A stretch of DNA of 64,000 nt from Dongshaea marina (GTDB lineage: Bacteria > Pseudomonadota > Gammaproteobacteria > Enterobacterales > Aeromonadaceae): the NCBI RefSeq assembly GCF_003072645.1, contig NZ_CP028897.1, positions 2,183,658-2,247,657 on the forward strand, written 5' to 3'. A program made the translations under genes and the position numbers. Each line of letters begins with the position of its first letter. The stretch's first letter is position 1. Shown here piece by piece: positions 1 through 64,000 of the stretch. A model generated the notes under the pieces. The model was not told the origin of the DNA. It ran no database searches and was given only the letters and a program-made list of their open reading frames with translations.

Positions 1-60
1 GATCGCTGGCAATGGGATAAGTTCAAAGGCCAGCGCTTGCTAAACCATGGGGGAGGATGA
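1..60 (+). CDS. Possible 3' end of an upstream gene (partial)
   Basis: Frame 1 is open from the window edge to a TGA at 58-60, giving about 19 residues (start DRWQWDKFKGQ). An imperfect hairpin (TAAACC at 41-46 pairing with GGTTTA at 74-79) overlaps the stop and could be its terminator. The fragment is too short to identify and could be chance. Confidence 0.25.
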   Translation, partial: DRWQWDKFKGQRLLNHGGG

Positions 61-164
61 CTCCTTCCTATGGGGTTTAGCTATCGGGAGTTTAGCGGGA
101 ATAAGATGTTCATATCTTTAATATGAGCAGTCGTTCAGAAACATAATCAACAAGGATAAATAAA

Positions 165-1454
165 ATGAATCCCATGGGATCAGAAAAACATTACAACAGT
201 GTCGTTGAACTTCTTCCGCAAGAGAGGACGAATCTGTTATTGACGGAATCTATGACCGTTTCGACCCTGTTTGAAGGTAAAGTGCCAGAGGAATTTATTG
301 AGGCACGATTAAAAGAGATTGTTAGCGTCAACCCGTGGGTTAGATCTCGGCTGGTCACCAACCCTGAAAGTGGTCAACCTGGGTTATCTTATCCGCATGA
401 TGATTTTACTCCGGGCGAGCTTTTTAAATCGGTGCATTTGTCGGAGCTTGGCATGGATGGTGGGGGCTTTGAGACGATGATTAAGCAGAGCAGCTCCCGT
501 TTTATAACCAAGCAGCAACAGGGCCTGTACGTGAGGCAGGGGATCCATTGCATCGATAAAGATGAGTCCCTGATCAAAATAACTGTATGTGAAGGGGATA
601 AGCATAACTTTATATTGATAGTGTCTATGTCCCATGTGCTTGGCGATGCAGCAACTTTCTATCAGCTCTATGGGATGCTGAGTCCTGAGTCTGAGGTGAA
701 GTTCCTGGAGTCTAAGCGTTGTTTTGAAGTTGTCGATAACCTGTCTCACTTGCCCGATGAGATAAGAGGGTTTTCCTGTGATAACCGAAAACGGCTGGCA
801 CATGTGTTTAAGGATATGAAACTTAATAAGAGGCAATGCCTCATCAATGGATTCAGGATAAAGGAGGAGTCGCAATATGATGAGCAGCCCGATCACCACA
901 AGAGCGGATTTTTCAGGATCAATAAAGCATGGGTCGATCAGGAGAAGCAAGCTGTTTTAGCTCACAGTGATGGTTCGGCCTATGTATCGACCAATGATAT
1001 TTTAACCTCATGGTTTATGAAAACGAGTGAAGCACACTGTGGATTACTTGCGGTTAATCTTCGGGGGAGAGATTTAAGGCTTAAGGATAATCAGGTGGGG
1101 AACTATGTGCTTGCCTCGATTCTGTATCCCGATGAATTTGCCAGTGCCCGGAATGTTCGTCAGTTTGTAGACTCACTCGATAGCTATCATCTCAGTGATA
1201 GCCAGGAGTCAACCCCGAGTAACCGGGTATTAATCACCAACTGGACTCAATATTATGTCGATCTGGACTTGGGTCCTGAGTGCCGGTTATTGGAGCACAG
1301 GCCTGTCTTTCCTTATGGCTTTGGCTCAGGGTTGCGTTGGAGCTCAATCATGTTCATCTATTGTTTGCGTGAGGGGGCTCTCGGAGCCTTCATCGACAGT
1401 GAGTGCTTTAGCCGTTTTGAAAAAGAGATCGGAGGGATACTCAGTCCCTTGTAA
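165..1454 (+). CDS. HxxxD-type acyltransferase-like protein (BAHD/condensation fold)
   Basis: A 429-residue soluble protein with no signal peptide. Residues 157-161 read H-V-L-G-D in the context SHVLGDAATF, the HxxxD active-site motif of the chloramphenicol-acetyltransferase/BAHD/NRPS-condensation superfamily. The length fits BAHD enzymes, and a DLDLG segment near residue 370 sits about where BAHD proteins carry DFGWG. The chosen ATG follows AAGGAT at a good distance; a second ATG lies three codons in. It is a single gene followed by a strong hairpin. The likely role is acyl transfer from a thioester donor to an alcohol or amine; the substrate is unknown. No carrier-protein or adenylation gene is adjacent. 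It is about 29 kb from the NRPS locus, so a link would be speculation. Confidence 0.6.
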   Translation: MNPMGSEKHYNSVVELLPQERTNLLLTESMTVSTLFEGKVPEEFIEARLKEIVSVNPWVRSRLVTNPESGQPGLSYPHDDFTPGELFKSVHLSELGMDGGGFETMIKQSSSRFITKQQQGLYVRQGIHCIDKDESLIKITVCEGDKHNFILIVSMSHVLGDAATFYQLYGMLSPESEVKFLESKRCFEVVDNLSHLPDEIRGFSCDNRKRLAHVFKDMKLNKRQCLINGFRIKEESQYDEQPDHHKSGFFRINKAWVDQEKQAVLAHSDGSAYVSTNDILTSWFMKTSEAHCGLLAVNLRGRDLRLKDNQVGNYVLASILYPDEFASARNVRQFVDSLDSYHLSDSQESTPSNRVLITNWTQYYVDLDLGPECRLLEHRPVFPYGFGSGLRWSSIMFIYCLREGALGAFIDSECFSRFEKEIGGILSPL

Positions 1455-1496
1455 GCCCGATAGGCAGGGTGAACTCTCCTTGGTTATGCTGATTAG

Positions 1497-1525
1497 CCAA
1501 CCCCTGATTCAGGGACAGGGGTTGG
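1497..1525 (+). terminator. Hairpin after the acyltransferase gene
   Basis: A perfect 10-bp inverted repeat, CCAACCCCTG paired with CAGGGGTTGG, surrounds a 9-base loop, 42 bases after the acyltransferase stop. It is followed by a weakly T-rich stretch, so it is a plausible but not classic intrinsic terminator. Confidence 0.55.
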
Positions 1526-1714
1526 TGTTCTGACGATTTCAGATATTTCAGAGCAGATCGGGTATGGGATGGCCGGTGAAGGTTACACTCTCTTTTTTCG
1601 TAAATTAACCAGAATAACGACAGGTATACCTCAGTCGGCCTCCTCTGAAAGAACCGAGTGAGCCCAGCTGTGGGTCAGCTGTACTCAACCCAGGGATATG
1701 ACAGGGCATCGCTG

Positions 1715-2449
1715 ATGAGAATTATTCTTGCTTTAATACTCTTTGTTTATCTTTTACCTGTGGCTCGGGCGGCAGAAGTGATCACTCTGGTCACCGATCC
1801 CTGGCCTCCTTATTATGTTCCGACTCTTAAACAGCAGGGCTTTTTAACCGAAATCGCCCGCCAGGCGTGTGAGCGCTCAGGTTATCAACTTGAAGTTAAA
1901 TTTATGCCCTGGAATCGGGCTCTCAAGCATGCAAGGATGGGGGTCTATGACGGTACATTGGGGGCTTATTATACCCAGGAGCGAGCCAGAGACTTTTTCT
2001 ATACCCGGCCTCTCGCCGATAGTCGGGTAGTGTTCTTTGCCCTCAAGGATAATCCGATCCAGTATACAGGTCTTAAGAGTTTGCAGGGGTTATCTGTGGG
2101 GGTGATGAATGGCTACCATTATTCAGATGCTTTTAACTCCTCGACCCTGTTTCAAAGGGTTAAAGCCAACACCCTGACCAAGAGCTTTGAGCGATTACTT
2201 GCACGACGTGTCGATCTGGTGATCTCAGATCAGCTGGTGGCAAAGGGGTTACTCAAGAGCGGGTTCTCTTCCCGGCAAGACTCACAGATCAAGTCGCTGG
2301 AGCCAGCTCTTAAGGTAAATCCTCTGTATATATTGGTTTCTAAGCTCACAAAAAATGCAGAGCAGAAGCAGCATAAACTGGATCTTGCTCTTGAACAGAT
2401 GAGGGCGGATGGAAGCCTGCAGAAAATCCTGCAGGCTCATGGCTTTTAA
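1715..2449 (+). CDS. Periplasmic solute-binding protein, SBP_bac_3-like
   Basis: A stand-alone periplasmic binding protein of the amino-acid family. The open frame begins at a GTG at 1658, but ATG 1715 starts a proper signal peptide (MRIILALILF..., cleavage near ARA-A), so I use that start; it gives 244 residues. The mature protein opens with the family pattern VTDPWPPYYV and FLTEIARQAC, followed by MPWNRALKHARMG, typical of orphan gammaproteobacterial proteins that bind small ligands without a neighbouring ABC transporter. No permease or ATPase gene is next to it. The stop codon TAA overlaps the stop of the convergent gene, with 4 bases shared. The ligand is unknown. Confidence 0.75.
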   Translation: MRIILALILFVYLLPVARAAEVITLVTDPWPPYYVPTLKQQGFLTEIARQACERSGYQLEVKFMPWNRALKHARMGVYDGTLGAYYTQERARDFFYTRPLADSRVVFFALKDNPIQYTGLKSLQGLSVGVMNGYHYSDAFNSSTLFQRVKANTLTKSFERLLARRVDLVISDQLVAKGLLKSGFSSRQDSQIKSLEPALKVNPLYILVSKLTKNAEQKQHKLDLALEQMRADGSLQKILQAHGF

Positions 2450-4170
2450 GCTCCGGATTTATGGGATGAGCTCAGCTTGAAGCTGCTCAGGGCACTCCAC
2501 TCATCAGCACTGATTGACTCGGGGTAAAATGCCAGGACTCGCTTATGCAGTGATGGTGTATAAAAGATAGAGTCGGCTCGTTTGGCGGCCGTCAGGGCAT
2601 AAAAACCATCTGGTTTTTGGTTATACAGAAGAGCCCCCACGATTTCGCCTCCCTGGATCAGCTGGCCTTGCTCCTGTTCAATCGCGCCGAGTGAGTCTGT
2701 CAGGTATTGCGACATGTTTACCTGATTCGGGTTATCGAATCGCTTACAGTTTGAGAGAAAATAATTCAACGCACTCTCATCCTGAGCCGTTGCTGGCTTG
2801 GTTAAAAACTCCTGTAATACGCTTTGGTTATCTCCAAGCAGTTGGGGATCACTGCATGGCGTTCTCCTGACATTTGGGAGTGTGAATTCCGGTTTTGCAA
2901 ACTCCTGGTTGAACAGGTTCAGGTGTTCATACAGGGTCGTGGTTGCGGCGCCGGGGACAACGAACATCACTGGCAGTTTGGCCCCATATCCACCCAGATA
3001 GGCTTTGACAGCGTTTGCGGCAGCCATTTTGTACTGAGACTCGCTGAGTGCTCTGTAGGGGTGCTTGGGATCAAGGCCGAAATCATAGAGGGCTTGCAGC
3101 GCCATAGCGTTGTGGTACTTAGCATTTACTTTCGCCAGCGCAGCGACTTTGGCATCAAATACCGCAACTATCTTGCCTTTAGTTTGTAAAAGTTCAGAGA
3201 TCCTGCCGATAAAATTCTCAATCGTGCTATCACTCATGCCAGGACCTTCGAGATCAAAAGAGACACCTGCTGCATAGGGATCAGAGTTGATCTCTGTTGC
3301 AATCGCCTCCGCCAATTGTCTTTGGGTACTAATACTCCACTGATTTAATTGATCCGCTGAGCCGTTGAACATGGGGAGCACTTTGATATCGGCTTTGGGA
3401 AGGGATTGATGGTATAGCCGGGTGATCTCCTGACCTGGGATACAGGTTCCGAGTATCTCGGGGCGATTAACAACCGTGGATTTGATCAACGGCAAAGAGC
3501 TGTAGTTAAAGGTGAACTCCTGAGTATGAGTGCTACAGCTATCGTTTGCCCAATGGGGAGCCGCACCTGGCTTTTGGATGATGCTGGCAAAGTCAGGCAT
3601 CAGGTAGATAGTTTTTCCATCCGCCTGGTAGTTGAGTTTGATCGCATCCATGGTGGTTGAATGAAATCCGGCTCCACTGGTGTGGATGTCTTGGGCAACA
3701 TCATCGATGATGACACCATTTCCTGCAGCGATCTTGCCGGCTGGAGGTGTTGGCCCGGGTGTAGGGCCCGGGGAGGGGGCTGCATTGAAGTGACAATTTT
3801 GTGGAGAAGAGCCCATGATCAACAGGTATTGGGATTTATCCGCCATCAGATTACGAAAATCACCATATCTGTTTGTTGCCTTTGAATCTCGGCAACCCCC
3901 ATTGGTTCCTATGTAAAGATGTGAGCCTTCAGCGGAAGGATTGAGCTGAACCCTGATCGTTTTTTTTGTGCCTGCGGGTACTTCAAAATGACCCTTTTGA
4001 TCCAGAGCCGGGGAGCTGCCAAGTGTAGGAGGGACCATGATGCTTGCCTGGGTTGAACGCTGGCTGTTGTCTATGGTTAACTGAAAAGAAGAGGCTGCGT
4101 TTGCCTGAGTCGCAAAGAGTGCAGATATAAGAGCAACTGTACAAGACAGCCGTAGTGCTGTTGATTTCAT
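2446..4170 (-). CDS. Large secreted protein, linker plus TIM-barrel-like domain, function unknown
   Basis: 574 residues with a Sec signal peptide (MKSTALRLSC..., cleavage after ATQANA). A roughly 105-residue N-terminal domain, predicted beta-rich, is joined by a Pro/Gly linker (PSPGPTPGPTPPAG) to a domain of about 430 residues. Near residue 300 the motif GVSFDLEGPG lies at the end of a predicted strand, recalling the acidic catalytic strand of GH18-like barrels, but the canonical DxxDxDxE is absent, so activity is unproven. Domain layout suggests a secreted carbohydrate-active or surface-binding protein. The start is supported by AAGGT four bases upstream. It is a single gene and convergent with the binding-protein gene. 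I cannot name a family. Confidence 0.7.
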   Translation of the reverse strand: MKSTALRLSCTVALISALFATQANAASSFQLTIDNSQRSTQASIMVPPTLGSSPALDQKGHFEVPAGTKKTIRVQLNPSAEGSHLYIGTNGGCRDSKATNRYGDFRNLMADKSQYLLIMGSSPQNCHFNAAPSPGPTPGPTPPAGKIAAGNGVIIDDVAQDIHTSGAGFHSTTMDAIKLNYQADGKTIYLMPDFASIIQKPGAAPHWANDSCSTHTQEFTFNYSSLPLIKSTVVNRPEILGTCIPGQEITRLYHQSLPKADIKVLPMFNGSADQLNQWSISTQRQLAEAIATEINSDPYAAGVSFDLEGPGMSDSTIENFIGRISELLQTKGKIVAVFDAKVAALAKVNAKYHNAMALQALYDFGLDPKHPYRALSESQYKMAAANAVKAYLGGYGAKLPVMFVVPGAATTTLYEHLNLFNQEFAKPEFTLPNVRRTPCSDPQLLGDNQSVLQEFLTKPATAQDESALNYFLSNCKRFDNPNQVNMSQYLTDSLGAIEQEQGQLIQGGEIVGALLYNQKPDGFYALTAAKRADSIFYTPSLHKRVLAFYPESISADEWSALSSFKLSSSHKSGA

Positions 4171-4577
4171 AAATACCTTATTCAGAAAAAAGCTGATGGA
4201 CTCATCAGTGGGATGCTCCAGTCAGGAGACGAGTGTTTCATCAAAAAGAGGTCTCATCAGCTTGCTATCGGATGATTTGATACCCGGGTATTAAACAAAC
4301 GAAGTCGCCAGCTGCTGAAGTGGTTCACTGGAGGCTTGGTAAAGATAGTCTGCCTGACAGACTATTTGTGTCGCGCAGGATTACGAGATAACTGTCGCCA
4401 AATGGCAACAATATTGAGAGGGAGAGTCAGGGGGCCGATATCCTGTATATTGGTTAGCAGAATTAGCCTGGTGGCTTGAGCAGGCCTGAAAGTCCATCAG
4501 GCCTCAACAGATCATGTGCCCATGCCCAAGGGAGGTTTGTATCGCTGGTTAATCCAGCTTCGCTCTGTTTGAATGGG
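4171..4577. other. Intergenic region upstream of the secreted protein
   Basis: 407 bases between two minus-strand genes. It must hold the promoter of the secreted-protein gene. I see no RNA gene, repeat or convincing operator; the short open frame that enters this stretch lies opposite the acetyltransferase gene and has no ribosome-binding site. Confidence 0.5.
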
Positions 4578-5021
4578 TCATGTGCGTGTCCTGAGCTTGA
4601 GGTGCAGCAGTGGAAAAGGTTTCCCCATACCGTCTCGTTCGGAGCGTCCCGTCACAGTAAACCCGCAGTGTAGGTAAAAGTGCAGGGCGTCCGGGTTTTG
4701 CTCATTCACATCCACACAGCGGGCATCCATCTGATCAACGGCTTCTTCCAGGAGGGCTCGCCCCACCCCCTGGCCATGAAAAACTGGATCAACAAACAAC
4801 ATTTCAATATTGCCTTGGGCGACCCCGACAAAACCCTGGATAGTTCCCGGTTGCGCCTCTGCCACCCTCAGCTCAACCGCATCAAAATATTGATCCAGGA
4901 TCAAGGGCTTAAAAAACGCTATATCCTGTTCAGACAAAAAGTGGTGGGTGGCGCGCACAGAGGACTCCCATAACCCAATGAGCCTTGGGTAATCGGCTTG
5001 AGTGGCTTTTCTCAGTTTCAT
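4578..5021 (-). CDS. yjaB: GNAT-family N-acetyltransferase, YjaB-like
   Basis: 147 residues spanning a complete GNAT fold. Motif A is G83-Q-G-V-G-R after the strand IEMLFVDP, the acetyl-CoA pyrophosphate loop. The N-terminal stretch SVRATHHFLSEQD and the C-terminal VNEQNPDALHFYLHCGF and VTGRSERDGMGKP closely follow E. coli YjaB as I recall it. The ATG overlaps the stop of the upstream deiminase gene as ATGA, so the two are translationally coupled and probably one operon. The natural substrate of YjaB is not established, so the pairing with a deiminase is the only functional hint. Confidence 0.82.
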   Translation of the reverse strand: MKLRKATQADYPRLIGLWESSVRATHHFLSEQDIAFFKPLILDQYFDAVELRVAEAQPGTIQGFVGVAQGNIEMLFVDPVFHGQGVGRALLEEAVDQMDARCVDVNEQNPDALHFYLHCGFTVTGRSERDGMGKPFPLLHLKLRTRT

Positions 5022-6058
5022 TGAGCTTCCCTGTGTGGCTCTCGGGCGGCTTGGATCAGTTTATTGGCATTTTCGCCGGTGAGCTGCCAGCTCAGGCACC
5101 GAAGATTTCCCCCGAGATAACAGACGTTTTGTGCATCGACACTGATGAGCTTTTTGTCACTGCTATCCTGGATCGTTTGCAGAGCCTGATGATCTTTGGA
5201 GTTTCCAAAGCGAGGGGCATAGATGTAATTGTGGGTCACCACGGAATTGACATAGATACCACAGGCGGAAGCATAATCTCCATACTGTTCACCATAACCG
5301 GCACCCTCGATTTCAGTGATTTTTATTCCGGGCAGATAATGTTTTAGGGCACTGAGGACTTCCTGCTTAAACTCGGGATCGTCCGGGTAGTTGTTCACCA
5401 GCAGTTGATGGGGATTGGAGAACATCACCATCCCATCGGCGTGGCCGAGAAACTCTTCATCCATTGGGATATAGGCGATCTGTTTTGCGCCAAGAGCCCC
5501 CTTAAGCTTGCGAGTCAGCTCTTTTTCAGTCAGTCCCGGATTTCGCTCGAACACCTTATCGGTGAGGATCACAGTACCATCACTACTGTCGACGACATTG
5601 CCACCATCAACCTTGAGCTTACTGTGGGAGAACTTAAGACCCAGCTCCCTGGCAAAGCGCGCAAAGCTTTGCTGGATAGATTTCTCTTTGGGCCTGTCAT
5701 AGACAAATGCCACCATCTTATTCGGCAGGACGGTGCCAAAGTCACGGATCCAGATATCATCTATGTTGGCCTCGAGCAGAATGTCGTCGGGGAGTTTTCC
5801 CTCCAGGTAGGGGAGTGTCTTTTTATCCGCCAGTACAACCACATTGTCGTGACCCATGATCGCCCTGGCAAAGCGGACATCAAAATCGATGATCTTTGAA
5901 AAGGAGTCTTTGTAGTAGGGATCATCGACCGACGGTGCTGAGAGTACAATGAGCATCCGCTGGGGAGTGATCTGATTGGTATACCGTGGGGCGCAAGTTG
6001 CCATCATGGGTAAAGTTAGAGTGAACAGGATGATGAATATGCCAGCTAGTCTATCCAT
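5018..6058 (-). CDS. Secreted agmatine/peptidyl-arginine deiminase-family protein
   Basis: 346 residues with an N-terminal signal sequence (MDRLAGIFIILFTLTLPMMA). The guanidino-group-modifying enzyme fold (PAD_porph/agmatine deiminase family) is shown by WIRDFG at 103-108, GGN at 152-154, H206-A-D208 and C321 in GGNLRC, giving the expected Asp/His/Cys catalytic set. These enzymes hydrolyse a guanidino group to a ureido group plus ammonia. Most agmatine deiminases are cytoplasmic, so an exported one suggests extracytoplasmic agmatine or protein arginine as substrate (inference). A clear Shine-Dalgarno GGAG precedes the ATG. It overlaps the acetyltransferase gene downstream by 4 bases. Confidence 0.8.
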   Translation of the reverse strand: MDRLAGIFIILFTLTLPMMATCAPRYTNQITPQRMLIVLSAPSVDDPYYKDSFSKIIDFDVRFARAIMGHDNVVVLADKKTLPYLEGKLPDDILLEANIDDIWIRDFGTVLPNKMVAFVYDRPKEKSIQQSFARFARELGLKFSHSKLKVDGGNVVDSSDGTVILTDKVFERNPGLTEKELTRKLKGALGAKQIAYIPMDEEFLGHADGMVMFSNPHQLLVNNYPDDPEFKQEVLSALKHYLPGIKITEIEGAGYGEQYGDYASACGIYVNSVVTHNYIYAPRFGNSKDHQALQTIQDSSDKKLISVDAQNVCYLGGNLRCLSWQLTGENANKLIQAAREPHREAQ

Positions 6059-6260
6059 TGGTGGCGCTCCTTGCCACGACTGATTAATTACAATCCTATA
6101 CGATTATGAGTTCCCGGTGAACCTATCCTGAACAATCCTATAATGATTGGGCTGGATCTGTTGACCCTGGATAGCTTGAATTTACTGGGATGATCTTATC
6201 CTGAACGTATTGAGTAATATTGCTCAGGATTATGGGTAATGCAGATGAATAGCAAATGCC

Positions 6261-6725
6261 ATGGTCGTTAAAGCATTATACTTTCAGCGGTGGCTGTTTC
6301 TCTTGGGATCTATGATGGCAAACACAAGGAATAAGCATGGGACATACAGCATAGAGCTGGACTCCAATATAGTGATCATGCGTGCCTACGGGTCTTGGAA
6401 TCTGGAGCAGGCTGAGGCCTATTGTCATGATCTGTGTGAAAACTATGTCAGCCATATAGAGCACTCCCCGTGGGGCTTGGTGGGCGATCTCACTGAGTGG
6501 GGGCTCTGTACCCCCGAAGCGATGCAGCGTTTTGAGCAGTTGGCAGAGGAGCTATCCAATCGTAACCAATACTTCCAGGCAGCGATATCCCAGATGAAGA
6601 TGCAACAGAGCTTAGCCCGGGAATACGCAACCAGAGCAGGACACTTACTGACGGTGAAGCACTTCCATGATTTTGGTGAAGGGCTGCGTTGGTGCAAAGA
6701 GCAGCTCGCAAATTTGAACCGGTAG
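6261..6725 (+). CDS. Small STAS/SpoIIAA-like protein, unknown role
   Basis: 154 residues from the first ATG, or 137 from ATG 6312 (MMANTRNKHG...), which has a GGGA just upstream and may be the true start. From there the pattern YSIELDSNIVIMRAYGSWN, then an amphipathic helix and GLVGDLTEWGLCTPEA, resembles the small alpha/beta SpoIIAA-like proteins found in Vibrio and relatives. No phosphorylatable serine motif is evident. It is monocistronic and convergent with the LysR gene. The 200 bases upstream contain the short direct repeats CAATCCTATA (twice) and ATCCTGAAC (twice), a possible regulatory site. Confidence 0.6.
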   Translation: MVVKALYFQRWLFLLGSMMANTRNKHGTYSIELDSNIVIMRAYGSWNLEQAEAYCHDLCENYVSHIEHSPWGLVGDLTEWGLCTPEAMQRFEQLAEELSNRNQYFQAAISQMKMQQSLAREYATRAGHLLTVKHFHDFGEGLRWCKEQLANLNR

Positions 6726-6775
6726 CCAAGCCCCTGCATATTTTGAGAGACCTTCCATGACTCCTCTGAGACGAA

Positions 6776-7654
6776 TTACTCATGAGAAGATAGCCCTTGG
6801 CTTAGAAACTCAAGGAGCAAACGCAACTTGGTTGAGAGCTGTCGATTTTGAGGGTAGAGTGCCCAGATCCCTTCATCCGGGATCTTATAGGCCTCAAGTA
6901 CGGGGATCAGCTTAGCTTCCTCCAGGGCTGATTGCAGGTAGTAATCGGGAAGCTGAACTATGCCAATTCCCTTGAGCGCTGCATCCACTAATGCAAAGCC
7001 GCTGTTACAACTCAGGCTGCCCTGAACCCGCACCGGGCGAACATTTCCCTTAAGATGAAACCGCCAGAATTCCAGGGTTCCCAGTAAACAGTTGTGATGG
7101 GATAACTCTGAAACTGTATGGGGGGTGCCCTTACGGCTCAGATAGCCCACGGAGGCGCAGGTCACAATAGAACGGGAGGCCAGTTTCCTGGCGATCATCC
7201 CTGAATCCTTGAGCTGCCCCAAACGGATCGCCAGATCAAAGCCTCCCTCCAGCAGATCCAGTGTCTGATTGGTCAACTGCAGTTCAATACTCAGCTCAGG
7301 GTAGCGCTCCATGAAGTCATGCAGCAATGGAGCTATGGTTTTCTCACCATAGCTGACGGGGGCGGTGATCCTAAGATTTCCAGCCGGAGTTTCATGCAGC
7401 TGTGTCAGGGCGCGTCGCGCTTCCTCTAATCCATCCTGTAGCGGTTTACACTGTTGGTGGAACAGCGCTCCTCCCTCGGTCAGTGATACCTTTCGGGTGG
7501 TTCGGTGAAAGAGCTTAACGGCAAGCCGCCTCTCCAGCGCGCTTATCTGACGACTCACCTGAGCGGTTGACAGTCGCAGCCTCTTTGCCGCCTTGGTGAA
7601 GCTTTGCTCCTGTGCAACCGCGATAAATTCGCGGATCCCTTCCCAGCTTTGCAT
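6776..7654 (-). CDS. LysR-family transcriptional regulator
   Basis: 292 residues. The N-terminal winged helix-turn-helix covers about residues 1-60, with the signature FTKAAKRLRLSTAQVSRQIS followed by LERRLAVKLFHRTTRKVSLTEGG, and an effector-binding domain follows. The ATG has AGAGG five bases upstream. It is divergent from frmA, with about 180 bases between them, the usual arrangement for a LysR protein that controls its neighbour; the likely target is therefore the formaldehyde-detoxification pair (inference). It resembles the regulators found beside adhC in many gammaproteobacteria. Confidence 0.9.
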   Translation of the reverse strand: MQSWEGIREFIAVAQEQSFTKAAKRLRLSTAQVSRQISALERRLAVKLFHRTTRKVSLTEGGALFHQQCKPLQDGLEEARRALTQLHETPAGNLRITAPVSYGEKTIAPLLHDFMERYPELSIELQLTNQTLDLLEGGFDLAIRLGQLKDSGMIARKLASRSIVTCASVGYLSRKGTPHTVSELSHHNCLLGTLEFWRFHLKGNVRPVRVQGSLSCNSGFALVDAALKGIGIVQLPDYYLQSALEEAKLIPVLEAYKIPDEGIWALYPQNRQLSTKLRLLLEFLSQGLSSHE

Positions 7655-7812
7655 GAGACCTCTGAAACTCTGTATGACTCGGGCTAAGACCGGATAGAGT
7701 TGGTTGATTATTACAATATGGTAAAAGTGATTTACTAAATTGCTGGATTATCATTAGTTCTGGGGTAAATATAATAGGTTTTATCGAAATGACAAGCGGG
7801 ACATACTGATAA

Positions 7813-8966
<1,154 letters not shown>

Positions 8967-9010
8967 CAAGCAGCCGCAAGTGTGAGAGCACTTTCGGCTG
9001 AGGTTTTCCT

Positions 9011-9857
9011 ATGTCGATTGAAAATATCAGTTTGAATAAGAGTTTTGGTGGCTGGCAAAAACGCTACCGTCATCATTCACGGACCCTTGGCTGCCCGATG
9101 AATTTCTCCATCTACCTGCCTGCGCAGACGTCGGGTGGCGAGAAAGTTCCGGTTCTTTACTGGTTGTCCGGGCTGACCTGTACCGATGAGAACTTCATGC
9201 ACAAAGCCGGTGCCCAGCGGATAGCCGCTGAGCTGGGGATCGCGATTGTGGCTCCGGATACCAGCCCCCGCGGAGAGCAGGTCGCCGATGATGAGGCTTA
9301 CTATCTGGGGCAGGGTGCTGGCTTTTATGTCAATGCCACCGAACAGCCCTGGAGTGAGCATTACCGTATGTATGATTATGTGGTGGATGAGCTGCCGCAA
9401 CTGATCGAGGAGCATTTTCCGGTGAATGAGCAACGCGCCGTTTGTGGTCATTCGATGGGGGCCATGGTGCGTTGATGATAGCCCTGCGAAACCCGGATCG
9501 TTACAGCTCGGTTTCGGCGCTGAGCCCGATCTGCAATCCTCTGAATTGCCCCTGGGGGAGGGGATCTTGACTCAATACCTGGGAAGCGATCGTGAGACCT
9601 GGAGCTGCTATGATGCCAGTGTGCTTATGGCCAGGGGATCCAGGATTGTGCCCATGCTGGTGGATCAGGGGAGTGAAGATGAGTTCCTTGAGGAGCAGTT
9701 AAAGCCTGAGGCACTTGAATATGCGGCACAAGCCAGGGGCTACCCTCTGCAGCTTAACTACCGGCAGGGCTATGATCATAGCTACTATTTTGTGGCGAGC
9801 TTTATTGAGGATCATTTGAGATTCCATGCGCGCTACCTTCTGGATGTTATGAGCTAA
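9011..9857 (+). pseudogene. fghA: S-formylglutathione hydrolase, two frameshifts
   Basis: A serine esterase that hydrolyses S-formylglutathione to formate and glutathione, the second step after FrmA. It lies 44 bases after frmA with its own GAGG ribosome site. Family signatures are [20 protein letters not shown], the nucleophile elbow GHSMGGHGA (recovered only by correcting the frame) and the Asp/His end (VDQGSEDEF, GYDHSYYF). Two single-base losses are inferred: in the five-G run near 9456-9461, and in GGGGGAGGGG at 9554-9563. With both restored the protein is continuous and of normal length, about 282 residues. Confidence 0.9.
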
Positions 9858-9862
9858 CGAAT

Positions 9863-9883
9863 GGGGGTGGCTTAGCCACCTCC
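9863..9883 (+). terminator. Hairpin after fghA
   Basis: GGGGTGGC-TTA-GCCACCTCC forms a stable stem with a short loop just after the fghA stop. There is no long T-run, so it may act as a processing or Rho-dependent site instead of a classic terminator. Confidence 0.5.
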
Positions 9884-10230
9884 ATTAAGTTATTGAAATT
9901 GAGGTGTGATTAGATTCAATGCGTGGCGAAGTATTTATTTAACATTGAAAGAACACTGCTAACATGGTGGGTGTTTAGATTATTTGCCATCCGTGTTTCG
10001 TAGAAATATGGATATAAAAACAATTTGTGAAAGTATTTTATGGTTTGATGTTCACAAGGAGTTAACATTTTCCGGGTTGAATGCTTAATTTTTATTTTCT
10101 GACAAGCTAAAACTTATAGTTCATCGTATTTATATAAGTCTATGTGTCATCTTTTTATCTATAGCTATATTTTTTAATTTTCATAGAATTACTCACTCAT
10201 TTTTCTTCTGATAATTTATGAGAGTCTGCT
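9884..10230. other. AT-rich intergenic region
   Basis: About 350 bases markedly richer in A and T than the flanking genes, between the fghA terminator and the secreted-protein gene. I see no gene, tRNA or clear repeat. The base shift extends into the next gene and is consistent with acquired DNA. Confidence 0.45.
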
Positions 10231-10800
10231 TTGTTGTTTAAATATAGAACTGGTCTTATTAAGTTGGTGTTCGGGGTGATGCTTGCATGCTCTATGGTTA
10301 ACTATTGCTATGCAGGTTGTAAGGATGATTATGGACATACTAACCTTGATGTATATCTCAAGAGCCAAATTCCAGATGGCGGTGGCCCAATCTATATAAA
10401 ATATATTCATTCACATAAGATAGGTTACTTTAATTACGTCAATCCAGATTATAAAAAAGGTGATACTATAGCAATTTATCCCGGAGAGACCTTGCACATC
10501 CAGATAAAACCAGCTATTAGGTTAACGGGTGTTATGTGTGGCAGGCCTCATGGGATGTTCACAAATGATGATCGGGATGAAGTAAATTTTAAAATTGGTT
10601 TTGATAAAAACAATTTGGCTCAGGACTTTAACCTCCATGCGGTTAGTGAGCGAGAGCTGGGGGCTTTTATCTACTCGGCGAATGTGGAGCACACGGTCGG
10701 GGCTACCCCGTTTGGCTCTATGGGTAAAGCGATTAATCGATATAGAAATGAATATACGAACGGTGTGTTAAGCCAGGTGGTACTTTATAAGCTTAATTGA
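10231..10800 (+). CDS. Secreted protein of unknown function
   Basis: 189 residues from a TTG start; a stop codon lies just upstream in frame, and GAGAG sits a suitable distance before the TTG. The next in-frame ATG, at 10279, would cut into the signal peptide. The N terminus (LIKLVFGVMLACSMVNYCYA) is a Sec signal sequence. The mature part has several cysteines and predicted beta strands and matches no family I recognise. Coding DNA is AT-rich relative to its neighbours, pointing to horizontal acquisition. It is monocistronic, with a shared bidirectional terminator against the convergent operon. Confidence 0.65.
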   Translation: MLFKYRTGLIKLVFGVMLACSMVNYCYAGCKDDYGHTNLDVYLKSQIPDGGGPIYIKYIHSHKIGYFNYVNPDYKKGDTIAIYPGETLHIQIKPAIRLTGVMCGRPHGMFTNDDRDEVNFKIGFDKNNLAQDFNLHAVSERELGAFIYSANVEHTVGATPFGSMGKAINRYRNEYTNGVLSQVVLYKLN

Positions 10801-10829
10801 TCCAGAATCTAAACGGGGAAATTGAGTAT

Positions 10830-10850
10830 TGAGGCGGAATATCCGCCTCA
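10830..10850. terminator. Bidirectional terminator hairpin
   Basis: A perfect 7-bp stem, GAGGCGG paired with CCGCCTC around AATAT, lies between convergent genes. It can serve both the secreted-protein gene and the catabolic operon. Confidence 0.7.
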
Positions 10851-10856
10851 TTCGAA

Positions 10857-11972
10857 TTAAACCCGATACATCTCAATGACCTCAGGGTTGAGCTCAATGC
10901 CCAAGCCCGGGGTATCCGGTACCCGGACATAACCATTTTCAAAGGGCAGGCGATTACTGACCAGCTCGGTAAACAGTGGGCTGGAGCTTTGAGAGTACTC
11001 CATCAGGCTGGCATGCTCGCAGGCCGCCAGAAAATGCACCGATGCAGCCAGCAGGATCCCGGTACTAAATCCATGGGGGATCAGCTCACAGCCGTAGAGT
11101 TGGGCCAGATCATAGATCTTTTTCATTTCACTGATCCCGCCGCAGCGGGTGATATCCGGCTGGATGATATCGACCCCGGATTGCTCCAGGAAATCCCTGA
11201 ATTCGTAGCGGGTGGTGAGGGATTCACCTCCGGCCAGTTTGCAGTCGATTTTTCGGGACAATTTGGCATACCCTCTCAGGTCATCGGCCAGAACCGGCTC
11301 TTCGACCCAGTTTAGGTTAAACTCGGCTAATCGCTGACACATCTTAGCGCTGTGGCTGGAGGTTCGCCACTTGGAAGCCAGATCGATCTGCAGTTCGATC
11401 TCATCGCCAATCGCTTCACGGATATGACGCACGATCTGATAGTCGAGCTCGGGATCATCACCAAAGACCCCGCCACCGAATTTAAGGCTGAGGAACCCCT
11501 GATTTACCAGATCTGAGGCGATCTTCCGGTTTTCCTCGGGGATTGCACTGGGAATGAAGGTCCCATAGGCCGGGATGCTTTCCCGGTATTTCCCTCCCAG
11601 CAGGGTGTGGACCGGCACTCCATAGAATTTTCCAGCAATATCCCATAGCGCGATATCTAAGGCACTAATGGCGTGGATCCCTGCGCCGCGCCGCCCCATG
11701 TAGTTCGAGGCCCAGTACATTTTGTTCCACAGTCGCTCGATCTCCAGAGGATTCTCACCTATCAGTAACTCTTTGAGCCCATAGCAATAGAGGTTGGAAT
11801 TTTTAGTTTCAATACAGGCTTTGATCACCTCAGGAGAGCTGTCAGCCTCGCCAATGCCGGTGATCCCCACATCGGTATGGATCTGGACAATGACTGCATC
11901 TTCTCCCCATTCGCAACTTTGATCGGTTGGGCAGGCTCTCAGGCAGATCACTTCAACATCGGTAATTTTCAT
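10857..11972 (-). CDS. Enolase-superfamily (mandelate racemase/muconate lactonizing-type) dehydratase
   Basis: About 371 residues from ATG 11972, which has GAGGT five bases upstream; an ATG four codons earlier lacks one. The N-terminal capping domain carries MGRRGAGIHAISALDIALWD, the barrel carries the Lys region LSLKFGGG, the metal-ligand series (Asp in LQIDLAS, Glu in WVEEPV, Glu in LAGGES) and a late His (LIPHGFSTG), the usual dehydration/epimerisation machinery. The family acts on acid sugars through an enolate intermediate. It is the last gene of the operon with a UxaA-type dehydratase and an EamA transporter, so a sugar-acid substrate is likely. Which acid cannot be told from sequence alone. 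Confidence 0.83.
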   Translation of the reverse strand: MKITDVEVICLRACPTDQSCEWGEDAVIVQIHTDVGITGIGEADSSPEVIKACIETKNSNLYCYGLKELLIGENPLEIERLWNKMYWASNYMGRRGAGIHAISALDIALWDIAGKFYGVPVHTLLGGKYRESIPAYGTFIPSAIPEENRKIASDLVNQGFLSLKFGGGVFGDDPELDYQIVRHIREAIGDEIELQIDLASKWRTSSHSAKMCQRLAEFNLNWVEEPVLADDLRGYAKLSRKIDCKLAGGESLTTRYEFRDFLEQSGVDIIQPDITRCGGISEMKKIYDLAQLYGCELIPHGFSTGILLAASVHFLAACEHASLMEYSQSSSPLFTELVSNRLPFENGYVRVPDTPGLGIELNPEVIEMYRV

Positions 11973-12002
11973 CTTGTACCTCATCTACATGTTGAGCAGG
12001 GG

Positions 12003-12935
12003 TTAGGAAACCGCTTGTGCGGAAGAAAGACGCAGCTTGATTTTGATCTTTTCCCAGCTCATATCGAACAGGAACAGGGAGACAATCACCAGAAAAACGC
12101 CGAAGGTTTTTTGTAGGGTAAAGCTTTCACCCAACATGAAAATTGACAGCAGGAAGGCCGACAGGGGGATCAGGTTTTGCACCATGTTGGCACGGTTGAC
12201 CCCGGCTAATTTCAGGGAGTTAAAGTAGAGCACATAAGCCAGACCGGAGCAGACCAGACCCAGCATCAGAGTGCAGAAGATGTAGTATCCATTGCCAAAG
12301 GCGATCCAGACCTGGGAGAGAGACTGGTGTCCGAAAGGTAGAACCAGCAGCAGGGCAATGGTGGCAAACAGGAACTGGTAGAGCATGGTGGAGAGACCAT
12401 CGTAGCGATCGGCAAATTTTTTGTTAATAAAGCAGGAGATAATGAACCCCATTACGCCAATCAACATATAGAGATGGCCAATGTTGAGCCCTGAGAACTT
12501 ATTGCTGGGATCAAAGGCGATACAGAAGGCGCCGAAAAACGAGAGAATGACCGCAAAAAACTGAATCGTAGTCGGGATCTTGCGGTAGATGGGGATACTC
12601 ACCAGCAGGGTGAAGATGGGGATCATCCCGTTGATAACCCCGACCTCTGAGGCTGAGATATACTTAAGCGCCAGCAGGGAGGTGTAGAAAAAAATGGCCT
12701 GTGCAGCAATTCCGGAAATTGCCATCAGTGGAATATCTTTGAGGCGCAACCAGCAGCGATTTTTGGTAAACATAAAGACGATGGCCAGTCCAAGGGTTGC
12801 CAGGGTGTAGCGGACAATGGCAAAGATTACGGGATCCATCTTATCGGCTAACACCGCCGAAAATGGGAAGGATGCACCCCATACCACGGCGCAAAATATC
12901 GCCATCAATAAGCCGGAGGTTTCTGCACGGGTCAT
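12003..12935 (-). CDS. EamA/DMT-family inner-membrane transporter
   Basis: 310 residues with about ten hydrophobic segments in two similar halves, as expected of two EamA repeats. The first begins near LLMAIFCAVVWGASFPFSAVLAD-type sequence and the second near residue 150 (MLIGVMGFIISCFI). AAGGAT lies eight bases before the ATG. It sits between the enolase-superfamily and UxaA-like genes in one operon and most probably moves the operon's substrate or a product. EamA proteins are often exporters, so direction is open. Confidence 0.85.
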   Translation of the reverse strand: MTRAETSGLLMAIFCAVVWGASFPFSAVLADKMDPVIFAIVRYTLATLGLAIVFMFTKNRCWLRLKDIPLMAISGIAAQAIFFYTSLLALKYISASEVGVINGMIPIFTLLVSIPIYRKIPTTIQFFAVILSFFGAFCIAFDPSNKFSGLNIGHLYMLIGVMGFIISCFINKKFADRYDGLSTMLYQFLFATIALLLVLPFGHQSLSQVWIAFGNGYYIFCTLMLGLVCSGLAYVLYFNSLKLAGVNRANMVQNLIPLSAFLLSIFMLGESFTLQKTFGVFLVIVSLFLFDMSWEKIKIKLRLSSAQAVS

Positions 12936-13001
12936 TGTTTTTATCCTTATTATGGGGTGGCCAATCAGGCCACCCGAGATGATTGAGTCAAAAGAAATTT
13001 T

Positions 13002-14174
13002 TTAAACTTCGATACACAAGGTTTTTTCGAGGCGCCGATCTTTTTGATACAAAGAGCAGGTTGAGAAACCAACCCCCTCCAGTTGTGTTGGTTCACCATT
13101 GGCGACGGCCTCTATCTTGGTGAGGATCTTATCTGCAACGCTGTTGATCCCCTCTTCGGCACGCATGATGCCGGTGGCATCAATATCTATATCTTCATTG
13201 ATGAGTTGCTGGTTTCCACTGACCCGAATGACCGGCACGATCGGGTTATTGAACCCGGCGCCTCCCGTGGTCCAGACGATGAGCTGGGCACCAAGGGCCG
13301 CAAAGTGCATTCCCGAGCTGCCACACAGGTGGGTCACCTCCGACAGATACATGCCAGGGGCCTTGGGCTTTTCATGGTGGTTGTGATTGATCCGTAGCAG
13401 ATCCTGGATGGGGCGAGTGCCTGTCTTATGCAGGGCGCCAATGGATTTCTCTTCGAGAGTGGTGAGTCCGCCCACGCTATTGCCGATACTCATGGTCTCA
13501 ACGTCGGCTCCCGGAATGTGCCAACGCTTTTCCTCTTCGGCGATTAGCAGCTCAATCTTATCGGCAACCTCAGGAGTCACGGCACGCTTGCGTAGCAGCT
13601 CCTCACAGCCGATGAGCTCAATCAACTCACCGGCAACCGCGCTGCCACCGGCATCGATCCATTGATCGATGGCGGCTCCAACACTAGGATTTGAGGCAAT
13701 CCCTGAGCTGGTATCGGACCCTCCACACTTGATTCCGATCAGCAGCTTGGAGATAGGTGCCGTGGTTCTTTGCTGACGGTTGGCATACTCCTGAAGCTCT
13801 TTGGCCAGAGCAATTCCTTCCCGGACCGTGCTGCGGGTGCCTTTGTGCTTCATGCAGGTGAGGGCATGAGCGGGTTTACCCGCAGCGAGAATCGGTTCGA
13901 TGATAATCTGCGGATCTATGCTGCCACACCCCATTGCCAATACCAGGGCGCCCGCAACATTGGGGTTGAGTGCCGTATGGATCATGGTATTGATCATCTC
14001 TTCATTGCCGGCATACATACAGGTGTTGTAATTGGTGACTATGGTGGCCTGATCCAGGGTCTGTGCGATGGAGCGGGCGATCCCTTCGGCACATTCATCA
14101 ACCACCAAAAGCAGGATCTGGTTGCGGATCCCGACTGAGCCATCCGGGCGGAGATAGCCTTGAAATGTATTCAT
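13002..14174 (-). CDS. UxaA-family hydro-lyase, large subunit
   Basis: About 390 residues from ATG 14174 (MNTFQGYLRPDG), which has GAGGT five bases upstream; the longer open frame back to 14294 overlaps the small-subunit gene and is spurious. Signatures of the altronate/galactarate dehydratase C-terminal domain are present: GYLRPDGSVGIRN, GIKCGGSDTSSGIASNP and HLCGSSGMHF. The family eliminates water (or sulfite, in sulfolactate sulfo-lyase SuyB) from hydroxy acids using Fe or Fe-S. The N-terminal SAF domain is encoded separately one base upstream, the SuyA/SuyB-like split form. Substrate candidates are an altronate-like sugar acid or a sulfonate. Confidence 0.82.
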   Translation of the reverse strand: MNTFQGYLRPDGSVGIRNQILLLVVDECAEGIARSIAQTLDQATIVTNYNTCMYAGNEEMINTMIHTALNPNVAGALVLAMGCGSIDPQIIIEPILAAGKPAHALTCMKHKGTRSTVREGIALAKELQEYANRQQRTTAPISKLLIGIKCGGSDTSSGIASNPSVGAAIDQWIDAGGSAVAGELIELIGCEELLRKRAVTPEVADKIELLIAEEEKRWHIPGADVETMSIGNSVGGLTTLEEKSIGALHKTGTRPIQDLLRINHNHHEKPKAPGMYLSEVTHLCGSSGMHFAALGAQLIVWTTGGAGFNNPIVPVIRVSGNQQLINEDIDIDATGIMRAEEGINSVADKILTKIEAVANGEPTQLEGVGFSTCSLYQKDRRLEKTLCIEV

Positions 14175-14175
14175 G

Positions 14176-14508
14176 TTATACCTCGATCTGCATCTGATGG
14201 ATGATTTCATTGATGATGTTGTGTGGAATATCCAGGCGGTCACTTCGTACATTCTGAACATGAACCAGATCGCCCTGAGGGATGAAGCTGACACTCCGGC
14301 CGACCGGGCAATTAGCCTTGATAATTGGGCTCTGCTCCGGAATCGGCTTCAGGGCAATTTTATTTCCGAACGGGATCGCCTGACGGGCCGTCAGGGTGCT
14401 GAGCAGATGGTTCTCTGCCGAGAAGATCGCAACTTCATCTCCCTTAGGAAGATCACTTAACAGGGTGGCGACATTATCTGAAGCGGATAACTGGATCGCT
14501 TTGAGCAT
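14176..14508 (-). CDS. UxaA-family hydro-lyase, small (SAF-domain) subunit
   Basis: 110 residues forming the SAF domain normally found at the N terminus of one-piece altronate/galactarate dehydratases: MLKAIQLSASDNVATLL, then IPFGNKIALKPI, PIIKANCPVG and DLVHVQNV. It is the first gene of the operon and ends one base before the large subunit, so the two form a heteromeric enzyme. GGAGAG precedes the ATG. The split is like SuyA/SuyB, and is natural here because both parts have their own start and ribosome site; unlike the frameshifted genes elsewhere, no base change is needed. Confidence 0.82.
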   Translation of the reverse strand: MLKAIQLSASDNVATLLSDLPKGDEVAIFSAENHLLSTLTARQAIPFGNKIALKPIPEQSPIIKANCPVGRSVSFIPQGDLVHVQNVRSDRLDIPHNIINEIIHQMQIEV

Positions 14509-14834
14509 ATTCTCTCCGATTGATTATTGTCGATTGTCGGACAATTTGCATGTTAGGGCTGTTTTGGAATTATTTATTGATCCAGATCAATTTCCGCTAT
14601 TGGAAAGTGACTTCATCCCTGAAACTGTGAGCTTCACCACAACGCAGTTGCGCCATGTGAGCTGATTGAGTCCACCTTCGGGTGTCCGGGATCTTGGCTG
14701 TCGTGGGGCAGTCGCTTCTGAGTGTTTGGCTCTGTGTTATGATGCTTGCGCAGGGAGTGCTGAGCACGCTGTTGTATCCACCTGGGCTATTTGGCCGGGG
14801 TCGTGTTATTGATGGAAGTGAATACTGAGCAAAG
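14509..14834. other. Divergent control region of the catabolic operon
   Basis: 326 bases between the operon and its GntR-type regulator. Besides the palindromic operator at 14533-14545, I find no gene. Promoters for both directions must lie here; I could not assign -35/-10 pairs with confidence. Confidence 0.5.
14533..14545. promoter_or_regulatory. Predicted GntR/FCD operator
   Basis: ATTGTC-G-GACAAT is a perfect 13-bp palindrome. Its core TTGTCGGACAA fits the FCD-type GntR consensus (T.GT...AC.A). It lies 25 bases upstream of the operon's first ATG, where bound repressor would block transcription, and faces the divergent regulator gene. Confidence 0.72.
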
Positions 14835-15476
14835 ATGAAAATTAATAAGCAGAGTCTGGAAGAGCAGGTAACCCAGTACCTGAGGCAAAAAATTGTGGAC
14901 GGTGAGATCCACCTGGGGGAGAAAATAGTGGAGAGTGCGCTCGCGAAGGAGCTTGATCTCTCGCGGAGCACCATCAGGATGGCGCTAAATTCATTGGCCC
15001 ATGAGGGGCTGGTGATCCAAAAGCCCTACGCGGGTTGGCAGGTGTTTACCCTGGAGGAAGCGGATCTTTGGGAGCTTTATCACATGCGGGTTGCTCTGGA
15101 GCGCCAGGCTGCCGAAATGGCTGCAGAAAAGGCGACTGCGGAGGATAAACGTAAACTCAGGGAGACTCTCACTCGATTCTGTGAGCTGTGTGAGGCGGCA
15201 CCTACCGATCGTAAGGGGATCAGTCAGGCGGATTTTGAACTGCATGAGTTGATTGTTGAGATCAGTGGCAGTCGCCGGCTGTATAAGATCTATCATCAGA
15301 TCTCGAATCAGCTTCGGGCCTACATCAGCATGACCCATCACGATTATGACCTGTCTCAGAGTGGTCTCTCTCATCGGGCGATGGTGGATGCTATCTGTGA
15401 GGGGGAGATTGAGATCGCAGGCCAGGAGGCCACCGCCAATATCACCACCTTTACCGAACTCAGAGATAAGCTCTGA
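14835..15476 (+). CDS. GntR-family regulator, FCD domain
   Basis: 213 residues. The winged helix is N-terminal (YLRQKIVDGEIHLGEKI, then ELDLSRSTIRMALNSLAHEGLV), followed by a helical FCD ligand domain from about residue 75. The FCD metal/ligand residues are suggested by the D-x-x-x-H in DFELHELI and H in LSHRAMVDAI. It is divergent from the dehydratase operon with a matching palindrome between, so it most likely represses that operon until the sugar acid or an intermediate binds. Confidence 0.9.
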   Translation: MKINKQSLEEQVTQYLRQKIVDGEIHLGEKIVESALAKELDLSRSTIRMALNSLAHEGLVIQKPYAGWQVFTLEEADLWELYHMRVALERQAAEMAAEKATAEDKRKLRETLTRFCELCEAAPTDRKGISQADFELHELIVEISGSRRLYKIYHQISNQLRAYISMTHHDYDLSQSGLSHRAMVDAICEGEIEIAGQEATANITTFTELRDKL

Positions 15477-15577
15477 AGGGCAGATTCCTGAGGGAGTGTG
15501 ACACACTCAGGCCCTGTTGCTGTGACTCATTTTGAACCACATCTGAAACAGCATCAGGGCCTGAAATCCCCTGGTCA

Positions 15578-16057
15578 TTATGAGCCAAATCCGATCAGGC
15601 ACCATAACAGCATTGGCATGAGTAACCCGTAGTAGAAGGGATACCCAGCGCTACCCGCTGAAAAATTTTTGTGACAGATCATATCCTTGACGTGGCCAAT
15701 TACACATCCCCAGCTCCAGACTGAGGCAGCAACCGCGGTGGCCAGCCAGAAACTTCCGGTGTACCAGCTACAGAGGATCCCGAGAGTCGCGATCGCCAGG
15801 TTGGCGATCCCCACTTCAAATTGAAAGGGGTTACCCTTAGGCCAGCCAATATACTCGGCAATTTGATCGCCCAGCAGCAGATGACCTATGGCAAATCCGA
15901 CAAACTGATAGCCGACCCCGTAGAGTAACAGATTAAACAGCAGAAGCTGTTGCCAGTCAGCCGTCCCCTGGCTTATGAGATCTGCAATGGTGAAAATGCA
16001 GACCAGCAATGCAGGGATCGCGATCCCATATTTCATAAAGAGCTTTTTCAGAATCAT
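15578..16057 (-). CDS. DUF6790-like small membrane protein
   Basis: 159 residues with four to five hydrophobic helices. Conserved-looking stretches are GYQFVGFAIGHLLLGDQIAEYIGWPKGNPFQFEVG and, near the end, GCVIGHVKDM, which match a family of bacterial inner-membrane proteins of unknown function. GAGAGAAAGG precedes the ATG. It is monocistronic. A hairpin (GAGTGTGACACACTC) lies downstream at about 15496-15510. No role can be assigned. Confidence 0.65.
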   Translation of the reverse strand: MILKKLFMKYGIAIPALLVCIFTIADLISQGTADWQQLLLFNLLLYGVGYQFVGFAIGHLLLGDQIAEYIGWPKGNPFQFEVGIANLAIATLGILCSWYTGSFWLATAVAASVWSWGCVIGHVKDMICHKNFSAGSAGYPFYYGLLMPMLLWCLIGFGS

Positions 16058-16115
16058 CCTTTCTCTCCACTAAACTATCCTGTATCACCCATGGGGTGCT
16101 GCCGAGCTGGGTTAT

Positions 16116-16637
16116 TCAGGGAGTCTGAATGGCCTTGATCCGCGCCTTGCCGCTTGGGGCAACCATCAACAGGGCGATGCCTCCACTCCTGAGCTGCTTT
16201 TCCAGGGCGAGTGCCTTTTGTTTGGGTGCAAAGTAGGCTTCGATACCATAGCGGATCCGGACATAGCCTTGCTTGTTGCGGAAAAAACGAGCCTGCTCAA
16301 CCCGGCCCCGAAGAAAAATACCACGACTCGGTTGGGTCACTGATGCCGTTGAAAACTGGTAAAGGCCGTCGGCTCCTTTGCTTAACAGCACATAGACCAG
16401 GGCTCCCTTATGCAGGGCCGCCGGATTGGAAAATGCTGAACGTGGGATCCGTGAAAATTCATAACCAAGGCGGGCATAGTTGCCGCGAAACAGTGAGCGG
16501 GGATCGACGGGAATCGTCTTGACCTCAATCGGCGAGCCCGTCCACAGGGGAAGGGCCGCCTGCAGCACCATACCGATCAGAACCAGCAGCTGAAAAGTGA
16601 TGGCCAACAGGATTGCGAAAGTCACTTTGCTTTTCAT
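16116..16637 (-). CDS. GDYXXLXY-domain membrane-anchored protein
   Basis: 173 residues with one N-terminal membrane helix (FAILLAITFQLLVLIGMVLQ) and a periplasmic beta domain that carries the family signature as RGNYARLGY (GDYxxLxY, with Asn for Asp) after VDPRSLF. The gene overlaps the upstream DUF2157 gene as ATGA, the standard pairing for these two families. Biochemical role unknown; the two proteins presumably work together in the envelope. Confidence 0.8.
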   Translation of the reverse strand: MKSKVTFAILLAITFQLLVLIGMVLQAALPLWTGSPIEVKTIPVDPRSLFRGNYARLGYEFSRIPRSAFSNPAALHKGALVYVLLSKGADGLYQFSTASVTQPSRGIFLRGRVEQARFFRNKQGYVRIRYGIEAYFAPKQKALALEKQLRSGGIALLMVAPSGKARIKAIQTP

Positions 16638-17941
16638 CGCGCCTCCTTGCGAGCCTTATAAAATCGCCAGTACCGGGCGGCCCCTAACAAGATGGCGGCA
16701 AAGACGATGAAGAGAATGGCTCCTCCTGTGTAATCACCGATGAGATCGATATAGCGCATCAGGGCCGTGAGTAAAATAGTGACGACACCGAGGAAAAAGT
16801 AGTGAGAGATGGCACGATGGATCCCCTGAATGATCAGATAGACTCCCCAGAGGATCAGCAGCAGGTTATAGAGTAGCTGAAAGTAGATGGCGTGGGAGTC
16901 GTGATGGGTTAACAGCAGTGCTGCCACGGACAGTAGATAGCACACAAGAATCAGCAGCAGGGGAAATAAGCGCTTAGAGAAGATAGCCAGACCCAAACTT
17001 AGCACCGACAGTAATCCTGCTATGAATGACATCGAGAGCTGATGTTTCCAGTGAGCCCGGATAAGTTCCTCCCAGGGCGATTCAAAGCTCAGCACAAACA
17101 TTAAAATGAGGGCGCCCCGCAGGCTCCATAGAGAGATAAATGCGGCATAATCTTTGGCTTTCGCTGAACCGGAGCGATTCAGCCAGAGGCTCAGAGCATA
17201 GGCCACTATGCCCAATCCGACCCCCAGGATCACCTGCTCAGCATGAACATCCAGTCGATAGCCCGGACTCCAGTATTCACTCAGGCTCAGCTCAAGCCAG
17301 AGGAACAGACCTATCATAAAACAAAAGAGTAGCAGCAGACTGGGCTTACCCTTGTAGAGGATCCACAGGGCAGCTCCCAGGAAAAGGATAAAGAGTGGCG
17401 GGTAGAAACCGTAACTTGCTTCCAGGATCATCCAGATCAGGGCCAGTAGCAGAGACTGCAGGGCAAGCCAGTGATTGTTGAGTAACAGCGCAAAGGGAAG
17501 ACAACCCAGGGCCCACCAGAACACACCGTCCGGCATGTGCTCTCCCAGATGATAGATCTGGGCGATCAGAATAATGGATGCGCCATAAAGCATGTTTGCA
17601 AACAGGAACAGGGTGACAGCGTATTGGGCATAGCCTCGTAAGTACTTCCTAAAAGCAAAGCCGTGAGCCGTCAGGGTGATCAGGAGTAATCCGGCCATCC
17701 GCACTGCTCTTGGAATTTGCTCCCAGTTTGCCCCGATGAGTGTGATGGCGGCCAGAGCGATAAACAGGTAGCCCAGGGTGAGCAACAGGTAATAGCCCAG
17801 GCTTCGCTGGCCTCTGCCCTGGTAGTCAATCCCATATTGAGCACAGATCTGCTCGGCCTGATCGGGGGTGATGATCTCTTGCCCGACCCAGCCGCGGACT
17901 TCGCGAGCAAGATCGTTTTTAAACAGTCGAATAAGGCGCAT
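16634..17941 (-). CDS. DUF2157 multi-spanning membrane protein
   Basis: 435 residues. A short cytoplasmic N-terminal domain (LAREVRGWVGQEIITPDQAEQI) precedes about twelve hydrophobic helices, starting with LGYYLLLTLGYLFIALAAIT, the DUF2157 pattern. Translationally coupled to the GDYXXLXY gene by a 4-base overlap. Function unknown. Confidence 0.82.
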   Translation of the reverse strand: MRLIRLFKNDLAREVRGWVGQEIITPDQAEQICAQYGIDYQGRGQRSLGYYLLLTLGYLFIALAAITLIGANWEQIPRAVRMAGLLLITLTAHGFAFRKYLRGYAQYAVTLFLFANMLYGASIILIAQIYHLGEHMPDGVFWWALGCLPFALLLNNHWLALQSLLLALIWMILEASYGFYPPLFILFLGAALWILYKGKPSLLLLFCFMIGLFLWLELSLSEYWSPGYRLDVHAEQVILGVGLGIVAYALSLWLNRSGSAKAKDYAAFISLWSLRGALILMFVLSFESPWEELIRAHWKHQLSMSFIAGLLSVLSLGLAIFSKRLFPLLLILVCYLLSVAALLLTHHDSHAIYFQLLYNLLLILWGVYLIIQGIHRAISHYFFLGVVTILLTALMRYIDLIGDYTGGAILFIVFAAILLGAARYWRFYKARKEAR

Positions 17942-18110
17942 CCGTATCTCTCAGCTCAGAAGATGAATAAAGCAGGGAGTATCGGATTCAAGTGTAGCTA
18001 TATCTGGGGCGCTTTTCCAAGTCATACAACAACTCATGGAGGCAGACTTTGCTAGTGCTGACTGAGGCCGAACTCCAAAAAATTCGGAGCTTATAAGCTA
18101 ACAAAAGAGG

Positions 18111-18545
18111 TTACTTATAAAGGCTAAATTTTTTAGTGAATTCACCCAGCTCCAGGGTGTCACCAAAAAGGCAGATCCCATAGTATTCAAGCTCAGCCTC
18201 AGCGGTGTTGGAAGTTATCTGCTGTTGGGCCACAGAGCCACCCTCAACCATGGTGTGGGTGAAGTCTGTGAACTTGATGCCACGAGCCTGAGCTTCCTGG
18301 CGGGCTTTGCGGATCTGGTTTGAGTTATTCGCCCTGAGAACGATGAAGGGGTAATGGGATAAGCTGGGATGCAGCTCGCCATCAGCGTCCCGGTAGTCGA
18401 CGAAGCAGGCTTCATCCTCGGGGCTGAGTTGAGCACTCAAGCCTGATGCCAGGTGTCCCAGCACATTGAAAAGACGCCCTGGCTCAACCTTTTTGTTTAA
18501 AATCGCGATAAAGCGTTTTTGGGTTTCATCTGTAGGCTCTGGCAT
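18111..18545 (-). CDS. DUF2000-family protein
   Basis: 144 residues, soluble. The pattern KRFIAILNKKVEPGRLFNVLGHL, YPFIVLRANNSNQIRKARQEA and FTHTMVEGGS places it in DUF2000, which shares a fold with peptidyl-tRNA hydrolase 2 but has no established activity. GGAAGGAT precedes the ATG. It is a single gene divergent from miaE. Confidence 0.8.
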   Translation of the reverse strand: MPEPTDETQKRFIAILNKKVEPGRLFNVLGHLASGLSAQLSPEDEACFVDYRDADGELHPSLSHYPFIVLRANNSNQIRKARQEAQARGIKFTDFTHTMVEGGSVAQQQITSNTAEAELEYYGICLFGDTLELGEFTKKFSLYK

Positions 18546-18751
18546 CGTTATCCTTCCGTTGAAATGGTTTTATCTGGAGCCCTCAAGAGTAGCAGGCTGA
18601 AGTGCCAGCACAAATTGCTTTTTATCGTCAGTGGGGTTGCATTGCCAGCACAGTGCTGCAGGGGCAACAGCTTCTCGCAAGGGTTGTGGTAAAATCTCTG
18701 GCATCTTTGACTGTCCGGAAAACCGGCCAAGGGACGAAAGTCGTAAAGTAT

Positions 18752-19510
18752 ATGAATCCAGCCGAATTACTAGCACCGATTAATGCGTTTTTACAAACAC
18801 CCACCCCGGATGAATGGATCCGCAAGGCGAAAGATCCTGTTAATCTTCCGATCATCCTGCAGGATCACCTGTTGTGCGAGCTTAAAGCGGCTCAGAGTGC
18901 GCTTTTTCTGATCCGAAAATATGCTGTCGACGAGCAGAGTAAATATGAGCTCAGTGAGTGGATTAAGCCTTATGAGGCCTTGGCCTACCAGAAGTCAGGG
19001 GATCTTGATTCACTCAGAGGAAAAAGCGGGTTTTCAAAAAAGATAAAAGCTCGCAGCGACTGCCCCTATGGCCAGGAGCTGATCAATAAGATGATCCAGC
19101 TCATCAAAGAGGAGCTTCACCATTTTTACCAGGTGCTGGAGATCATGGCCGATAAAGGGATTCCTTATGAAAGTATCTCGGCCAGTCGCTATGCAAAAGG
19201 TCTCTTCAAGCAGGTGAAGAGCTATGAGCCGGATGCGCTGGTCGATAAGCTTATCATCGGAGCCTTTATCGAGGCGCGCTCTTGTGAACGCTTTGCAAAG
19301 CTGGCACCCCATCTGGATCCGGATCTGGAGAAGTTTTATACCTCCCTGCTACGCTCCGAAGCCCGGCATTACCAGGATTACCTCAAGCTCGCTAACCAGG
19401 TTGCGGGTCAGGATATCTCGGAGCGGGTGGCGTTTTTTGCCAGGGTGGAAGCCGAGCTTATCAGCTCTCCTGATCGGGAGTTTCGCTTTCATAGCGGCCG
19501 CCCGCAATAG
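18752..19510 (+). CDS. miaE: tRNA-(ms2io6A)-hydroxylase MiaE
   Basis: 252 residues from ATG 18752 (MNPAELLAPINAFLQ); the frame is open further upstream but without a start that fits. MiaE is a di-iron monooxygenase that hydroxylates the isopentenyl group of ms2i6A at tRNA position 37. Metal ligands fit ferritin-like Glu/ExxH motifs: Glu in LLCELKAAQ, E-x-x-H in EELHHF, Glu in FIEARSCERF and E-x-x-H in SEARHYQDY. Length and end are normal. Monocistronic. Confidence 0.93.
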   Translation: MNPAELLAPINAFLQTPTPDEWIRKAKDPVNLPIILQDHLLCELKAAQSALFLIRKYAVDEQSKYELSEWIKPYEALAYQKSGDLDSLRGKSGFSKKIKARSDCPYGQELINKMIQLIKEELHHFYQVLEIMADKGIPYESISASRYAKGLFKQVKSYEPDALVDKLIIGAFIEARSCERFAKLAPHLDPDLEKFYTSLLRSEARHYQDYLKLANQVAGQDISERVAFFARVEAELISSPDREFRFHSGRPQ

Positions 19511-19550
19511 AGAAAACCTCCCTCGCCTGGAAGTTGTTGCTTTCAAATCC

Positions 19551-20174
19551 TTAGCCTGGAGCGAGTGGGGTCTTCATCATCACCAATAATCGGTCGCAGC
19601 AAAAGTCCAGATATTGCTGCATCGCATCTGCTTCCTGTGGGATGGCGTTTGGATCATAGGCGGCGGCACTGATGAGGGCGCCGATCATGGTGATGATATA
19701 CTCAGGCTTGATCTCCTGACAGATCTCTCCTTTTTTCTGGTATTGGGCAAAAGCGGCTATCCAGCGCAGAGACTCCTCAGAGAGGGCGCCATCAATTCCC
19801 ATCTTTTGATAGTTTTCCATCCGTTGCCAGCTGAGCATCCGTAGCAGATCTGAGTCCTTGTGATAAAAGGTGAACAATCTCTCGATCAGCAGTTTCAAAA
19901 ATGTCTCGAGGGGGAGCTCGGTTGAGGGAAGCAGTTCGCTGTCTTGATTGTCCTGCTCCACAATATAGGCTTTGACCGCCAGCCACAGGTTCGCTTTATT
20001 CGAAAAGTGGTGAAAAACCAGGCTGTTGGGGACGTCGGCACGTTCGGCCACCTTGATGGTGGAGGTTCCCGCAAAGCCGTTGCGGGCAAAAAGATGTTTG
20101 GCTGCCTTTAAGATTTTTTCACGGGTTTTATCCGCACGCTGGTGGGGCGCTGGCCTTTTTTTGACGCGGGGCAT
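19551..20174 (-). CDS. TetR-family repressor
   Basis: 207 residues from ATG 20174 (MPRVKKRPAPHQRA), which has GGAG five bases upstream; the open frame back to 20222 would run into the operator. The helix-turn-helix is GFAGTSTIKVAERADVPNSLVFHHFSNK, here residues about 35-65, followed by a long helical ligand domain. It is divergent from an MFS drug-efflux gene with two identical-arm palindromes between, so it very likely represses both itself and the pump. Confidence 0.9.
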   Translation of the reverse strand: MPRVKKRPAPHQRADKTREKILKAAKHLFARNGFAGTSTIKVAERADVPNSLVFHHFSNKANLWLAVKAYIVEQDNQDSELLPSTELPLETFLKLLIERLFTFYHKDSDLLRMLSWQRMENYQKMGIDGALSEESLRWIAAFAQYQKKGEICQEIKPEYIITMIGALISAAAYDPNAIPQEADAMQQYLDFCCDRLLVMMKTPLAPG

Positions 20175-20220
20175 TTGGACTCCGGTTGACAGTTTTTTGT
20201 ACAGGGCATTATACTGCAGC

Positions 20221-20246
20221 AACTATTGAGTAACCACTCAATAGTT
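20221..20246. promoter_or_regulatory. TetR operator, copy 1
   Basis: AACTATTGAGT-AACC-ACTCAATAGTT is a perfect palindrome with 11-bp arms. It lies 46 bases upstream of the TetR ATG and shares its arms with the copy at 20305. Confidence 0.85.
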
Positions 20247-20261
20247 GCTGCTCTAAGCTTG

Positions 20262-20277
20262 CTGAGTAAACACTTAG
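20262..20277. promoter_or_regulatory. Degenerate third TetR operator-like site
   Basis: CTGAGTAAACACTTAG keeps the spacing and core (TGAGT....ACT.A) of the two perfect operators but with mismatched outer arms. It lies between them and could be a weak site. Confidence 0.45.
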
Positions 20278-20304
20278 CTCGGCTTAAGCAAAATTTTTTA
20301 CCCT

Positions 20305-20330
20305 AACTATTGAGTGATTACTCAATAGTT
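20305..20330. promoter_or_regulatory. TetR operator, copy 2
   Basis: AACTATTGAG-TGATTA-CTCAATAGTT repeats the arms of copy 1 (centre-to-centre distance 84 bp, eight helical turns). It lies just upstream of the small open frame and the MFS gene. Confidence 0.85.
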
Positions 20331-20353
20331 TTGAGGCGAGAGGGAGACAGAGT

Positions 20354-20458
20354 ATGAGTAAACAGGCCAAAGCCATTGCTGCACAGGTGTTCAGGCGTGT
20401 ATTCGGCGCTATCTGTAGCAACTCAGAGGATCTTAACCGATCTATTTATTTTCGATGA
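20354..20458 (+). CDS. Possible 34-residue small protein or leader
   Basis: ATG 20354 follows AGGGAG at a good distance and opens a 34-codon frame (MSKQAKAIAAQVFRRVFGAI...) ending at 20458, 21 bases before the MFS start. It is basic and partly amphipathic. It could be a real small protein or a leader coupled to the pump. It has no known match. Confidence 0.4.
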   Translation: MSKQAKAIAAQVFRRVFGAICSNSEDLNRSIYFR

Positions 20459-20479
20459 TGATACTCATGGAGCTTTTCG

Positions 20480-21706
20480 ATGAGCGATGTTCAGGCTAAT
20501 TCCTTAACCAGGAAAGGCTTTTTAGATTCAAATCTTGTTTTTACAGCCCTGTTGGGATTTATGGCATGTCTTGGGCAGTTTTCTTCAGATACCTATGCTC
20601 CGGCGATGCTACAAATTGCCAGTGCGTTTGGGGTATCGATTAATCTTATTCAACTCAGTATGCCACTGTATATGCTGGGACTTTGTAGTTCACTGTTGGT
20701 CTTTGGCTCTCTCTCTGAAGCCTTTGGCCGCCGTCGCCCCTTGCTGTGGGGGCTTGTTATCATGCTGGTGGGCAGCATATTGTGCGTCAGCTCAATGAAT
20801 GCCTATCAGCTTTTGGCTGGACGGGTGTTGCAGGGGATCGGAGCCGGGGCGGGGGCCTCTTTGTGGCGGGCGATGTTCCGCGATCGTTTTGAGGGGGATG
20901 CCCTTGCCAGGTATGGCGCTTACATGACCATACTCCTGACCTTTGTGGTTCCGGCGGCTCCCATGATTGGAGGATTTGTCAGTCATGTTCTAGGTTGGAG
21001 AGCGGTTTTTTGGATCATCATTGGCTACGCACTGTTGATCCTGTGTGCCATCTACTTTCTTCTGGCTGAGACTTCGGAACACCACCACATGGATAAGCTG
21101 AACCTGGGCCATATTAGCCGTGGCTACCTGAAAATCATCAGGAGCCGGGCATTTATCGGCTATTCGTTATGCTCTTTTTGCTGTTATGGAGGATACTTTT
21201 CCTGGTTTACCGTGGCCCCGGTATTGTTGATTAAACATACCTCATTAAGCTCTGCCATGTTTGGCTGGCTGTGCTTTTGGGGTGGGGCGCTGGCGATGTT
21301 TTTTGGAGGCTTGATTGGTGGAAAGCTGGTATTGCGTTTTGGTGCTGCAACCATGCTGAGACTAGGGTGGAGCCTGATGCTGATTGCCGGGATCCAGATG
21401 CTGTTTGGATACTGGGTATTTGGATTGACGATCATCAGCCCGATGATCGCAATGACGCTCTTCTATTTTGGGTCCACTCTGGTATTTCCCAGCCTGTTTT
21501 CCGGAGCGATGCAACCCTTTGCAAAGGGCGCCGGTTTTGCGGGGAGTCTTTATGCATTTTTGCAGATGAGCGGGGCCGTGGTGATCGGGGCTGTGGCCTC
21601 TTTTTTACCGGCCGATACACCTATCTCCCTGGGATTGGTGTTCGTGCTGGCACCATTGATCTCCCTGGTGCTGTTTGAGGGCGTTGTCAGGCCATCCGTA
21701 GCATGA
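20480..21706 (+). CDS. MFS multidrug efflux transporter, Bcr/CflA-like (DHA1)
   Basis: 408 residues with twelve membrane helices. The N-terminal motif region reads QFSSDTYAPAMLQIASAFGVS, followed by the MFS motif A-like GSLSEAFGRRRPLLWG and motif C-like VVPAAPMIGGFV, typical of the Bcr/CflA drug:H+ antiporters. GGAG precedes the ATG. It is divergent from a TetR repressor and under two palindromic operators, so it is probably an inducible toxic-compound exporter. Confidence 0.88.
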   Translation: MSDVQANSLTRKGFLDSNLVFTALLGFMACLGQFSSDTYAPAMLQIASAFGVSINLIQLSMPLYMLGLCSSLLVFGSLSEAFGRRRPLLWGLVIMLVGSILCVSSMNAYQLLAGRVLQGIGAGAGASLWRAMFRDRFEGDALARYGAYMTILLTFVVPAAPMIGGFVSHVLGWRAVFWIIIGYALLILCAIYFLLAETSEHHHMDKLNLGHISRGYLKIIRSRAFIGYSLCSFCCYGGYFSWFTVAPVLLIKHTSLSSAMFGWLCFWGGALAMFFGGLIGGKLVLRFGAATMLRLGWSLMLIAGIQMLFGYWVFGLTIISPMIAMTLFYFGSTLVFPSLFSGAMQPFAKGAGFAGSLYAFLQMSGAVVIGAVASFLPADTPISLGLVFVLAPLISLVLFEGVVRPSVA

Positions 21707-21708
21707 TC

Positions 21709-21749
21709 TAAAAACACAGCCCTCATCTCGTATGGGGCTGTGTTTTTTT
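21709..21749 (+). terminator. Intrinsic terminator of the MFS gene
   Basis: AAAAACACAGCCC pairs with GGGCTGTGTTTTT across a 14-base loop and ends in seven Ts: a textbook Rho-independent terminator right after the stop codon. Confidence 0.9.
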
Positions 21750-21821
21750 ATGCAAGCAGAACTAATATAGCTGATCCTATTACTGCTACATCTGTTGATG
21801 TGTGACCGCAGACACGCTATG

Positions 21822-21932
21822 AATCCATCCATGGAAGCTCCACTGCATCGGCTATCATCCCTGATAGCCTTTCCCAGTTCGGCATCCATACCTCTCGTTC
21901 AATGGCTTAAAACCATTTCACCCTTGACGCAG
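21822..21932. repeat. Dispersed intergenic repeat, copy A
   Basis: From GGCTATCATCCC to CATTTCACCC..GACGCAG this stretch is clearly related to 28573-28667 (shared TCCATACCTC, CGTTCAATG and CCATTTCACCC in the same order). It lies between genes and has no coding capacity. Confidence 0.6.
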
Positions 21933-21998
21933 TGGGTCTGCTTATTCACCATTCAACAGCTACCCCAAGTGATCTATTATTTGGAGCCGTTATTTAGC

Positions 21999-22388
21999 TC
22001 ATTTGCCCTGGGAATCATATAAGGGGTAGAGGCTGTTTTCCTCCTTGATGATTCTCTTGTGGATAGCTTTGACGATCGCATCAAACTCACGGGAGAAATC
22101 TTCTCCTACTAGAGGCTTATCCACATATTTCTCATAAAAATCAAAGATTAACTCTGATATCTCTTGCATCTCTTTTTTGAAGTCAATCGCAACTTGCTGG
22201 TTATCTCCACTGTCATTGAGGTTGGGGTAGATATATTGATCCTCTTTTTTCAGATGCCCGATGAGAACTCCTCTGAGCTGCTCCAGGGAGTCTTTTGATT
22301 TTTCAGAGTTGGCGCCATGGACCTTAATCTCAGAGAGTAGGCCGAGTATTTGGAAGTGCTCAAGCTTCAAGGTCCCAATGATGTCCAT
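21999..22388 (-). CDS. Hemerythrin-domain protein
   Basis: 129 residues from ATG 22388, with GGTGA five bases upstream; the longer frame back to 22529 has no comparable site. The helical hemerythrin/HHE ligands are visible as LKLEHFQIL (His), LIGHLKKEDQYIYP (H-x-x-x-E) and the later IHKRIIKEENSLYPLY (H..EE). A di-iron centre for O2 or NO sensing or storage is likely. Single gene; nothing nearby narrows the role. Confidence 0.78.
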   Translation of the reverse strand: MDIIGTLKLEHFQILGLLSEIKVHGANSEKSKDSLEQLRGVLIGHLKKEDQYIYPNLNDSGDNQQVAIDFKKEMQEISELIFDFYEKYVDKPLVGEDFSREFDAIVKAIHKRIIKEENSLYPLYDSQGK

Positions 22389-22574
22389 GGGTGTCACCGT
22401 CCGGATGATCTCTTCAGGTTTTAGTCTAGCCCAACGAAAGCGCTTGCGGTTGTGAAACGAGACGACTAAACGCGGGGAGTAAAAAGGGGAAGAGTGGTCA
22501 ATTTTGTTCTCTATTTTCCAGCGGGCCACGGATTTAGAGTGAGGGGGTCTAGTCGCAAAACCAAGAGGCCCACG

Positions 22575-22757
22575 ATGATATACTGCTATCTTGAAAAATA
22601 TTTACGCATGACCCAACAGCCCCGGGGTGAAATTCGCTACCTGAGATGGCTACTGGATATGCCGCTGCAGCAGCGCCTGGAACGGTTGCATCAGATTTAT
22701 CCTCAGTTGGAGCATAAGAGCTTTGTTCAGGAGCGTGGCAACAGGCATGAGTCGTAA
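22575..22757 (+). CDS. Small 60-residue protein overlapping the SgrR-type regulator
   Basis: ATG 22575 has GAGG six bases upstream and opens 60 codons (MIYCYLEKYLRMTQQ...), rich in Leu, Arg and Glu with predicted helices (YLRWLLDMPLQQRLERLHQI). Its stop lies 11 bases inside the next gene's start, as in coupled gene pairs. No homologue recognised. The position before an SgrR-family gene invites comparison with the small proteins of sugar-phosphate-stress loci, but the sequence is not SgrT-like. Confidence 0.45.
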   Translation: MIYCYLEKYLRMTQQPRGEIRYLRWLLDMPLQQRLERLHQIYPQLEHKSFVQERGNRHES

Positions 22758-24339
22758 AAGAAAGCTTGAACTCTATGAGATGCTGTTTAAACATTTTGGC
22801 CCCAGGGAGCAGCCGACCACCCTGGAGGAGGTGTCGGTGGTTTTTGGCTGCTCAGCTCGCCACGGCCGAACCCTGCTTCAACAGATGGCTTCCTTGCAGT
22901 GGTTGAGCTGGCAGGCTTCCCCCGGGCGGGGCAAGCGAGCCTTGCTACATTGCCATAAGGAGCCGATGAAGCTGTGTTATCAACTGATGGAGCAACTTCT
23001 GGAAGAAGGGCGACCGGAGGCTGCGTTTGCGCTGTTCGGTTTTAATCAGCGCCACTCATTCTCTGAGCTTAAGAGATATGTGGCATGCTCAACCCTTAAG
23101 TCCATTCAAAAACTGCGGATCCCTTTTCATCGCAGCATAGGCCAGTTACATCCTCACCATGCCCAGGAACGAACCGAGAGGCACCTGATTTTACATCTGT
23201 TTCAGAGGTTAGTGGATGATAAACAGGGGATACTCACAGGGGGAGTGGCTCATCACTGGGAGGTTGATGAAACAGGCTGCCAATGGCTTTTTTATCTCAG
23301 GGAGGGGATCCAGTTTCATGACCAAACGCCGATGACGGTGCATGATGTGGTGATGAGCCTGCGGGCTTTGACCCTGAGTTCATACTGGCAGCCTCTGTAT
23401 AGTCACCTGTCTGAGATCGATATGGTTTCAGAGCATGTGATCCGAATTAACCTGTCCCATCCTGACTGGTATTTACCTGAACTTTTGGCTCGGGCGGAAG
23501 CATCGATCATGGCCTGGCGTCACGGCCGGATAGTTATGGCAGATGAAATCCCGGTGGGTTCCGGGGCCTTTATGCTGGATATTTTTTCAGTGCGGGTGGT
23601 TCGGCTCAAGCGGCACATGGCCTTTAGTGGCGAGCACGCATTGCTGGAGCAGATCGAGCTTTGGATCCATCCTGACTGGGCAGCAGAAAAGCCTTGCGCC
23701 GAGCACTATTTCTATCTTGATCAACCCAACCGGGTATATCGTGTCACCCGTAGCGATGTAGGCTATTACTACCTGTTGTTTAACAACCCCGCTCTTCGCT
23801 CTCAGCAGTGGGGTCAGGAGATCCTTGAGGTGGTCCGTCAACACAGGACTTGCTTTGAGGAGCCAGCGGTGCAGTTGACCATCATGAGTGAAAATACCAG
23901 CGTAGGGCGTGATTACCTGCAGCAGATAAACCGGGCCAGCTCCGGACATTCGCTAAAACTACAATGCGTTGAGCGACCTTTTGGTTGTTATCAGCAGGGG
24001 GTCGATCTGACCCTGGGGAGTATTCGCATCGAGGGAAGCCTCATCCCGAGTCTATTGGCCTTTTTCTATAGCTATCCTTTCTGGAGCTCGATTCTGTTAG
24101 CTGAGGAATATGCAGAGCTCGGTGAATTTCTACATCAGATCCGCGGCGCCAAAGAGAGGCCGGAGGCCGAGCGGCTCTGCCGTCAGCTGCTGTCATGGCT
24201 ATCGGACCAGAGGATCCTCACCGTGCTCCGCAAGGAGGACTTTGCTATTACTGCACCTTGCTCACTACAGGGAATCGAGATCAATGATGCGGGTTGGTGT
24301 GATTTTACCAAGCTGTGGATCAAGGGGGAGACAGGTTAA
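22747..24339 (+). CDS. SgrR-family transcriptional regulator
   Basis: About 530 residues from ATG 22747 (MSRKRKLELYEML). The N-terminal SgrR_N winged-helix region contains TTLEEVSVVFGCSARHGRTL and WLSWQASPGRGKRALL, matching E. coli SgrR in layout; the rest is a solute-binding-protein domain of the SBP_bac_5 type (EGIQFHDQTPMTVHDVVMSL). SgrR proteins sense a small molecule and control sugar-phosphate-stress genes. No SgrS-like RNA or sugar transporter is adjacent, so the regulon is unknown. An earlier TTG (22723) is possible. Confidence 0.83.
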   Translation: MSRKRKLELYEMLFKHFGPREQPTTLEEVSVVFGCSARHGRTLLQQMASLQWLSWQASPGRGKRALLHCHKEPMKLCYQLMEQLLEEGRPEAAFALFGFNQRHSFSELKRYVACSTLKSIQKLRIPFHRSIGQLHPHHAQERTERHLILHLFQRLVDDKQGILTGGVAHHWEVDETGCQWLFYLREGIQFHDQTPMTVHDVVMSLRALTLSSYWQPLYSHLSEIDMVSEHVIRINLSHPDWYLPELLARAEASIMAWRHGRIVMADEIPVGSGAFMLDIFSVRVVRLKRHMAFSGEHALLEQIELWIHPDWAAEKPCAEHYFYLDQPNRVYRVTRSDVGYYYLLFNNPALRSQQWGQEILEVVRQHRTCFEEPAVQLTIMSENTSVGRDYLQQINRASSGHSLKLQCVERPFGCYQQGVDLTLGSIRIEGSLIPSLLAFFYSYPFWSSILLAEEYAELGEFLHQIRGAKERPEAERLCRQLLSWLSDQRILTVLRKEDFAITAPCSLQGIEINDAGWCDFTKLWIKGETG

Positions 24340-24583
24340 TCGGTGGGAAAGCAGCTGCGGACTCCATTTTTTCGGCCCGAATTGAGGTCAAAAATCAGCA
24401 AGCCTAGAATATAGGTAAGCTCAATGATTACGCGGATTGTGTGTTTGATTTTAGCTTGAATCGCGGCAAAATTAAGGTAGCGGGCAGCTCGTGTCGTCGG
24501 TGTGAGGTTAGCGTGAATGTGGTTGCTGCGGGGAGTTATCTAAGCCCATAGAGAAGGGCATCATGCTCTAAAGAGGGGTCGGT

Positions 24584-25108
24584 ATGCGTTGGATGGAATC
24601 TAAAATCGTGGCTGCCGAGCGGGCGAACAGACACACCGATTGGAAAATTTCGGCATTGGTTGGTGTGCTCTCATTTGTCGTGCTGCTCCTTATTACCTGG
24701 GTGGTGCTCAAACAGTGGGAGTTTATCACCTGCGCGATCGTGGCGATGGTGATTGGCGGCGTCTACTATCGCGCCAGCTATCGCTATTGGTATTTGCGAC
24801 AGGAGATCGCGATCGATGGCTCGGGAGTGTCTTTGATAGGGCGGGTGAATGCTCAACTTGGTTATGATGAGATCCAGAGCTTTTCCATCGTCTATGGGGA
24901 TTCCAATCTCATCTATACCGAGCCTTATCTGCAGCTCAATGCCGAGCAGGGAAGGATGTATACTATCTCCATTCCCGATGGGATCGCCGAGCGGGAGATT
25001 ATCCGAGCGTTGCCGAGCCGGTTAACCTATGCGAGTCGGTTGGATCCGCTCAGATTAGCTATCAATAGCGAAGAGACTGCGGACTTGTCTGCAGATGCCT
25101 TGCGGTAA
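24584..25108 (+). CDS. Membrane protein of unknown function, two helices plus PH-like domain
   Basis: 174 residues: two adjacent membrane helices at about 25-65 (ALVGVLSFVVLLLITWVVL and FITCAIVAMVIGGVYY), then a cytoplasmic beta domain (REIAIDGSGVSLIGR-type pattern) resembling the bacterial PH-like proteins. Monocistronic. Function unknown. Confidence 0.6.
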   Translation: MRWMESKIVAAERANRHTDWKISALVGVLSFVVLLLITWVVLKQWEFITCAIVAMVIGGVYYRASYRYWYLRQEIAIDGSGVSLIGRVNAQLGYDEIQSFSIVYGDSNLIYTEPYLQLNAEQGRMYTISIPDGIAEREIIRALPSRLTYASRLDPLRLAINSEETADLSADALR

Positions 25109-25219
25109 GTGCCAAGGGAGCATATGCGTCCTCGGGTGATACGGCCGGAGAGTGTCTGCCCATTTTCTGCGTCGAGGGAGTGAGCTGAGGCTGCAGGGTG
25201 GTCCAGGAAGGGTAAGCAC

Positions 25220-25250
25220 AGAGCCTCTCATCGTGCCGGATGGAGGCTCT
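25220..25250. terminator. Terminator hairpin of gltS
   Basis: AGAGCCTC pairs with GAGGCTCT across a 15-base loop immediately downstream of the minus-strand gltS stop and after the convergent membrane-protein gene. No long T-run. Confidence 0.5.
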
Positions 25251-25258
25251 GAATGGTC

Positions 25259-26482
25259 TTAGTGGAGAACGCTGATAAACCCTTGCAGCACTACCAGGTT
25301 TGCGATATCGATGAAGAAGGCTCCAACGATGGGCACAACCATGAAAGCCTGAGGTGAGGGGCCATATCGTGAGACCAGGGAGCCCATATTCATCACGGCG
25401 GTGGGGGTGGCTCCCATTCCGAAGCCACAGTGGCCGCCTGCCATCACGGCGGCATCATAGTTACGCCCCATCACCCGGAAGGTTACAAAGTAGGCAAAAA
25501 GTGCCAGCACCAAGGTTTGCACTACCAGAATAATCAGCATCGGAAGAGCCAGCTGGGCAAGCTCCCACAATTTAAGGCTCATCAGAGCCATGGCCAGGAA
25601 CAGGGAGAGGGAGATGGTGCCGATGGCATCGACGGTTTCTTTATTGACCTTGTATCCCTTGGTGAACTCACACAGGTTGGTGAGAAATACCCCGATAAAC
25701 AGCGCATAAACAAAATCCGGGATCCTCAGCCAGTTGATACCAAACCCGTCGACCCATTGCTTGACGTAGCTGGAGCCCGCCACACAGACCAGCAGCAGGA
25801 ACAGGGTTTCGATGGCATTTTTGGCGGTGATCCTATCCTCTTCGCGATCGTTATAAGTTACCAGCTCAGGGTGCGCGATATGGTGCCGCTCTCCCGGGCC
25901 AAAGGAGGAGGTGAGTTTATGTTTACGGATCAGGCGTTGGGCAACGGGGCCGCCGATGATCCCTCCCATCACCAGCCCGAAGGTTGCCGATGCCATGGAG
26001 AGCTCCAGGGTATGCAAACCAAAATCATGGGCAAAGGTCTGTGACCAGGCGGCTCCGGTTCCATGTCCGCCGGAGAGGGTGATGGAGCCACCAATCAATC
26101 CGAGCAGAGGGTTAAGTCCCAGCACTGAGCTAAGCCCTACACCCACCGCATCCTGGATCATGATGAACAGGGTCGCCACGATCAGGAACAGGAAGACCCG
26201 CGAGCCCCCCTTGGCTAATAGTTTAAAGCTCGCGGCCATGCCGACGGTTGCAAAAAACATCTTCATCAGGGTGTCCTGGAGAGGGAGCTCGAAGGCGACC
26301 TGGATCCCCTGGTGATGGAGTCCGGTGATGATCAGGGCGACCACCAATCCGCCGACGATCGGCTCCGGAATATTATATTTTTTTAGGATCCCAATTTTCG
26401 CCGTGAGAAAGTAGCCGATAAAGAGCACGACGATAGCGATCAACATAGAGTCGAGGGCATCAAACTTAAGTATTGGATTCAT
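25259..26482 (-). CDS. gltS: Sodium/glutamate symporter GltS
   Basis: 407 residues, about ten to twelve membrane segments. The N terminus (LDSMLIAIVVLFIGYFLTAKIG, KYNIPEPIVGGLV) and the repeated glycine-rich reentrant segments (GGSITLSGGHGTGAAW and GGHCGFGMGATPTAVMNM) are the hallmarks of the GltS family, which imports glutamate with sodium. Monocistronic. Confidence 0.93.
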   Translation of the reverse strand: MNPILKFDALDSMLIAIVVLFIGYFLTAKIGILKKYNIPEPIVGGLVVALIITGLHHQGIQVAFELPLQDTLMKMFFATVGMAASFKLLAKGGSRVFLFLIVATLFIMIQDAVGVGLSSVLGLNPLLGLIGGSITLSGGHGTGAAWSQTFAHDFGLHTLELSMASATFGLVMGGIIGGPVAQRLIRKHKLTSSFGPGERHHIAHPELVTYNDREEDRITAKNAIETLFLLLVCVAGSSYVKQWVDGFGINWLRIPDFVYALFIGVFLTNLCEFTKGYKVNKETVDAIGTISLSLFLAMALMSLKLWELAQLALPMLIILVVQTLVLALFAYFVTFRVMGRNYDAAVMAGGHCGFGMGATPTAVMNMGSLVSRYGPSPQAFMVVPIVGAFFIDIANLVVLQGFISVLH

Positions 26483-26808
26483 GCAGATGTCCGTTTTAGT
26501 TTAGTGTTTACAGCTGCGAATTAGGCATATTAGCGTACTTTCTCCAGAACTCTTGCATCAGGTTGTCTGTTTGTCTAAATATCGAGCAGTAGTGGGGTTG
26601 TTCACAGGGGCGATCTGGGGGCAAGTTGAAAATATGCAAACGAAACAAAAGAGTTTGGATGGTTGTGACGGTAAAATGTGCGAAGAGGCAGCCTTAAGCC
26701 ATCGCACAGAGAAAACTGCCGCAGGGAGCCGATAAATGGGTTGACTCTATCCCTGCGCTGCTTTAGCTTCTGCTGCAGTTTTATGACGCTGAGCGTGCGG
26801 AGGTTATT
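26483..26808. other. Intergenic region between gltS and the ferredoxin gene
   Basis: 326 bases between divergent genes, presumed to hold both promoters. A 60-codon frame starting near 26553 has no ribosome-binding site and no recognisable content. There is no trace of an rnfB 5' part here. Confidence 0.5.
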
Positions 26809-27318
26809 GTGTCCTGGTTATCCAAGCAGTCTGGCTCTGATGAGTATTCTCAGAACCTATCCAATTTTGATAATAAGCCTGCAGAGGTGGCCTGGATCGA
26901 TGAGTCTCGTTGCATTGGTTGTATCAAGTGTATCCAGGCATGCCCGGTCGGGGCGATCGTTGGAGCCCGAAAGCTGCTGCATACCGTGGTCGCTGATGAG
27001 TGCATCGGTTGCCGCTTGTGTACCGATCCCTGTCCGACGGATTGTATCGAGATGCACCCCCTTGCCGAAGGCGAATGGGTGGAGATGCAGCGGGAGGCGG
27101 ACAGCATCCGACGGCTGCACAATACAGCGGAGCGAAAGCAGCTGCATCTGGTTAAAACCGGCCGAGCCCGTCCCGTAGTCGAAGCTGAAACTTCCGAGCA
27201 GAAGACGCAGGCGCAACCCCAGGATCGCAAACAACAGGTTAGCGATGCGATCGCACGGATGCGGGCCCGAAAGATGGCGCAACAGCAGTCTAAACCGGGA
27301 GGGCCCAGGGATGAATAA
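26809..27318 (+). CDS. RnfB/RsxB-like ferredoxin lacking the N-terminal half
   Basis: 169 residues from GTG 26809 with GGAGG five bases upstream. Two [4Fe-4S] motifs are clear: [12 protein letters not shown] and [12 protein letters not shown], with [13 protein letters not shown] between and TDCIEMHPL after, matching the C-terminal half of RnfB/RsxB. The membrane anchor and the first Fe-S domain of RnfB are missing. The gene overlaps nth by 8 bases; in many gammaproteobacteria nth ends the rsxABCDGE operon, but the other rsx genes are absent here. It may be a stand-alone electron donor derived from RnfB. The C-terminal 50 residues are charged and low-complexity. Confidence 0.8.
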
Positions 27319-27946
27319 GCAAAAGCGGGTCGAGATCCTCAAAAGGCTAAGAGATGATAATCCCAGTCCACAGACCGAGCTGAATTACAGCTCTCCCTTT
27401 GAATTGTTGATTGCGGTGATCCTTTCGGCTCAGGCGACGGATGTCGGGGTCAATAAGGCAACGGACCGACTGTTTCCGGTTGCAAATACTCCGGAGCAGA
27501 TGTTCGCGCTGGGTGAAGAGGGACTCAAGGAGTACATTAAGACCATTGGCCTGTTTAACTCTAAAGCGAAAAACGTGATCAAGGCGTGTCAGATGCTTAT
27601 TGAGAAGCATCAGGGGCAGGTTCCGGAGGATCGAAAAGCATTAGAGGCGCTCCCCGGGGTGGGTCGCAAGACCGCCAATGTGGTACTTAATACCGCCTTT
27701 GGCTGGCCAACCATAGCGGTCGATACCCACATCTTCAGAGTGAGCAACAGAACCGGCTTTGCCCCGGGAAAAAATGTGGATGAGGTGGAGCAGCGCTTGC
27801 TGAAGTTTGTGCCTGCCGAGTTTAAGGTGGATGTGCATCACTGGTTGATCCTGCATGGTCGCTATACCTGCCAGGCCCGCAAGCCCCGTTGTGGCTCCTG
27901 CCTGATTGAAGATCTCTGTGAATTTAAGCAAAAAGTTGATCTCTGA
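27311..27946 (+). CDS. nth: Endonuclease III (base-excision DNA glycosylase/AP lyase)
   Basis: 211 residues from ATG 27311. The helix-hairpin-helix [13 protein letters not shown] holds the catalytic Lys, the Asp follows in [11 protein letters not shown], and the C terminus carries the [4Fe-4S] pattern C-x6-C-x2-C-x5-C ([17 protein letters not shown]). It removes oxidised pyrimidines and nicks the abasic site. Overlaps the ferredoxin gene, so the two are co-translated. Confidence 0.95.
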
Positions 27947-28035
27947 TTGCTCGTAGTAACCGCTTTTCAAGTTCAGAGATCAGTTTGGTGCTGAGCCCTA
28001 TACTATGGCTTCGTATCAGCCTGATGGAGAGAAGG

Positions 28036-28326
28036 ATGAACAAACTGCGCTGGGCACTGCTCATTAGTTTTTTTGGGATCGCCTGTTTTCAGGCTCAGGC
28101 CGAAATCTACAACAAAGTATATCACTGTGTGAGTGGAGGTTGCTCCCTCGAGTGTCTCAATAAGCACGGGAACTTTGAGATCATGGGGCGAGGTGCCAGC
28201 AAAATCCTTGTGAGCTACTATCCCAGTGGCCTGAGTGAGTATACTTTAAAACGTGGCCCAGCCGGCGATGAGGTGGTTACTATAGGGAAAGAGCAGAACC
28301 GCTGTAAGATTATTGGCCTGAGATAG
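28036..28326 (+). CDS. Small secreted protein, unknown
   Basis: 96 residues from ATG 28036, which directly follows GGAGAGAAGG; the frame is open upstream but this is the start with a signal peptide (MNKLRWALLISFFGIACFQAQA). The mature part has four to five cysteines (YHCVSGGCSLECLNKHG), suggesting disulfides in the periplasm. No family recognised. Confidence 0.65.
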   Translation: MNKLRWALLISFFGIACFQAQAEIYNKVYHCVSGGCSLECLNKHGNFEIMGRGASKILVSYYPSGLSEYTLKRGPAGDEVVTIGKEQNRCKIIGLR

Positions 28327-29637
28327 CCTTTTTGCTGCCTGATATAGTTTCGAATCATTGAGGCCTTTGTCCCAAAATTTGATGGTCGGTTGTCAGGGGG
28401 GCATTTAGGATCAGGCAGCCAATAGCTCCCTGGTTTGTACCACAGGTGTCGCTGAAGTCTGGATTCGACCATCACCGGCACGCTGTACATCCGAACCTCT
28501 CCCTAAATTATTTGCCTTCTCTGCGCCATGCTTCGCGTGGGGCTTTCACAGAGAACTTCCCCTTCAATCTCTATGGAGCCGGCTATCACCCCAGCTTGCC
28601 CATCCCAGCTCGGTATCCATACCTCGCGTTCAATGACTCAGTGAGCCATTTCACCCCTGCGGCAGAAGGTTGGTGAACTTGAAATCAGTACACCTTTGTA
28701 TGAGCAACGGATCTGAGACATGACTGACCATCGCAGGTTTAACAGATTTGTCATGGATTAGAGGTAGGGCTTACAGCGTGTCACAAAAATCATCCGCAAC
28801 CCAAATCAGAAAAATGTTTAATAAACAATCAGTTCTGACCGTGAGTAAAGTAAATGCTCAATACTCAAGTCATTCCTGCGACTCATCTTGTTATTCCTTT
28901 ACCTCTCAGACAATCTGAGTACGATGTCTTCCTCTACAGCAACAGGTAGGATCCCTGCTAAATGGGATTGTTTCAGTGGCTCTTGAGCTCGTAATGAAAT
29001 ACGGAAAACTAAGGTGGTTAACGGTAGTGAAAAGTCGCTCTGGTTGTGTCGGTGACAAGGGGCAGTGGAGCTGTCTCAAAACGCTGTTCGTTATCTTCTT
29101 TAATTTCCCTAACTTGGAAAACCGGCTCCCGGCTGATTCAGAACTATCGCAACCATCACAGTGGATCATGGCACAAGTGGTAGAAATCGTAGTTGAGCGG
29201 GTTGGTTTCATATGGAGATACACCCGGGCTCACTACTATCTATTATCTGACAACTCATGGAGTAAGAAATTGAATTTTCCTGATCTATTTGTTCCTCACA
29301 CGTCTAATATGATTCATATGAATCCTTACCAATAATAGAAGAGCACGTTATTAGTAACTGAGTGTAAACTTTGAGCCACGACAAGCTGGCTATTTTTGGA
29401 TTTGGTCAACTCTTGTCGCAAAAGTGCAATCTTAGGTTGATTTTCGATCTTTCGCTCGTATAATTCGCACCTCAAATTAAATGTGAACTTTATTTCGATG
29501 TTTTTAGGAAATACAGTATTCGTTTCCAGAACGTTGCCAGTGGAATTGAATATTATAGGGAAGTAGTGCCTGATTATTGCTATCACTAGCCTTCAGTCTT
29601 TCTCACATGTCTCTAATGGAAGAATCGTATATATAGG
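28327..29637. other. 1.3-kb region without recognisable genes
   Basis: This stretch precedes the NRPS locus. It contains dispersed-repeat copy B and an AT-rich segment (29330-29637) just before the STAS gene. Open frames of 76-119 codons occur on both strands, but none has a convincing ribosome site or familiar content. It may be a decayed gene or insertion scar. Confidence 0.5.
28573..28667. repeat. Dispersed intergenic repeat, copy B
   Basis: Related to the copy at 21822-21932; shared blocks are GGCTATCA, CCCAG.TCGG.ATCCATACCTC, CGTTCAATG and CCATTTCACCC, in the same order and strand. About 70% identical by eye. Confidence 0.6.
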
Positions 29638-29997
29638 ATGAATGATATGTTGAATATTAATGCAGCCAGCAAGGAGTATTATTCTTTAATATCCCTTGAC
29701 GGGGCTCTGGACATCAATAGCCATGAGAGTTTTACTCAGCAGGTAGAAGCGATCTACTCTGTGTCTAATTCTGACATCATCATGGATCTTGAGAAATTAC
29801 GCTACATCAGTAGTGTGGGTCTACGAGCTTTTGTCTTGCTTTTTAAACGACTTGCTGCAAATAACCACAAGCTTGTACTCTACAAGACTCAACCTATGGT
29901 TAAAGAGGTCCTGGTTGTTTCGGGATTTTCAAAGCTGATGCCAATTCATGATGATTTAAGTGAAGCAGAAAAAGTGTTCTGCGAACAAATTCACTAA
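29638..29997 (+). CDS. STAS-domain anti-anti-sigma-type protein
   Basis: 119 residues, a complete STAS domain of the SpoIIAA/RsbV kind. The phosphorylation motif is YISSVGLRAF, with the conserved serine that RsbW-type kinases phosphorylate and SpoIIE-type phosphatases restore. ATG 29647 (fourth codon) has better spacing to AGGA and may be the real start. It lies just upstream of the NRPS, in the same direction, with a terminator-like hairpin between. The matching kinase (39457) and phosphatase (39928) lie on the other side of the NRPS-exporter pair. Confidence 0.85.
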   Translation: MNDMLNINAASKEYYSLISLDGALDINSHESFTQQVEAIYSVSNSDIIMDLEKLRYISSVGLRAFVLLFKRLAANNHKLVLYKTQPMVKEVLVVSGFSKLMPIHDDLSEAEKVFCEQIH

Positions 29998-30027
29998 AAC
30001 TGACTCTTTACCCGGCAAGGAAGGCTT

Positions 30028-30050
30028 GGATCGCCAGTGATCCGGTTTTT
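30028..30050 (+). terminator. Terminator between STAS gene and NRPS
   Basis: GGATC-GCCAGT-GATCC followed by GG and five Ts, 30 bases after the STAS stop. It suggests the NRPS has its own promoter in the AT-rich 170 bases that follow. Confidence 0.65.
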
Positions 30051-30218
30051 GCTTATGGAATAAATATCTATCTTTATTCATTTGTCCTGATATGTGCTGA
30101 AAATTTTTTAAATTTCAGTCGCCATGAGCATGGCGGCTGCCTTCGTATGTTTATATGAGAATTTATTAGTAATTTATTTCAATCTCAGCGCAATCTTTAT
30201 TTTATATCGAGGTTTTAA

Positions 30219-31832
30219 ATGCAAATTGCAGCCAGCCGTTACCTGAAAGGTATGTATCTTTCGTATCAAAAGTTAGATGCCGAGGAAAAGATTCGCTACC
30301 ACCTTCCTTATCTTTTGAAATTGAAGGGCGAGTCAGTACTCGAACTGTCAAGGCTGCAACACTGCTACGAAAGCTTTATCGCTGAACATTATAGCCTTAG
30401 AAGTGAGTTTTTTATTAATGAGAATGGTGAGCTTATTCAGCGTATCAGGGATGATGTTGAAGCCAGGGTTATCAGTGAGGATCTCTCTCGCTATGATGAC
30501 CTTATCAAAGAAGGCTTTGAGCTGGAAAACTCGCCGCTGTGTCGTCTCTATCTCCTTAACGGCGAGGGCGAAACATATCTACTGTTCCTGTTTCATCATA
30601 TGGTTGTAGATGGCAACAGTATCCATGATCTGGTCAAGAGCTTTGTTGACCGCTACGAAGGGGCTGGCTCAGAGTCAGAGATTGCCAGAGTTGAGGATCT
30701 CCAGGGATACCTGGAGTTTGAGCAGGAGAGTATTCAGCTCGCTCTGTCTCATGAGAACGCAGAGTTAGCGCAGCACTCCAATGAGCTAAACCTTCCCTGG
30801 CAGCATGTCACCGCAGATTCTTTTCGGGTAATTGCGCAGACAAATAGCCTGGATCACAACCTTTATGCAAAGTTAGTCGAATTTTCTAAGCAGGAGCAGG
30901 TCTCAGTCTTCAATATCCTGAAGGCTGCCTACGGTATCCTGATCGCCCGTTACTCTCAAACCGATGAGTTTTTGATAAGCTATCCCTTTTTTACTGCAAA
31001 AAATCATTCCGTTCAGGGCTGCTTCGTCAATACGGTATTTGACACCTTTAAGCTTAAGCCGAGCTTCAGGGCGCAGGTCCATGCTCAGTCTATCGATGAT
31101 AATCTGAAAATATCTCGCTATCTTCCGGCTCCTGAGGCTCTTAGCCGGGCAAAGTCGGTTGATGGTTATCCAGCCATCAGTATGACCATGACAGATCTCG
31201 GACACGCTCCCTCTGAAAAATGGCTGGCTTCACCTGTCTCTGTAAACCTTGGGGATAGTGATATCAATCTGGCGGTTCAGCTGATTGATGACACCCTCAG
31301 GTATCAGTTTATCTATTCAAATAAGCTTGAATCACCCATTTTGTCCCGGTTGGGTGAGCACTTTATAAATTTGCTGGCGAAGTTGCTTGCGGATCCACAG
31401 GCGGAGCTTAAGAGCATCGATTATCTCTGTGATGATGAGAGATCTCTGATGCTTGAGCAGTTTAACGACACAGACGTTGACTATCCAAAAGACAAACAGT
31501 TTATTGAGCTGTTTGCCGAGGCTGTTCATAATCACCCGGACTCAGATGCCCTGGCCTTTAACGGCAACAGCCTGAGCTATCGGGAGCTGGATGATGCATC
31601 TACACGACTCGCCAACTACCTGGTTGCCCAGCATGGTGCCGGGCCTGAGAAGGTGATCGGTATCCTGTTTGATCCCTGCTTTGAGATGATCATCTCTATC
31701 TTAGCGGTTCTCAAGTCTGGTGCGGCTTATGTTCCGATTGCCGTTGAGTATCCTCTCGAGCGACGCCAGTACATGCTGGAAAACAGCGAAAGCATTCTCC
31801 TGCTGACCCACTCTGATCTTCAGGGGAGATGA
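30219..31832 (+). CDS. NRPS part 1: condensation domain and start of adenylation domain 1
   Basis: ATG 30219 follows GAGG. Residues 1-390 form a condensation domain with the active-site motif HHMVVDG (codons from 30592). From about residue 425 an adenylation domain begins: LSYRELDDASTRLANYL (A1) and LKSGAAYVPIAVEYP (A2). The frame stops at 31832 after LLLTHSDLQGR, in the middle of the adenylation domain. The next frame starts with an overlapping ATGA and carries the rest of that domain, so this is one gene split by a missing G in the run at 31823-31826 (CAG-GGG-GAG-ATG if restored). Having a condensation domain first suggests a fatty-acyl or externally supplied starter. Confidence 0.9.
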   Translation: MQIAASRYLKGMYLSYQKLDAEEKIRYHLPYLLKLKGESVLELSRLQHCYESFIAEHYSLRSEFFINENGELIQRIRDDVEARVISEDLSRYDDLIKEGFELENSPLCRLYLLNGEGETYLLFLFHHMVVDGNSIHDLVKSFVDRYEGAGSESEIARVEDLQGYLEFEQESIQLALSHENAELAQHSNELNLPWQHVTADSFRVIAQTNSLDHNLYAKLVEFSKQEQVSVFNILKAAYGILIARYSQTDEFLISYPFFTAKNHSVQGCFVNTVFDTFKLKPSFRAQVHAQSIDDNLKISRYLPAPEALSRAKSVDGYPAISMTMTDLGHAPSEKWLASPVSVNLGDSDINLAVQLIDDTLRYQFIYSNKLESPILSRLGEHFINLLAKLLADPQAELKSIDYLCDDERSLMLEQFNDTDVDYPKDKQFIELFAEAVHNHPDSDALAFNGNSLSYRELDDASTRLANYLVAQHGAGPEKVIGILFDPCFEMIISILAVLKSGAAYVPIAVEYPLERRQYMLENSESILLLTHSDLQGR

Positions 31833-34800
31833 GCGCTGTCTTTTCCAATACCATAGCCTTGGATCAATTGAACTATGGGGCCCAAAGCGCTCGCCTTGAT
31901 AGCTGTGCTCCTCTTAGCCAAAATCTGGCCTACATCATCTATACCTCAGGGACCACAGGTAACCCAAAAGGGGTGATGATCGAGCATGGCACACTAACTA
32001 ATCTGTGTTTTTGGTTTAGCCATACCAATGATCTTTCTCCTTCGAGTGCGACAACTAAATATGCAGGATTTGGCTTTGATGCGAGTGTTGTTGAGATCTT
32101 TCCATCCTTAATCTCTGGTTGCTGCCTGCACCTCATTCCCAAGGAGATGAGGCTGAACCTGCCTGAACTCTATGACTACTTTAAGGCACACAGGATTGGT
32201 TTTTCATTTTTACCCACCCAGTTCTCAGAGGTGTTTTTGCAAAATCCTCTCGATGATCTCAAGCATGTGATGGTTGGGGGAGACAAGCTCAAGCAAGTCA
32301 ATCTGGACTCACCAACCACGGTCCATAATGGCTATGGTCCGACCGAGGCAACGGTTCAGACGACAGATTTCGTTGTCGACCAGGAATATAGCAATATTCC
32401 TATCGGTAAGCCGATCGCAAACTACAAAGTCTATATTCTTGATGAGAACCTTAACCTCTGCCCATTGGGTGTTCCCGGTGAACTTTGTGTTGGGGGGCAG
32501 GGGCTTGCCAGAGGTTACCTCAATCGTCAGGACCTGACCGATGAGAAGTTTATTCAGCACCCGCAATTTGGGCGGATCTACCGGACCGGCGATCTGAGCC
32601 GTTGGAAAGCGGATGGCAATATTGAATTTCTCGGGCGTCTCGATTTCCAGGTGAAAATCCGCGGCTTCAGAATTGAGCTTGGAGAGATCGAATCTCGCCT
32701 GACCGATCTCGAACAGGTTAACGATGCGCTGGTGCTCGCCCTGGATGATGCCAATGGCAACAAATACCTCTGTGCTTATTACGTCAGTCACAATGACATT
32801 GATGAGACTGAGTTGCAGCGCGAGCTGTCCAAGCAGGTTCCTGATTATATGATCCCGGATATCTTCATGCACATGCAGGAGTTTCCTCTGACACCCAATG
32901 GCAAGGTCGATCGACGCGCCCTGCCAAAGCCGGATAAAAACCTGCTGACGCCTGAATATGTTGCTCCCCGCAGCCACAGCGAAACACTGCTCGCAAATGA
33001 GATCGCATCTTTGCTTCGTTGTGAGCGCGTTGGTGTAGCAGATGACTTCTTTAAGCTTGGTGGTAGCTCCATCACCACGGTTGCCCTAATCGGCAAACTA
33101 TCCAGGTTAGGCTATGGCATCAGCATCTCGGATATATTTAAAAACCCTAAAGTTGAGGATCTCGCATCAGTTCTTGACTCATCTGGCAAGGTTGAGAAGA
33201 TTTCACATGCTCCAGATCTTGAATATTACCCTGTTACCAGCTCTCAGCGCGGGATCTATTTAACGGAGAAGCTGCAGGGGCCTAGTACGACTTATAACCT
33301 TTACCTGAGTATCCATATCGATGGCACTTTGGATAAAGAAAAGCTCGGACTTGCGATTGACAGGCTTGTGGCGCGCCATGAGTCGTTAAGAATGTGCTTT
33401 GACTATATCGATGGTGAAGTTGTTCAGTCTGTACTGCCCCAGGTGACAATCAATAAGAAGATCAAGAAAATATCCGAATCTGAAATTGAGAGTCATATCT
33501 GTGATTTTGTTCAGCCTTTTGATCTGAAGAAAGGCCCTCTTTTTAGCGTTGCCCTGTTTGAAATAGAAAGAGACAGCAGCGTCCTGGTGCTAAATATGCA
33601 CCATATCGTTGTCGATGGACTGTCTGTTCAACCTCTGGTCAAAGATCTCTTTGCTCTGTATGACGATGAGGAAATTAAGCTTCCTGAGATAAACTACAAG
33701 GACTACTCATATTGGTACACCCATGAGTACCTCACATCTGACTCTTTCCTGGAGAATAAATCCTATTGGAGGCAGCAGATCGAGGGGGCAAGTGCAATTG
33801 AGCTTCCTTATGAAAATGCTAAAACCGCGCTCAACGCTGAAGATCGCAATAATGAAACGGTTCGGGTAGATATTCCGTCCGAACTGGCCAAGAGGGTCGG
33901 GACATTTTGCCAGCAGCATAGCCTGACCCCCTATATGTTTTATGTCGGGATCTGTGGTCTTGTATTGTCAAAATATGCACGCACCAGTGATGTGGTATTT
34001 GGTGCTGCAGCATCCGGACGCCTAGATAGTGCTGTTGAAGATATGGTCGGCATGTTTGTTAATACCTTGCCACTGCGCTTGCCTGCCGAAAATGACAGTA
34101 GCTTTGAGACATATTTTTCAACGGTCAAAGAGAGCTGCCTGAACTTATTAAAACATCAGGGATATAACTTTGAGCAGGTCATTCAGGAGCTGGGAAGCAG
34201 CTATAACTCGCTGGTTGATGTCTTCTTTAACTATTTTGAGAGCGAGTCATCCTATACTAGTGCGGACTTAAAATATCAGGTGAATACACCCGATCCAGAG
34301 GTTGCGAAGTTTGATCTCACCCTGATGGTCAATAAGATTTCAGAGCGCTTTGTGTTAAGTGCAGATTACCGCTCTGCGCTGTTTAGCCAGGATATGATCA
34401 TCCGTATGATGAATCATTTCCTGCAGGTTGTGGATCTTGTGCTCAGCTCTGACTATACAAAGGAACAGCTTAGTCAAATTGCATTGATTACCCAGCCCGA
34501 AAAGGCCCAGATCCAAGAGGTATTTAATGACACCTATCAGGAGTACCCGCAATCGAAGACTCCGATAGCCCTGTTTGAGGAGAGTGTTGCCAATAATCCT
34601 GATGGGGTCGCGCTGATCTTTGAATCTGTGAAATTAACCTATGCAGAGCTCAATCACAGGGCAAATCAATTGGCGCACTACCTGCTCGAAGATGCAGGGG
34701 TGATTCCGGGGAGTAAGATTGGAATCCTGGTCGATCGCTCCATAGAGATGATGATTAGTATGCTGGCTGTTCTGAAGACGGGGAGTGCGTATATCCCCCT

Positions 34801-37800
34801 GTCTAAAGAGTATCCACAAGATCGGATCGCCTATATCCTGGACGACTCACAGAGTTCACACCTGATTGTATCTGATCAATTCGAAAAACAGATGGGTGTG
34901 ATCGCGGATTCAGGTCAGCATCAGCTGCTGAATATCAATCAAATCGACTATCAACATAAGTCAACTCAATCCACAGGGATCCAGTACGGCATTGAGGATG
35001 TGATGTATATCATCTATACCTCAGGGACAACAGGGAACCCTAAGGGCGTTGAAATCAACTCAGGGACAGTGACCAACCTGGCTGCGGGTCAGATCAACCG
35101 TTTTGGTGTGACTTCGGATGAGGTCATTTTGCAGTTTTCTGAAATTTCATTTGATGCCTCAGTGGAACAGATCTGGATCGCTTTTGTGCGCGGTTGTTCA
35201 CTCCTGTTGATCCGTAAAGATAAGCTGCTCGATGCTGCTGAGTTTGAGAAATACCTGGTTGAGCATAAGGCAACCCATGTCCACGCTGTTCCTGCTTTTC
35301 TCAATAGCATTGATTTGACCAATAAGTCTTATCTTAAGCGGGTGATTGCCGGTGGCGATGCCTGTACGGTTGAGCTGGCTAAGAAGTTTGTGGCTGACTG
35401 TGATTTCATCAATGAGTATGGTCCAACCGAAACAACCGTTACCGCGGTGCAGTACCATATTCCGAGAGGCAGCGAGCTCTCGGCGATGAGTTCATTGCCG
35501 ATAGGCAAGCCCCTGGCCAACTATAAAGCCTATATCCTGGATGAAAACCTCAACCTTTGCCCCATCGGGGTTCCGGGTGAGTTATGTATCGGTGGTGCAT
35601 GCCTGGCCCGTGGCTACCTGAATCGACCTGAGCTGAATGCTGAAAAGTTTATCTACCACCCTGAGTTGGGTGAGTATATTTACCGCAGTGGCGATCTGGC
35701 TCGACTGAGATCCGATGGCAATATTGATTTTCTGGGGCGCATCGACTTCCAGGTCAAGATCAGAGGCTTCAGGATTGAGCTTGGCGAAATTGAGTCACGT
35801 ATCATAGAGATGCCTGGTGTCACGGATGCCCTGGTGCTTGCCCTGGACGATGATCAGGGGATGAATTACCTGTGCGGTTATTATGTTTGTTCGACTGAAT
35901 TGACTGATTCAGAGCTCACTCAAGAGCTTAAAACCCACTTACCTGATTACATGATCCCAAGTGCATTTGTGCGGATGGATGCCTTCCCATTGACACCCAA
36001 TGGCAAGGTGAACCGAAAGGCGATGCCTAAGCCTGAGATCACATTTGAGAGTGATTATGTCGAGCCTCGTGACCATGTTGAGGAGAAACTCTGCATGCTG
36101 TGGGAGAAGGCTCTTGGATTACCCCGTGTAGGCATCTGTGATGACTTCTTCCGCATCGGTGGTAACTCAATCAAGGCGATCGGCTTTATCTCAGAGGCTC
36201 AAAAATTAGGCCTTAATCTGAAAATTAATGATCTCTTTAAAAACCCGACGGTCAAAGAGATCTCTGAAAATGTAGATATTCAGGCATTTGATCTCAATAG
36301 CAACCTTGATCAGATCAAGAGCAAATTGACGACACCACCAAGTGAGCAGCTTCAATCCGAGATAGAGCATGAGAGAGAAAAGGCTCTGACCCGTTCTAAG
36401 TTTTGGCTGAATCAGCTGGAACAGGGTGATATTTCTGAAAAAATTAACGGTTCTTCTGTTTTGGTCACCGGAGCCACGGGGCATCTCGGAGCGCATATCA
36501 TTTTTGAACTACTGTCGCAGGGTAGGGAAGCGATCGCTCTGGTCAGGGGGCAAAGTGATAGCCATGCACGTGAGCGTCTGGAAGAGAAGCTTGAATACTA
36601 TTTCGGTGATGACTACAAGCCGTTCCAGGATAAGCTGCAGGTGTTTGCAAGTGATCTTGAGAAGGCCGATCTCGGATTAACTCAGGAGTGCTACCAGGTC
36701 TTAACTTCACGACTGGATGCAATCATCCATTCAGCTGCAAATGTGAGTCACTATGGTGAGTATGAGGCTTTCTACCGAACCAACGTACTCTCGACTGAGA
36801 ACCTGATCGCTCTTGCTGAAAAAGGCTCCCAGGTCGGTTTTCACTATATATCGACTCGCTCTGTTTGCGAGGGAGTCCTGATCAAAGACCGTCCGGTGGC
36901 CTCCTATGCCGAGTGTGATACCCCTGAGATTGAAGATAGTATTGATAATGTGTATTTGAAGACCAAGTTACTTGGGGAGCATAGGGTTATTGACGCAAGA
37001 ACGCGGGGGATGAACGCCTGTATCTATCGTGTAGGTAACCTTGCTTTTAACTCTAAAACACTCAGGCATCAGTCGAACTTAGAGAGTAATGGTTTTTATC
37101 AGACCCTTAAGAGCTTTTTCAATATGGGGATGATATTTGATAGTTACCAGGTTGAGATGTCCTGTGTCGATAAAACCGCACAAGCGATTTGTAAGATCTT
37201 TGATAAAAAGGCCCTGCAGAGCGGTACTTATCATGTATATAACCCAAATCGGGTCAAATACGCAGAGCTCTTTTCTGCAGATGATAATCCGCTGTCAATC
37301 CAGGTGGTTTCTGTGTCCGAATATATAGATGCTTTAAAAGAGCGCGCTGAGAGTGAAATCTTTAAGGGCTATGTTCAGGATCAGCTGCTGCATTTAGGCT
37401 GGATTGAACATCAGTCTGGAGAGAGCACTCAGGCTATCCTGACCCAGGAGATCACCAATAAGGCATTGGCCATGCTTGATTTTGACTGGGGTGAGCTCAC
37501 GGCAACGCATCTGGTTGATATGATGAAGAATGCCCTGAAATCACGGATTGATTATCTATCCGGACACACTCTGTTTGAGAATCTCGATGAGCAGACTGTA
37601 GCTAAGCTGGCACTGAAATCGAGGCTTTCATCCTACTCCGGCGATCAGAGAGCGAGCCTTGAAAGCGATAGTAACGGATTAAGCTTGCTGTACTCAGGAT
37701 TTGCCAGCTTGTCGTTGGCTTCTCCCGGAGGCTGGGAAGGGACGGTGCGGATCTTGTCTGAGAATAGTCTTGTGAATACAGGATCATTATTGAAATCGAC

Positions 37801-37975
37801 CATTACCTCCAGGGGACACCTCGACTCTCTGGTTGGGGAGTTTGGCTTGCTCAATATCGATGACACGCTGGTAAAAGAGATGCTATCCCAGGAGCCGGAG
37901 TTCCTGATGTCACTATTGGAGTCCGTTTCAGATGAGCGTGACGCCTATCGAAAAATGCTGGTGATGACTCATTAA
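31829..37975 (+). CDS. NRPS part 2: A-T-C-A-T-reductase plus C-terminal cNMP-binding-like domain
   Basis: 2048 residues continuing part 1. Adenylation 1: IYTSGTTGNPKG, GYGPTEA, YRTGDL, NGKVDRR. Carrier 1: LGGSS (near 33060). Condensation 2: MHHIVVDG (33598-33620). Adenylation 2: IYTSGTTGNPKG, EYGPTET, YRSGDL. Carrier 2: IGGNS (36157). Thioester reductase from about 36440: VTGATGHLGAH cofactor loop and YLKTK (YxxxK), which releases the product as an aldehyde or alcohol. The last roughly 145 residues (from LFENLDEQTVAKLA, about 37570) follow the CRP/FNR nucleotide-binding pattern, including LLYSGFASLSL and GWEGTVRIL. No thioesterase is present. Hand-aligned specificity residues: module 1 D-A-V-F-M-G-G-V-Q-K; module 2 D-A-E-A-I-G-E-V-T-K, the Glu hinting at a basic residue. 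Product predicted: acylated dipeptide aldehyde or alcohol. Confidence 0.9.
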   Translation: MSAVFSNTIALDQLNYGAQSARLDSCAPLSQNLAYIIYTSGTTGNPKGVMIEHGTLTNLCFWFSHTNDLSPSSATTKYAGFGFDASVVEIFPSLISGCCLHLIPKEMRLNLPELYDYFKAHRIGFSFLPTQFSEVFLQNPLDDLKHVMVGGDKLKQVNLDSPTTVHNGYGPTEATVQTTDFVVDQEYSNIPIGKPIANYKVYILDENLNLCPLGVPGELCVGGQGLARGYLNRQDLTDEKFIQHPQFGRIYRTGDLSRWKADGNIEFLGRLDFQVKIRGFRIELGEIESRLTDLEQVNDALVLALDDANGNKYLCAYYVSHNDIDETELQRELSKQVPDYMIPDIFMHMQEFPLTPNGKVDRRALPKPDKNLLTPEYVAPRSHSETLLANEIASLLRCERVGVADDFFKLGGSSITTVALIGKLSRLGYGISISDIFKNPKVEDLASVLDSSGKVEKISHAPDLEYYPVTSSQRGIYLTEKLQGPSTTYNLYLSIHIDGTLDKEKLGLAIDRLVARHESLRMCFDYIDGEVVQSVLPQVTINKKIKKISESEIESHICDFVQPFDLKKGPLFSVALFEIERDSSVLVLNMHHIVVDGLSVQPLVKDLFALYDDEEIKLPEINYKDYSYWYTHEYLTSDSFLENKSYWRQQIEGASAIELPYENAKTALNAEDRNNETVRVDIPSELAKRVGTFCQQHSLTPYMFYVGICGLVLSKYARTSDVVFGAAASGRLDSAVEDMVGMFVNTLPLRLPAENDSSFETYFSTVKESCLNLLKHQGYNFEQVIQELGSSYNSLVDVFFNYFESESSYTSADLKYQVNTPDPEVAKFDLTLMVNKISERFVLSADYRSALFSQDMIIRMMNHFLQVVDLVLSSDYTKEQLSQIALITQPEKAQIQEVFNDTYQEYPQSKTPIALFEESVANNPDGVALIFESVKLTYAELNHRANQLAHYLLEDAGVIPGSKIGILVDRSIEMMISMLAVLKTGSAYIPLSKEYPQDRIAYILDDSQSSHLIVSDQFEKQMGVIADSGQHQLLNINQIDYQHKSTQSTGIQYGIEDVMYIIYTSGTTGNPKGVEINSGTVTNLAAGQINRFGVTSDEVILQFSEISFDASVEQIWIAFVRGCSLLLIRKDKLLDAAEFEKYLVEHKATHVHAVPAFLNSIDLTNKSYLKRVIAGGDACTVELAKKFVADCDFINEYGPTETTVTAVQYHIPRGSELSAMSSLPIGKPLANYKAYILDENLNLCPIGVPGELCIGGACLARGYLNRPELNAEKFIYHPELGEYIYRSGDLARLRSDGNIDFLGRIDFQVKIRGFRIELGEIESRIIEMPGVTDALVLALDDDQGMNYLCGYYVCSTELTDSELTQELKTHLPDYMIPSAFVRMDAFPLTPNGKVNRKAMPKPEITFESDYVEPRDHVEEKLCMLWEKALGLPRVGICDDFFRIGGNSIKAIGFISEAQKLGLNLKINDLFKNPTVKEISENVDIQAFDLNSNLDQIKSKLTTPPSEQLQSEIEHEREKALTRSKFWLNQLEQGDISEKINGSSVLVTGATGHLGAHIIFELLSQGREAIALVRGQSDSHARERLEEKLEYYFGDDYKPFQDKLQVFASDLEKADLGLTQECYQVLTSRLDAIIHSAANVSHYGEYEAFYRTNVLSTENLIALAEKGSQVGFHYISTRSVCEGVLIKDRPVASYAECDTPEIEDSIDNVYLKTKLLGEHRVIDARTRGMNACIYRVGNLAFNSKTLRHQSNLESNGFYQTLKSFFNMGMIFDSYQVEMSCVDKTAQAICKIFDKKALQSGTYHVYNPNRVKYAELFSADDNPLSIQVVSVSEYIDALKERAESEIFKGYVQDQLLHLGWIEHQSGESTQAILTQEITNKALAMLDFDWGELTATHLVDMMKNALKSRIDYLSGHTLFENLDEQTVAKLALKSRLSSYSGDQRASLESDSNGLSLLYSGFASLSLASPGGWEGTVRILSENSLVNTGSLLKSTITSRGHLDSLVGEFGLLNIDDTLVKEMLSQEPEFLMSLLESVSDERDAYRKMLVMTH

Positions 37976-38001
37976 TCACCGGGTTCAAAGCCTCTGTATC
38001 T

Positions 38002-38030
38002 AAACCTCCGAGAGCTTCGGAGGTTTAACT
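38002..38030 (+). terminator. Terminator after the NRPS
   Basis: AAACCTCCGA-GAGCT-TCGGAGGTTT is a long perfect stem 27 bases after the NRPS stop, followed by AACTTTTC. It may only partly terminate, since the exporter gene follows closely. Confidence 0.75.
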
Positions 38031-38057
38031 TTTCAAGTTAAGGTAGAAGTTGTTAGC

Positions 38058-39326
38058 ATGAATGTTGTGAAAAAAAATAGCCCGCTGGTCATCGCACTCC
38101 TGATGATGACCATCATTATTGATGTCATGGGCGTAGGTTTGGTATTTCCTGTGATACCGGAAATTATTATGTCCAAGACGAGTCCGTTCTTTGCCCAGTC
38201 TGTGGCTCCGGCATCTCGTTATTTCTATTATGGGCTCTCCATGGCTCTGTGGCCGCTGGGTGTTTTTATCGGAAGCTCCCTCCTGGGTAAGCTTTCAGAT
38301 ATCTATGGGCGAAAGAAGCTATTGATCATTACTATATTAGGGATTGTCTTATCCTACTTGCTATCCATAGCTTCTTTTTATGGTACCTCGCTGTGGATTT
38401 TTATGTTCAGCCGTTTTCTATGTGGCTTTTTTGGTGGAAGTTTTAGCCTGGCACAGGCGTTTATTCTGGATATATCAACCGACGATCGCCGCATGAAGAA
38501 CTTAGGTTTAATCACCCTGGCGGCTTCGATCGGTTTTGTGATCGGTCCGTTAGTGACGACTGCTCTTAGCTTTTTTGCAAAGACACCTGAGCTATCTTCG
38601 GTACTACCATTTTGGTTTGGTGCTATCTTAGCGCTGATTAATGTTCTAAATATCATCATTTTTCTGCCTAAGGTTCCCAGGGCTTCGGTTCATCAGGATA
38701 AGCTTAATATATTCAAACTGATCTTCAGCTTTTCGGTCATGTTTACCGATAAGAGGGTTCGATTACTCGCACTATGCTTTTTGTTCCTTCAGTTAGGTTG
38801 GGGGTACTTTGCTCAATCATTACCTTTAGCTCTGGAGCAGATATTCCATTTTGCTCCTGCGATTGTGGGAGTATTCTTCCTGTTGATGAATGTTGGATAC
38901 CTATCGTCAACCCTCTGGTTACAGGATAAAGTGCTCAAGAAGTTTGATGTGGTCACTGCCATGGTGTCGATTGCAATATTAGTTTCAATCATGCTTGCGA
39001 TATCTGCTGTTTATGTTTCACCTTATGTGATGGGCTTTGTCGCATTTTTTGCCTCACTAATCGAGATTATTCTGTATACCGCAGTGATGTCTGAAGTTGC
39101 ATCTCAGGTTGAAACCCATGAGCAGGGTGAATTTATGGGGGGAACGACATCCGTATTTGGTATCGCATGGTTCATGAATGCGTTTAGTATTGGGCCGGTT
39201 GTGAGCGAATCGATAACCGCACCATTTTACCTGGCTTCGTTAGGGCTGTTAATTTGTGGCCTGTTTGCCTACCTGTATAAGATGAAAATACAAAAAGGTG
39301 TACAACTTAAGACCGTAGAGGCATAG
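38058..39326 (+). CDS. MFS exporter, TetA-like
   Basis: 422 residues with twelve membrane helices. The start VIALLMMTIIIDVMGVGLVFPVIPE and the motif GKLSDIYGRKKLLI are typical of TetA/DHA1 proton-coupled exporters; a further motif-C-like stretch is AASIGFVIGPLVTT. It lies 82 bases after the NRPS in the same direction, so the natural cargo is probably the NRPS product, giving export and self-protection (inference). Coding DNA is somewhat AT-richer than the housekeeping genes of the window. Confidence 0.88.
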   Translation: MNVVKKNSPLVIALLMMTIIIDVMGVGLVFPVIPEIIMSKTSPFFAQSVAPASRYFYYGLSMALWPLGVFIGSSLLGKLSDIYGRKKLLIITILGIVLSYLLSIASFYGTSLWIFMFSRFLCGFFGGSFSLAQAFILDISTDDRRMKNLGLITLAASIGFVIGPLVTTALSFFAKTPELSSVLPFWFGAILALINVLNIIIFLPKVPRASVHQDKLNIFKLIFSFSVMFTDKRVRLLALCFLFLQLGWGYFAQSLPLALEQIFHFAPAIVGVFFLLMNVGYLSSTLWLQDKVLKKFDVVTAMVSIAILVSIMLAISAVYVSPYVMGFVAFFASLIEIILYTAVMSEVASQVETHEQGEFMGGTTSVFGIAWFMNAFSIGPVVSESITAPFYLASLGLLICGLFAYLYKMKIQKGVQLKTVEA

Positions 39327-39333
39327 AAAGTGA

Positions 39334-39362
39334 GGGCTTCAGTTTCAGGCTGAAGCCTTTTT
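39334..39362 (+). terminator. Intrinsic terminator of the exporter gene
   Basis: GGCTTCAG-TTTCAGG-CTGAAGCC followed by six Ts just after the exporter stop. It separates NRPS-exporter transcription from the kinase-phosphatase pair. Confidence 0.88.
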
Positions 39363-39456
39363 TATCAAGATGCTCAGCAATAGGATGGTGAGTAACTGAT
39401 AGCTTTTTACCTGCTACTATGAGATGATTGAGATTATTTAATTTTTGGGAGTCATC

Positions 39457-39879
39457 ATGGCTATTAAAAGGGAATACTTTGATATTGCCCGATATGATCT
39501 TAAGGCCGAACTGATCTCGCTTAAAAAGGAGATTCATCAATACACTGAAGAAGGAGTCCGGGATAGAGCTATTAAGGTAGAGCTAATTATTGAGGAGCTA
39601 ATGACCAACTCCTTTAATTACTTGCTCCCAAGTGACTCAGAAGTGAATCTTTGTATCAGAGTGTCGGATGATTTAAGTCGCATCAAGTATACCGAGCATC
39701 CTGTAACTGAACTAGATGTTAATAAAATAGTCAATAATGCAAAAGAGGTTACCCGGGAGGCTCCACTGGATGAGGTGGGTGGCCTTGGCCTTTTGCTTGT
39801 CGAAAGTTTTAGTGATGACATTGATTGTCGATATGATACTGAAACCCTGACTCGTACCTTTATATTGAATATTTCATAA
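39457..39879 (+). CDS. RsbW/SpoIIAB-like anti-sigma kinase (HATPase_c_2)
   Basis: 140 residues from ATG 39457, with GGGAG five bases upstream. The ATP-binding N-box reads ELIIEELMTNSFNY (Glu and Asn present) and the G-box GGLGLLLVESFSD, as in stand-alone serine kinases of partner-switching systems. Such kinases phosphorylate the STAS partner and, when free, hold a target such as a sigma factor. No sigma gene is in this window, so the target is unknown. Followed by the SpoIIE phosphatase after 48 bases, probably one operon. Confidence 0.85.
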   Translation: MAIKREYFDIARYDLKAELISLKKEIHQYTEEGVRDRAIKVELIIEELMTNSFNYLLPSDSEVNLCIRVSDDLSRIKYTEHPVTELDVNKIVNNAKEVTREAPLDEVGGLGLLLVESFSDDIDCRYDTETLTRTFILNIS

Positions 39880-39927
39880 CTGGATATTATCCATCGTATC
39901 ATTTGTTATAGTCTATAGTTGGTCTTT

Positions 39928-41808
39928 ATGTTAGACAGAAGAAAGAGTGCGTATCATAGCCTTTATAAAGCAAGCCGGATATTAATAACAATAACCGTTA
40001 TTTTATTGTTTGCAGTTCTTTTTTATGTGCTGACTAGTTACATGCTTGATCGAAAGCGAGACGCCATTGACTATAAGCTGAACCAGTTGCATCGATTGTC
40101 TGATGGGATTAAAGAAAACATGATGACAACTGCAGACATGTTCCAGGAGATATATACTAATCCTACCCGCCTGAAGACAGATATCCCCGAGAGTACCCGC
40201 TTTTTTAAGCGTGTTGGCGATAGAAGTATTTACTTCTATGGCATAGGATATGCCCTTAATCCGAAATATAAAGATTATGGTGCCTATATCTATATGAATG
40301 ACAATGACGAGATTGTTGTTGATAGTATGGAGGATATATATCATAAAACGGGGGAGAGTTATTATCAACGGCCATGGTTTATCCGGGCTCTTCAAGAAAA
40401 GAAAAGCTTTTTCTTATCTCCCCAGCCGAGCAAGTTCGGAAATTTGGACTATACAGTAACTTACTGCTTTCCGCTGATGTATAAAGATAGTGTGTATGCG
40501 GTTGGTGTGATTGATGTCTCAATGTCGGCATTTTTTAAAATCCTCTCCAAGGAGGCCAAATCGGACTCTGATGTCGAGGTTTTTTATGTGAGCCAGGAGT
40601 ATGATGATCATCCAAGACAGTTTATTAGTCTTGATGATGATAAATCAAATGTTGCTACGGAACACCTGAATTGGTTATACAGCAATCAGAGCATTAAGTT
40701 TTCACAGTGGTCGTATGAAGGGGGCTACCTTTATAATAAAGCTATATTTATGAATGGTGCGTTTAGTTTTATTATAAAGATAAATATTATCCCTCTTATC
40801 TTCAAAATGATATTTATCTTGCTGCTGGTATCAATGTCGGTACTATTGATTTCCTATTACCTTAGGCGGTTCTCAAAGGAGACGATAAAAACAGTCACCC
40901 TGCCTATTGAAAGTCTCCTGGATGAGGTAGGGCGAATTGCGGCTGGAAACCTGGAAAGCCGAGTTTCTGTCGCAACCGGGATTTATGAGCTTGATAAACT
41001 AAGCTCGTCGATCGATAGCATGCGAAGTGATATTTGCTCTCTGATCCAAAAAGAGAAAGAAAATGAGCATATGAAAGCAGGAATTGAGCTTGCTTCTCGA
41101 ATTCAGTCAGCTTTTTTATCTCAGTCTGAGAGTGAATCTAAAAACATTCGTGGCTCGTTAGATATTTACTCTTCCTATGAGCAGGGGAACATAATTAGTG
41201 GTGATATCTATTTGGTTCATCAAATAGAAGATACTTTGTATATTTTTATCGGTGATGCTTCTGGAAAAGATGTCGCAGCATCCATATTTTCACTGTTTGT
41301 TTTGGCTCGATTTAAAATATTGTCAAATCAACTCATGAACCCACAGGAGTTGTTGACAGAATTAAATGATTATCTGTGTGAATTTAACAGCGAAACCATG
41401 TTCATTACGGCGACATGCTGTAAAATCGACATGAAAACAATGGAGTGTATTATCTCGAATGCAGGGCATGCATGCCCTCTGCTCTACTCTGGCCTGCGCA
41501 AAGAGGTTCAGGAGATCAGCTGTGATACGAACTTAGTGCTGGGGGTCATTTCTGGTTATCGCTATACCCAAACCCGGATGATACTCAATCGGGATGAGGA
41601 GATAATTCTTTGTACCGACGGAGTGACGGAGGCGGTATATGAAGGGGAGTATTATGGGCAGCAGGGGCTGGTTAATTTTATTCATGGTTTTAACCGTCAA
41701 TCGACCCTGGATCCCGCGAAAGCTCTGATTTCTGATGTCGCATGCTTTAACTTGGATGGAAAAGATAAAGATGATCGGACGGTGATCTGGATTCGCAATC
41801 CACGATAA
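39928..41808 (+). CDS. Membrane sensor phosphatase: Cache-HAMP-SpoIIE (PP2C)
   Basis: About 626 residues. A first helix at about 15-35 and a second at about 290-310 flank a periplasmic Cache-type sensor (YYQRPWFIRALQEKKSFFLSP). HAMP follows (LPIESLLDEVGRIAAGNLESRV), then a SpoIIE-type serine phosphatase with metal-site residues in SGDIY, GDASGKDVAASIF, CTDGVTEA and DDRTVIWIR. It should dephosphorylate the STAS protein in response to an external ligand. A TTG three codons upstream is an alternative start; neither has a strong ribosome site. Confidence 0.88.
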   Translation: MLDRRKSAYHSLYKASRILITITVILLFAVLFYVLTSYMLDRKRDAIDYKLNQLHRLSDGIKENMMTTADMFQEIYTNPTRLKTDIPESTRFFKRVGDRSIYFYGIGYALNPKYKDYGAYIYMNDNDEIVVDSMEDIYHKTGESYYQRPWFIRALQEKKSFFLSPQPSKFGNLDYTVTYCFPLMYKDSVYAVGVIDVSMSAFFKILSKEAKSDSDVEVFYVSQEYDDHPRQFISLDDDKSNVATEHLNWLYSNQSIKFSQWSYEGGYLYNKAIFMNGAFSFIIKINIIPLIFKMIFILLLVSMSVLLISYYLRRFSKETIKTVTLPIESLLDEVGRIAAGNLESRVSVATGIYELDKLSSSIDSMRSDICSLIQKEKENEHMKAGIELASRIQSAFLSQSESESKNIRGSLDIYSSYEQGNIISGDIYLVHQIEDTLYIFIGDASGKDVAASIFSLFVLARFKILSNQLMNPQELLTELNDYLCEFNSETMFITATCCKIDMKTMECIISNAGHACPLLYSGLRKEVQEISCDTNLVLGVISGYRYTQTRMILNRDEEIILCTDGVTEAVYEGEYYGQQGLVNFIHGFNRQSTLDPAKALISDVACFNLDGKDKDDRTVIWIRNPR

Positions 41809-42241
41809 ATCCCCCGTGACTCGCTTGGTGAGAGATGTCAGATCTGTCTCTCTTGCCCTGATGGTCCTGCTAGAGCTCTTTCGGACTAACCTGGGTCATC
41901 ACTTCAGCCTGAGATAAAGAATTTCTGGCTTTTCTAAGCTGACCCTCAGCAGCATGGATGCTGAAGTAGAGTACCAGGGAGGGCACTGCGAGTCAGTCTG
42001 CAAAGCCAGAGATTAGTCACAGTATTGATTGATTCCATTTATGGAGAAAATACTCTAGCAGTCACAGCTGTGAGGGTTGATCTCGGGCGCTAGAGCGGAT
42101 AGGATCTTTTGCAAGTGGGCCCAGCGCTTCCCCCCTTCCAATGGGAAAGCTCCACGCGAGCATGGGTTATCACAATGAGTTTAACTTCTTTGGATCAAAA
42201 CATAAGGAAGGGATTGTTTTGTCGGTGCCAGAGGAGTGAAT
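41809..42241. other. Intergenic region after the phosphatase
   Basis: 433 bases with no gene, tRNA or clear hairpin-T-run terminator. GC is higher than in the preceding locus, so the right boundary of the AT-richer NRPS region lies about here. Confidence 0.45.
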
Positions 42242-43117
42242 ATGCCCCCCTTTTTTCTATCTAAGAACCTGCAAACCCTGAAGAAGCTTGCCAACAAGCT
42301 TAAGCGTGCTCATGGGATCTCTCATGCCAGAGCCCTTGAGTTGGTCGCGGCCCGGGAAGGATACTCAAGCTGGAGCCTGTTACTGCATCAAAGTGAGCGG
42401 CATAAGGTCACATCCGTGGAACAGCTCAAAGCGCAACTCCATCAGACCAGCATGCTGATGGTCGCGGCGCGTCCGAATGCCGGTAAGGTTTCTGCTGCAA
42501 TCAATTTTGCTTTGGAGTCAGCCAAAAGCGGTCGGCGGGTTTGCTATGTTTCACTCAATAGCTCACCTCAGGAGATCCGGCATAAACTTCTTTGCGTCCA
42601 TTCAGTGATAGAGCATCAGCGGCTAACTAGCCTACCCAAGACGGCAGATCAGGAGCTGCAGCTTAAGATCAACCGGGGCGTAAGTGAGTTATCCAGGCTA
42701 CCACTTCAGATTAATAGTGAATCTAAAAGCTGTTCAGATCTGTTGGTATGGTTGAAACAGGATGCGAATGCGCGAAGCCTGGTTGTGGTCGATGATATTC
42801 AATCTCTGCTCTATGGTTGTGAAGATAAGGAACAGACTCTGTTTAAACTTAAAGAGCTTGCACAGCAGGCAGAGATCACCCTGATGCTGATATCACAGCT
42901 TACAAACAGGGAAAGTGCTTCGGGGAGTGGAGCTCTCAAGCTGGGGGAGCTTCAATTAGGATCCATGATAGCCAGGCATTGTGAGTGGGTGATTGCTCTG
43001 CAACGGGCGAACCCGGCCTGCCGCCAATTAACCCTTGAGATGCTAAAGGCCCGTTATCCTGTGCTCGAGCGCTTTAGTGTCGACTTTGATCCCGAGACCG
43101 GGATCTGTCATTGGTAG
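42242..43117 (+). CDS. DnaB-C-like RecA-fold ATPase with Glyoxalase_8-like N terminus
   Basis: 291 residues from ATG 42242 (GAGGAG five bases upstream). The N-terminal 50 residues (KKLANKLKRAHGISHARALELVAAREGYSSWSLL) match the small helical domain seen before some glyoxalase-superfamily and plasmid proteins. The rest resembles the replicative-helicase C-terminal domain: ARPNAGKVSAAINFA (Walker A, with Val instead of Thr/Ser after Lys), LVVVDDIQSLL (Walker B) and LMLISQLTNRES. No DnaB N-terminal domain. The altered Walker A suggests weak or no ATP hydrolysis. Role unknown; may derive from a mobile element. Confidence 0.65.
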   Translation: MPPFFLSKNLQTLKKLANKLKRAHGISHARALELVAAREGYSSWSLLLHQSERHKVTSVEQLKAQLHQTSMLMVAARPNAGKVSAAINFALESAKSGRRVCYVSLNSSPQEIRHKLLCVHSVIEHQRLTSLPKTADQELQLKINRGVSELSRLPLQINSESKSCSDLLVWLKQDANARSLVVVDDIQSLLYGCEDKEQTLFKLKELAQQAEITLMLISQLTNRESASGSGALKLGELQLGSMIARHCEWVIALQRANPACRQLTLEMLKARYPVLERFSVDFDPETGICHW

Positions 43118-43141
43118 CAGAGCTTGGGGGAGGGTGGAGCT

Positions 43142-43405
43142 TAGGCTCTGTTAGCGTTTCAGATTTGGTTCTGCAGTTGGCAATTTTTGCAACCTGCAAG
43201 GCATAAGATGTGTAGTGTAGTGACTCTACATGAGCATCTGATAACGCCGCAGGGTGGGAAAATAGCCACTGCCCTGTGGGTTGCTCCTGAAAAGGCCCTG
43301 ATCATCGTTGGTTATCACTTTTAAATAACTCGATCTCATGATTCGCCTCGAACAAAGCACTTTCAGGGGCAACAGGTTCTAGATTGGAAGCGTTAACAGA
43401 GCCTA
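43142..43405. mobile_element. MITE-like element, 264 bp
   Basis: The left end TAGGCTCTGTTAGCGTTTCA and the reverse complement of the right end (TAGGCTCTGTTAACGCTTCC) match at about 20 of 25 positions, with 12 identical outer bases. The inside has no coding frame. Outermost TA at both ends could be a duplicated TA target. Its right end contains the corA stop codon. Confidence 0.6.
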
Positions 43406-44350
43406 CAGCCAACCTTTTTTCTTGAACAGTGAATAGGTGCCGACCGCCGAGCAGATCATCAGGATAATCGACATCGGATAGCCATAAGAGAGATTAAACT
43501 CCGGCATGAAGTGGAAGTTCATCCCGTAGATACTGGCGATCAGGGTCGGTGGCATGAAGACCACGGCCGCAACCGAGAAGATCTTGATCACCTTATTCTG
43601 CTCCAGGTTGGTAAAGCCCATGGCCGCTTCAAGCTGGAAGTTGATCTTATCAAACAGAAACTGGGTGTGGGGCAGGATCGACTCCACGTCATGAAGCATC
43701 TCATCAATCCAGCGAACCTTGTCTTCGGTGAGCTTCTGGCGCATGGTACGGCGTAAAAAGCGTAAGGCCCGGCGGGTATCATGCAGAGCCAGGCGGATCT
43801 GGCTATTGGCCTCTTCCTGCTCCACCAATTGTGACAGCATCTCAGAGATCTCATCCTCTTCGAACACCTTATCTGCGGTCTCTTCCAGCACCTGGTAGCC
43901 ATCTTCAATCAGATCGGAAAGGTATTCTACCTTCAAATTGAAGATCTCCAGCAGGATATCCAGAGAGTCCATTACCTCGACACGCTCGTGGCGCATATAG
44001 TTACGCAGCAGGCGCACCAGGCCGATATCATCTTCGCGTAACGAGATCAGCAGGTTATCGCGCAGGGTAAATGAGACATGAACCCCACGGGTTTCCCGGC
44101 CAATACGTTGGGGAAACAGCGAGTGAACATGCAGACCATCCTTATCCCAATAAAAACGTGCGGATGCTTCAATATCATCCAACTCCTCTTTATCGGGAAC
44201 CTCCTCAAAAAACATATTGTTCAGCCAGGAGCGCTCTTGGTCATCGGGTCGGTAGACATCTATCCAGATCGTTCCTGGAGGCAGAACATCTTTGGTCGTC
44301 AGTGGTACAACGTCCAGCACCTTGTTGTTTACAATATATGCAGTGATCAT
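43403..44350 (-). CDS. corA: Magnesium/cobalt transporter CorA
   Basis: 315 residues. A long cytoplasmic helical domain is followed by two C-terminal membrane helices separated by the signature YGMNF, with IASIYGMNFHFMPE and the usual basic ending FKKKGWL. It forms a pentameric Mg2+ channel. GGGAG precedes the ATG. The stop codon TAG lies within the terminal repeat of a MITE-like element, but the protein end is normal. Confidence 0.95.
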   Translation of the reverse strand: MITAYIVNNKVLDVVPLTTKDVLPPGTIWIDVYRPDDQERSWLNNMFFEEVPDKEELDDIEASARFYWDKDGLHVHSLFPQRIGRETRGVHVSFTLRDNLLISLREDDIGLVRLLRNYMRHERVEVMDSLDILLEIFNLKVEYLSDLIEDGYQVLEETADKVFEEDEISEMLSQLVEQEEANSQIRLALHDTRRALRFLRRTMRQKLTEDKVRWIDEMLHDVESILPHTQFLFDKINFQLEAAMGFTNLEQNKVIKIFSVAAVVFMPPTLIASIYGMNFHFMPEFNLSYGYPMSIILMICSAVGTYSLFKKKGWL

Positions 44351-44538
44351 GGCTCCCCCATCTATTCTCTAGGGCTGGTTTTACTGGCTGCTGCACTATA
44401 CCTGTATAGGTTGCTGATGTCAGGAGCTAATGAGACAAATTCCCCATTATTTTTCAGTTATTTGAATCCTGAAGGGCCCTGGCTAACCTGAGATGGACAA
44501 GGGAGTTGAGTGCGGGCCGGTTCGGCCCGCAAACCCGT

Positions 44539-46407
44539 TTATTTTTGCATCTGTAGGTGTTCAGGTCGTGCGATGAGGTAACCCTGAAGACCATCAACAT
44601 ACATTTTTTCCAGGACCTGTTTTTGTCCTAAATTCTCGATACCCTCGGCAATTACCATGCAGTCCATGCGGTGAGAAGTATCGATGATCATCCGTACAAA
44701 CTGCTGGGTGTTGCCATCCTTTTCGATATAGCGAATGAGAGATGGATCCAGCTTGATAAAATCGGGGCTTAGCTCGCGGAACAGGCGGAACGAGCCGATT
44801 CCCTTACCAAACTTGGCAACGGCAGAGCGGCTGCCAAAGCGGCGTAGCAGATCAAACAGACGTTTGCTGGCAACCAGGTTGCGCTCCAGTACCTCCTCAT
44901 CCATCTCAAACACCAGGTTGGTGGCGACATCCTGCTCACGCATCAGCAGGCGTTCGAGCCAGACGGTGAATGAACTGTTGTGGAGCACCAGCGGGGAGAG
45001 ACGGATCCCCCAGCGCAGCTCCGGAGTAGTCTGAAGTTTGTACTGGTGGAAAATGCTCTCCAGGATCAGCTGTTCCAGTTTTACAATCAGCTCAAGGCGC
45101 TGGGCCATAGCAAACATGGTGCCGGTTGGCAGGACGTTATTCTGATTTCCCATGAAGCGGGTGAAGATCCCCTGATAACCCTTCATGTTACGATTGAGGG
45201 ACTGGATCGGCTGGCTCATCAGGAAGATTGAGTGGTTTTCCAGAACCCAGTGAATGATCTTGTTCCAGTAGAACTGGCCTTCGGTGATCTGATCGATATC
45301 ATTTTGCTGGAACTGCCAGCCATTGGCGATATCGGACTGGGCTTTGGCCAGGGCTATATCGGCACGGGAGAGAACATGCTCCGGAGTCTGGCCCGAGGTC
45401 AGGGTGGTCAGTCCGGTATGGGCGATACTGGTGAGCTCCTGAGCCAGGCTGTATTGATCAAAGGCGGCCTTGAGATCCCGACCGAGCTGCTGAGCATCGC
45501 CGGAAGAACCCTGTTTGAGCAGGATCGCAAAATCACCCCCTGCAACCCGGTACACCTTGGAGTGGGGGAAGCGTTTTGTCGTTTGAGAGAGGATCTTGGC
45601 GATCTCTTTCACATAGTCATCACCGGCCTGGTAGCCGCGCTCCTGGTTGATGTTATTAAGCTCGTCTGAGCGCACCAGAGCCAGCACCGTCATCTTGCTT
45701 TCCTCCTCCTCGGACAGCAGCAGGGTCAGATCTTTTTGGAAGGCACTGCGATTAAACAAACCGGTCATCGAATCATGGGTGGTTTGCATCATCAGGTTTT
45801 TAACCTGATTCCAGCAGATCTCCTGCTCTTCTTTGGTGCTGCTGACCAGTTCACCTATTTTTACTGAGAGCTCAGGGAAGGGGCCGGGGTTTGCCTGAGG
45901 ATCGTTGAACTCATCTTTGAGAGCTTTCTCTACTTTTCGTAACAGACCTGACTGGAGCAGGGCAAAGATCAACCAGCTGATCAAAAGAGCGACACTCACC
46001 AGGGTGAGGGTTGAGAAGATCAGCGAGGCGGCGATGGGGAAACGTAGCTGATACGAAATTCGGTAGCTCTCATTTTGCAGGGTACTTGGTAATCGGTTGA
46101 TCGGGTAGAGAATGGTGACTATGTTACTGGGGGCTATCTGTGATGAGAGCTCAATGACCTGGCGATTTTGTTTGATATCAAAGATGCTCAGGGAGCTCAG
46201 GGGCATGATGCTCATTGCATAATTGGCACTGCGCTTGATATCTGAATGGTCGGGGGAGGATAGTTCAGACTTAAGCCACTGTTCGGCGCTGCGTTGTTGA
46301 TCATCGACAAGGTGGCGGAACTGGAACTGGATGATCAGGGTGATCAGAGCGGCCAGCAGCAAGGTAAGAAGAAAGCTGACGACAAGGTTTTTTCTGAACT
46401 CTTTCAT
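44539..46407 (-). CDS. Membrane protein with degenerate GGDEF and EAL domains (CsrD/LapD-like)
   Basis: 622 residues. Two membrane helices (about 8-28 and 128-150) enclose a periplasmic segment of about 100 residues; a GGDEF-type domain follows with the active site altered to RVAGGDFAIL, and then an EAL-type domain in which the Glu-Ala-Leu is replaced (SQPIQSLNRNMKGYQGIF) though FIKLDPSLI and VIAEGIEN remain. Both catalytic sites look dead, as in CsrD/MshH, which control CsrB/C RNA decay, or LapD, a c-di-GMP receptor. Single gene, far from msh or lap genes here. Confidence 0.82.
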   Translation of the reverse strand: MKEFRKNLVVSFLLTLLLAALITLIIQFQFRHLVDDQQRSAEQWLKSELSSPDHSDIKRSANYAMSIMPLSSLSIFDIKQNRQVIELSSQIAPSNIVTILYPINRLPSTLQNESYRISYQLRFPIAASLIFSTLTLVSVALLISWLIFALLQSGLLRKVEKALKDEFNDPQANPGPFPELSVKIGELVSSTKEEQEICWNQVKNLMMQTTHDSMTGLFNRSAFQKDLTLLLSEEEESKMTVLALVRSDELNNINQERGYQAGDDYVKEIAKILSQTTKRFPHSKVYRVAGGDFAILLKQGSSGDAQQLGRDLKAAFDQYSLAQELTSIAHTGLTTLTSGQTPEHVLSRADIALAKAQSDIANGWQFQQNDIDQITEGQFYWNKIIHWVLENHSIFLMSQPIQSLNRNMKGYQGIFTRFMGNQNNVLPTGTMFAMAQRLELIVKLEQLILESIFHQYKLQTTPELRWGIRLSPLVLHNSSFTVWLERLLMREQDVATNLVFEMDEEVLERNLVASKRLFDLLRRFGSRSAVAKFGKGIGSFRLFRELSPDFIKLDPSLIRYIEKDGNTQQFVRMIIDTSHRMDCMVIAEGIENLGQKQVLEKMYVDGLQGYLIARPEHLQMQK

Positions 46408-46542
46408 AAGCGCACCAGAATCCTTTCTGACTCAAAGACTAAAACGGCTCGTTTAGACGCACTATAAAAAGTGTACTCGAAGATGAGCAAACTGGGGAAA
46501 AAACTTATCAATTCACTGAGTTAATGAGAGGTGGGGCAAATT

Positions 46543-46668
46543 TGGCTCCCCTGCTGGACTTGAACCAGCGACATATGGATTAACAGTCCACGTTCTACGA
46601 CTAAAAATCGTAATTCTTATGAACAGCAATATAACAGTCCACCGTTCTACCGACTGAACTAAGGGGGA
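46543..46668 (-). pseudogene. Disrupted tRNA-Asn copy
   Basis: Both ends match the intact copies, but the middle carries about 50 extra bases including a second partial copy of the anticodon-side sequence, and three Cs are missing relative to the other copies (CTCCCCTGC, CCACGTTC, CTACGAC). It cannot fold as a tRNA. It could be a recombination scar or an assembly error at the edge of the array. Confidence 0.75.
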
Positions 46669-46682
46669 ATCACTTTGTAAAT

Positions 46683-46758
46683 TGGCTCCCCCTGCTGGAC
46701 TTGAACCAGCGACATATGGATTAACAGTCCACCGTTCTACCGACTGAACTAAGGGGGA
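46683..46758 (-). tRNA. tRNA-Asn (GTT), copy 2
   Basis: Reverse strand reads TCCCCCT...AGGGGGA acceptor arms, D arm GTTC/GAAC, anticodon loop CTGTTAA, T arm GCTGG-TTCAAGT-CCAGC and encoded GCCA end; 76 bases. Confidence 0.95.
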
Positions 46759-46772
46759 ATCGCTTTGTAAAT

Positions 46773-46848
46773 TGGCTCCCCCTGCTGGACTTGAACCAGC
46801 GACATATGGATTAACAGTCCACCGTTCTACCGACTGAACTAAGGGGGA
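46773..46848 (-). tRNA. tRNA-Asn (GTT), copy 3
   Basis: Identical in sequence to copy 2, with the same 14-base spacer, giving a strict 90-bp period. Anticodon GTT in loop CTGTTAA. Confidence 0.95.
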
Positions 46849-46862
46849 ATCGCTTTGTAAAT

Positions 46863-46938
46863 TGGCTCCCCCTGCTGGACTTGAACCAGCGACATATGGA
46901 TTAACAGTCCACCGTTCTACCGACTGAACTAAGGGGGA
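46863..46938 (-). tRNA. tRNA-Asn (GTT), copy 4
   Basis: Identical to copy 2; full cloverleaf with encoded GCCA end. The downstream spacer differs from some copies at one base (CGCTTTG/CACTTTG), which shows the copies are not a simple read-through duplicate. Confidence 0.95.
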
Positions 46939-46952
46939 ATCACTTTGTAAAT

Positions 46953-47028
46953 TGGCTCCCCCTGCTGGACTTGAACCAGCGACATATGGATTAACAGTCC
47001 ACCGTTCTACCGACTGAACTAAGGGGGA
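46953..47028 (-). tRNA. tRNA-Asn (GTT), copy 5
   Basis: Identical to copy 2, with acceptor, D, anticodon and T arms intact, and in the same 90-bp register. Confidence 0.95.
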
Positions 47029-47042
47029 ATCACTTTGTAAAT

Positions 47043-47118
47043 TGGCTCCCCCTGCTGGACTTGAACCAGCGACATATGGATTAACAGTCCACCGTTCTAC
47101 CGACTGAACTAAGGGGGA
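47043..47118 (-). tRNA. tRNA-Asn (GTT), copy 6 (promoter-proximal)
   Basis: Same mature sequence as the others. It is the first to be transcribed, since the array is on the minus strand; the sequence upstream differs from the internal spacers and should hold the array promoter. Confidence 0.95.
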
Positions 47119-47932
47119 ATCACTGTCTTGTTAAGACGAGGCGCATGTTAATCCCTGAGTTTTTCAGTGTCAACATCTGCAGTGGATATCTTTGAATATT
47201 CAGTGTTTATGCTGAACTTGTGTACTGCAACGCATAAATACCATGCAACGCCCTGGGATCCCTGGGTGATTTTCGTGACGGAGCCATCATTTTTGAAGGT
47301 ATGAGTCCTGCTAAATCTGAGCTGATTGTTTTATGCACAAGGGCGCCAGGGCCCGTCATTAGCCTCTTGCCTGAAGTTATCCACTGTTTCTGTGGATAAC
47401 CCTGTGGAACACAGTTGCCAAAAGCCGTGAAACGCCCGTGAAATAAGGGATTGAGCAGAAATGGCTCAAAAAAGGCACAAGTAAAAAATATTTAAAAATC
47501 AAATAGATAGATTAAGTCAACAAAGCTGTGTGACTCAAATGAAGAGGTTTGTGGTTGAGAGTTGGTTGAGCCAATTTCATTGTGAATTATTTCATGAAGC
47601 TCATGACTGTCAGAGCTTGGCTTTGCAGTGATATCGACGGATATCGAGGGGGTCTCTGTGCGCCTGCCGGGGCATTCAGAGGGGCTCATATGCAGGGAGC
47701 GAGCATACTAAAGCTCTCTTTTTACCTTGTCAAACAAATAATCCAGACAATGGCCCTTTTTTGGTGATTTTATTCGTGAAAACCTTGGTTGCCGGGTTTT
47801 AAGGTCTCGAATGGCTTCACTTTTCTGAAGCAAAACAGCCAGGCTGAGGAAGGCAGAGTGGTTGAAATGACAGGCTTGGCGGTTTTTTGAACACAGTCCG
47901 TACTGCCTGTCATTCCATCTCGGGGAAAGTGC
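47119..47932. other. 814-bp gene-poor region upstream of the tRNA array
   Basis: Contains the tRNA promoter and a pair of DnaA-box-like sites (47376-47400). Two frames of 61-65 codons (47492-47689 minus, 47582-47767 plus) lack ribosome sites and look fortuitous. The downstream end of yegD lies at its right edge. Confidence 0.5.
47376..47400. promoter_or_regulatory. Inverted pair of DnaA-box-like sites
   Basis: GTTATCCACtgtttcTGTGGATAAC: the right half is a perfect DnaA box (TTATCCACA on the minus strand), the left half matches eight of nine. The two face each other with a 6-base gap. Confidence 0.4.
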
Positions 47933-49450
47933 TCAGTGGCAGGTCAGCGGGCCGGGCAGCAGCTCACGAGTCGCCAGAGTCAGGCCTGAGACCACCCCAC
48001 CCAGGTTGTTGCCACGTTCTATAGGGATCCCGGGAAGCCAGCCCCGCAGAGCTTCAACAAACATAGGTGAGCTGGCGGCTCCACCGACCAGGTAAAGGCA
48101 ATCAGGTACGCTAGCTTGCTCGGTTAAAAGCTCGCTGATCAGGGTGTGAATTTTACCAAGAATTGAATCACTGGCTTGCCACCAGTGCTCCCGAGCGATC
48201 TCAAGCGCAAGTTCATCTTTAATCACCAGGGAGCTGCTGGAGGTGTCTGAGAGCTCGATCTTGCATAACTCCGCTCGCCTGACCAGCTCAAAGCTTCGCT
48301 TGTTATCCCAGATGGTCAGCATCCGCTGAAACTTACTGTCAACGGGCATATCACGCAGTAGCTCCTGCAATGTTCGCCGGGTGTTTGGATCATAGAAGCG
48401 ACGTTGGGCCGGAATGTCATTGATCGACATGGCATCCCAGAAAAGAGGGGCAGGGGTCGGACGCCCCTTGCTGTTTATTTCACCCAGGCCAAATTCCGGC
48501 ATGATCTTTTCGATTGCCAGGGCAATATCAAAGTCGTTGCCACCGATCCGCATCCCGCGATGGGCCAGTGCCTGAGAGCAGCCGTCGGGATCCACCTTCA
48601 TCAGGGAGAAGTCGCTGGTGCCTCCACCGATATCAACCACCAGGATCTCTCGTGACTGTTCCTGGCCATGGGCAAAGTGATGGCCGGCAGCCTCAGGTTC
48701 AAACAGAAATTCGATCTGCTCAAACCCGACCAGCTCAGCAGCCTGGCGAATGATCCCGGTTGCCTGTTGATTACTCTCACGGGCATTCATCCCCAGAAAA
48801 TTAACCGGGCGACCAATCACGGCCTGGGTGACCTTAGCCCCAAGTTGTTTTTCACAGCGACGCTTGATCTCGCCAAGCATGATGGTGGTGAGATCGATAA
48901 AAAGATTGATCTGCTCACTCTTGAGTCCGAGCACTCCCAAAAAGGACTTGGGTGATTTAAGAAAGTAACCCTCTTCCGGGTGCTGCATATATTCATCAAA
49001 AGCTGCTTGCCCAAGATAGAGGAACTCCGAGGGACGAAACCCCTCCTCTTCGATGAGACGGTTGGCCCTGGCAAGCTCTAAACCTCGTTTCTGCTGGTAG
49101 AGGCGTTTAGATTCAGGCGTAAGGTAATCCAGGACAATTCGTGGCAGCAGGGCGCGATCCGGAGTATAGATAGCCGATTGCAGGTAGTGGGACTGGGAGT
49201 CCAGGGGGATCTGTTCGATCTTCCCGTCCCGCAGGATGCCTGCAGCACAGTTTGAGGTACCAAAGTCAATTCCAAGCTTCACGGCTACTCCATTCGTCTC
49301 AATTCGCTGACTGGGCGCGGGATCATAATTGAGAGTCATGGCGAAAGCAATTGGCTCGGGAACAGCTGAGCTCTGTACCCTTGGGGAGTCAGGCAAAGTA
49401 GCTGGTGCCTGAGCCTGGGGTGGCTGGCCAAGCAGGGCGGCCCAACTCAA
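47933..49450 (-). CDS. yegD: Hsp70-family protein YegD
   Basis: Up to 505 residues. The actin/Hsp70 ATPase fold shows as LGIDFGTSNCAAG (phosphate 1), VVDIGGGTSDFSLM (phosphate 2) and VGGAASSPMFVEAL (adenosine). YFLKSPKSFLG and AVIGRPVNF closely follow E. coli YegD, a chaperone-like protein without the usual substrate lid. The frame begins at a TTG; the first 55 residues are Pro/Ala-rich, and ATG 49339 is another possible start. Monocistronic or first of a small cluster with the two genes to its right. Confidence 0.88.
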   Translation of the reverse strand: MSWAALLGQPPQAQAPATLPDSPRVQSSAVPEPIAFAMTLNYDPAPSQRIETNGVAVKLGIDFGTSNCAAGILRDGKIEQIPLDSQSHYLQSAIYTPDRALLPRIVLDYLTPESKRLYQQKRGLELARANRLIEEEGFRPSEFLYLGQAAFDEYMQHPEEGYFLKSPKSFLGVLGLKSEQINLFIDLTTIMLGEIKRRCEKQLGAKVTQAVIGRPVNFLGMNARESNQQATGIIRQAAELVGFEQIEFLFEPEAAGHHFAHGQEQSREILVVDIGGGTSDFSLMKVDPDGCSQALAHRGMRIGGNDFDIALAIEKIMPEFGLGEINSKGRPTPAPLFWDAMSINDIPAQRRFYDPNTRRTLQELLRDMPVDSKFQRMLTIWDNKRSFELVRRAELCKIELSDTSSSSLVIKDELALEIAREHWWQASDSILGKIHTLISELLTEQASVPDCLYLVGGAASSPMFVEALRGWLPGIPIERGNNLGGVVSGLTLATRELLPGPLTCH

Positions 49451-49477
49451 AGCATGGGCTGGGATTGTCAGCTATTG

Positions 49478-49720
49478 CTAAATCTCCTTGTCCTGGCCTG
49501 TGCTTTTAATGATCCATTTGAGTAAAAAGATCCCGCTTGGGATCATAAACACCCCACCCAGCAGGGTGATATAGATGGCGTAGTTGGGGAATTGCCATTT
49601 TTCGGGCAGCAGCTCAACATTGAACAGCAGAGCCAGTAGTCCGATGATCAGTAACAGGCTGCCGATCGTATCTGTGATCAGCAGCCGTTTGGGAGGGTTA
49701 AAAGAGTCATGTTGTTTCAT
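49478..49720 (-). CDS. Small two-helix membrane protein
   Basis: 80 residues from ATG 49720 (an upstream TTG at 49738 is possible). Two hydrophobic helices (TIGSLLLIIGLLALLFNV and YITLLGGVFMIPSGIFLL) with short polar ends. It lies between the TM2 gene and yegD in the same direction, a probable operon. Unknown function. Confidence 0.65.
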   Translation of the reverse strand: MKQHDSFNPPKRLLITDTIGSLLLIIGLLALLFNVELLPEKWQFPNYAIYITLLGGVFMIPSGIFLLKWIIKSTGQDKEI

Positions 49721-49750
49721 CAATCTGTCCCGTCCCAATGATCCTGGCCG

Positions 49751-50194
49751 TTAAAACCAGGGATGTTTACCAATGATATAGGTTTTCTCAAATTCATCGT
49801 CCGACTTGATGAGGTAGAGGATAAACTCGATAAACGCGATGATCCCGATAATCATCGAGGGGATCCCCAGCAGGATAAAGCCGAACAGGAAAACCAATAA
49901 CATGATGACTCCCTGCTTGGTATAACCCAGATAAAATTTGTGAGCCCCAAAAGCGCCCAAAAAGAAGGCTAGCAGGGCGGCGGTGATCTTTTTTGCAGAG
50001 ATATTGGCCGGGATCACTTCTGCATAGATGGCGGTTGCCTGTTTGTTGAGCTGGGTAAAATCAACATTGCCTCCGACCTGAGGCGGAGTTTCACTCTTCC
50101 ACTCATCCTGATTGAACTGATAACGATTGCCATCTTCCCCCGAGATCAGGCCGCTCTGCTCGGTTGGGTTAAACTCCAGAATTGTCCCTTTCAT
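49751..50194 (-). CDS. TM2-domain protein with N-terminal OB-like domain
   Basis: 147 residues. The first 60 (MKGTILEFNPTEQSGLISGEDGNRY) resemble a cold-shock-type beta barrel, and the rest is a TM2 domain: LLAFFLGAFGAHKFYLGY followed by a second hydrophobic hairpin. TM2 proteins are small membrane proteins of unknown function. First gene of the set leading to yegD. Confidence 0.8.
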   Translation of the reverse strand: MKGTILEFNPTEQSGLISGEDGNRYQFNQDEWKSETPPQVGGNVDFTQLNKQATAIYAEVIPANISAKKITAALLAFFLGAFGAHKFYLGYTKQGVIMLLVFLFGFILLGIPSMIIGIIAFIEFILYLIKSDDEFEKTYIIGKHPWF

Positions 50195-50437
50195 AAGTGC
50201 TCCCTAGGCCATGAGGTATTATGTCCCGCCACTCTCCCCACTATAGTATTTAATACTCATTTGGGCACAATTATTTGTGAGTGACCCACCTGATGTTAAT
50301 TACTTGTTTCGAAAGATTGAGCTGGAGTTAAATCAACCTGCATTTCCCCTGTTTGACTTGACTTAAAGCGCCGCTTTTTTGCAAAATCGCAAAACTTGCG
50401 CTGGATCACATCCTCGCGAGTCATGATAAGTTCGGAT

Positions 50438-50652
50438 GAAGGTAGCTGGAGAGAGACACGTAAGTGTCCGCCGAAGAAGCAAGGTTGGCCATCCGCATCG
50501 CCATGGTGCATCGATGACGCCCTAATCTTTCAGGCGCCCTGGATCGGGTAGGGACAGTTACTGGACGAGCCTCTGGAGAGACCCATTGAGTTGGGCACCG
50601 AAGGAGCAAAACGGCATGCCGTTGAAACTCTCAGGTAAAAGGACAGGGGAAT
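50438..50652 (+). ncRNA. Tandem glycine riboswitch
   Basis: Two successive aptamers. The first has GCTGGAGAGAGAC, GCCGAAGAAGCAA and a closing TCAGGCGCCC...GGGACAG; the second has CTGGAGAGACCC, CACCGAAGGAGCAA and CTCAGGTAAAAGGACAG, which match the conserved glycine-aptamer cores. It lies about 100 bases before an alanine/glycine:Na+ symporter gene, the usual target. A short hairpin with six Ts (50672-50690) follows and could be the expression platform. Confidence 0.92.
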
Positions 50653-50671
50653 AGGATTGTATTCTTGATAG

Positions 50672-50690
50672 GCCACGCCCGTGGTTTTTT
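50672..50690 (+). terminator. Candidate expression-platform hairpin
   Basis: CCAC-GCCC-GTGG followed by TTTTTT lies directly after the second glycine aptamer. A weak, switchable terminator is what an ON-type glycine riboswitch would use. Confidence 0.5.
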
Positions 50691-50751
50691 GGGTATAGTC
50701 TGATTCTCCTCTGTGAACTATGACGTGTTAGTTTTCGGAGGAATTTCCTGA

Positions 50752-52122
50752 ATGGAAATGATTCACCATACATTACAAGCTGTTGATCGTTTTATCTGGG
50801 GACCGCCACTTCTGATTTTGTTGGTGGGAACCGGGGTTTATCTCACCTGGCGCCTGGGAGCGATCCAGGTCTTGCGTCTGCCTCTGGCGATGCGCTATCT
50901 GTTTGGAGGCAACAAGGGATCAGGCGATCAGGGAGACATCTCCAGTTTTGCCGCCCTTTGTACGGCACTCTCTGCAACCATAGGGACCGGGAATATCGTT
51001 GGGGTGGCAACCGCCATCAAGATGGGGGGACCGGGTGCCCTGTTCTGGATGTGGCTGGCCGCGTTTTTCGGGATGGCGACCAAGTATGCCGAGTGCCTGC
51101 TTTCGGTCAAATACCGGGTCAAAGATGAGAACGGCCAGATGGCCGGTGGCCCCATGTATTACATTGAGCGGGGCCTGGGGCAACGCTGGCTGGCAAAGCT
51201 GTTTGCCCTGTTTGGTATTGGAGTGGCCTGTTTCGGGATAGGAACCTTTCCTCAGGTCAACGCCATTACTCAGGCCGCCCATATCTCACTGCATATTCCG
51301 CTGTGGCTTTCAGCCCTGGTGCTGACGGTCCTGGTTGCCCTGGTGACCCTGGGTGGGATCAAGTCTATCTCTGCGGTGGCCCAGAAAACCGTTCCTGCGA
51401 TGGCTGTGGTCTATGTTGCTGCGACTGTGCTGGTGCTGTTTTATAACTATCAGCAGATCCCGCAAGCTTTGATGCTGGTGCTGCATAGCGCATTTAACCC
51501 GACGGCAGCAACCGGCGGCTTTGTCGGGGCAACCATAATGATCGCGATTCAAAGTGGGGTTGCGCGGGGCGTATTCTCTAACGAGTCAGGCCTTGGGAGT
51601 GCGCCAATCGCAGCGGCGGCCGCTAAGACCGATTCATGTGTGCGCCAGGGGCTGGTCTCGATGACAGGTACCTTCTTTGACACCATCATTATCTGTACCA
51701 TGACCGGACTGACCCTGATTTTGACTGGGGTATGGAGCGGGGATAGTGCGGGAGCGGCCATGACGACCCTGGCATTCCAGCAGGGTTTGTCGCCGGCGAT
51801 CGGTCAGTATGTTGTGACCTTTGGCCTGGTGTTCTTTGCCTTTACCACCATCATCGGCTGGAACTACTATGGTGAGCGTTGTGTGACCTATCTCTTTGGG
51901 GTCAAGGGGATCCGCTGGTATAAGTATTTCTTCATTGTTCTGGTTGCCTGTGGCGCCTTCCTTAAGCTGGATCTCATCTGGATCATCGCCGATATTGTGA
52001 ACGGGCTGATGGCGGTCCCGAACCTGATTGGGCTTATCGGCCTGCGTCATGTGGTGATAAGCGAGACCCAGAAATATTTCGCGGCCCTGACCGAGCAAAG
52101 AGCGGTTGAAAACATGGCCTGA
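50752..52122 (+). CDS. Sodium:alanine/glycine symporter (AgcS family)
   Basis: 456 residues with about ten to eleven membrane helices. Family motifs are GTGNIVGVATAIKMGGPGALFWMW near the start (split here only for description), KYAECLLSVKYR, GGPMYYIERGLG and SNESGLGSAPIAAAAAKTD. It imports alanine or glycine with sodium. The upstream tandem glycine riboswitch points to glycine as the relevant substrate. GGAGG lies ten bases before the ATG. Confidence 0.93.
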   Translation: MEMIHHTLQAVDRFIWGPPLLILLVGTGVYLTWRLGAIQVLRLPLAMRYLFGGNKGSGDQGDISSFAALCTALSATIGTGNIVGVATAIKMGGPGALFWMWLAAFFGMATKYAECLLSVKYRVKDENGQMAGGPMYYIERGLGQRWLAKLFALFGIGVACFGIGTFPQVNAITQAAHISLHIPLWLSALVLTVLVALVTLGGIKSISAVAQKTVPAMAVVYVAATVLVLFYNYQQIPQALMLVLHSAFNPTAATGGFVGATIMIAIQSGVARGVFSNESGLGSAPIAAAAAKTDSCVRQGLVSMTGTFFDTIIICTMTGLTLILTGVWSGDSAGAAMTTLAFQQGLSPAIGQYVVTFGLVFFAFTTIIGWNYYGERCVTYLFGVKGIRWYKYFFIVLVACGAFLKLDLIWIIADIVNGLMAVPNLIGLIGLRHVVISETQKYFAALTEQRAVENMA

Positions 52123-52186
52123 TATGGAAGTATGTCACTGCCGATTCAGAGCTTGAATCTGAAGGTGGTTTGACTGAATGCCTCGC

Positions 52187-52221
52187 GGCCCTGCTCCCTT
52201 ATCTTGAAAGGGGTCAGGGCC
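52187..52221. terminator. Terminator between symporter and OppA-like gene
   Basis: GGCCCTG...CAGGGCC stem with further pairing of CTCCCTT and AAAGGGG inside, located between convergent genes. Confidence 0.7.
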
Positions 52222-52230
52222 GATTTGTAT

Positions 52231-53871
52231 CTAACTGTGAGCTTTTATATAGAGGTTTTTACTATAGTTGGTTCCCGAAACCGGGCTGTAGCTATAGCCG
52301 CCTACATAAGGTTTCACCAGCAGGTTTTGAGTGAGGTACATGAAGGGGATCAGCGGTACTTCATCGGCGACGATTTTCTCCGCCTGCTGGTACTCTGTGA
52401 GCCGCTGCTGTGGGTTGAGATCGCTTTTTGCCTTGTTTAGCCATGAATCAAAGGCTTTATTCTTCCAATTCGTTTTATTTGCGGGTGCCTGGCTACCGAG
52501 TAATACAGGTAACAGGGAGGCGGGATCGTTCAGGCTCGAGGTGTAACCCAGATTCGCAACCGCATAATTTTCTGAATTAAAGTGCGCCAGAAAATTTTTC
52601 CATTCCGTATTGTCGTAACTGACCTTCACCGAGTCTCCAAATACCTGATGCCACATGGAGCCGATTGCCAGACTAATATGCTCAAAGTCAGAAGCCCGGA
52701 TGGAGCTGAGCGGGATCTTCAGAGGGTGTTCAGGGCTAAAACCTGCTTCTTTCAAAAGTTCGCGCGCTTTGGTGTCCCGCTGGGCCTGGGTCCAGCTAAA
52801 CCAGGCAACATCCGGCACTTTAAAGCCATGGGTATTGGAGGGGGTCAGGGTATAGGCGGGCCGATCGCCGACATTCATCAAAACGTCTTTTACGATGACC
52901 TCTCTGTTAATGGCATAGGAGAGGGCGCGGCGGACCCTGACATCATCAAAGGGTTTTACTCTGGTATTGATACTGATGAAGGATACCGAGATCTCCGGAA
53001 CCTTGTGGATCTCATCAGGAAATTCCCGGCGAATTTTCTGATACTGCAGAGGGGGCACCAGGGTCACATCGAGTCCTCCGCTAAGGTAGCGGTTTAGGGC
53101 CGATTGTTGATCCGAGATCGACAGATAGTTCACCTGATTGATGACCGTCTTTTGATTGTTCCAGTAGTAAGGATTACGCTTCAATACGATCTTTTCATTG
53201 ACCACCCATTTATCCAGGGTATAGGCACCATCGGTAATGATATGCTCCGGCCGTGTCCATTGATCCCCCCATTTTTCAATCACCCTGGCGGGAACCGGGG
53301 AGTAGATAGCCGAGGAAATAGCTTGTAAAAAGTAGGGGATCGGAGTGTTGAGCCGGACCTGGAAGCGGTAATCATCAAGAGCCCTGACGCCGAGATCTTT
53401 CGCAGGTTTTTTACCCAGAATGATGGCCCGGGCGTTGACTATGCCCAGCTTGTTCGCAAGCTCCCCGCCATTTTGCGCCGCGGTCATGGGATCCACGGCG
53501 CGTCGCCAGGCATACACAAAATCATGGGCCGTGACCTGGGAGCCGTCCGACCACCTTGCATCATGACGCAGGAAAAAAGTATAGGTTTTTCCATCCGGGC
53601 TCATGGTCCAGCGCTGAGCGATCCCGGGCAAGGCTTGTCCCTGGGGATCCCGGGTGGTGAGCCCTTCAAACAGATCCCCATCGACCCGGAATCCATAAAG
53701 GCCGGTTACCTTTTGAGGATCGAGGGATTGAGGCTCCGCCTGATTGTTGATCGTAACAACTTGCCGGCTGGCAAGCTCGACACCTGAAGGGAGATTGGCT
53801 GCCTGGGCAGTGCCAAAGGTCAGCAATACAGATGCCACAGAAAGTGACAGGGTTCTGTTGATTAGTCGCAT
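52231..53871 (-). CDS. oppA: Oligopeptide-binding protein, OppA-like (SBP_bac_5)
   Basis: 546 residues with a signal peptide (MRLINRTLSLSVASVLLTFG, cleavage after AQA). Family markers are NNQAEPQSLDPQKVTG, the signature region DGKTYTFFLRHDARWSDG and AHDFVYAWRRAVDP. It binds peptides in the periplasm. No permease or ATPase genes (oppBCDF) are adjacent, so this is an orphan copy that would feed a transporter encoded elsewhere, or a homologue such as MppA-like proteins. Confidence 0.85.
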   Translation of the reverse strand: MRLINRTLSLSVASVLLTFGTAQAANLPSGVELASRQVVTINNQAEPQSLDPQKVTGLYGFRVDGDLFEGLTTRDPQGQALPGIAQRWTMSPDGKTYTFFLRHDARWSDGSQVTAHDFVYAWRRAVDPMTAAQNGGELANKLGIVNARAIILGKKPAKDLGVRALDDYRFQVRLNTPIPYFLQAISSAIYSPVPARVIEKWGDQWTRPEHIITDGAYTLDKWVVNEKIVLKRNPYYWNNQKTVINQVNYLSISDQQSALNRYLSGGLDVTLVPPLQYQKIRREFPDEIHKVPEISVSFISINTRVKPFDDVRVRRALSYAINREVIVKDVLMNVGDRPAYTLTPSNTHGFKVPDVAWFSWTQAQRDTKARELLKEAGFSPEHPLKIPLSSIRASDFEHISLAIGSMWHQVFGDSVKVSYDNTEWKNFLAHFNSENYAVANLGYTSSLNDPASLLPVLLGSQAPANKTNWKNKAFDSWLNKAKSDLNPQQRLTEYQQAEKIVADEVPLIPFMYLTQNLLVKPYVGGYSYSPVSGTNYSKNLYIKAHS

Positions 53872-53981
53872 GATTATCTTGAACTTCCTTTTAGAAAATA
53901 ATCTTTCATTACAGATGCTCCGGCGGCTTTACTGGCGACCGGAGGTTATCGGTCAAACATCTCACACCATGAGACGACGGA

Positions 53982-55457
53982 CTATTTTAGGTAGGGGACA
54001 AAGATCTGGGTATCCATACCGTAATAGACCAGGGAATCATCATCCGGTAGCTGAGGCTCGCCCAGGTTTCCATAAAAATCCGGACCTGAGGTGCCGTAAT
54101 TCCACATGCTGTAGAGGGTATCAAACTGCGGTGAATAGCTTAGAAAGGTCTCTCTTGATTCGGTAAACAGGGCTGCGCCCAACCCCCGTCCATGCTTATT
54201 CACCTCCTCAATTAGCTGATCCAGATCGTCGTAGGGATAGATAAAGGTGATGGGGACAAAGGTCTCTTCATAGCCGGGAGCAAAGTTAAGCTCAGGGGCT
54301 TCAATGATTGCGGGCCCTACATAGTTATCCTGAATGACCTGGCCGCCGATTAATAGCCGTCCGCCGAGCTGTTGGGCTCTGTCTATGGTGTCGACAAAGA
54401 GGTTCACTGCGCTCTGATGGAAAACAGGGCCCACATTGTTGGCTTGCTCCAGGGGATCACCCACCCGGATCCGGTTTTTATACTCCTCAACTAAACGAGG
54501 CTTGAGAGTCTCATAATGGTCTGTGTGGATGTAAAGGCGGCGGGTGTTGGTACAGCGTTGGCCATTGGTGCAGAACAAGCTGAAGATTAAACGCTCGGCG
54601 CATTTATCCAGATTCGCATCCCGGTGCACTATGGTGGCATTTGCCCCGCCAAGCTCCGCCAGCACCTTTTTATCAAGAGTCCGGGTTGCTTCATACAAGG
54701 CATCTCGCATCTGTATGGAGCCCACGGCCTCGATCATTTTTATCTGGGGGTGCTGCCAGATCTGATAACCGTTTTGCTTATCGGTAACAACCAGTCTGAG
54801 AAGATCAGAAAATCCATATTTGGCCAGAACATTGGAAATAATCTTGCAAGATGCCAGGTTGGTCAGAGCCGTTTTCTCGTTGGGCTTTAATAGTACCCCG
54901 TTACCTGCTGCAAGAGCGGGCAGAGCCTTGGATGTGAATAGAATAATCGGGTAGTTAAATGCATTGGTAATATTGATGATCCCATGGGGCTGCGCCTTGG
55001 GATTAAACTCAGTAGCCTGTGAATGCATTCGCTCCAGGACTCCACTCAGAGCGGTCACATCCTCCCGGGCCTCCGCAAGGCTCTTACCAGTTTCAAGCAG
55101 GGAGAGATGAGTCAGCGAGAGGCTCTGCTCAAGGATCGCTTGTCCTGCCTCCTGGATAATGGATAGCCGCTTTGAAAATGGCTGCTTTACCCAGAGGCGC
55201 TGAGCTTTTTCAATCCTCTCTATGCTGGTTTGAATCTGCTGCCAATCAGCCATCTGAACAGCGGCGTTGGGGGTTTGGGTCGCAGGGTCTATGCTGGTCA
55301 CCATGCCTAGCCCCTGGCCGGGGATAACCGGGTAGGTGCCGGGGTTATCCTGAGAAAGGTTCAGGCTCTCCAGCGTTGTTTTGAGCAGCTTGCTTCGCTC
55401 TGAGTTGCGAACAGGGGTGTGATGAGGGGGAAGTTTCTCTGAAAGTATGGTATTCAC
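53982..55457 (-). CDS. Aldehyde dehydrogenase, ALDH7/aminoadipate-semialdehyde type
   Basis: 491 residues. The catalytic Glu and Cys lie in LAELGGANATIV and NGQRCTNTRRLYIH, the latter close to the GQRCTTTRRL signature of ALDH7 (alpha-aminoadipic semialdehyde dehydrogenase, AmaB). NAD-binding features such as LLKPNEKTALT are present. It oxidises semialdehydes in lysine degradation in its best-known relatives. No other lysine-pathway gene is adjacent. Start supported by context; the 283 bases upstream are free of genes. Confidence 0.82.
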   Translation of the reverse strand: MNTILSEKLPPHHTPVRNSERSKLLKTTLESLNLSQDNPGTYPVIPGQGLGMVTSIDPATQTPNAAVQMADWQQIQTSIERIEKAQRLWVKQPFSKRLSIIQEAGQAILEQSLSLTHLSLLETGKSLAEAREDVTALSGVLERMHSQATEFNPKAQPHGIINITNAFNYPIILFTSKALPALAAGNGVLLKPNEKTALTNLASCKIISNVLAKYGFSDLLRLVVTDKQNGYQIWQHPQIKMIEAVGSIQMRDALYEATRTLDKKVLAELGGANATIVHRDANLDKCAERLIFSLFCTNGQRCTNTRRLYIHTDHYETLKPRLVEEYKNRIRVGDPLEQANNVGPVFHQSAVNLFVDTIDRAQQLGGRLLIGGQVIQDNYVGPAIIEAPELNFAPGYEETFVPITFIYPYDDLDQLIEEVNKHGRGLGAALFTESRETFLSYSPQFDTLYSMWNYGTSGPDFYGNLGEPQLPDDDSLVYYGMDTQIFVPYLK

Positions 55458-55740
55458 GCGGGTCCTCCGGCTAAAACATCATCCATTGATGTATGACAAA
55501 ACGACAAGCAGTATAACAAGAGTGCTGTATCGAGCAACCAAAGGGGGATAGATTTCTCTTTTCAGCCCTTTATCCCCTCTCTCTTGAAGGAAATAATGGA
55601 TCTCTGCCATTTGATTGATTAAAACGGACACATAGGGTTCTGTGACTTGTGTCACGTTTGAGTCTTTTTTAATCTAGAAATGCCTGACAAGAGAAGAGGT
55701 TGGTTCAGGTTCCCTGTTAGACAAAAGCACAGGAGGGCTT

Positions 55741-55926
55741 ATGGAAAACATCGAACGGCAGATTGAAGCACTGGTCCCTAAACTGGTCGAGCTCAAGGCC
55801 CGCCAAGCCTATTGGTTTGGGCGTTGTCATCTGAGCTATCAAAAAGCACATCAGCAAAAACTGCAACTGCGGCAAACTCTTCTGCAACTCTTTGAGCACA
55901 AGCAACGCTTGTCTGCCAGAAAATAA
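55741..55926 (+). CDS. Small coiled-coil protein
   Basis: 61 residues with an excellent ribosome site (AGGAGG four bases before ATG). Heptad-like Leu/Gln pattern throughout (IEALVPKLVELKARQ, KLQLRQTLLQLFEHKQRL), so probably an alpha-helical coiled coil. Basic C terminus. No recognised family. Same direction as the next small gene, 122 bases apart. Confidence 0.62.
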   Translation: MENIERQIEALVPKLVELKARQAYWFGRCHLSYQKAHQQKLQLRQTLLQLFEHKQRLSARK

Positions 55927-56048
55927 TCCACATCACCGCTGCCTGTTTCGGCAGCGTTCACCGGTTCTCTATCTGTTTTCAGATGTCATAAAGCGGCGGA
56001 TAGCTGTTTTGAAACTTCCATCTTTCAGAACAATCAAGGAGATAGTCT

Positions 56049-56417
56049 ATGGAGTGGGATATTCATCGACGAGATAAAGGCTTTGCATTCAGGCTGTCCG
56101 ATGCAAACGACGATAAAAGTCGATTCAATCGCGGGGATCTGATTGAGTTGACTAAGGCGAATAACCATCTGACGGTAGTCGTAAAAGTGCTCAATAAACA
56201 AGGGAATATCTTTGAAGGCAAGGTGGTTCGCTTTGACAATGGCCGTGATCTGACCACGGGGGAGATCACCTATCCGTTTGAGCTTAACTCCGGCCAAGCC
56301 AGGCGAGCTCAGCGATCTTGGGATGATCTGCTGGGGATAGTTCCCTACGAGCGGGTGTGGTTTCAAACAGAGCACATCAAGGATCACCACGATACTATGA
56401 GTTTGATCGAGCTTTAA
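56049..56417 (+). CDS. Small soluble protein of unknown function
   Basis: 122 residues, charged, with AAGGAGAT before the ATG and a strong terminator after the stop. Predicted beta-rich N-terminal half (GDLIELTKANNHLTVVVKVL). It matches no family I know. The good expression signals argue that it is real. Confidence 0.65.
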   Translation: MEWDIHRRDKGFAFRLSDANDDKSRFNRGDLIELTKANNHLTVVVKVLNKQGNIFEGKVVRFDNGRDLTTGEITYPFELNSGQARRAQRSWDDLLGIVPYERVWFQTEHIKDHHDTMSLIEL

Positions 56418-56435
56418 CTTTGCTTGACCCCTCTC

Positions 56436-56468
56436 AAAAAGGGTGAGGTGTTTACCTCACCCTTTTTG
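56436..56468 (+). terminator. Intrinsic terminator
   Basis: AAAAAGGGTGAGGT-GTTT-ACCTCACCCTTTTT: long perfect stem and five-T tail, directly after the small unknown gene. Confidence 0.93.
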
Positions 56469-56698
56469 TTTGTGTTGCCGGAACCGCGAAATGTTCGCCT
56501 GCTGATTAACAGGGCCAGCTGTTACAACACAAGCAGAAAATGGGTAATAAGGATTAAATCAATCAATAAAATTGCTATATTTCAATAAGATGAATGTGTT
56601 TCTTTTGAGTTGATGACAAGAGGCATCACAGTGATGGGTCCAATGATAGGTGATTGATACTGGTTGAGTCTTGTTCGGTTCATCATGAGGATGGGTTT

Positions 56699-57322
56699 AT
56701 GGAGCTGAGTTCAAGGAAGATATTGCTACTGTTCGCGCACCCGTCGTTGGATCGCTCGCAGATCAACCGCAAATTATTTGAAGCCTCCCAAGAGATTGAG
56801 GGGGTGACCTGTGTCGATCTTTATTACGAGTATCCCAGATATCACATCGATGTTGACCGGGAGCAGCAAAGACTCCGGGAGCATGAGGTGGTGATCTTTA
56901 TGTTTCCCCTCTATTGGTATTCAACCCCCTCGATTCTAAAAGAGTGGCAGGATCTGGTCCTTGAGTATGGGTTTGCCTATGGTGCTAATGGCTGGGCCCT
57001 GCAGGGGAAGCTATTTTTGTGTGCCCTGACAGCGGGAGCCCCCGAGAGCGCATTTCGTGCCGGGGGAGAGAACCACTATCGAATTGAGGAGCTGCTGCGT
57101 CCCATCGAGCAGATGGCCGTGACTTGTCGCATGCAGTATCTCCCTCCTTTTGCCCTGTTCGATGCCATTGGTTCTGCGCAATCGAACCGAATACAGCAAC
57201 ATGTTCGTCAATGGCAGGCGGTGCTGCGGGGGCTTCGTGAACACAGATTTGAGCTGAGCGAGATGCAGGCTGGCTTTAAGCTTAACGATATTGTGCGTCA
57301 ACCCATGGATCCGGAGGGCTAA
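56699..57322 (+). CDS. Kef ancillary quinone oxidoreductase (KefF/KefG-like)
   Basis: 207 residues from ATG 56699. Flavodoxin-like NAD(P)H oxidoreductase: KILLLFAHPSLDRSQINRKL, DLYYEYPRYHIDVDREQ, MFPLYWYSTPSILKEWQD and GFAYGANGWALQGK match KefF and KefG, which activate the Kef potassium channels and reduce quinones. The stop overlaps the Kef start as TAATG, so both are made together. Residues at discriminating positions do not clearly favour KefF over KefG. Confidence 0.85.
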   Translation: MELSSRKILLLFAHPSLDRSQINRKLFEASQEIEGVTCVDLYYEYPRYHIDVDREQQRLREHEVVIFMFPLYWYSTPSILKEWQDLVLEYGFAYGANGWALQGKLFLCALTAGAPESAFRAGGENHYRIEELLRPIEQMAVTCRMQYLPPFALFDAIGSAQSNRIQQHVRQWQAVLRGLREHRFELSEMQAGFKLNDIVRQPMDPEG

Positions 57323-59273
57323 TGGCTTTATTTATTCAGGCTTTAATATACCTGTGTGCCGCCGTGATCGCGGTTCCAATCGCAAAACGCTTAGGTTTGG
57401 GGTCTGTTTTAGGTTACCTGATCGCCGGGGTGATCATCGGCCCGGTGATTGGAATCGTTAGCAATGATGAAACTGCTACCTTGAATCAGTTTGCCGAGTT
57501 CGGTGTGGTAATGATGCTCTTTATCATCGGGTTGGAGTTGGATCCAAAGATGCTGCTCAAGATGTTCCATCGCCTGATGACTCTTGGTGGGTTGCAGATG
57601 GGGATCACCACGGCATTGATCATGGCTCTGGCGATGAGCATGGGACTTGGGTGGTCAGTATCGCTGGCAATTGGCCTGATGTTCTCTCTGTCTTCGACCG
57701 CGATCGTGTTGCAGACTCTGAATGAAAAGGGGCTAACCCGCACCCAGGGGGGCAGGGGGCTTTTTCGGTGTTGCTGTTTCAGGATATTGCCGTGATCCCT
57801 GCGCTGGCGTTGATCCCGCTGTTGGCGCTTCCTGAGTTGATGAATTCAGGAGACAGGCTCGTCGGGGAGGTGGCCCACCACTCGCTGGAGCTTGCAATTG
57901 TCTCTGAGTTACCTCGCTGGGGTTATGCGCTGGTGGTGCTACTGACGATCGGGGTGGTGGTGGGCGCGGGCCGATACCTGGCTCGCTACCTGTTTCGTTT
58001 TGTGGCGGATGCCAGATTACGAGAGGTGTTTACCGCGGCGGCCCTGATGTTGGTGATCGGGATCGCTGCCTTAATGACCCTGGTGGGTCTGTCGCCGGCA
58101 TTGGGAACCTTTCTGGCTGGGGTTGTATTAGCCAATAGCGAATATCGCCATGAGCTTGAGAGCAATATAGAACCCTTCAAGGGATTATTGTTGGGGCTTT
58201 TCTTTATCACAGTGGGAGCCGGAATCGATTTTCAGGTGATGTTTGACGAGCTGGGTCAGGTGCTGGGGCTTACCCTGGGGGTGATCCTGGTGAAGGCCCT
58301 GGTGCTTTATGGTTTGGCTGTGGTGTTTAAGATCCGCTCATCGGATCGCTGGCTGTTTACCCTGAGCCTGGCGCAGGCTGGAGAGTTCGGGTTCGTGCTT
58401 TTAAGTTACAGCATCCAAAATAGTGTGATCCCGGTGCAGCTTGCTCCTGTCCTCTCTCTGGTGGTCGCTTTATCTATGCTGCTGACGCCGGGGCTGTTTA
58501 TCGCGTTTGATAAACTGATCCTGCCAAGGTTTGATGGTGCTGAGGCCGAGCGAGAGCCGGATACCATAGATGAGGAAGGGACTGTGATCATTGCCGGGAT
58601 TGGCCGGTTTGGTCAGGTCGTCAATCGACTGCTGGTGGCCAATGAGGTGAAGACAGTGGTGCTGGACCACGAAGCGGGTCAGGTCGAGAATATGCGTAAG
58701 ATCCAGGTAAAGAGCTATTTCGGTGATTCTACCCGGCCTGATCTGCTGGAAACCGCTGGAATCGCCAGTGCCCGGCTCTTGATTATCGCCCTGGATGACA
58801 GGGAGCGGGCGATTGAACTGGTGAAATATGTAAAACCCAGATACCCCAGGTTGCAGATCCTGGCCCGGGCCTATGACAGAGGCCATCTCTATGCACTACG
58901 CTGCGCCGGAGCGGATCATATCCTGATGGAGACTTTTTTCTCCGCCCTTGAGCTTGGGGGGGACGCCCTGACCCGGCTTGGCTTTCATCCATTTCGGGTG
59001 GAGCAGCTTAAAGCGGCTTATTTAGATATTGAAATTGAAGGGCGCGAGCGCCTCTATGCCAGCTGGAAAGAGAATACCGAAGAGAACCGCTTTAATGCCT
59101 CTTACCGGGAGCTTTTCATGGCCCTGGAGCAGACCATGGGGGAGGCGATGCAACGGGATCGGGAAGATCACCACTCCAGGTTGGAGCGGGATTGGATGCC
59201 CCCGCCTAAGGCCTACCATGATGAGTTTGCTCACCCGGAGGATCCTACTGTGCCTAAAAGTGATGAATTATGA
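57322..59273 (+). pseudogene. kefB: Glutathione-gated K+/H+ antiporter KefB/KefC, frameshifted
   Basis: About 650 residues across two frames. The membrane part begins LGLGSVLGYLIAGVIIGP and includes NQFAEFGVVMMLFIIGLEL and, after the break, VLLFQDIAVIPALAL; the C-terminal RCK_N domain has IAGIGRFGQVVNRLL. It extrudes K+ during electrophile stress and is held shut by glutathione. The frame is lost within GGGGGGCAGGGGG (57747-57759); adding one G restores RTQGGQGAFSVLLFQD, the conserved order. A sequence error is likely. The C-terminal tail is rich in Glu, Asp and Arg. KefB and KefC cannot be separated with certainty. Confidence 0.88.
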
Positions 59274-59313
59274 AGCAGATCACAAAGCTCAGGCTACAGA
59301 GAGATATGATTAA

Positions 59314-59562
59314 ATGGATAAATCTATAAAAACAAAGTGGCAGGATAGAGCGATGAAACGATTCAGGCTGTGGTGGCCGAAAGGTGATAGTAGCTCGTCA
59401 GATAATGGAGGGCAGCCAGCCAACTGGCTGGGCATTGAGCTGGATAAGGAGACAAACGATCCGGAAGCCCAGGGAAAGCTGGAGTGGTGGGCAACCTTTG
59501 GCTGGGTGATCGGTACCTGGCTGGTGGTCGGCCTGGTGGCGGTTGCCATTCTCCAGTGGTGA
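59314..59562 (+). CDS. Small single-helix membrane protein
   Basis: 82 residues; ATG 59353 (69 residues, AGGAT upstream) is an alternative start. A polar, acidic N-terminal half is followed by one membrane helix near the end (WVIGTWLVVGLVAVAIL). Lies 40 bases after the Kef gene, in the same direction, perhaps co-transcribed. Function unknown. Confidence 0.6.
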   Translation: MDKSIKTKWQDRAMKRFRLWWPKGDSSSSDNGGQPANWLGIELDKETNDPEAQGKLEWWATFGWVIGTWLVVGLVAVAILQW

Positions 59563-59853
59563 CTAACCAGGGATACCCCCTCGGCTATGCCGGGAGACTC
59601 GCATAGGTATACCTTTCCTGCGGTCTTATCAGTTGTATTTCGAAGCCGTCCTATCGACAGGCATAAAGCCATGTATGGGGCTCAGCTGCTGCGATTCTCA
59701 TCCCTTATAATCTTGCCTGGTCCGGCGATATCCATCCATGGATATCTCTGCCAACTCGGCATCTGCTGCAGAAGGTCAGCTTAACAAAGCTCAAAGCAGC
59801 ACTTGAACTTGAGGGGCGGGAATAACTACCCGGATTAAACCATAAATGCTCTA
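59563..59853. other. Intergenic region before the IS element
   Basis: About 290 bases. Contains ATCCATCCATGGAT and CAACTCGGCATCTGCTGCAGAAGG near 59721-59785, which resemble pieces of dispersed-repeat copies A and B. No gene seen. Confidence 0.4.
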
Positions 59854-60699
59854 GGGGCTGTCGTCATGAGCGGACTAGTTTGAGTACAATATATTCTTTC
59901 ATCATTAATCTGGAACTACACAATGAAGAGCCCAGCCCACCGACGCCATGACATATCAGACCGAGTATGGAGCCTAATCGAACCCCATATATTGGGAAGA
60001 AAAGGTGATTGGGGAAAGGCGGGTCGAGATAACCGACTCTTTATCAATGCTGTTTTTTGGATTTTAAGGACAGGCTCACCTTGGAGAGACCTTCCTCCCG
60101 ATTATGGCGACTGGAAAAATACCCATCGACGCTTCAGTCGCTGGCGTGATAAGGGAGTTTGGGCTCGCCTCCAGGAACGTTTAATCCATGAGCCTGATTT
60201 TGAGTGGCTGATGATCGACGCCAGCCATATCAAAGTCCACCCAGATGCCAGCGGTGCTCAGGGAGGTAATCAGGATATGGGGATAACAAAAGGGGGCTAA
60301 ACAGTAAAATCCACTTGGCTGTAGACTCTCATGGCATGCCTGTTAAGTGCTTTGTTACCTCAGGTACAACGGCAGACTGTTCTCAGGCCTTGGCTCTGAT
60401 TGATAGTGTCGATGCTGAGTATTTACTGGCTGACAGAGGCTACGATACCAATGCCTTGGTCTCCCAAGCCGAGTTTCTGGGAATGAAAGTGGTTATTCCA
60501 TCGAGGAGAAACCGGAAGGTGCTACGGGAGCATGATAAAGGTCTCTATAGAGTTAGGCATTTGGTAGAAAATGCTTTTCTTCATCTGAAGAGGTGGCGAG
60601 GAATCGCGACACGATATGCAAAAAATACCGCTTCATTTGAAGCGGCGGTTCAAATACGTTGTGTAGCACTATGGGCTGCCATCTTATGACGACAGCCCC
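59854..60699 (+). mobile_element. IS5-family insertion sequence, 846 bp
   Basis: Ends are GGGGCTGTCGTCAT and its exact inverted copy ATGACGACAGCCCC, flanked by TA on both sides (target duplication). Size and single DDE transposase split by a frameshift fit the IS427-like group of IS5. The right end and the duplicated TA form the stop codon of the neighbouring arginine-permease gene. Confidence 0.88.
59923..60689 (+). CDS. IS5-family DDE transposase (two frames)
   Basis: The first frame (59923-60300, 125 residues) holds the N-terminal part: RHDISDRVWSLIEPHI, NAVFWILRTGSPWRDLP and LMIDASHIKVHPD with the first Asp. The second part (LNSKIHLAVDSHGMP..., ending at 60689) carries LLADRGYDTNAL (second Asp) and RRNRKVLREH...YRVRHLVENAFLHLKRWRG with the Glu. 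The junction is ACAAAAGGGGGCTAA at 60286-60300. A -1 slip or one extra G continues as GGLNSKIHLAV. In this IS group such a slip can be programmed, so the element may be active. Confidence 0.85.
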
Positions 60700-61370
60700 T
60701 AGCGCGGCCCCTCAAAGGCCAGAACCTTTTTCTCAACCTGGCGAAACAGCAGGGTCAGTGCTCCGTTGACCGTCAGGTACAGGGCGCCGGCGATCCCAAA
60801 GATCACCAGGGTGTCATAGGTTTGGCCGTTGATCCGCTGGGCATACCCCATCAGATCCATGATGGTGATGGTGCTTGCCAGAGAGGTACTCTTGAAGACC
60901 AGGATCACCTCATTGGAGTAGGCCGGGACGGCGCGGCGGATCGCATAGGGTAATAACACTCTGAGGCTGGCCAGCTTGTTCATGCCCAGGGCCCGGCACA
61001 CCTGGGTCATGCCATCGGGGATCGCATCATAGGTTCCCTTAAACAGCTGAGTGCTGTAGGCCGCAGTGTTGAGAGCCAGGGCCAGCATGGCACAAAACCA
61101 GGGTTGTGCCAGCCAGGGCCAGAGAAAGCTCTGGCGAACTCCTTCAAATTGGCCGGGGCCGTAGTAGATCAAAAAGATCTGCACCAGCAGTGGAGTACCG
61201 GTAAACAGGGTGATGATCCCCCGGCTCAGCCACTGGAGAACCGGCATCCTGGTGATCAGAGTGGTTGTCATCAACATCGCCAGCAGGCAGCCGACCAGCA
61301 GGGCGGCAAGGGTGAGTTCCAGGCTGGTCTGGAGTCCTTCCAACATCTGCCACAGGTATTGTTCGTTCAT
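60699..61370 (-). CDS. artM: Arginine ABC transporter permease ArtM
   Basis: 223 residues from ATG 61370 (AGGAG five bases upstream). His/Glu/Gln/Arg-type permease with the EAA-loop region MTQVCRALGMNKLASLRVLLP and about five membrane helices. Last gene of artP-artI-artQ-artM. The stop codon TAG is made from the target duplication and terminal base of the IS5-family element, so the last few residues (EGPR) may differ from the ancestral end. Confidence 0.9.
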   Translation of the reverse strand: MNEQYLWQMLEGLQTSLELTLAALLVGCLLAMLMTTTLITRMPVLQWLSRGIITLFTGTPLLVQIFLIYYGPGQFEGVRQSFLWPWLAQPWFCAMLALALNTAAYSTQLFKGTYDAIPDGMTQVCRALGMNKLASLRVLLPYAIRRAVPAYSNEVILVFKSTSLASTITIMDLMGYAQRINGQTYDTLVIFGIAGALYLTVNGALTLLFRQVEKKVLAFEGPR

Positions 61371-61379
61371 CAAGACTCC

Positions 61380-62054
61380 TTAAGCGGCGCTGAGCCCTTT
61401 GATCTGAAATTTCTTATCGATGAGCTTGATCAGTCGCTGGGTCAGCAGGGTGATCACCAGATAGATCAGCGCGGCGCTCAGATACCAGGTGAAGCTGTCG
61501 TGGGTCGTTGCTGCACTGAGCTGTGCCTGACGCATCAGATCCGTCACACCGATCAGCGAGACCAGTGCCGTATCCTTGAGAAGGACCAGCCATTGATTGG
61601 TAAGGCCGGGCAGGGCGTGCATCACGGTCTGTGGCAAAATGATCCTTTGCAGGGTCCGTATCCGGTTCATCCCAAGTGCCCTGGCGGACTCCCTTTGCCC
61701 CTGTGGGACCGCCTTAAGCGCCCCCCGCAGAGTCTGTGAGGCGTAGGCTGCAAAGATCAGCGACAGGGCGATGCTTCCCGAGACAAAGGGACTGATATCT
61801 ATGTAGGTACCAAAAATCAGGTAGAGGATCTGGCTTGAGCCAAAATAGATAAACAGCACCACCAACAGCTCAGGTAAGCCTCGTAGCATGGTGACCAGTG
61901 CGGTCGCAGGCCAGGCGATGAACCTTGCTCTTGTCATCTCCAGCAGAGCAAACACGATGGCCAGCAGCAATCCTAGTAGCAGGCTGCTTACTGCAATCTG
62001 CAGGGTCATGACACTGGCCTTCACCAGGGTGAGGGAGTAGCCCGATAGCAGCAT
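61380..62054 (-). CDS. artQ: Arginine ABC transporter permease ArtQ
   Basis: 224 residues from ATG 62054 ([20 protein letters not shown]), one base after the artI stop, with GGAAG upstream; a TTG four codons earlier is less likely. The EAA loop is [21 protein letters not shown]. It pairs with ArtM to form the membrane channel. Confidence 0.92.
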
Positions 62055-62055
62055 C

Positions 62056-62787
62056 TTAACTTCCAAAATATTTGTTGTAGATGATCTGGTATTGGCCGTT
62101 CTCTTTGATCGTGCTCAGGGCCTGGTTAAGCTGGGCCAGTAACTTGGTGTTACTTTTGTTGACCGCGATCCCAAAGCCATTGCCAAAATAACTGGGGTTG
62201 GTGACCGGCTTGCCGATGTAGTGAAGTTTACTGTCTTTTTTGACCCAGTCCGCCAGGATGGCTGTATCCGAGAAGATCGCGTCGATCCGGCCAGTCTTGA
62301 GATCGTTAAATGCGTCCAGATAACTGGCGTAAGGTACTGCCGTGACTCCAGGCATCTGTTCAAGCAGGTAGCGTTGGTGGGTGGTGCCGTTTTGCACGCC
62401 GACCCGCTTATCTTTGAGGGATTGCTGGCTCTTCAGGTTGTCACTGAGGGTGACAAATGCCGCGGCATTCTCATAGTAGGGCTGGGTAAAACTCACCTGC
62501 TTGCTGCGAGCTTCGGTGATATCGATCGCTGAGATCGCGGCATCATAGCGATGGAACTTAAGTGCGGGGATTAGGCTGTCGAAGGGGACGTTATGGAAGG
62601 AGCACTGGGCATTGAGCTCCTGGCACAGGGCGTTGGCCAGATCGACATCAAATCCTTTGATTTCATTGTTTTTATTAACATATTCGAAGGGAGCATAGGT
62701 CGCTTCCATCTCAAATTTGATTACCTGTTTTGCGACGACCTGAGTTGAGATCAGGCCAAACAGGGCTGCACAGATTAATTTTTTCAT
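62056..62787 (-). CDS. artI: Arginine-binding periplasmic protein
   Basis: 243 residues with signal peptide ([19 protein letters not shown]). SBP_bac_3 features: [35 protein letters not shown] and [23 protein letters not shown], close to E. coli ArtI/ArtJ. It delivers arginine to ArtQM. GGAG precedes the ATG. E. coli keeps two such proteins; only one is here, and ArtI is assigned by position. Confidence 0.9.
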
Positions 62788-62843
62788 GAATCACTCCATC
62801 AGTGAGTAGGGGCTTTGGTGTTTGGACGACACCCGGCAACGAA

Positions 62844-63572
62844 TTAATGGGTCAGGTATTGAGCAAAAGCCTGGGTTTTCGGGGACTGGAAGGTGCGTCG
62901 GCAACCCTGCTCTATGATGCGTCCATGCTCCATATACAGGAGGTGGCTTGCGATCTTTTTGGCAAATTCAACCTCATGAGTCACGACGATCTGGGTGATC
63001 CCGGTTTCACTGAGCTCGTTGATGATCTGCACTACCTGATTTGTGATGGCCGGGTCCAGGGCGGCGGTGGGTTCATCAAACAGCAAGACTTCTGGCTTCA
63101 TCATCAGGGCTCTGGCAATGGCGACCCGCTGCTGCTGCCCTCCCGAGAGTTGAAGTGGCCACGCCTGAGCTTTGTCTGACAGGTGCAAGGTTTCGAGGAT
63201 TGCCATCGCCTGCTCAGTGGCCTGCTTTTTACAAAGGCCCAACACCCGCACCGGGGCTTCGAGTAAGTTATTGAGAACGCTCAGGTGTGGCCAGAGATTG
63301 TACTGCTGAAACACCATTCCAACCTTACTGCGCAGGGCGAGCCCCTGCTTCTCGCTGATTGGTCCACAAAAGTTGAACTGCTGGCCCGCGATCTTTAGCA
63401 CTCCGGATTGTCCCTGCTCTAACAGGTTCAGGATCCGTAGCAGCGAACTCTTGCCAGCTCCGCTGGGTCCTAACAGAACCAGAGTGTCACCTTTATTACA
63501 CTCAAAGCTAATTTCGTGAAGAACCTGGTGTTCTCCGTAGCTTTTATTTAAACCTGAAACCTGAATGCCCAT
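62844..63572 (-). CDS. artP: Arginine ABC transporter ATP-binding protein ArtP
   Basis: 242 residues from ATG 63572 (AGGAT six bases upstream); an ATG at 63587 has no site. Walker [11 protein letters not shown]-loop [10 protein letters not shown], signature [15 protein letters not shown], Walker [14 protein letters not shown] and switch His in VVTHEVEFA are all intact. First gene of the operon, behind two predicted ARG boxes. Confidence 0.93.
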
Positions 63573-63615
63573 TCCAATATCCTGCATTTTTATTGGGAAG
63601 CTTCATACTACCTAC

Positions 63616-63633
63616 AATGATGAGATATTCAAT
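63616..63633. promoter_or_regulatory. ARG box 1 (ArgR site)
   Basis: AATGATGAGATATTCAAT resembles the ArgR half-palindrome pattern TGAATwwwwATTCA (right arm exact, left arm weaker). 44 bases upstream of the artP ATG and 3 bases from ARG box 2. Confidence 0.65.
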
Positions 63634-63636
63634 AGA

Positions 63637-63654
63637 AATGTATTAAAATTCATA
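63637..63654. promoter_or_regulatory. ARG box 2 (ArgR site)
   Basis: AATGTATTAAAATTCATA matches TGAATwwwwATTCA at 13 of 14 core positions. With box 1 it gives two 18-bp boxes 3 bp apart, the usual ArgR operator layout, so arginine should repress this operon. Confidence 0.8.
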
Positions 63655-64000
63655 AGATCCTATTTTTGTTGCCTGGTTACCAGATAAGAGAAGCTTACTG
63701 AAAAGAGATGAAATGAGTCATTCTTGAGGGGTAATATCTTTATATACAAAGGGTTACTGGATTGAATAGGGTTTTCCGAACTCAATTCTGAGTCTCAATT
63801 GAGCCAATGATCTTGATTTTATATTTCATGGCATTTTTCGCTATTTATGCTGGCCTGATTCAGGTTCTATTCTGAATCTCCGGCAGGTTTCCAGGCGGCC
63901 AAAACTATGCTTTATCTGAAGAATAAAATCCAAAGCCGTGTTGATTTGCAAGTGATTATTAACTGTTGAGTTCTGGCTGAGTAAGGCTTTCGGCTATGGT

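Follow-up and report, generated by a model that had tools for sequence, protein, structure and literature searches.

The best-known partner switches act on sigma factors, in the account excerpted here (PMC8256260). Archaea, by contrast, have no bona fide sigma factors known (PMC2686161), so an archaeal switch must have some other target. What that target might be was left as an open question in 2009, when the relevant section of the same paper described SpoIIAA/SpoIIAB/SpoIIE-like triplets in Methanomicrobiales with no sigma factor (PMC2686161). Bacteria offer a related puzzle in SypA of Vibrio fischeri, whose target is given as unknown in the excerpted text (PMC8256260).

A different setting for such proteins was reported in 2010 by Leahy et al., whose text, in the parts used here, places phosphatases, an anti-sigma antagonist and a MatE exporter around a nonribosomal peptide synthetase (NRPS) of Methanobrevibacter ruminantium and suggests roles in sensing, regulation and export (PMC2812497). 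The paper names the terminal domain of this synthetase, mru0068, in two ways: it is a reductase in the legend of Figure S8 and a thioesterase in the main text (PMC2812497). What would a partner switch control beside an NRPS?

Here we describe a bacterial locus that raises the same question. It lies in a 64,000-nucleotide stretch of the Dongshaea marina genome, which in its entirety we call the window. The first-pass annotation, made from the letters alone, thought its regulation possibly undescribed. It is not wholly so, since the parts had been partly listed for M. ruminantium in 2010, in the passages cited (PMC2812497); our literature searches turned up no functional study.

Layout of the locus

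Five genes occupy positions 29638-41808, all on the + strand: STAS, NRPS (as two open reading frames), MFS, RsbW-like and Cache-HAMP-SpoIIE (Table 1). The switch genes thus stand on both sides of the synthetase and exporter, as first annotated, and the Pfam matches bear this out. Two further points were correctly read from the start: the locus is AT-richer than its flanks (44.7% GC, against 50.6% in the remainder of the window), and there is no sigma factor gene among its ORFs. A profile search of the 5.11-Mb genome gives a single PF07228 match, the phosphatase of this locus.

Table 1. Features of the locus, with positions in the window and the evidence for each.
Feature	Positions	Strand	Evidence
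STAS protein, 119 aa, anti-sigma-antagonist type	29638..29997	+	PF01740 E 2.3e-16; TIGR00377 70.3 bits, cut-off 53.45
Weak terminator-like hairpin 3' of STAS gene	30026..30045	+	pattern scan; fold of 30018-30055 -11.1 kcal/mol, z -1.17
NRPS ORF 1: C domain and first part of A1	30219..31832	+	PF00668 1.5e-32; PF00501 positions 1-100 of 384
NRPS ORF 2: rest of A1, T1, C2, A2, T2, R, degenerate cNMP-like domain	31829..37975	+	PF00501, PF00668, PF00550 twice, PF07993
C-terminal extension of NRPS, degenerate homologue of cyclic-nucleotide-binding domains	37526..37975	+	BLASTP 3e-15 to G216 NRPS C-terminus
Strong terminator-like hairpin, NRPS-MFS gap	38001..38027	+	-16.5 kcal/mol, z -4.91
MFS transporter, 422 aa, probable exporter	38058..39326	+	PF07690 7.8e-35
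Strong terminator-like hairpin into T-run, 3' of MFS gene	39332..39363	+	-17.4 kcal/mol, z -4.25
RsbW/SpoIIAB-like HATPase_c_2 protein	39445..39879, likely start ATG 39457	+	PF13581 30.8 bits, cut-off 27.4
Membrane phosphatase, PDC/Cache-HAMP-SpoIIE (PPM)	39919..41808	+	PF22673 28.0 bits (cut-off 27), PF00672 28.6 (25), PF07228 119.5 (25; 2.3e-34)

The module had been called complete. Its SpoIIE phosphatase and STAS protein fit that description, and the kinase passes the PF13581 cut-off with a degenerate G1 box. Alignment shows the N box and the GGLG (G2) box kept and the usual DxG of G1 missing; the RsbW model NF003144 gives this protein 24.2 bits against a cut-off of 145. The phospho-serine motif proposed for the STAS protein corresponds to YISSVGLR, in which Ser58 and Ser59 are candidate phospho-acceptors, and YISS(A/V)GLR is shared by most of the NRPS-linked STAS proteins that we aligned. 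The MFS protein is a distant relative of the Tet(A/B/C) drug/proton antiporters, outside that family by NF012174 (100.7 bits, cut-off 475).

The synthetase (30219-37975, + strand) has the domain order C-A-T-C-A-T-R, as annotated, but is broken within A1 into two ORFs that overlap by ATGA. The A1 halves contributed by the two ORFs align to A2 in two frames and are separated by some 65 bases. Either a frame break (a mutation or a sequencing error) or a genuine split would account for this. By eye, A2 has acidic pocket residues that would presumably suit a basic residue, by a mapping on which nothing here depends.

The C-terminal extension has no Pfam match of its own. It aligns with the C-terminus of the NRPS of genome G216, which matches PF00027 at 3.8e-14. 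Inspection by eye suggests that the copy in the window has lost the residues of the phosphate cassette. A cyclic-nucleotide input to the synthetase is weakened by this degeneration, and the cNMP-like domain, first annotated as part of the regulation scheme, adds little to it. Both G216 and G346 keep a recognisable cNMP-binding domain.

Is the locus one operon? A single transcript for the whole of it is unlikely, because strong hairpins lie 3' of the NRPS and MFS genes. The terminator pattern scan overall found 13 terminator-like sites where 11.4 were expected, which is not above chance. Those two strong hairpins are missing from its list.

Relatives and recurrence of the switch genes

Conserved co-occurrence of the five genes was to have supported the proposed regulation, and homologous synthetases lacking the switch genes were to have refuted it. 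The reductase-domain tree divides the answer. This is a quick tree of 99 rows, with module labels assigned from the stretches seen; two identical rows, L102 and L056, bear different labels. Among the 34 rows of its own set, the window's NRPS is the only one with a switch module in the stretches seen, so that no conserved linkage was found among its closest relatives. A separate, more distant clade of 25 reductase-terminated NRPSs (R-NRPSs) contradicts the refutation: it spans Methanobacteriota (Methanobrevibacter rows included), Thermoplasmatota, Bacillota and Bacteroidota, and most members have STAS, kinase and SpoIIE genes, a MatE exporter with an RsbW-like domain, or both (three have no module in the stretch seen). 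Because the window lies outside this clade and is alone with the module in its own set, a partner switch has here come together with an NRPS independently, for a second time.

How often do such genes accompany R-NRPSs? Our survey covers the best 80 of at least 459 loci found with one peptide pattern; many come from metagenome assemblies and may include foreign contigs, and the neighbourhood models were built from the loci of this analysis, so that weak STAS or kinase genes may escape them. SpoIIE, STAS and kinase occur together in 8 of these 80 loci, and SpoIIE with STAS in one more. SpoIIE genes are present in 10 of the 80, against an expectation of 1.0 at the density of the genomes, a roughly tenfold excess (Poisson 1.2e-7; density from 29 of the 80 genomes, including those of all SpoIIE-bearing loci but L161). 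One of the ten, L148, has its SpoIIE gene on the other strand and no STAS neighbour. In archaea, Bacillota and Bacteroidota, then, the switch genes lie beside R-NRPSs well beyond chance.

The archaeal sample consists of the top 20 SpoIIE loci after the query's own genome (84 of 151 genomes had a match; one locus, L316, matches the query at 99% identity). STAS and kinase genes are also present in 18 of the 20, and 16 of those 18 have an NRPS or a phosphopantetheinyl transferase alongside. Overall, 10 of the 20 loci have a clear NRPS, 15 a phosphopantetheinyl transferase and 17 at least one of the two; the NRPS of L332 has no R domain in view, and L326 and L327 hold NRPS fragments only. The idea that in archaea the triplet works for NRPSs alone finds no support: eight of the loci show no NRPS domain, though seven of these have a phosphopantetheinyl transferase.

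In 7 of the best 80 R-NRPS loci, a MatE exporter carries an RsbW-like domain at its C-terminus. Another 25 MatE loci were selected by length (23 matches reaching query residue 545 or beyond, and two shorter). An R-NRPS is found in 7 of them, STAS or SpoIIE in 13 and either in 19, against none of 20 plain-MatE controls (Fisher p 7e-8 for 19/25 versus 0/20, relatedness ignored). One of the 25, L238, repeats locus L166; without it the counts are 6, 13 and 18 of 24. Some genomes contribute more than one locus, and several stretches are short; the controls are part of the plain-MatE matches, and an adenylation-like gene stands alone in one of them (L307). The fused kinase domain falls below threshold in 7 of the 25 (L243, L244, L246, L247, L251, L255, L256). 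A laxer search, with L255 left out, found a partial or weak domain in L243, L246, L247 and L251 and none in L244 or L256. The archaeal fused domains are weak as well: that of L162 has no Pfam match, and that of L333 (E 0.0041) is below cut-off.

The window's phosphatase has few close relatives. The nearest, in G466, is 55% identical (61% in the catalytic region) and has a STAS domain and a HATPase_c_2-TauD protein at a distance of about 7 kb. Its biosynthetic neighbours are weak: the ATP-grasp match (E 0.0045) and the AMP-binding match (E 0.0013) are both below cut-off, and an exporter was recognised by eye. In a sample of 398 genomes from the phylum, a match at E 1e-30 occurs in the window's genome alone, itself one of the 398; the class sample adds only G466, and three genomes of the order of G466 yielded no second relative. 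Plasmids were considered as a source of relatives and set aside: 57 records match, none over 80% of the length and all at under 60% identity. In the SpoIIE tree the window's phosphatase falls outside the NRPS- and MatE-linked set, a set weakly supported at 87/84. G216, whose NRPS is a relative of the window's, has a SpoIIE gene on a different contig.

What might the switch control?

Four things are read directly from sequence: the components, how they are linked, the occurrence of just one such phosphatase in the genome, and the recurrence of the triplet beside R-NRPSs. We give an even chance to the reading that the locus is a natural-product cassette whose switch acts locally, on making or exporting the compound, with no dedicated sigma factor. 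Its product, the activity of each protein, the sensing step, the independence from sigma factors in this organism and the target are what we infer. The synthetase, ending in a reductase domain, would release a dipeptide aldehyde, probably N-acylated given the condensation domain at the start of the NRPS, or a derivative of it; export would fall to the MFS protein. An extracytoplasmic signal would be sensed by the Cache-HAMP-SpoIIE protein, which would dephosphorylate the STAS protein; the RsbW-like protein would rephosphorylate or bind this STAS protein. Whichever partner is free, STAS or RsbW-like, may then act locally on the making or exporting of the compound. The first-pass annotation proposed possible direct contact with the synthetase; our favourite target is the exporter, to which the fusions of exporter and RsbW-like domain in relatives point. 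Against a local switch we count the position of the window outside the switch-linked clade, the degenerate G1 box, the NRPS broken as assembled, the hairpins and the presence of RpoS.

Could the switch work through a sigma factor after all? The RsbW-like or STAS protein would then control RpoS or another sigma factor, with the NRPS and exporter among the responding genes. The genome encodes nine sigma factors, RpoS included, and CrsR/CrsA of Shewanella provide a link of this kind to RpoS. Switches directed at sigma factors are also the best known, in the text cited above (PMC8256260). We nevertheless consider this unlikely. No factor of the SigB/SigF/SigG type passes the TIGR02980 cut-off (234.35) among the eight of the nine that were scanned (the best is RpoS, 118.5; the ninth, L257, is 622 aa long and RpoD-sized), the locus has no sigma gene, the sole SpoIIE match of the genome sits in an NRPS cluster, and comparable cassettes occur in archaea without sigma factors. 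The scan and the archaeal cases agree with the first-pass view that the target need not be a dedicated sigma factor. Similar gene sets in gut bacteria and sigma-less archaea suggest that the switch controls the making or exporting of a peptide, not sigma-mediated reading of genes.

We think it improbable that the NRPS product is itself the Cache ligand, in an autoinducer circuit whose STAS output acts elsewhere, like SypA in V. fischeri with its unknown target (PMC8256260). Sensor-kinase-like proteins do adjoin or are fused with R-NRPSs in at least 15 of the 99 rows of the R-domain tree (four confirmed by Pfam, the rest by our own HATPase model or by eye). Yet the RsbW-like domains carried by exporters, and the phosphopantetheinyl transferases linked to the switch in archaea, point to synthesis or export as the output, not just the input. 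Least probable is coincidence, with NRPS and regulatory genes of no common function as chance neighbours in an acquired AT-rich island, as the base composition, the separate hairpins per gene and the module-free nearest NRPS relatives (in the stretches seen) might suggest: the NRPS is enclosed on both sides on one strand, and the same three protein types surround R-NRPSs of other phyla, with SpoIIE in tenfold excess.

Returning to the local switch, we tentatively put forward a wider and more doubtful proposal. Partner switching may have been recruited repeatedly to control the synthesis and export of small molecules directly, at the post-translational level. In one lineage, where the RsbW-like domain is part of the exporter, the exporter would be opened or shut by the STAS protein, whose state is set by an external signal through the SpoIIE phosphatase. 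Archaea would use it without a sigma factor, and the window would be an independent bacterial assembly with separate MFS and RsbW-like proteins. The NRPS, phosphopantetheinyl-transferase and exporter neighbours would offer a concrete and testable answer to the question posed in 2009, in the section cited (PMC2686161): the switch controls a natural product. If so, setting the phosphorylation of a single small protein might activate NRPS clusters that are silent in gut bacteria and methanogens, and an anti-sigma-like domain built into an exporter would represent a new mode of transport regulation.

Comparison with described systems

Two families share parts with the locus. The aureusimine synthetase AusA (NF047350), likewise a reductase-terminated NRPS, is the top NCBIfam match of ORF 2, which at 1299.1 bits falls short of the cut-off of 2500; the window's NRPS has in addition a first condensation domain and the cNMP-like tail. 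The biofilm phosphatase family SiaA (NF038263) matches the C-terminal part of the window's phosphatase (residues 383-626) at 31.4 bits, against a cut-off of 700. SiaB, SiaC and SiaD are the partners of SiaA, and none was seen in the locus.

Indigoidine is an NRPS product. Its output in Vogesella indigofera is regulated by TciK-TciR, which includes an RsbW-like-domain protein and for which a non-sigma target is considered in the excerpted text; unlike the window, that system has a receiver-RsbW protein, a genome without an RsbV homologue and another cluster (PMC12826045). SypA/SypE, BtrU/V/W and HmpU/V/W likewise have a STAS output without a cognate sigma factor known to the source as excerpted, but control biofilm, type III secretion or motility (PMC8256260).

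The Methanomicrobiales triplets share the phosphatase, antagonist and kinase with the window, although the portion of that paper drawn on here mentions no NRPS link (PMC2686161). The fused exporters of the relatives are MatE proteins, whereas the window's exporter is an MFS protein separate from the RsbW-like one. This difference separates it from the mru0068 cluster too, along with the archaeal host and, in the passages cited, no kinase named beside mru0068 (PMC2812497). In the quick R-domain tree the window's NRPS lies outside the switch-linked clade that holds the Methanobrevibacter rows, and in the SpoIIE tree, too, its phosphatase and those of the Methanobrevibacter relatives belong to different sets. 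A second M. ruminantium cluster, mru0513-0516, combines a phosphopantetheinyl transferase, phosphatase, antagonist and kinase (PMC2812497). The mru0068 cluster itself is described as two C-A-T modules and a reductase with two serine phosphatases, an anti-sigma antagonist and an exporter (PMC2812497). The window has the same C-A-T-C-A-T-R order, in two ORFs, with a SpoIIE-type phosphatase and a STAS protein adjacent.

Organization of the locus and its proteins

The first-pass annotation described an NRPS-exporter locus enclosed by partner-switching genes, and such a locus is really there: six ORFs, all on the + strand and with domain matches, encode a STAS protein, an NRPS (two ORFs), an MFS exporter, an RsbW-like protein and a SpoIIE phosphatase. 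The locus has a GC content of 44.7%, versus 50.6% in the remaining window. Folding shows hairpins 3' of both the NRPS and the MFS gene, with a stability well above that of shuffled sequences.

Features of the window locus and of related loci (L, fetched stretches with their own coordinates; G, genomes)
Feature	Source	Position	Strand
STAS gene	window	29638-29997	+
NRPS ORF 1	window	30219-31832	+
NRPS ORF 2	window	31829-37975	+
MFS gene	window	38058-39326	+
RsbW-like gene	window	39445-39879	+
PDC/Cache-HAMP-SpoIIE gene	window	39919-41808	+
Five tandem tRNA-Asn (gtt) genes	window	46683-47118	-
Second R-domain-like protein (32% identity, 1004-aa frame)	host genome	G000:C1:3375194-3375982	
Recognisable PF00027 domain ending an R-terminated NRPS	L028 (G216)	2974-3408	
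Recognisable PF00027 domain ending an R-terminated NRPS	L029 (G346)	1468-1902	
MatE + C-terminal RsbW-like HATPase, GGLG lost	L166	11441-13201	
MatE + C-terminal RsbW-like HATPase, GGLG lost	L149	4864-6765	
MatE + C-terminal RsbW-like HATPase, GGLG lost	L152	11419-13194	
STAS-APH-like phosphotransferase-HATPase_c_2 protein adjoining a MatE-kinase gene	L241	10952-12538	
STAS-HATPase protein of similar size	L245	12702-14309	

Pfam matches order the NRPS domains as C-A-T-C-A-T-R. A frame change at 31829-31832 (ATGA overlap) cuts the first A domain. Against the second A domain as query, the ORF 1 part covers residues 3-99 and the ORF 2 part residues 126-490. Some 65 bases separate the two parts, so nothing large is absent; the change is a frame break, a sequencing error or a natural gene split. 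Beyond the R domain lies a tail of about 150 residues. A Pfam search with this tail gave no match, but it aligns with the NRPS tail of G216 (BLASTP, 3e-15), which matches PF00027 at 3.8e-14, an indirect match that makes it homologous to a cyclic-nucleotide-binding domain.

In the alignment, the RsbW-like protein keeps the N and GGLG boxes; its G1 box lacks DxG, so whether it works as a kinase is uncertain. The STAS protein carries the motif YISSVGLR (Ser58/Ser59). By eye, the translated phosphatase retains its acidic motifs, which we take to be the PPM metal ligands.

The host genome (5.11 Mb, two contigs; no same-genus genome among the relatives listed for it) has a single PF07228 match, the window phosphatase. 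Of its four STAS matches, one is the window's, one adjoins an Hpt/histidine-kinase gene, and the other two lie in proteins 480 and 543 aa long. There are nine sigma factors; none of the eight scanned (RpoS, RpoH, two FliA, RpoE and three ECF types) reached the SigB/F/G cut-off.

Switch genes near other synthetases

Does the association hold where homologous NRPSs occur? The answer is divided. Among the nearest R-domain relatives it does not: the class-level stretches inspected, around matches in G216, G346, G461, G243 (twice), G226, G240 and G177, hold no SpoIIE or STAS gene, and the SpoIIE gene of G216 sits on a different contig from its NRPS relative. In a distant clade of R-terminated NRPSs it mostly does. 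A scan of named genomes gave at least 459 loci; among the best 80, eight have SpoIIE, STAS and kinase genes together and a ninth has SpoIIE and STAS. SpoIIE occurs in 10 of these 80, against 1.0 expected from its density (71 matches in 102.4 Mb from 29 of the sampled genomes; Poisson, 1.2e-7). Seven of the 80 have a MatE exporter with a C-terminal RsbW-like domain (MatE-kinase); Pfam confirms the fusion in L166 and L149 and gives MatE alone (E 0.01) in L162. Elsewhere, in L031 and L056 (both G243) and L094, R-terminated NRPSs are fused to, or immediately precede, histidine-kinase-like proteins, those of G243 containing PAS by eye, as if synthesis and sensing formed a single unit.

In G514, G520 and G521, the three archaeal genomes of this sample, the NRPS-linked phosphatase is the only PF07228 match; by protein search, several such phosphatases can occur in other members of the Methanobrevibacter class. 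One NRPS-linked phosphatase of Methanobrevibacter was compared with 151 genomes of that class, and its 20 best relatives were examined. STAS and kinase genes both adjoin SpoIIE in 18 of these 20. A clear NRPS, always divergently transcribed, is present in 10, an NRPS fragment in two, and a phosphopantetheinyl transferase gene in 15 (Pfam confirmation in six); one or the other of NRPS and transferase is found in 17 of the 20 and in 16 of the 18 full triplets. In L317, L318, L328, L329, L331 and L334 the triplet adjoins the transferase and not an NRPS, and L329 has an acyltransferase-3 gene nearby.

A quick R-domain tree of 99 rows contains a supported set of 25, spanning Methanobacteriota, Thermoplasmatota, Bacillota and Bacteroidota. 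It holds 16 of the 17 switch-bearing rows, all six rows labelled MatE-kinase only, and three rows whose inspected stretch shows no module. The window is the one remaining switch-bearing row and branches far from this set. The SpoIIE tree, with 51 domains, also has a set of linked rows, though a weakly supported one (87/84): every MatE-linked row (11) and 8 of the 10 NRPS-linked ones fall in it. The window again lies outside, paired with G466 (100/100, 61% identity). Because it stands apart from the switch-linked sets in both trees, the window most simply represents a second, independent association of NRPS and switch.

In G466, roughly 7 kb separates the phosphatase from a STAS domain and a HATPase_c_2-TauD protein; the stretch is partly masked, with several broken frames. 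The interval contains a polytopic protein, a transporter by eye, and weak matches to the ATP-grasp (E 0.0045) and AMP-binding (E 0.0013) families, both below cut-off. These are hints that this phosphatase lineage accompanies small-molecule enzymes.

A putative local switch and its exporter-borne counterpart

That the switch governs production or release of the NRPS product, as first proposed, is plausible, its added support coming from distant relatives and not from conservation of the window locus. A putative local switch on synthesis or export is the likeliest working model. Leahy et al. 2010 described the archaeal gene set and proposed sensing, regulation and export (PMC2812497). A 2009 genome paper had reported such archaeal triplets with no known target and stressed that archaea have no known bona fide sigma factors (PMC2686161). 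We found no study of gene-set function or of the exporter-kinase fusion in the open literature. A 2025 study found indigoidine output to be under the control of a receiver-RsbW protein (PMC12826045).

One MatE-kinase protein was searched against 291 genomes of one class, and 25 loci were selected for match length. An R-terminated NRPS lies near seven, STAS or SpoIIE near 13, and either near 19; none of these genes lies near any of 20 plain MatE genes, part of the same search's matches. Some cassettes without an NRPS carry another ligase gene (GH3-family in L243, for example); in the L251 stretch no biosynthetic gene was recognised. Because most rows in the alignment keep the N and G1 boxes and have lost GGLG, the exporter-borne domain may be a docking partner and not a kinase. 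This is the reverse of the window kinase, which keeps GGLG while its G1 box lacks DxG.
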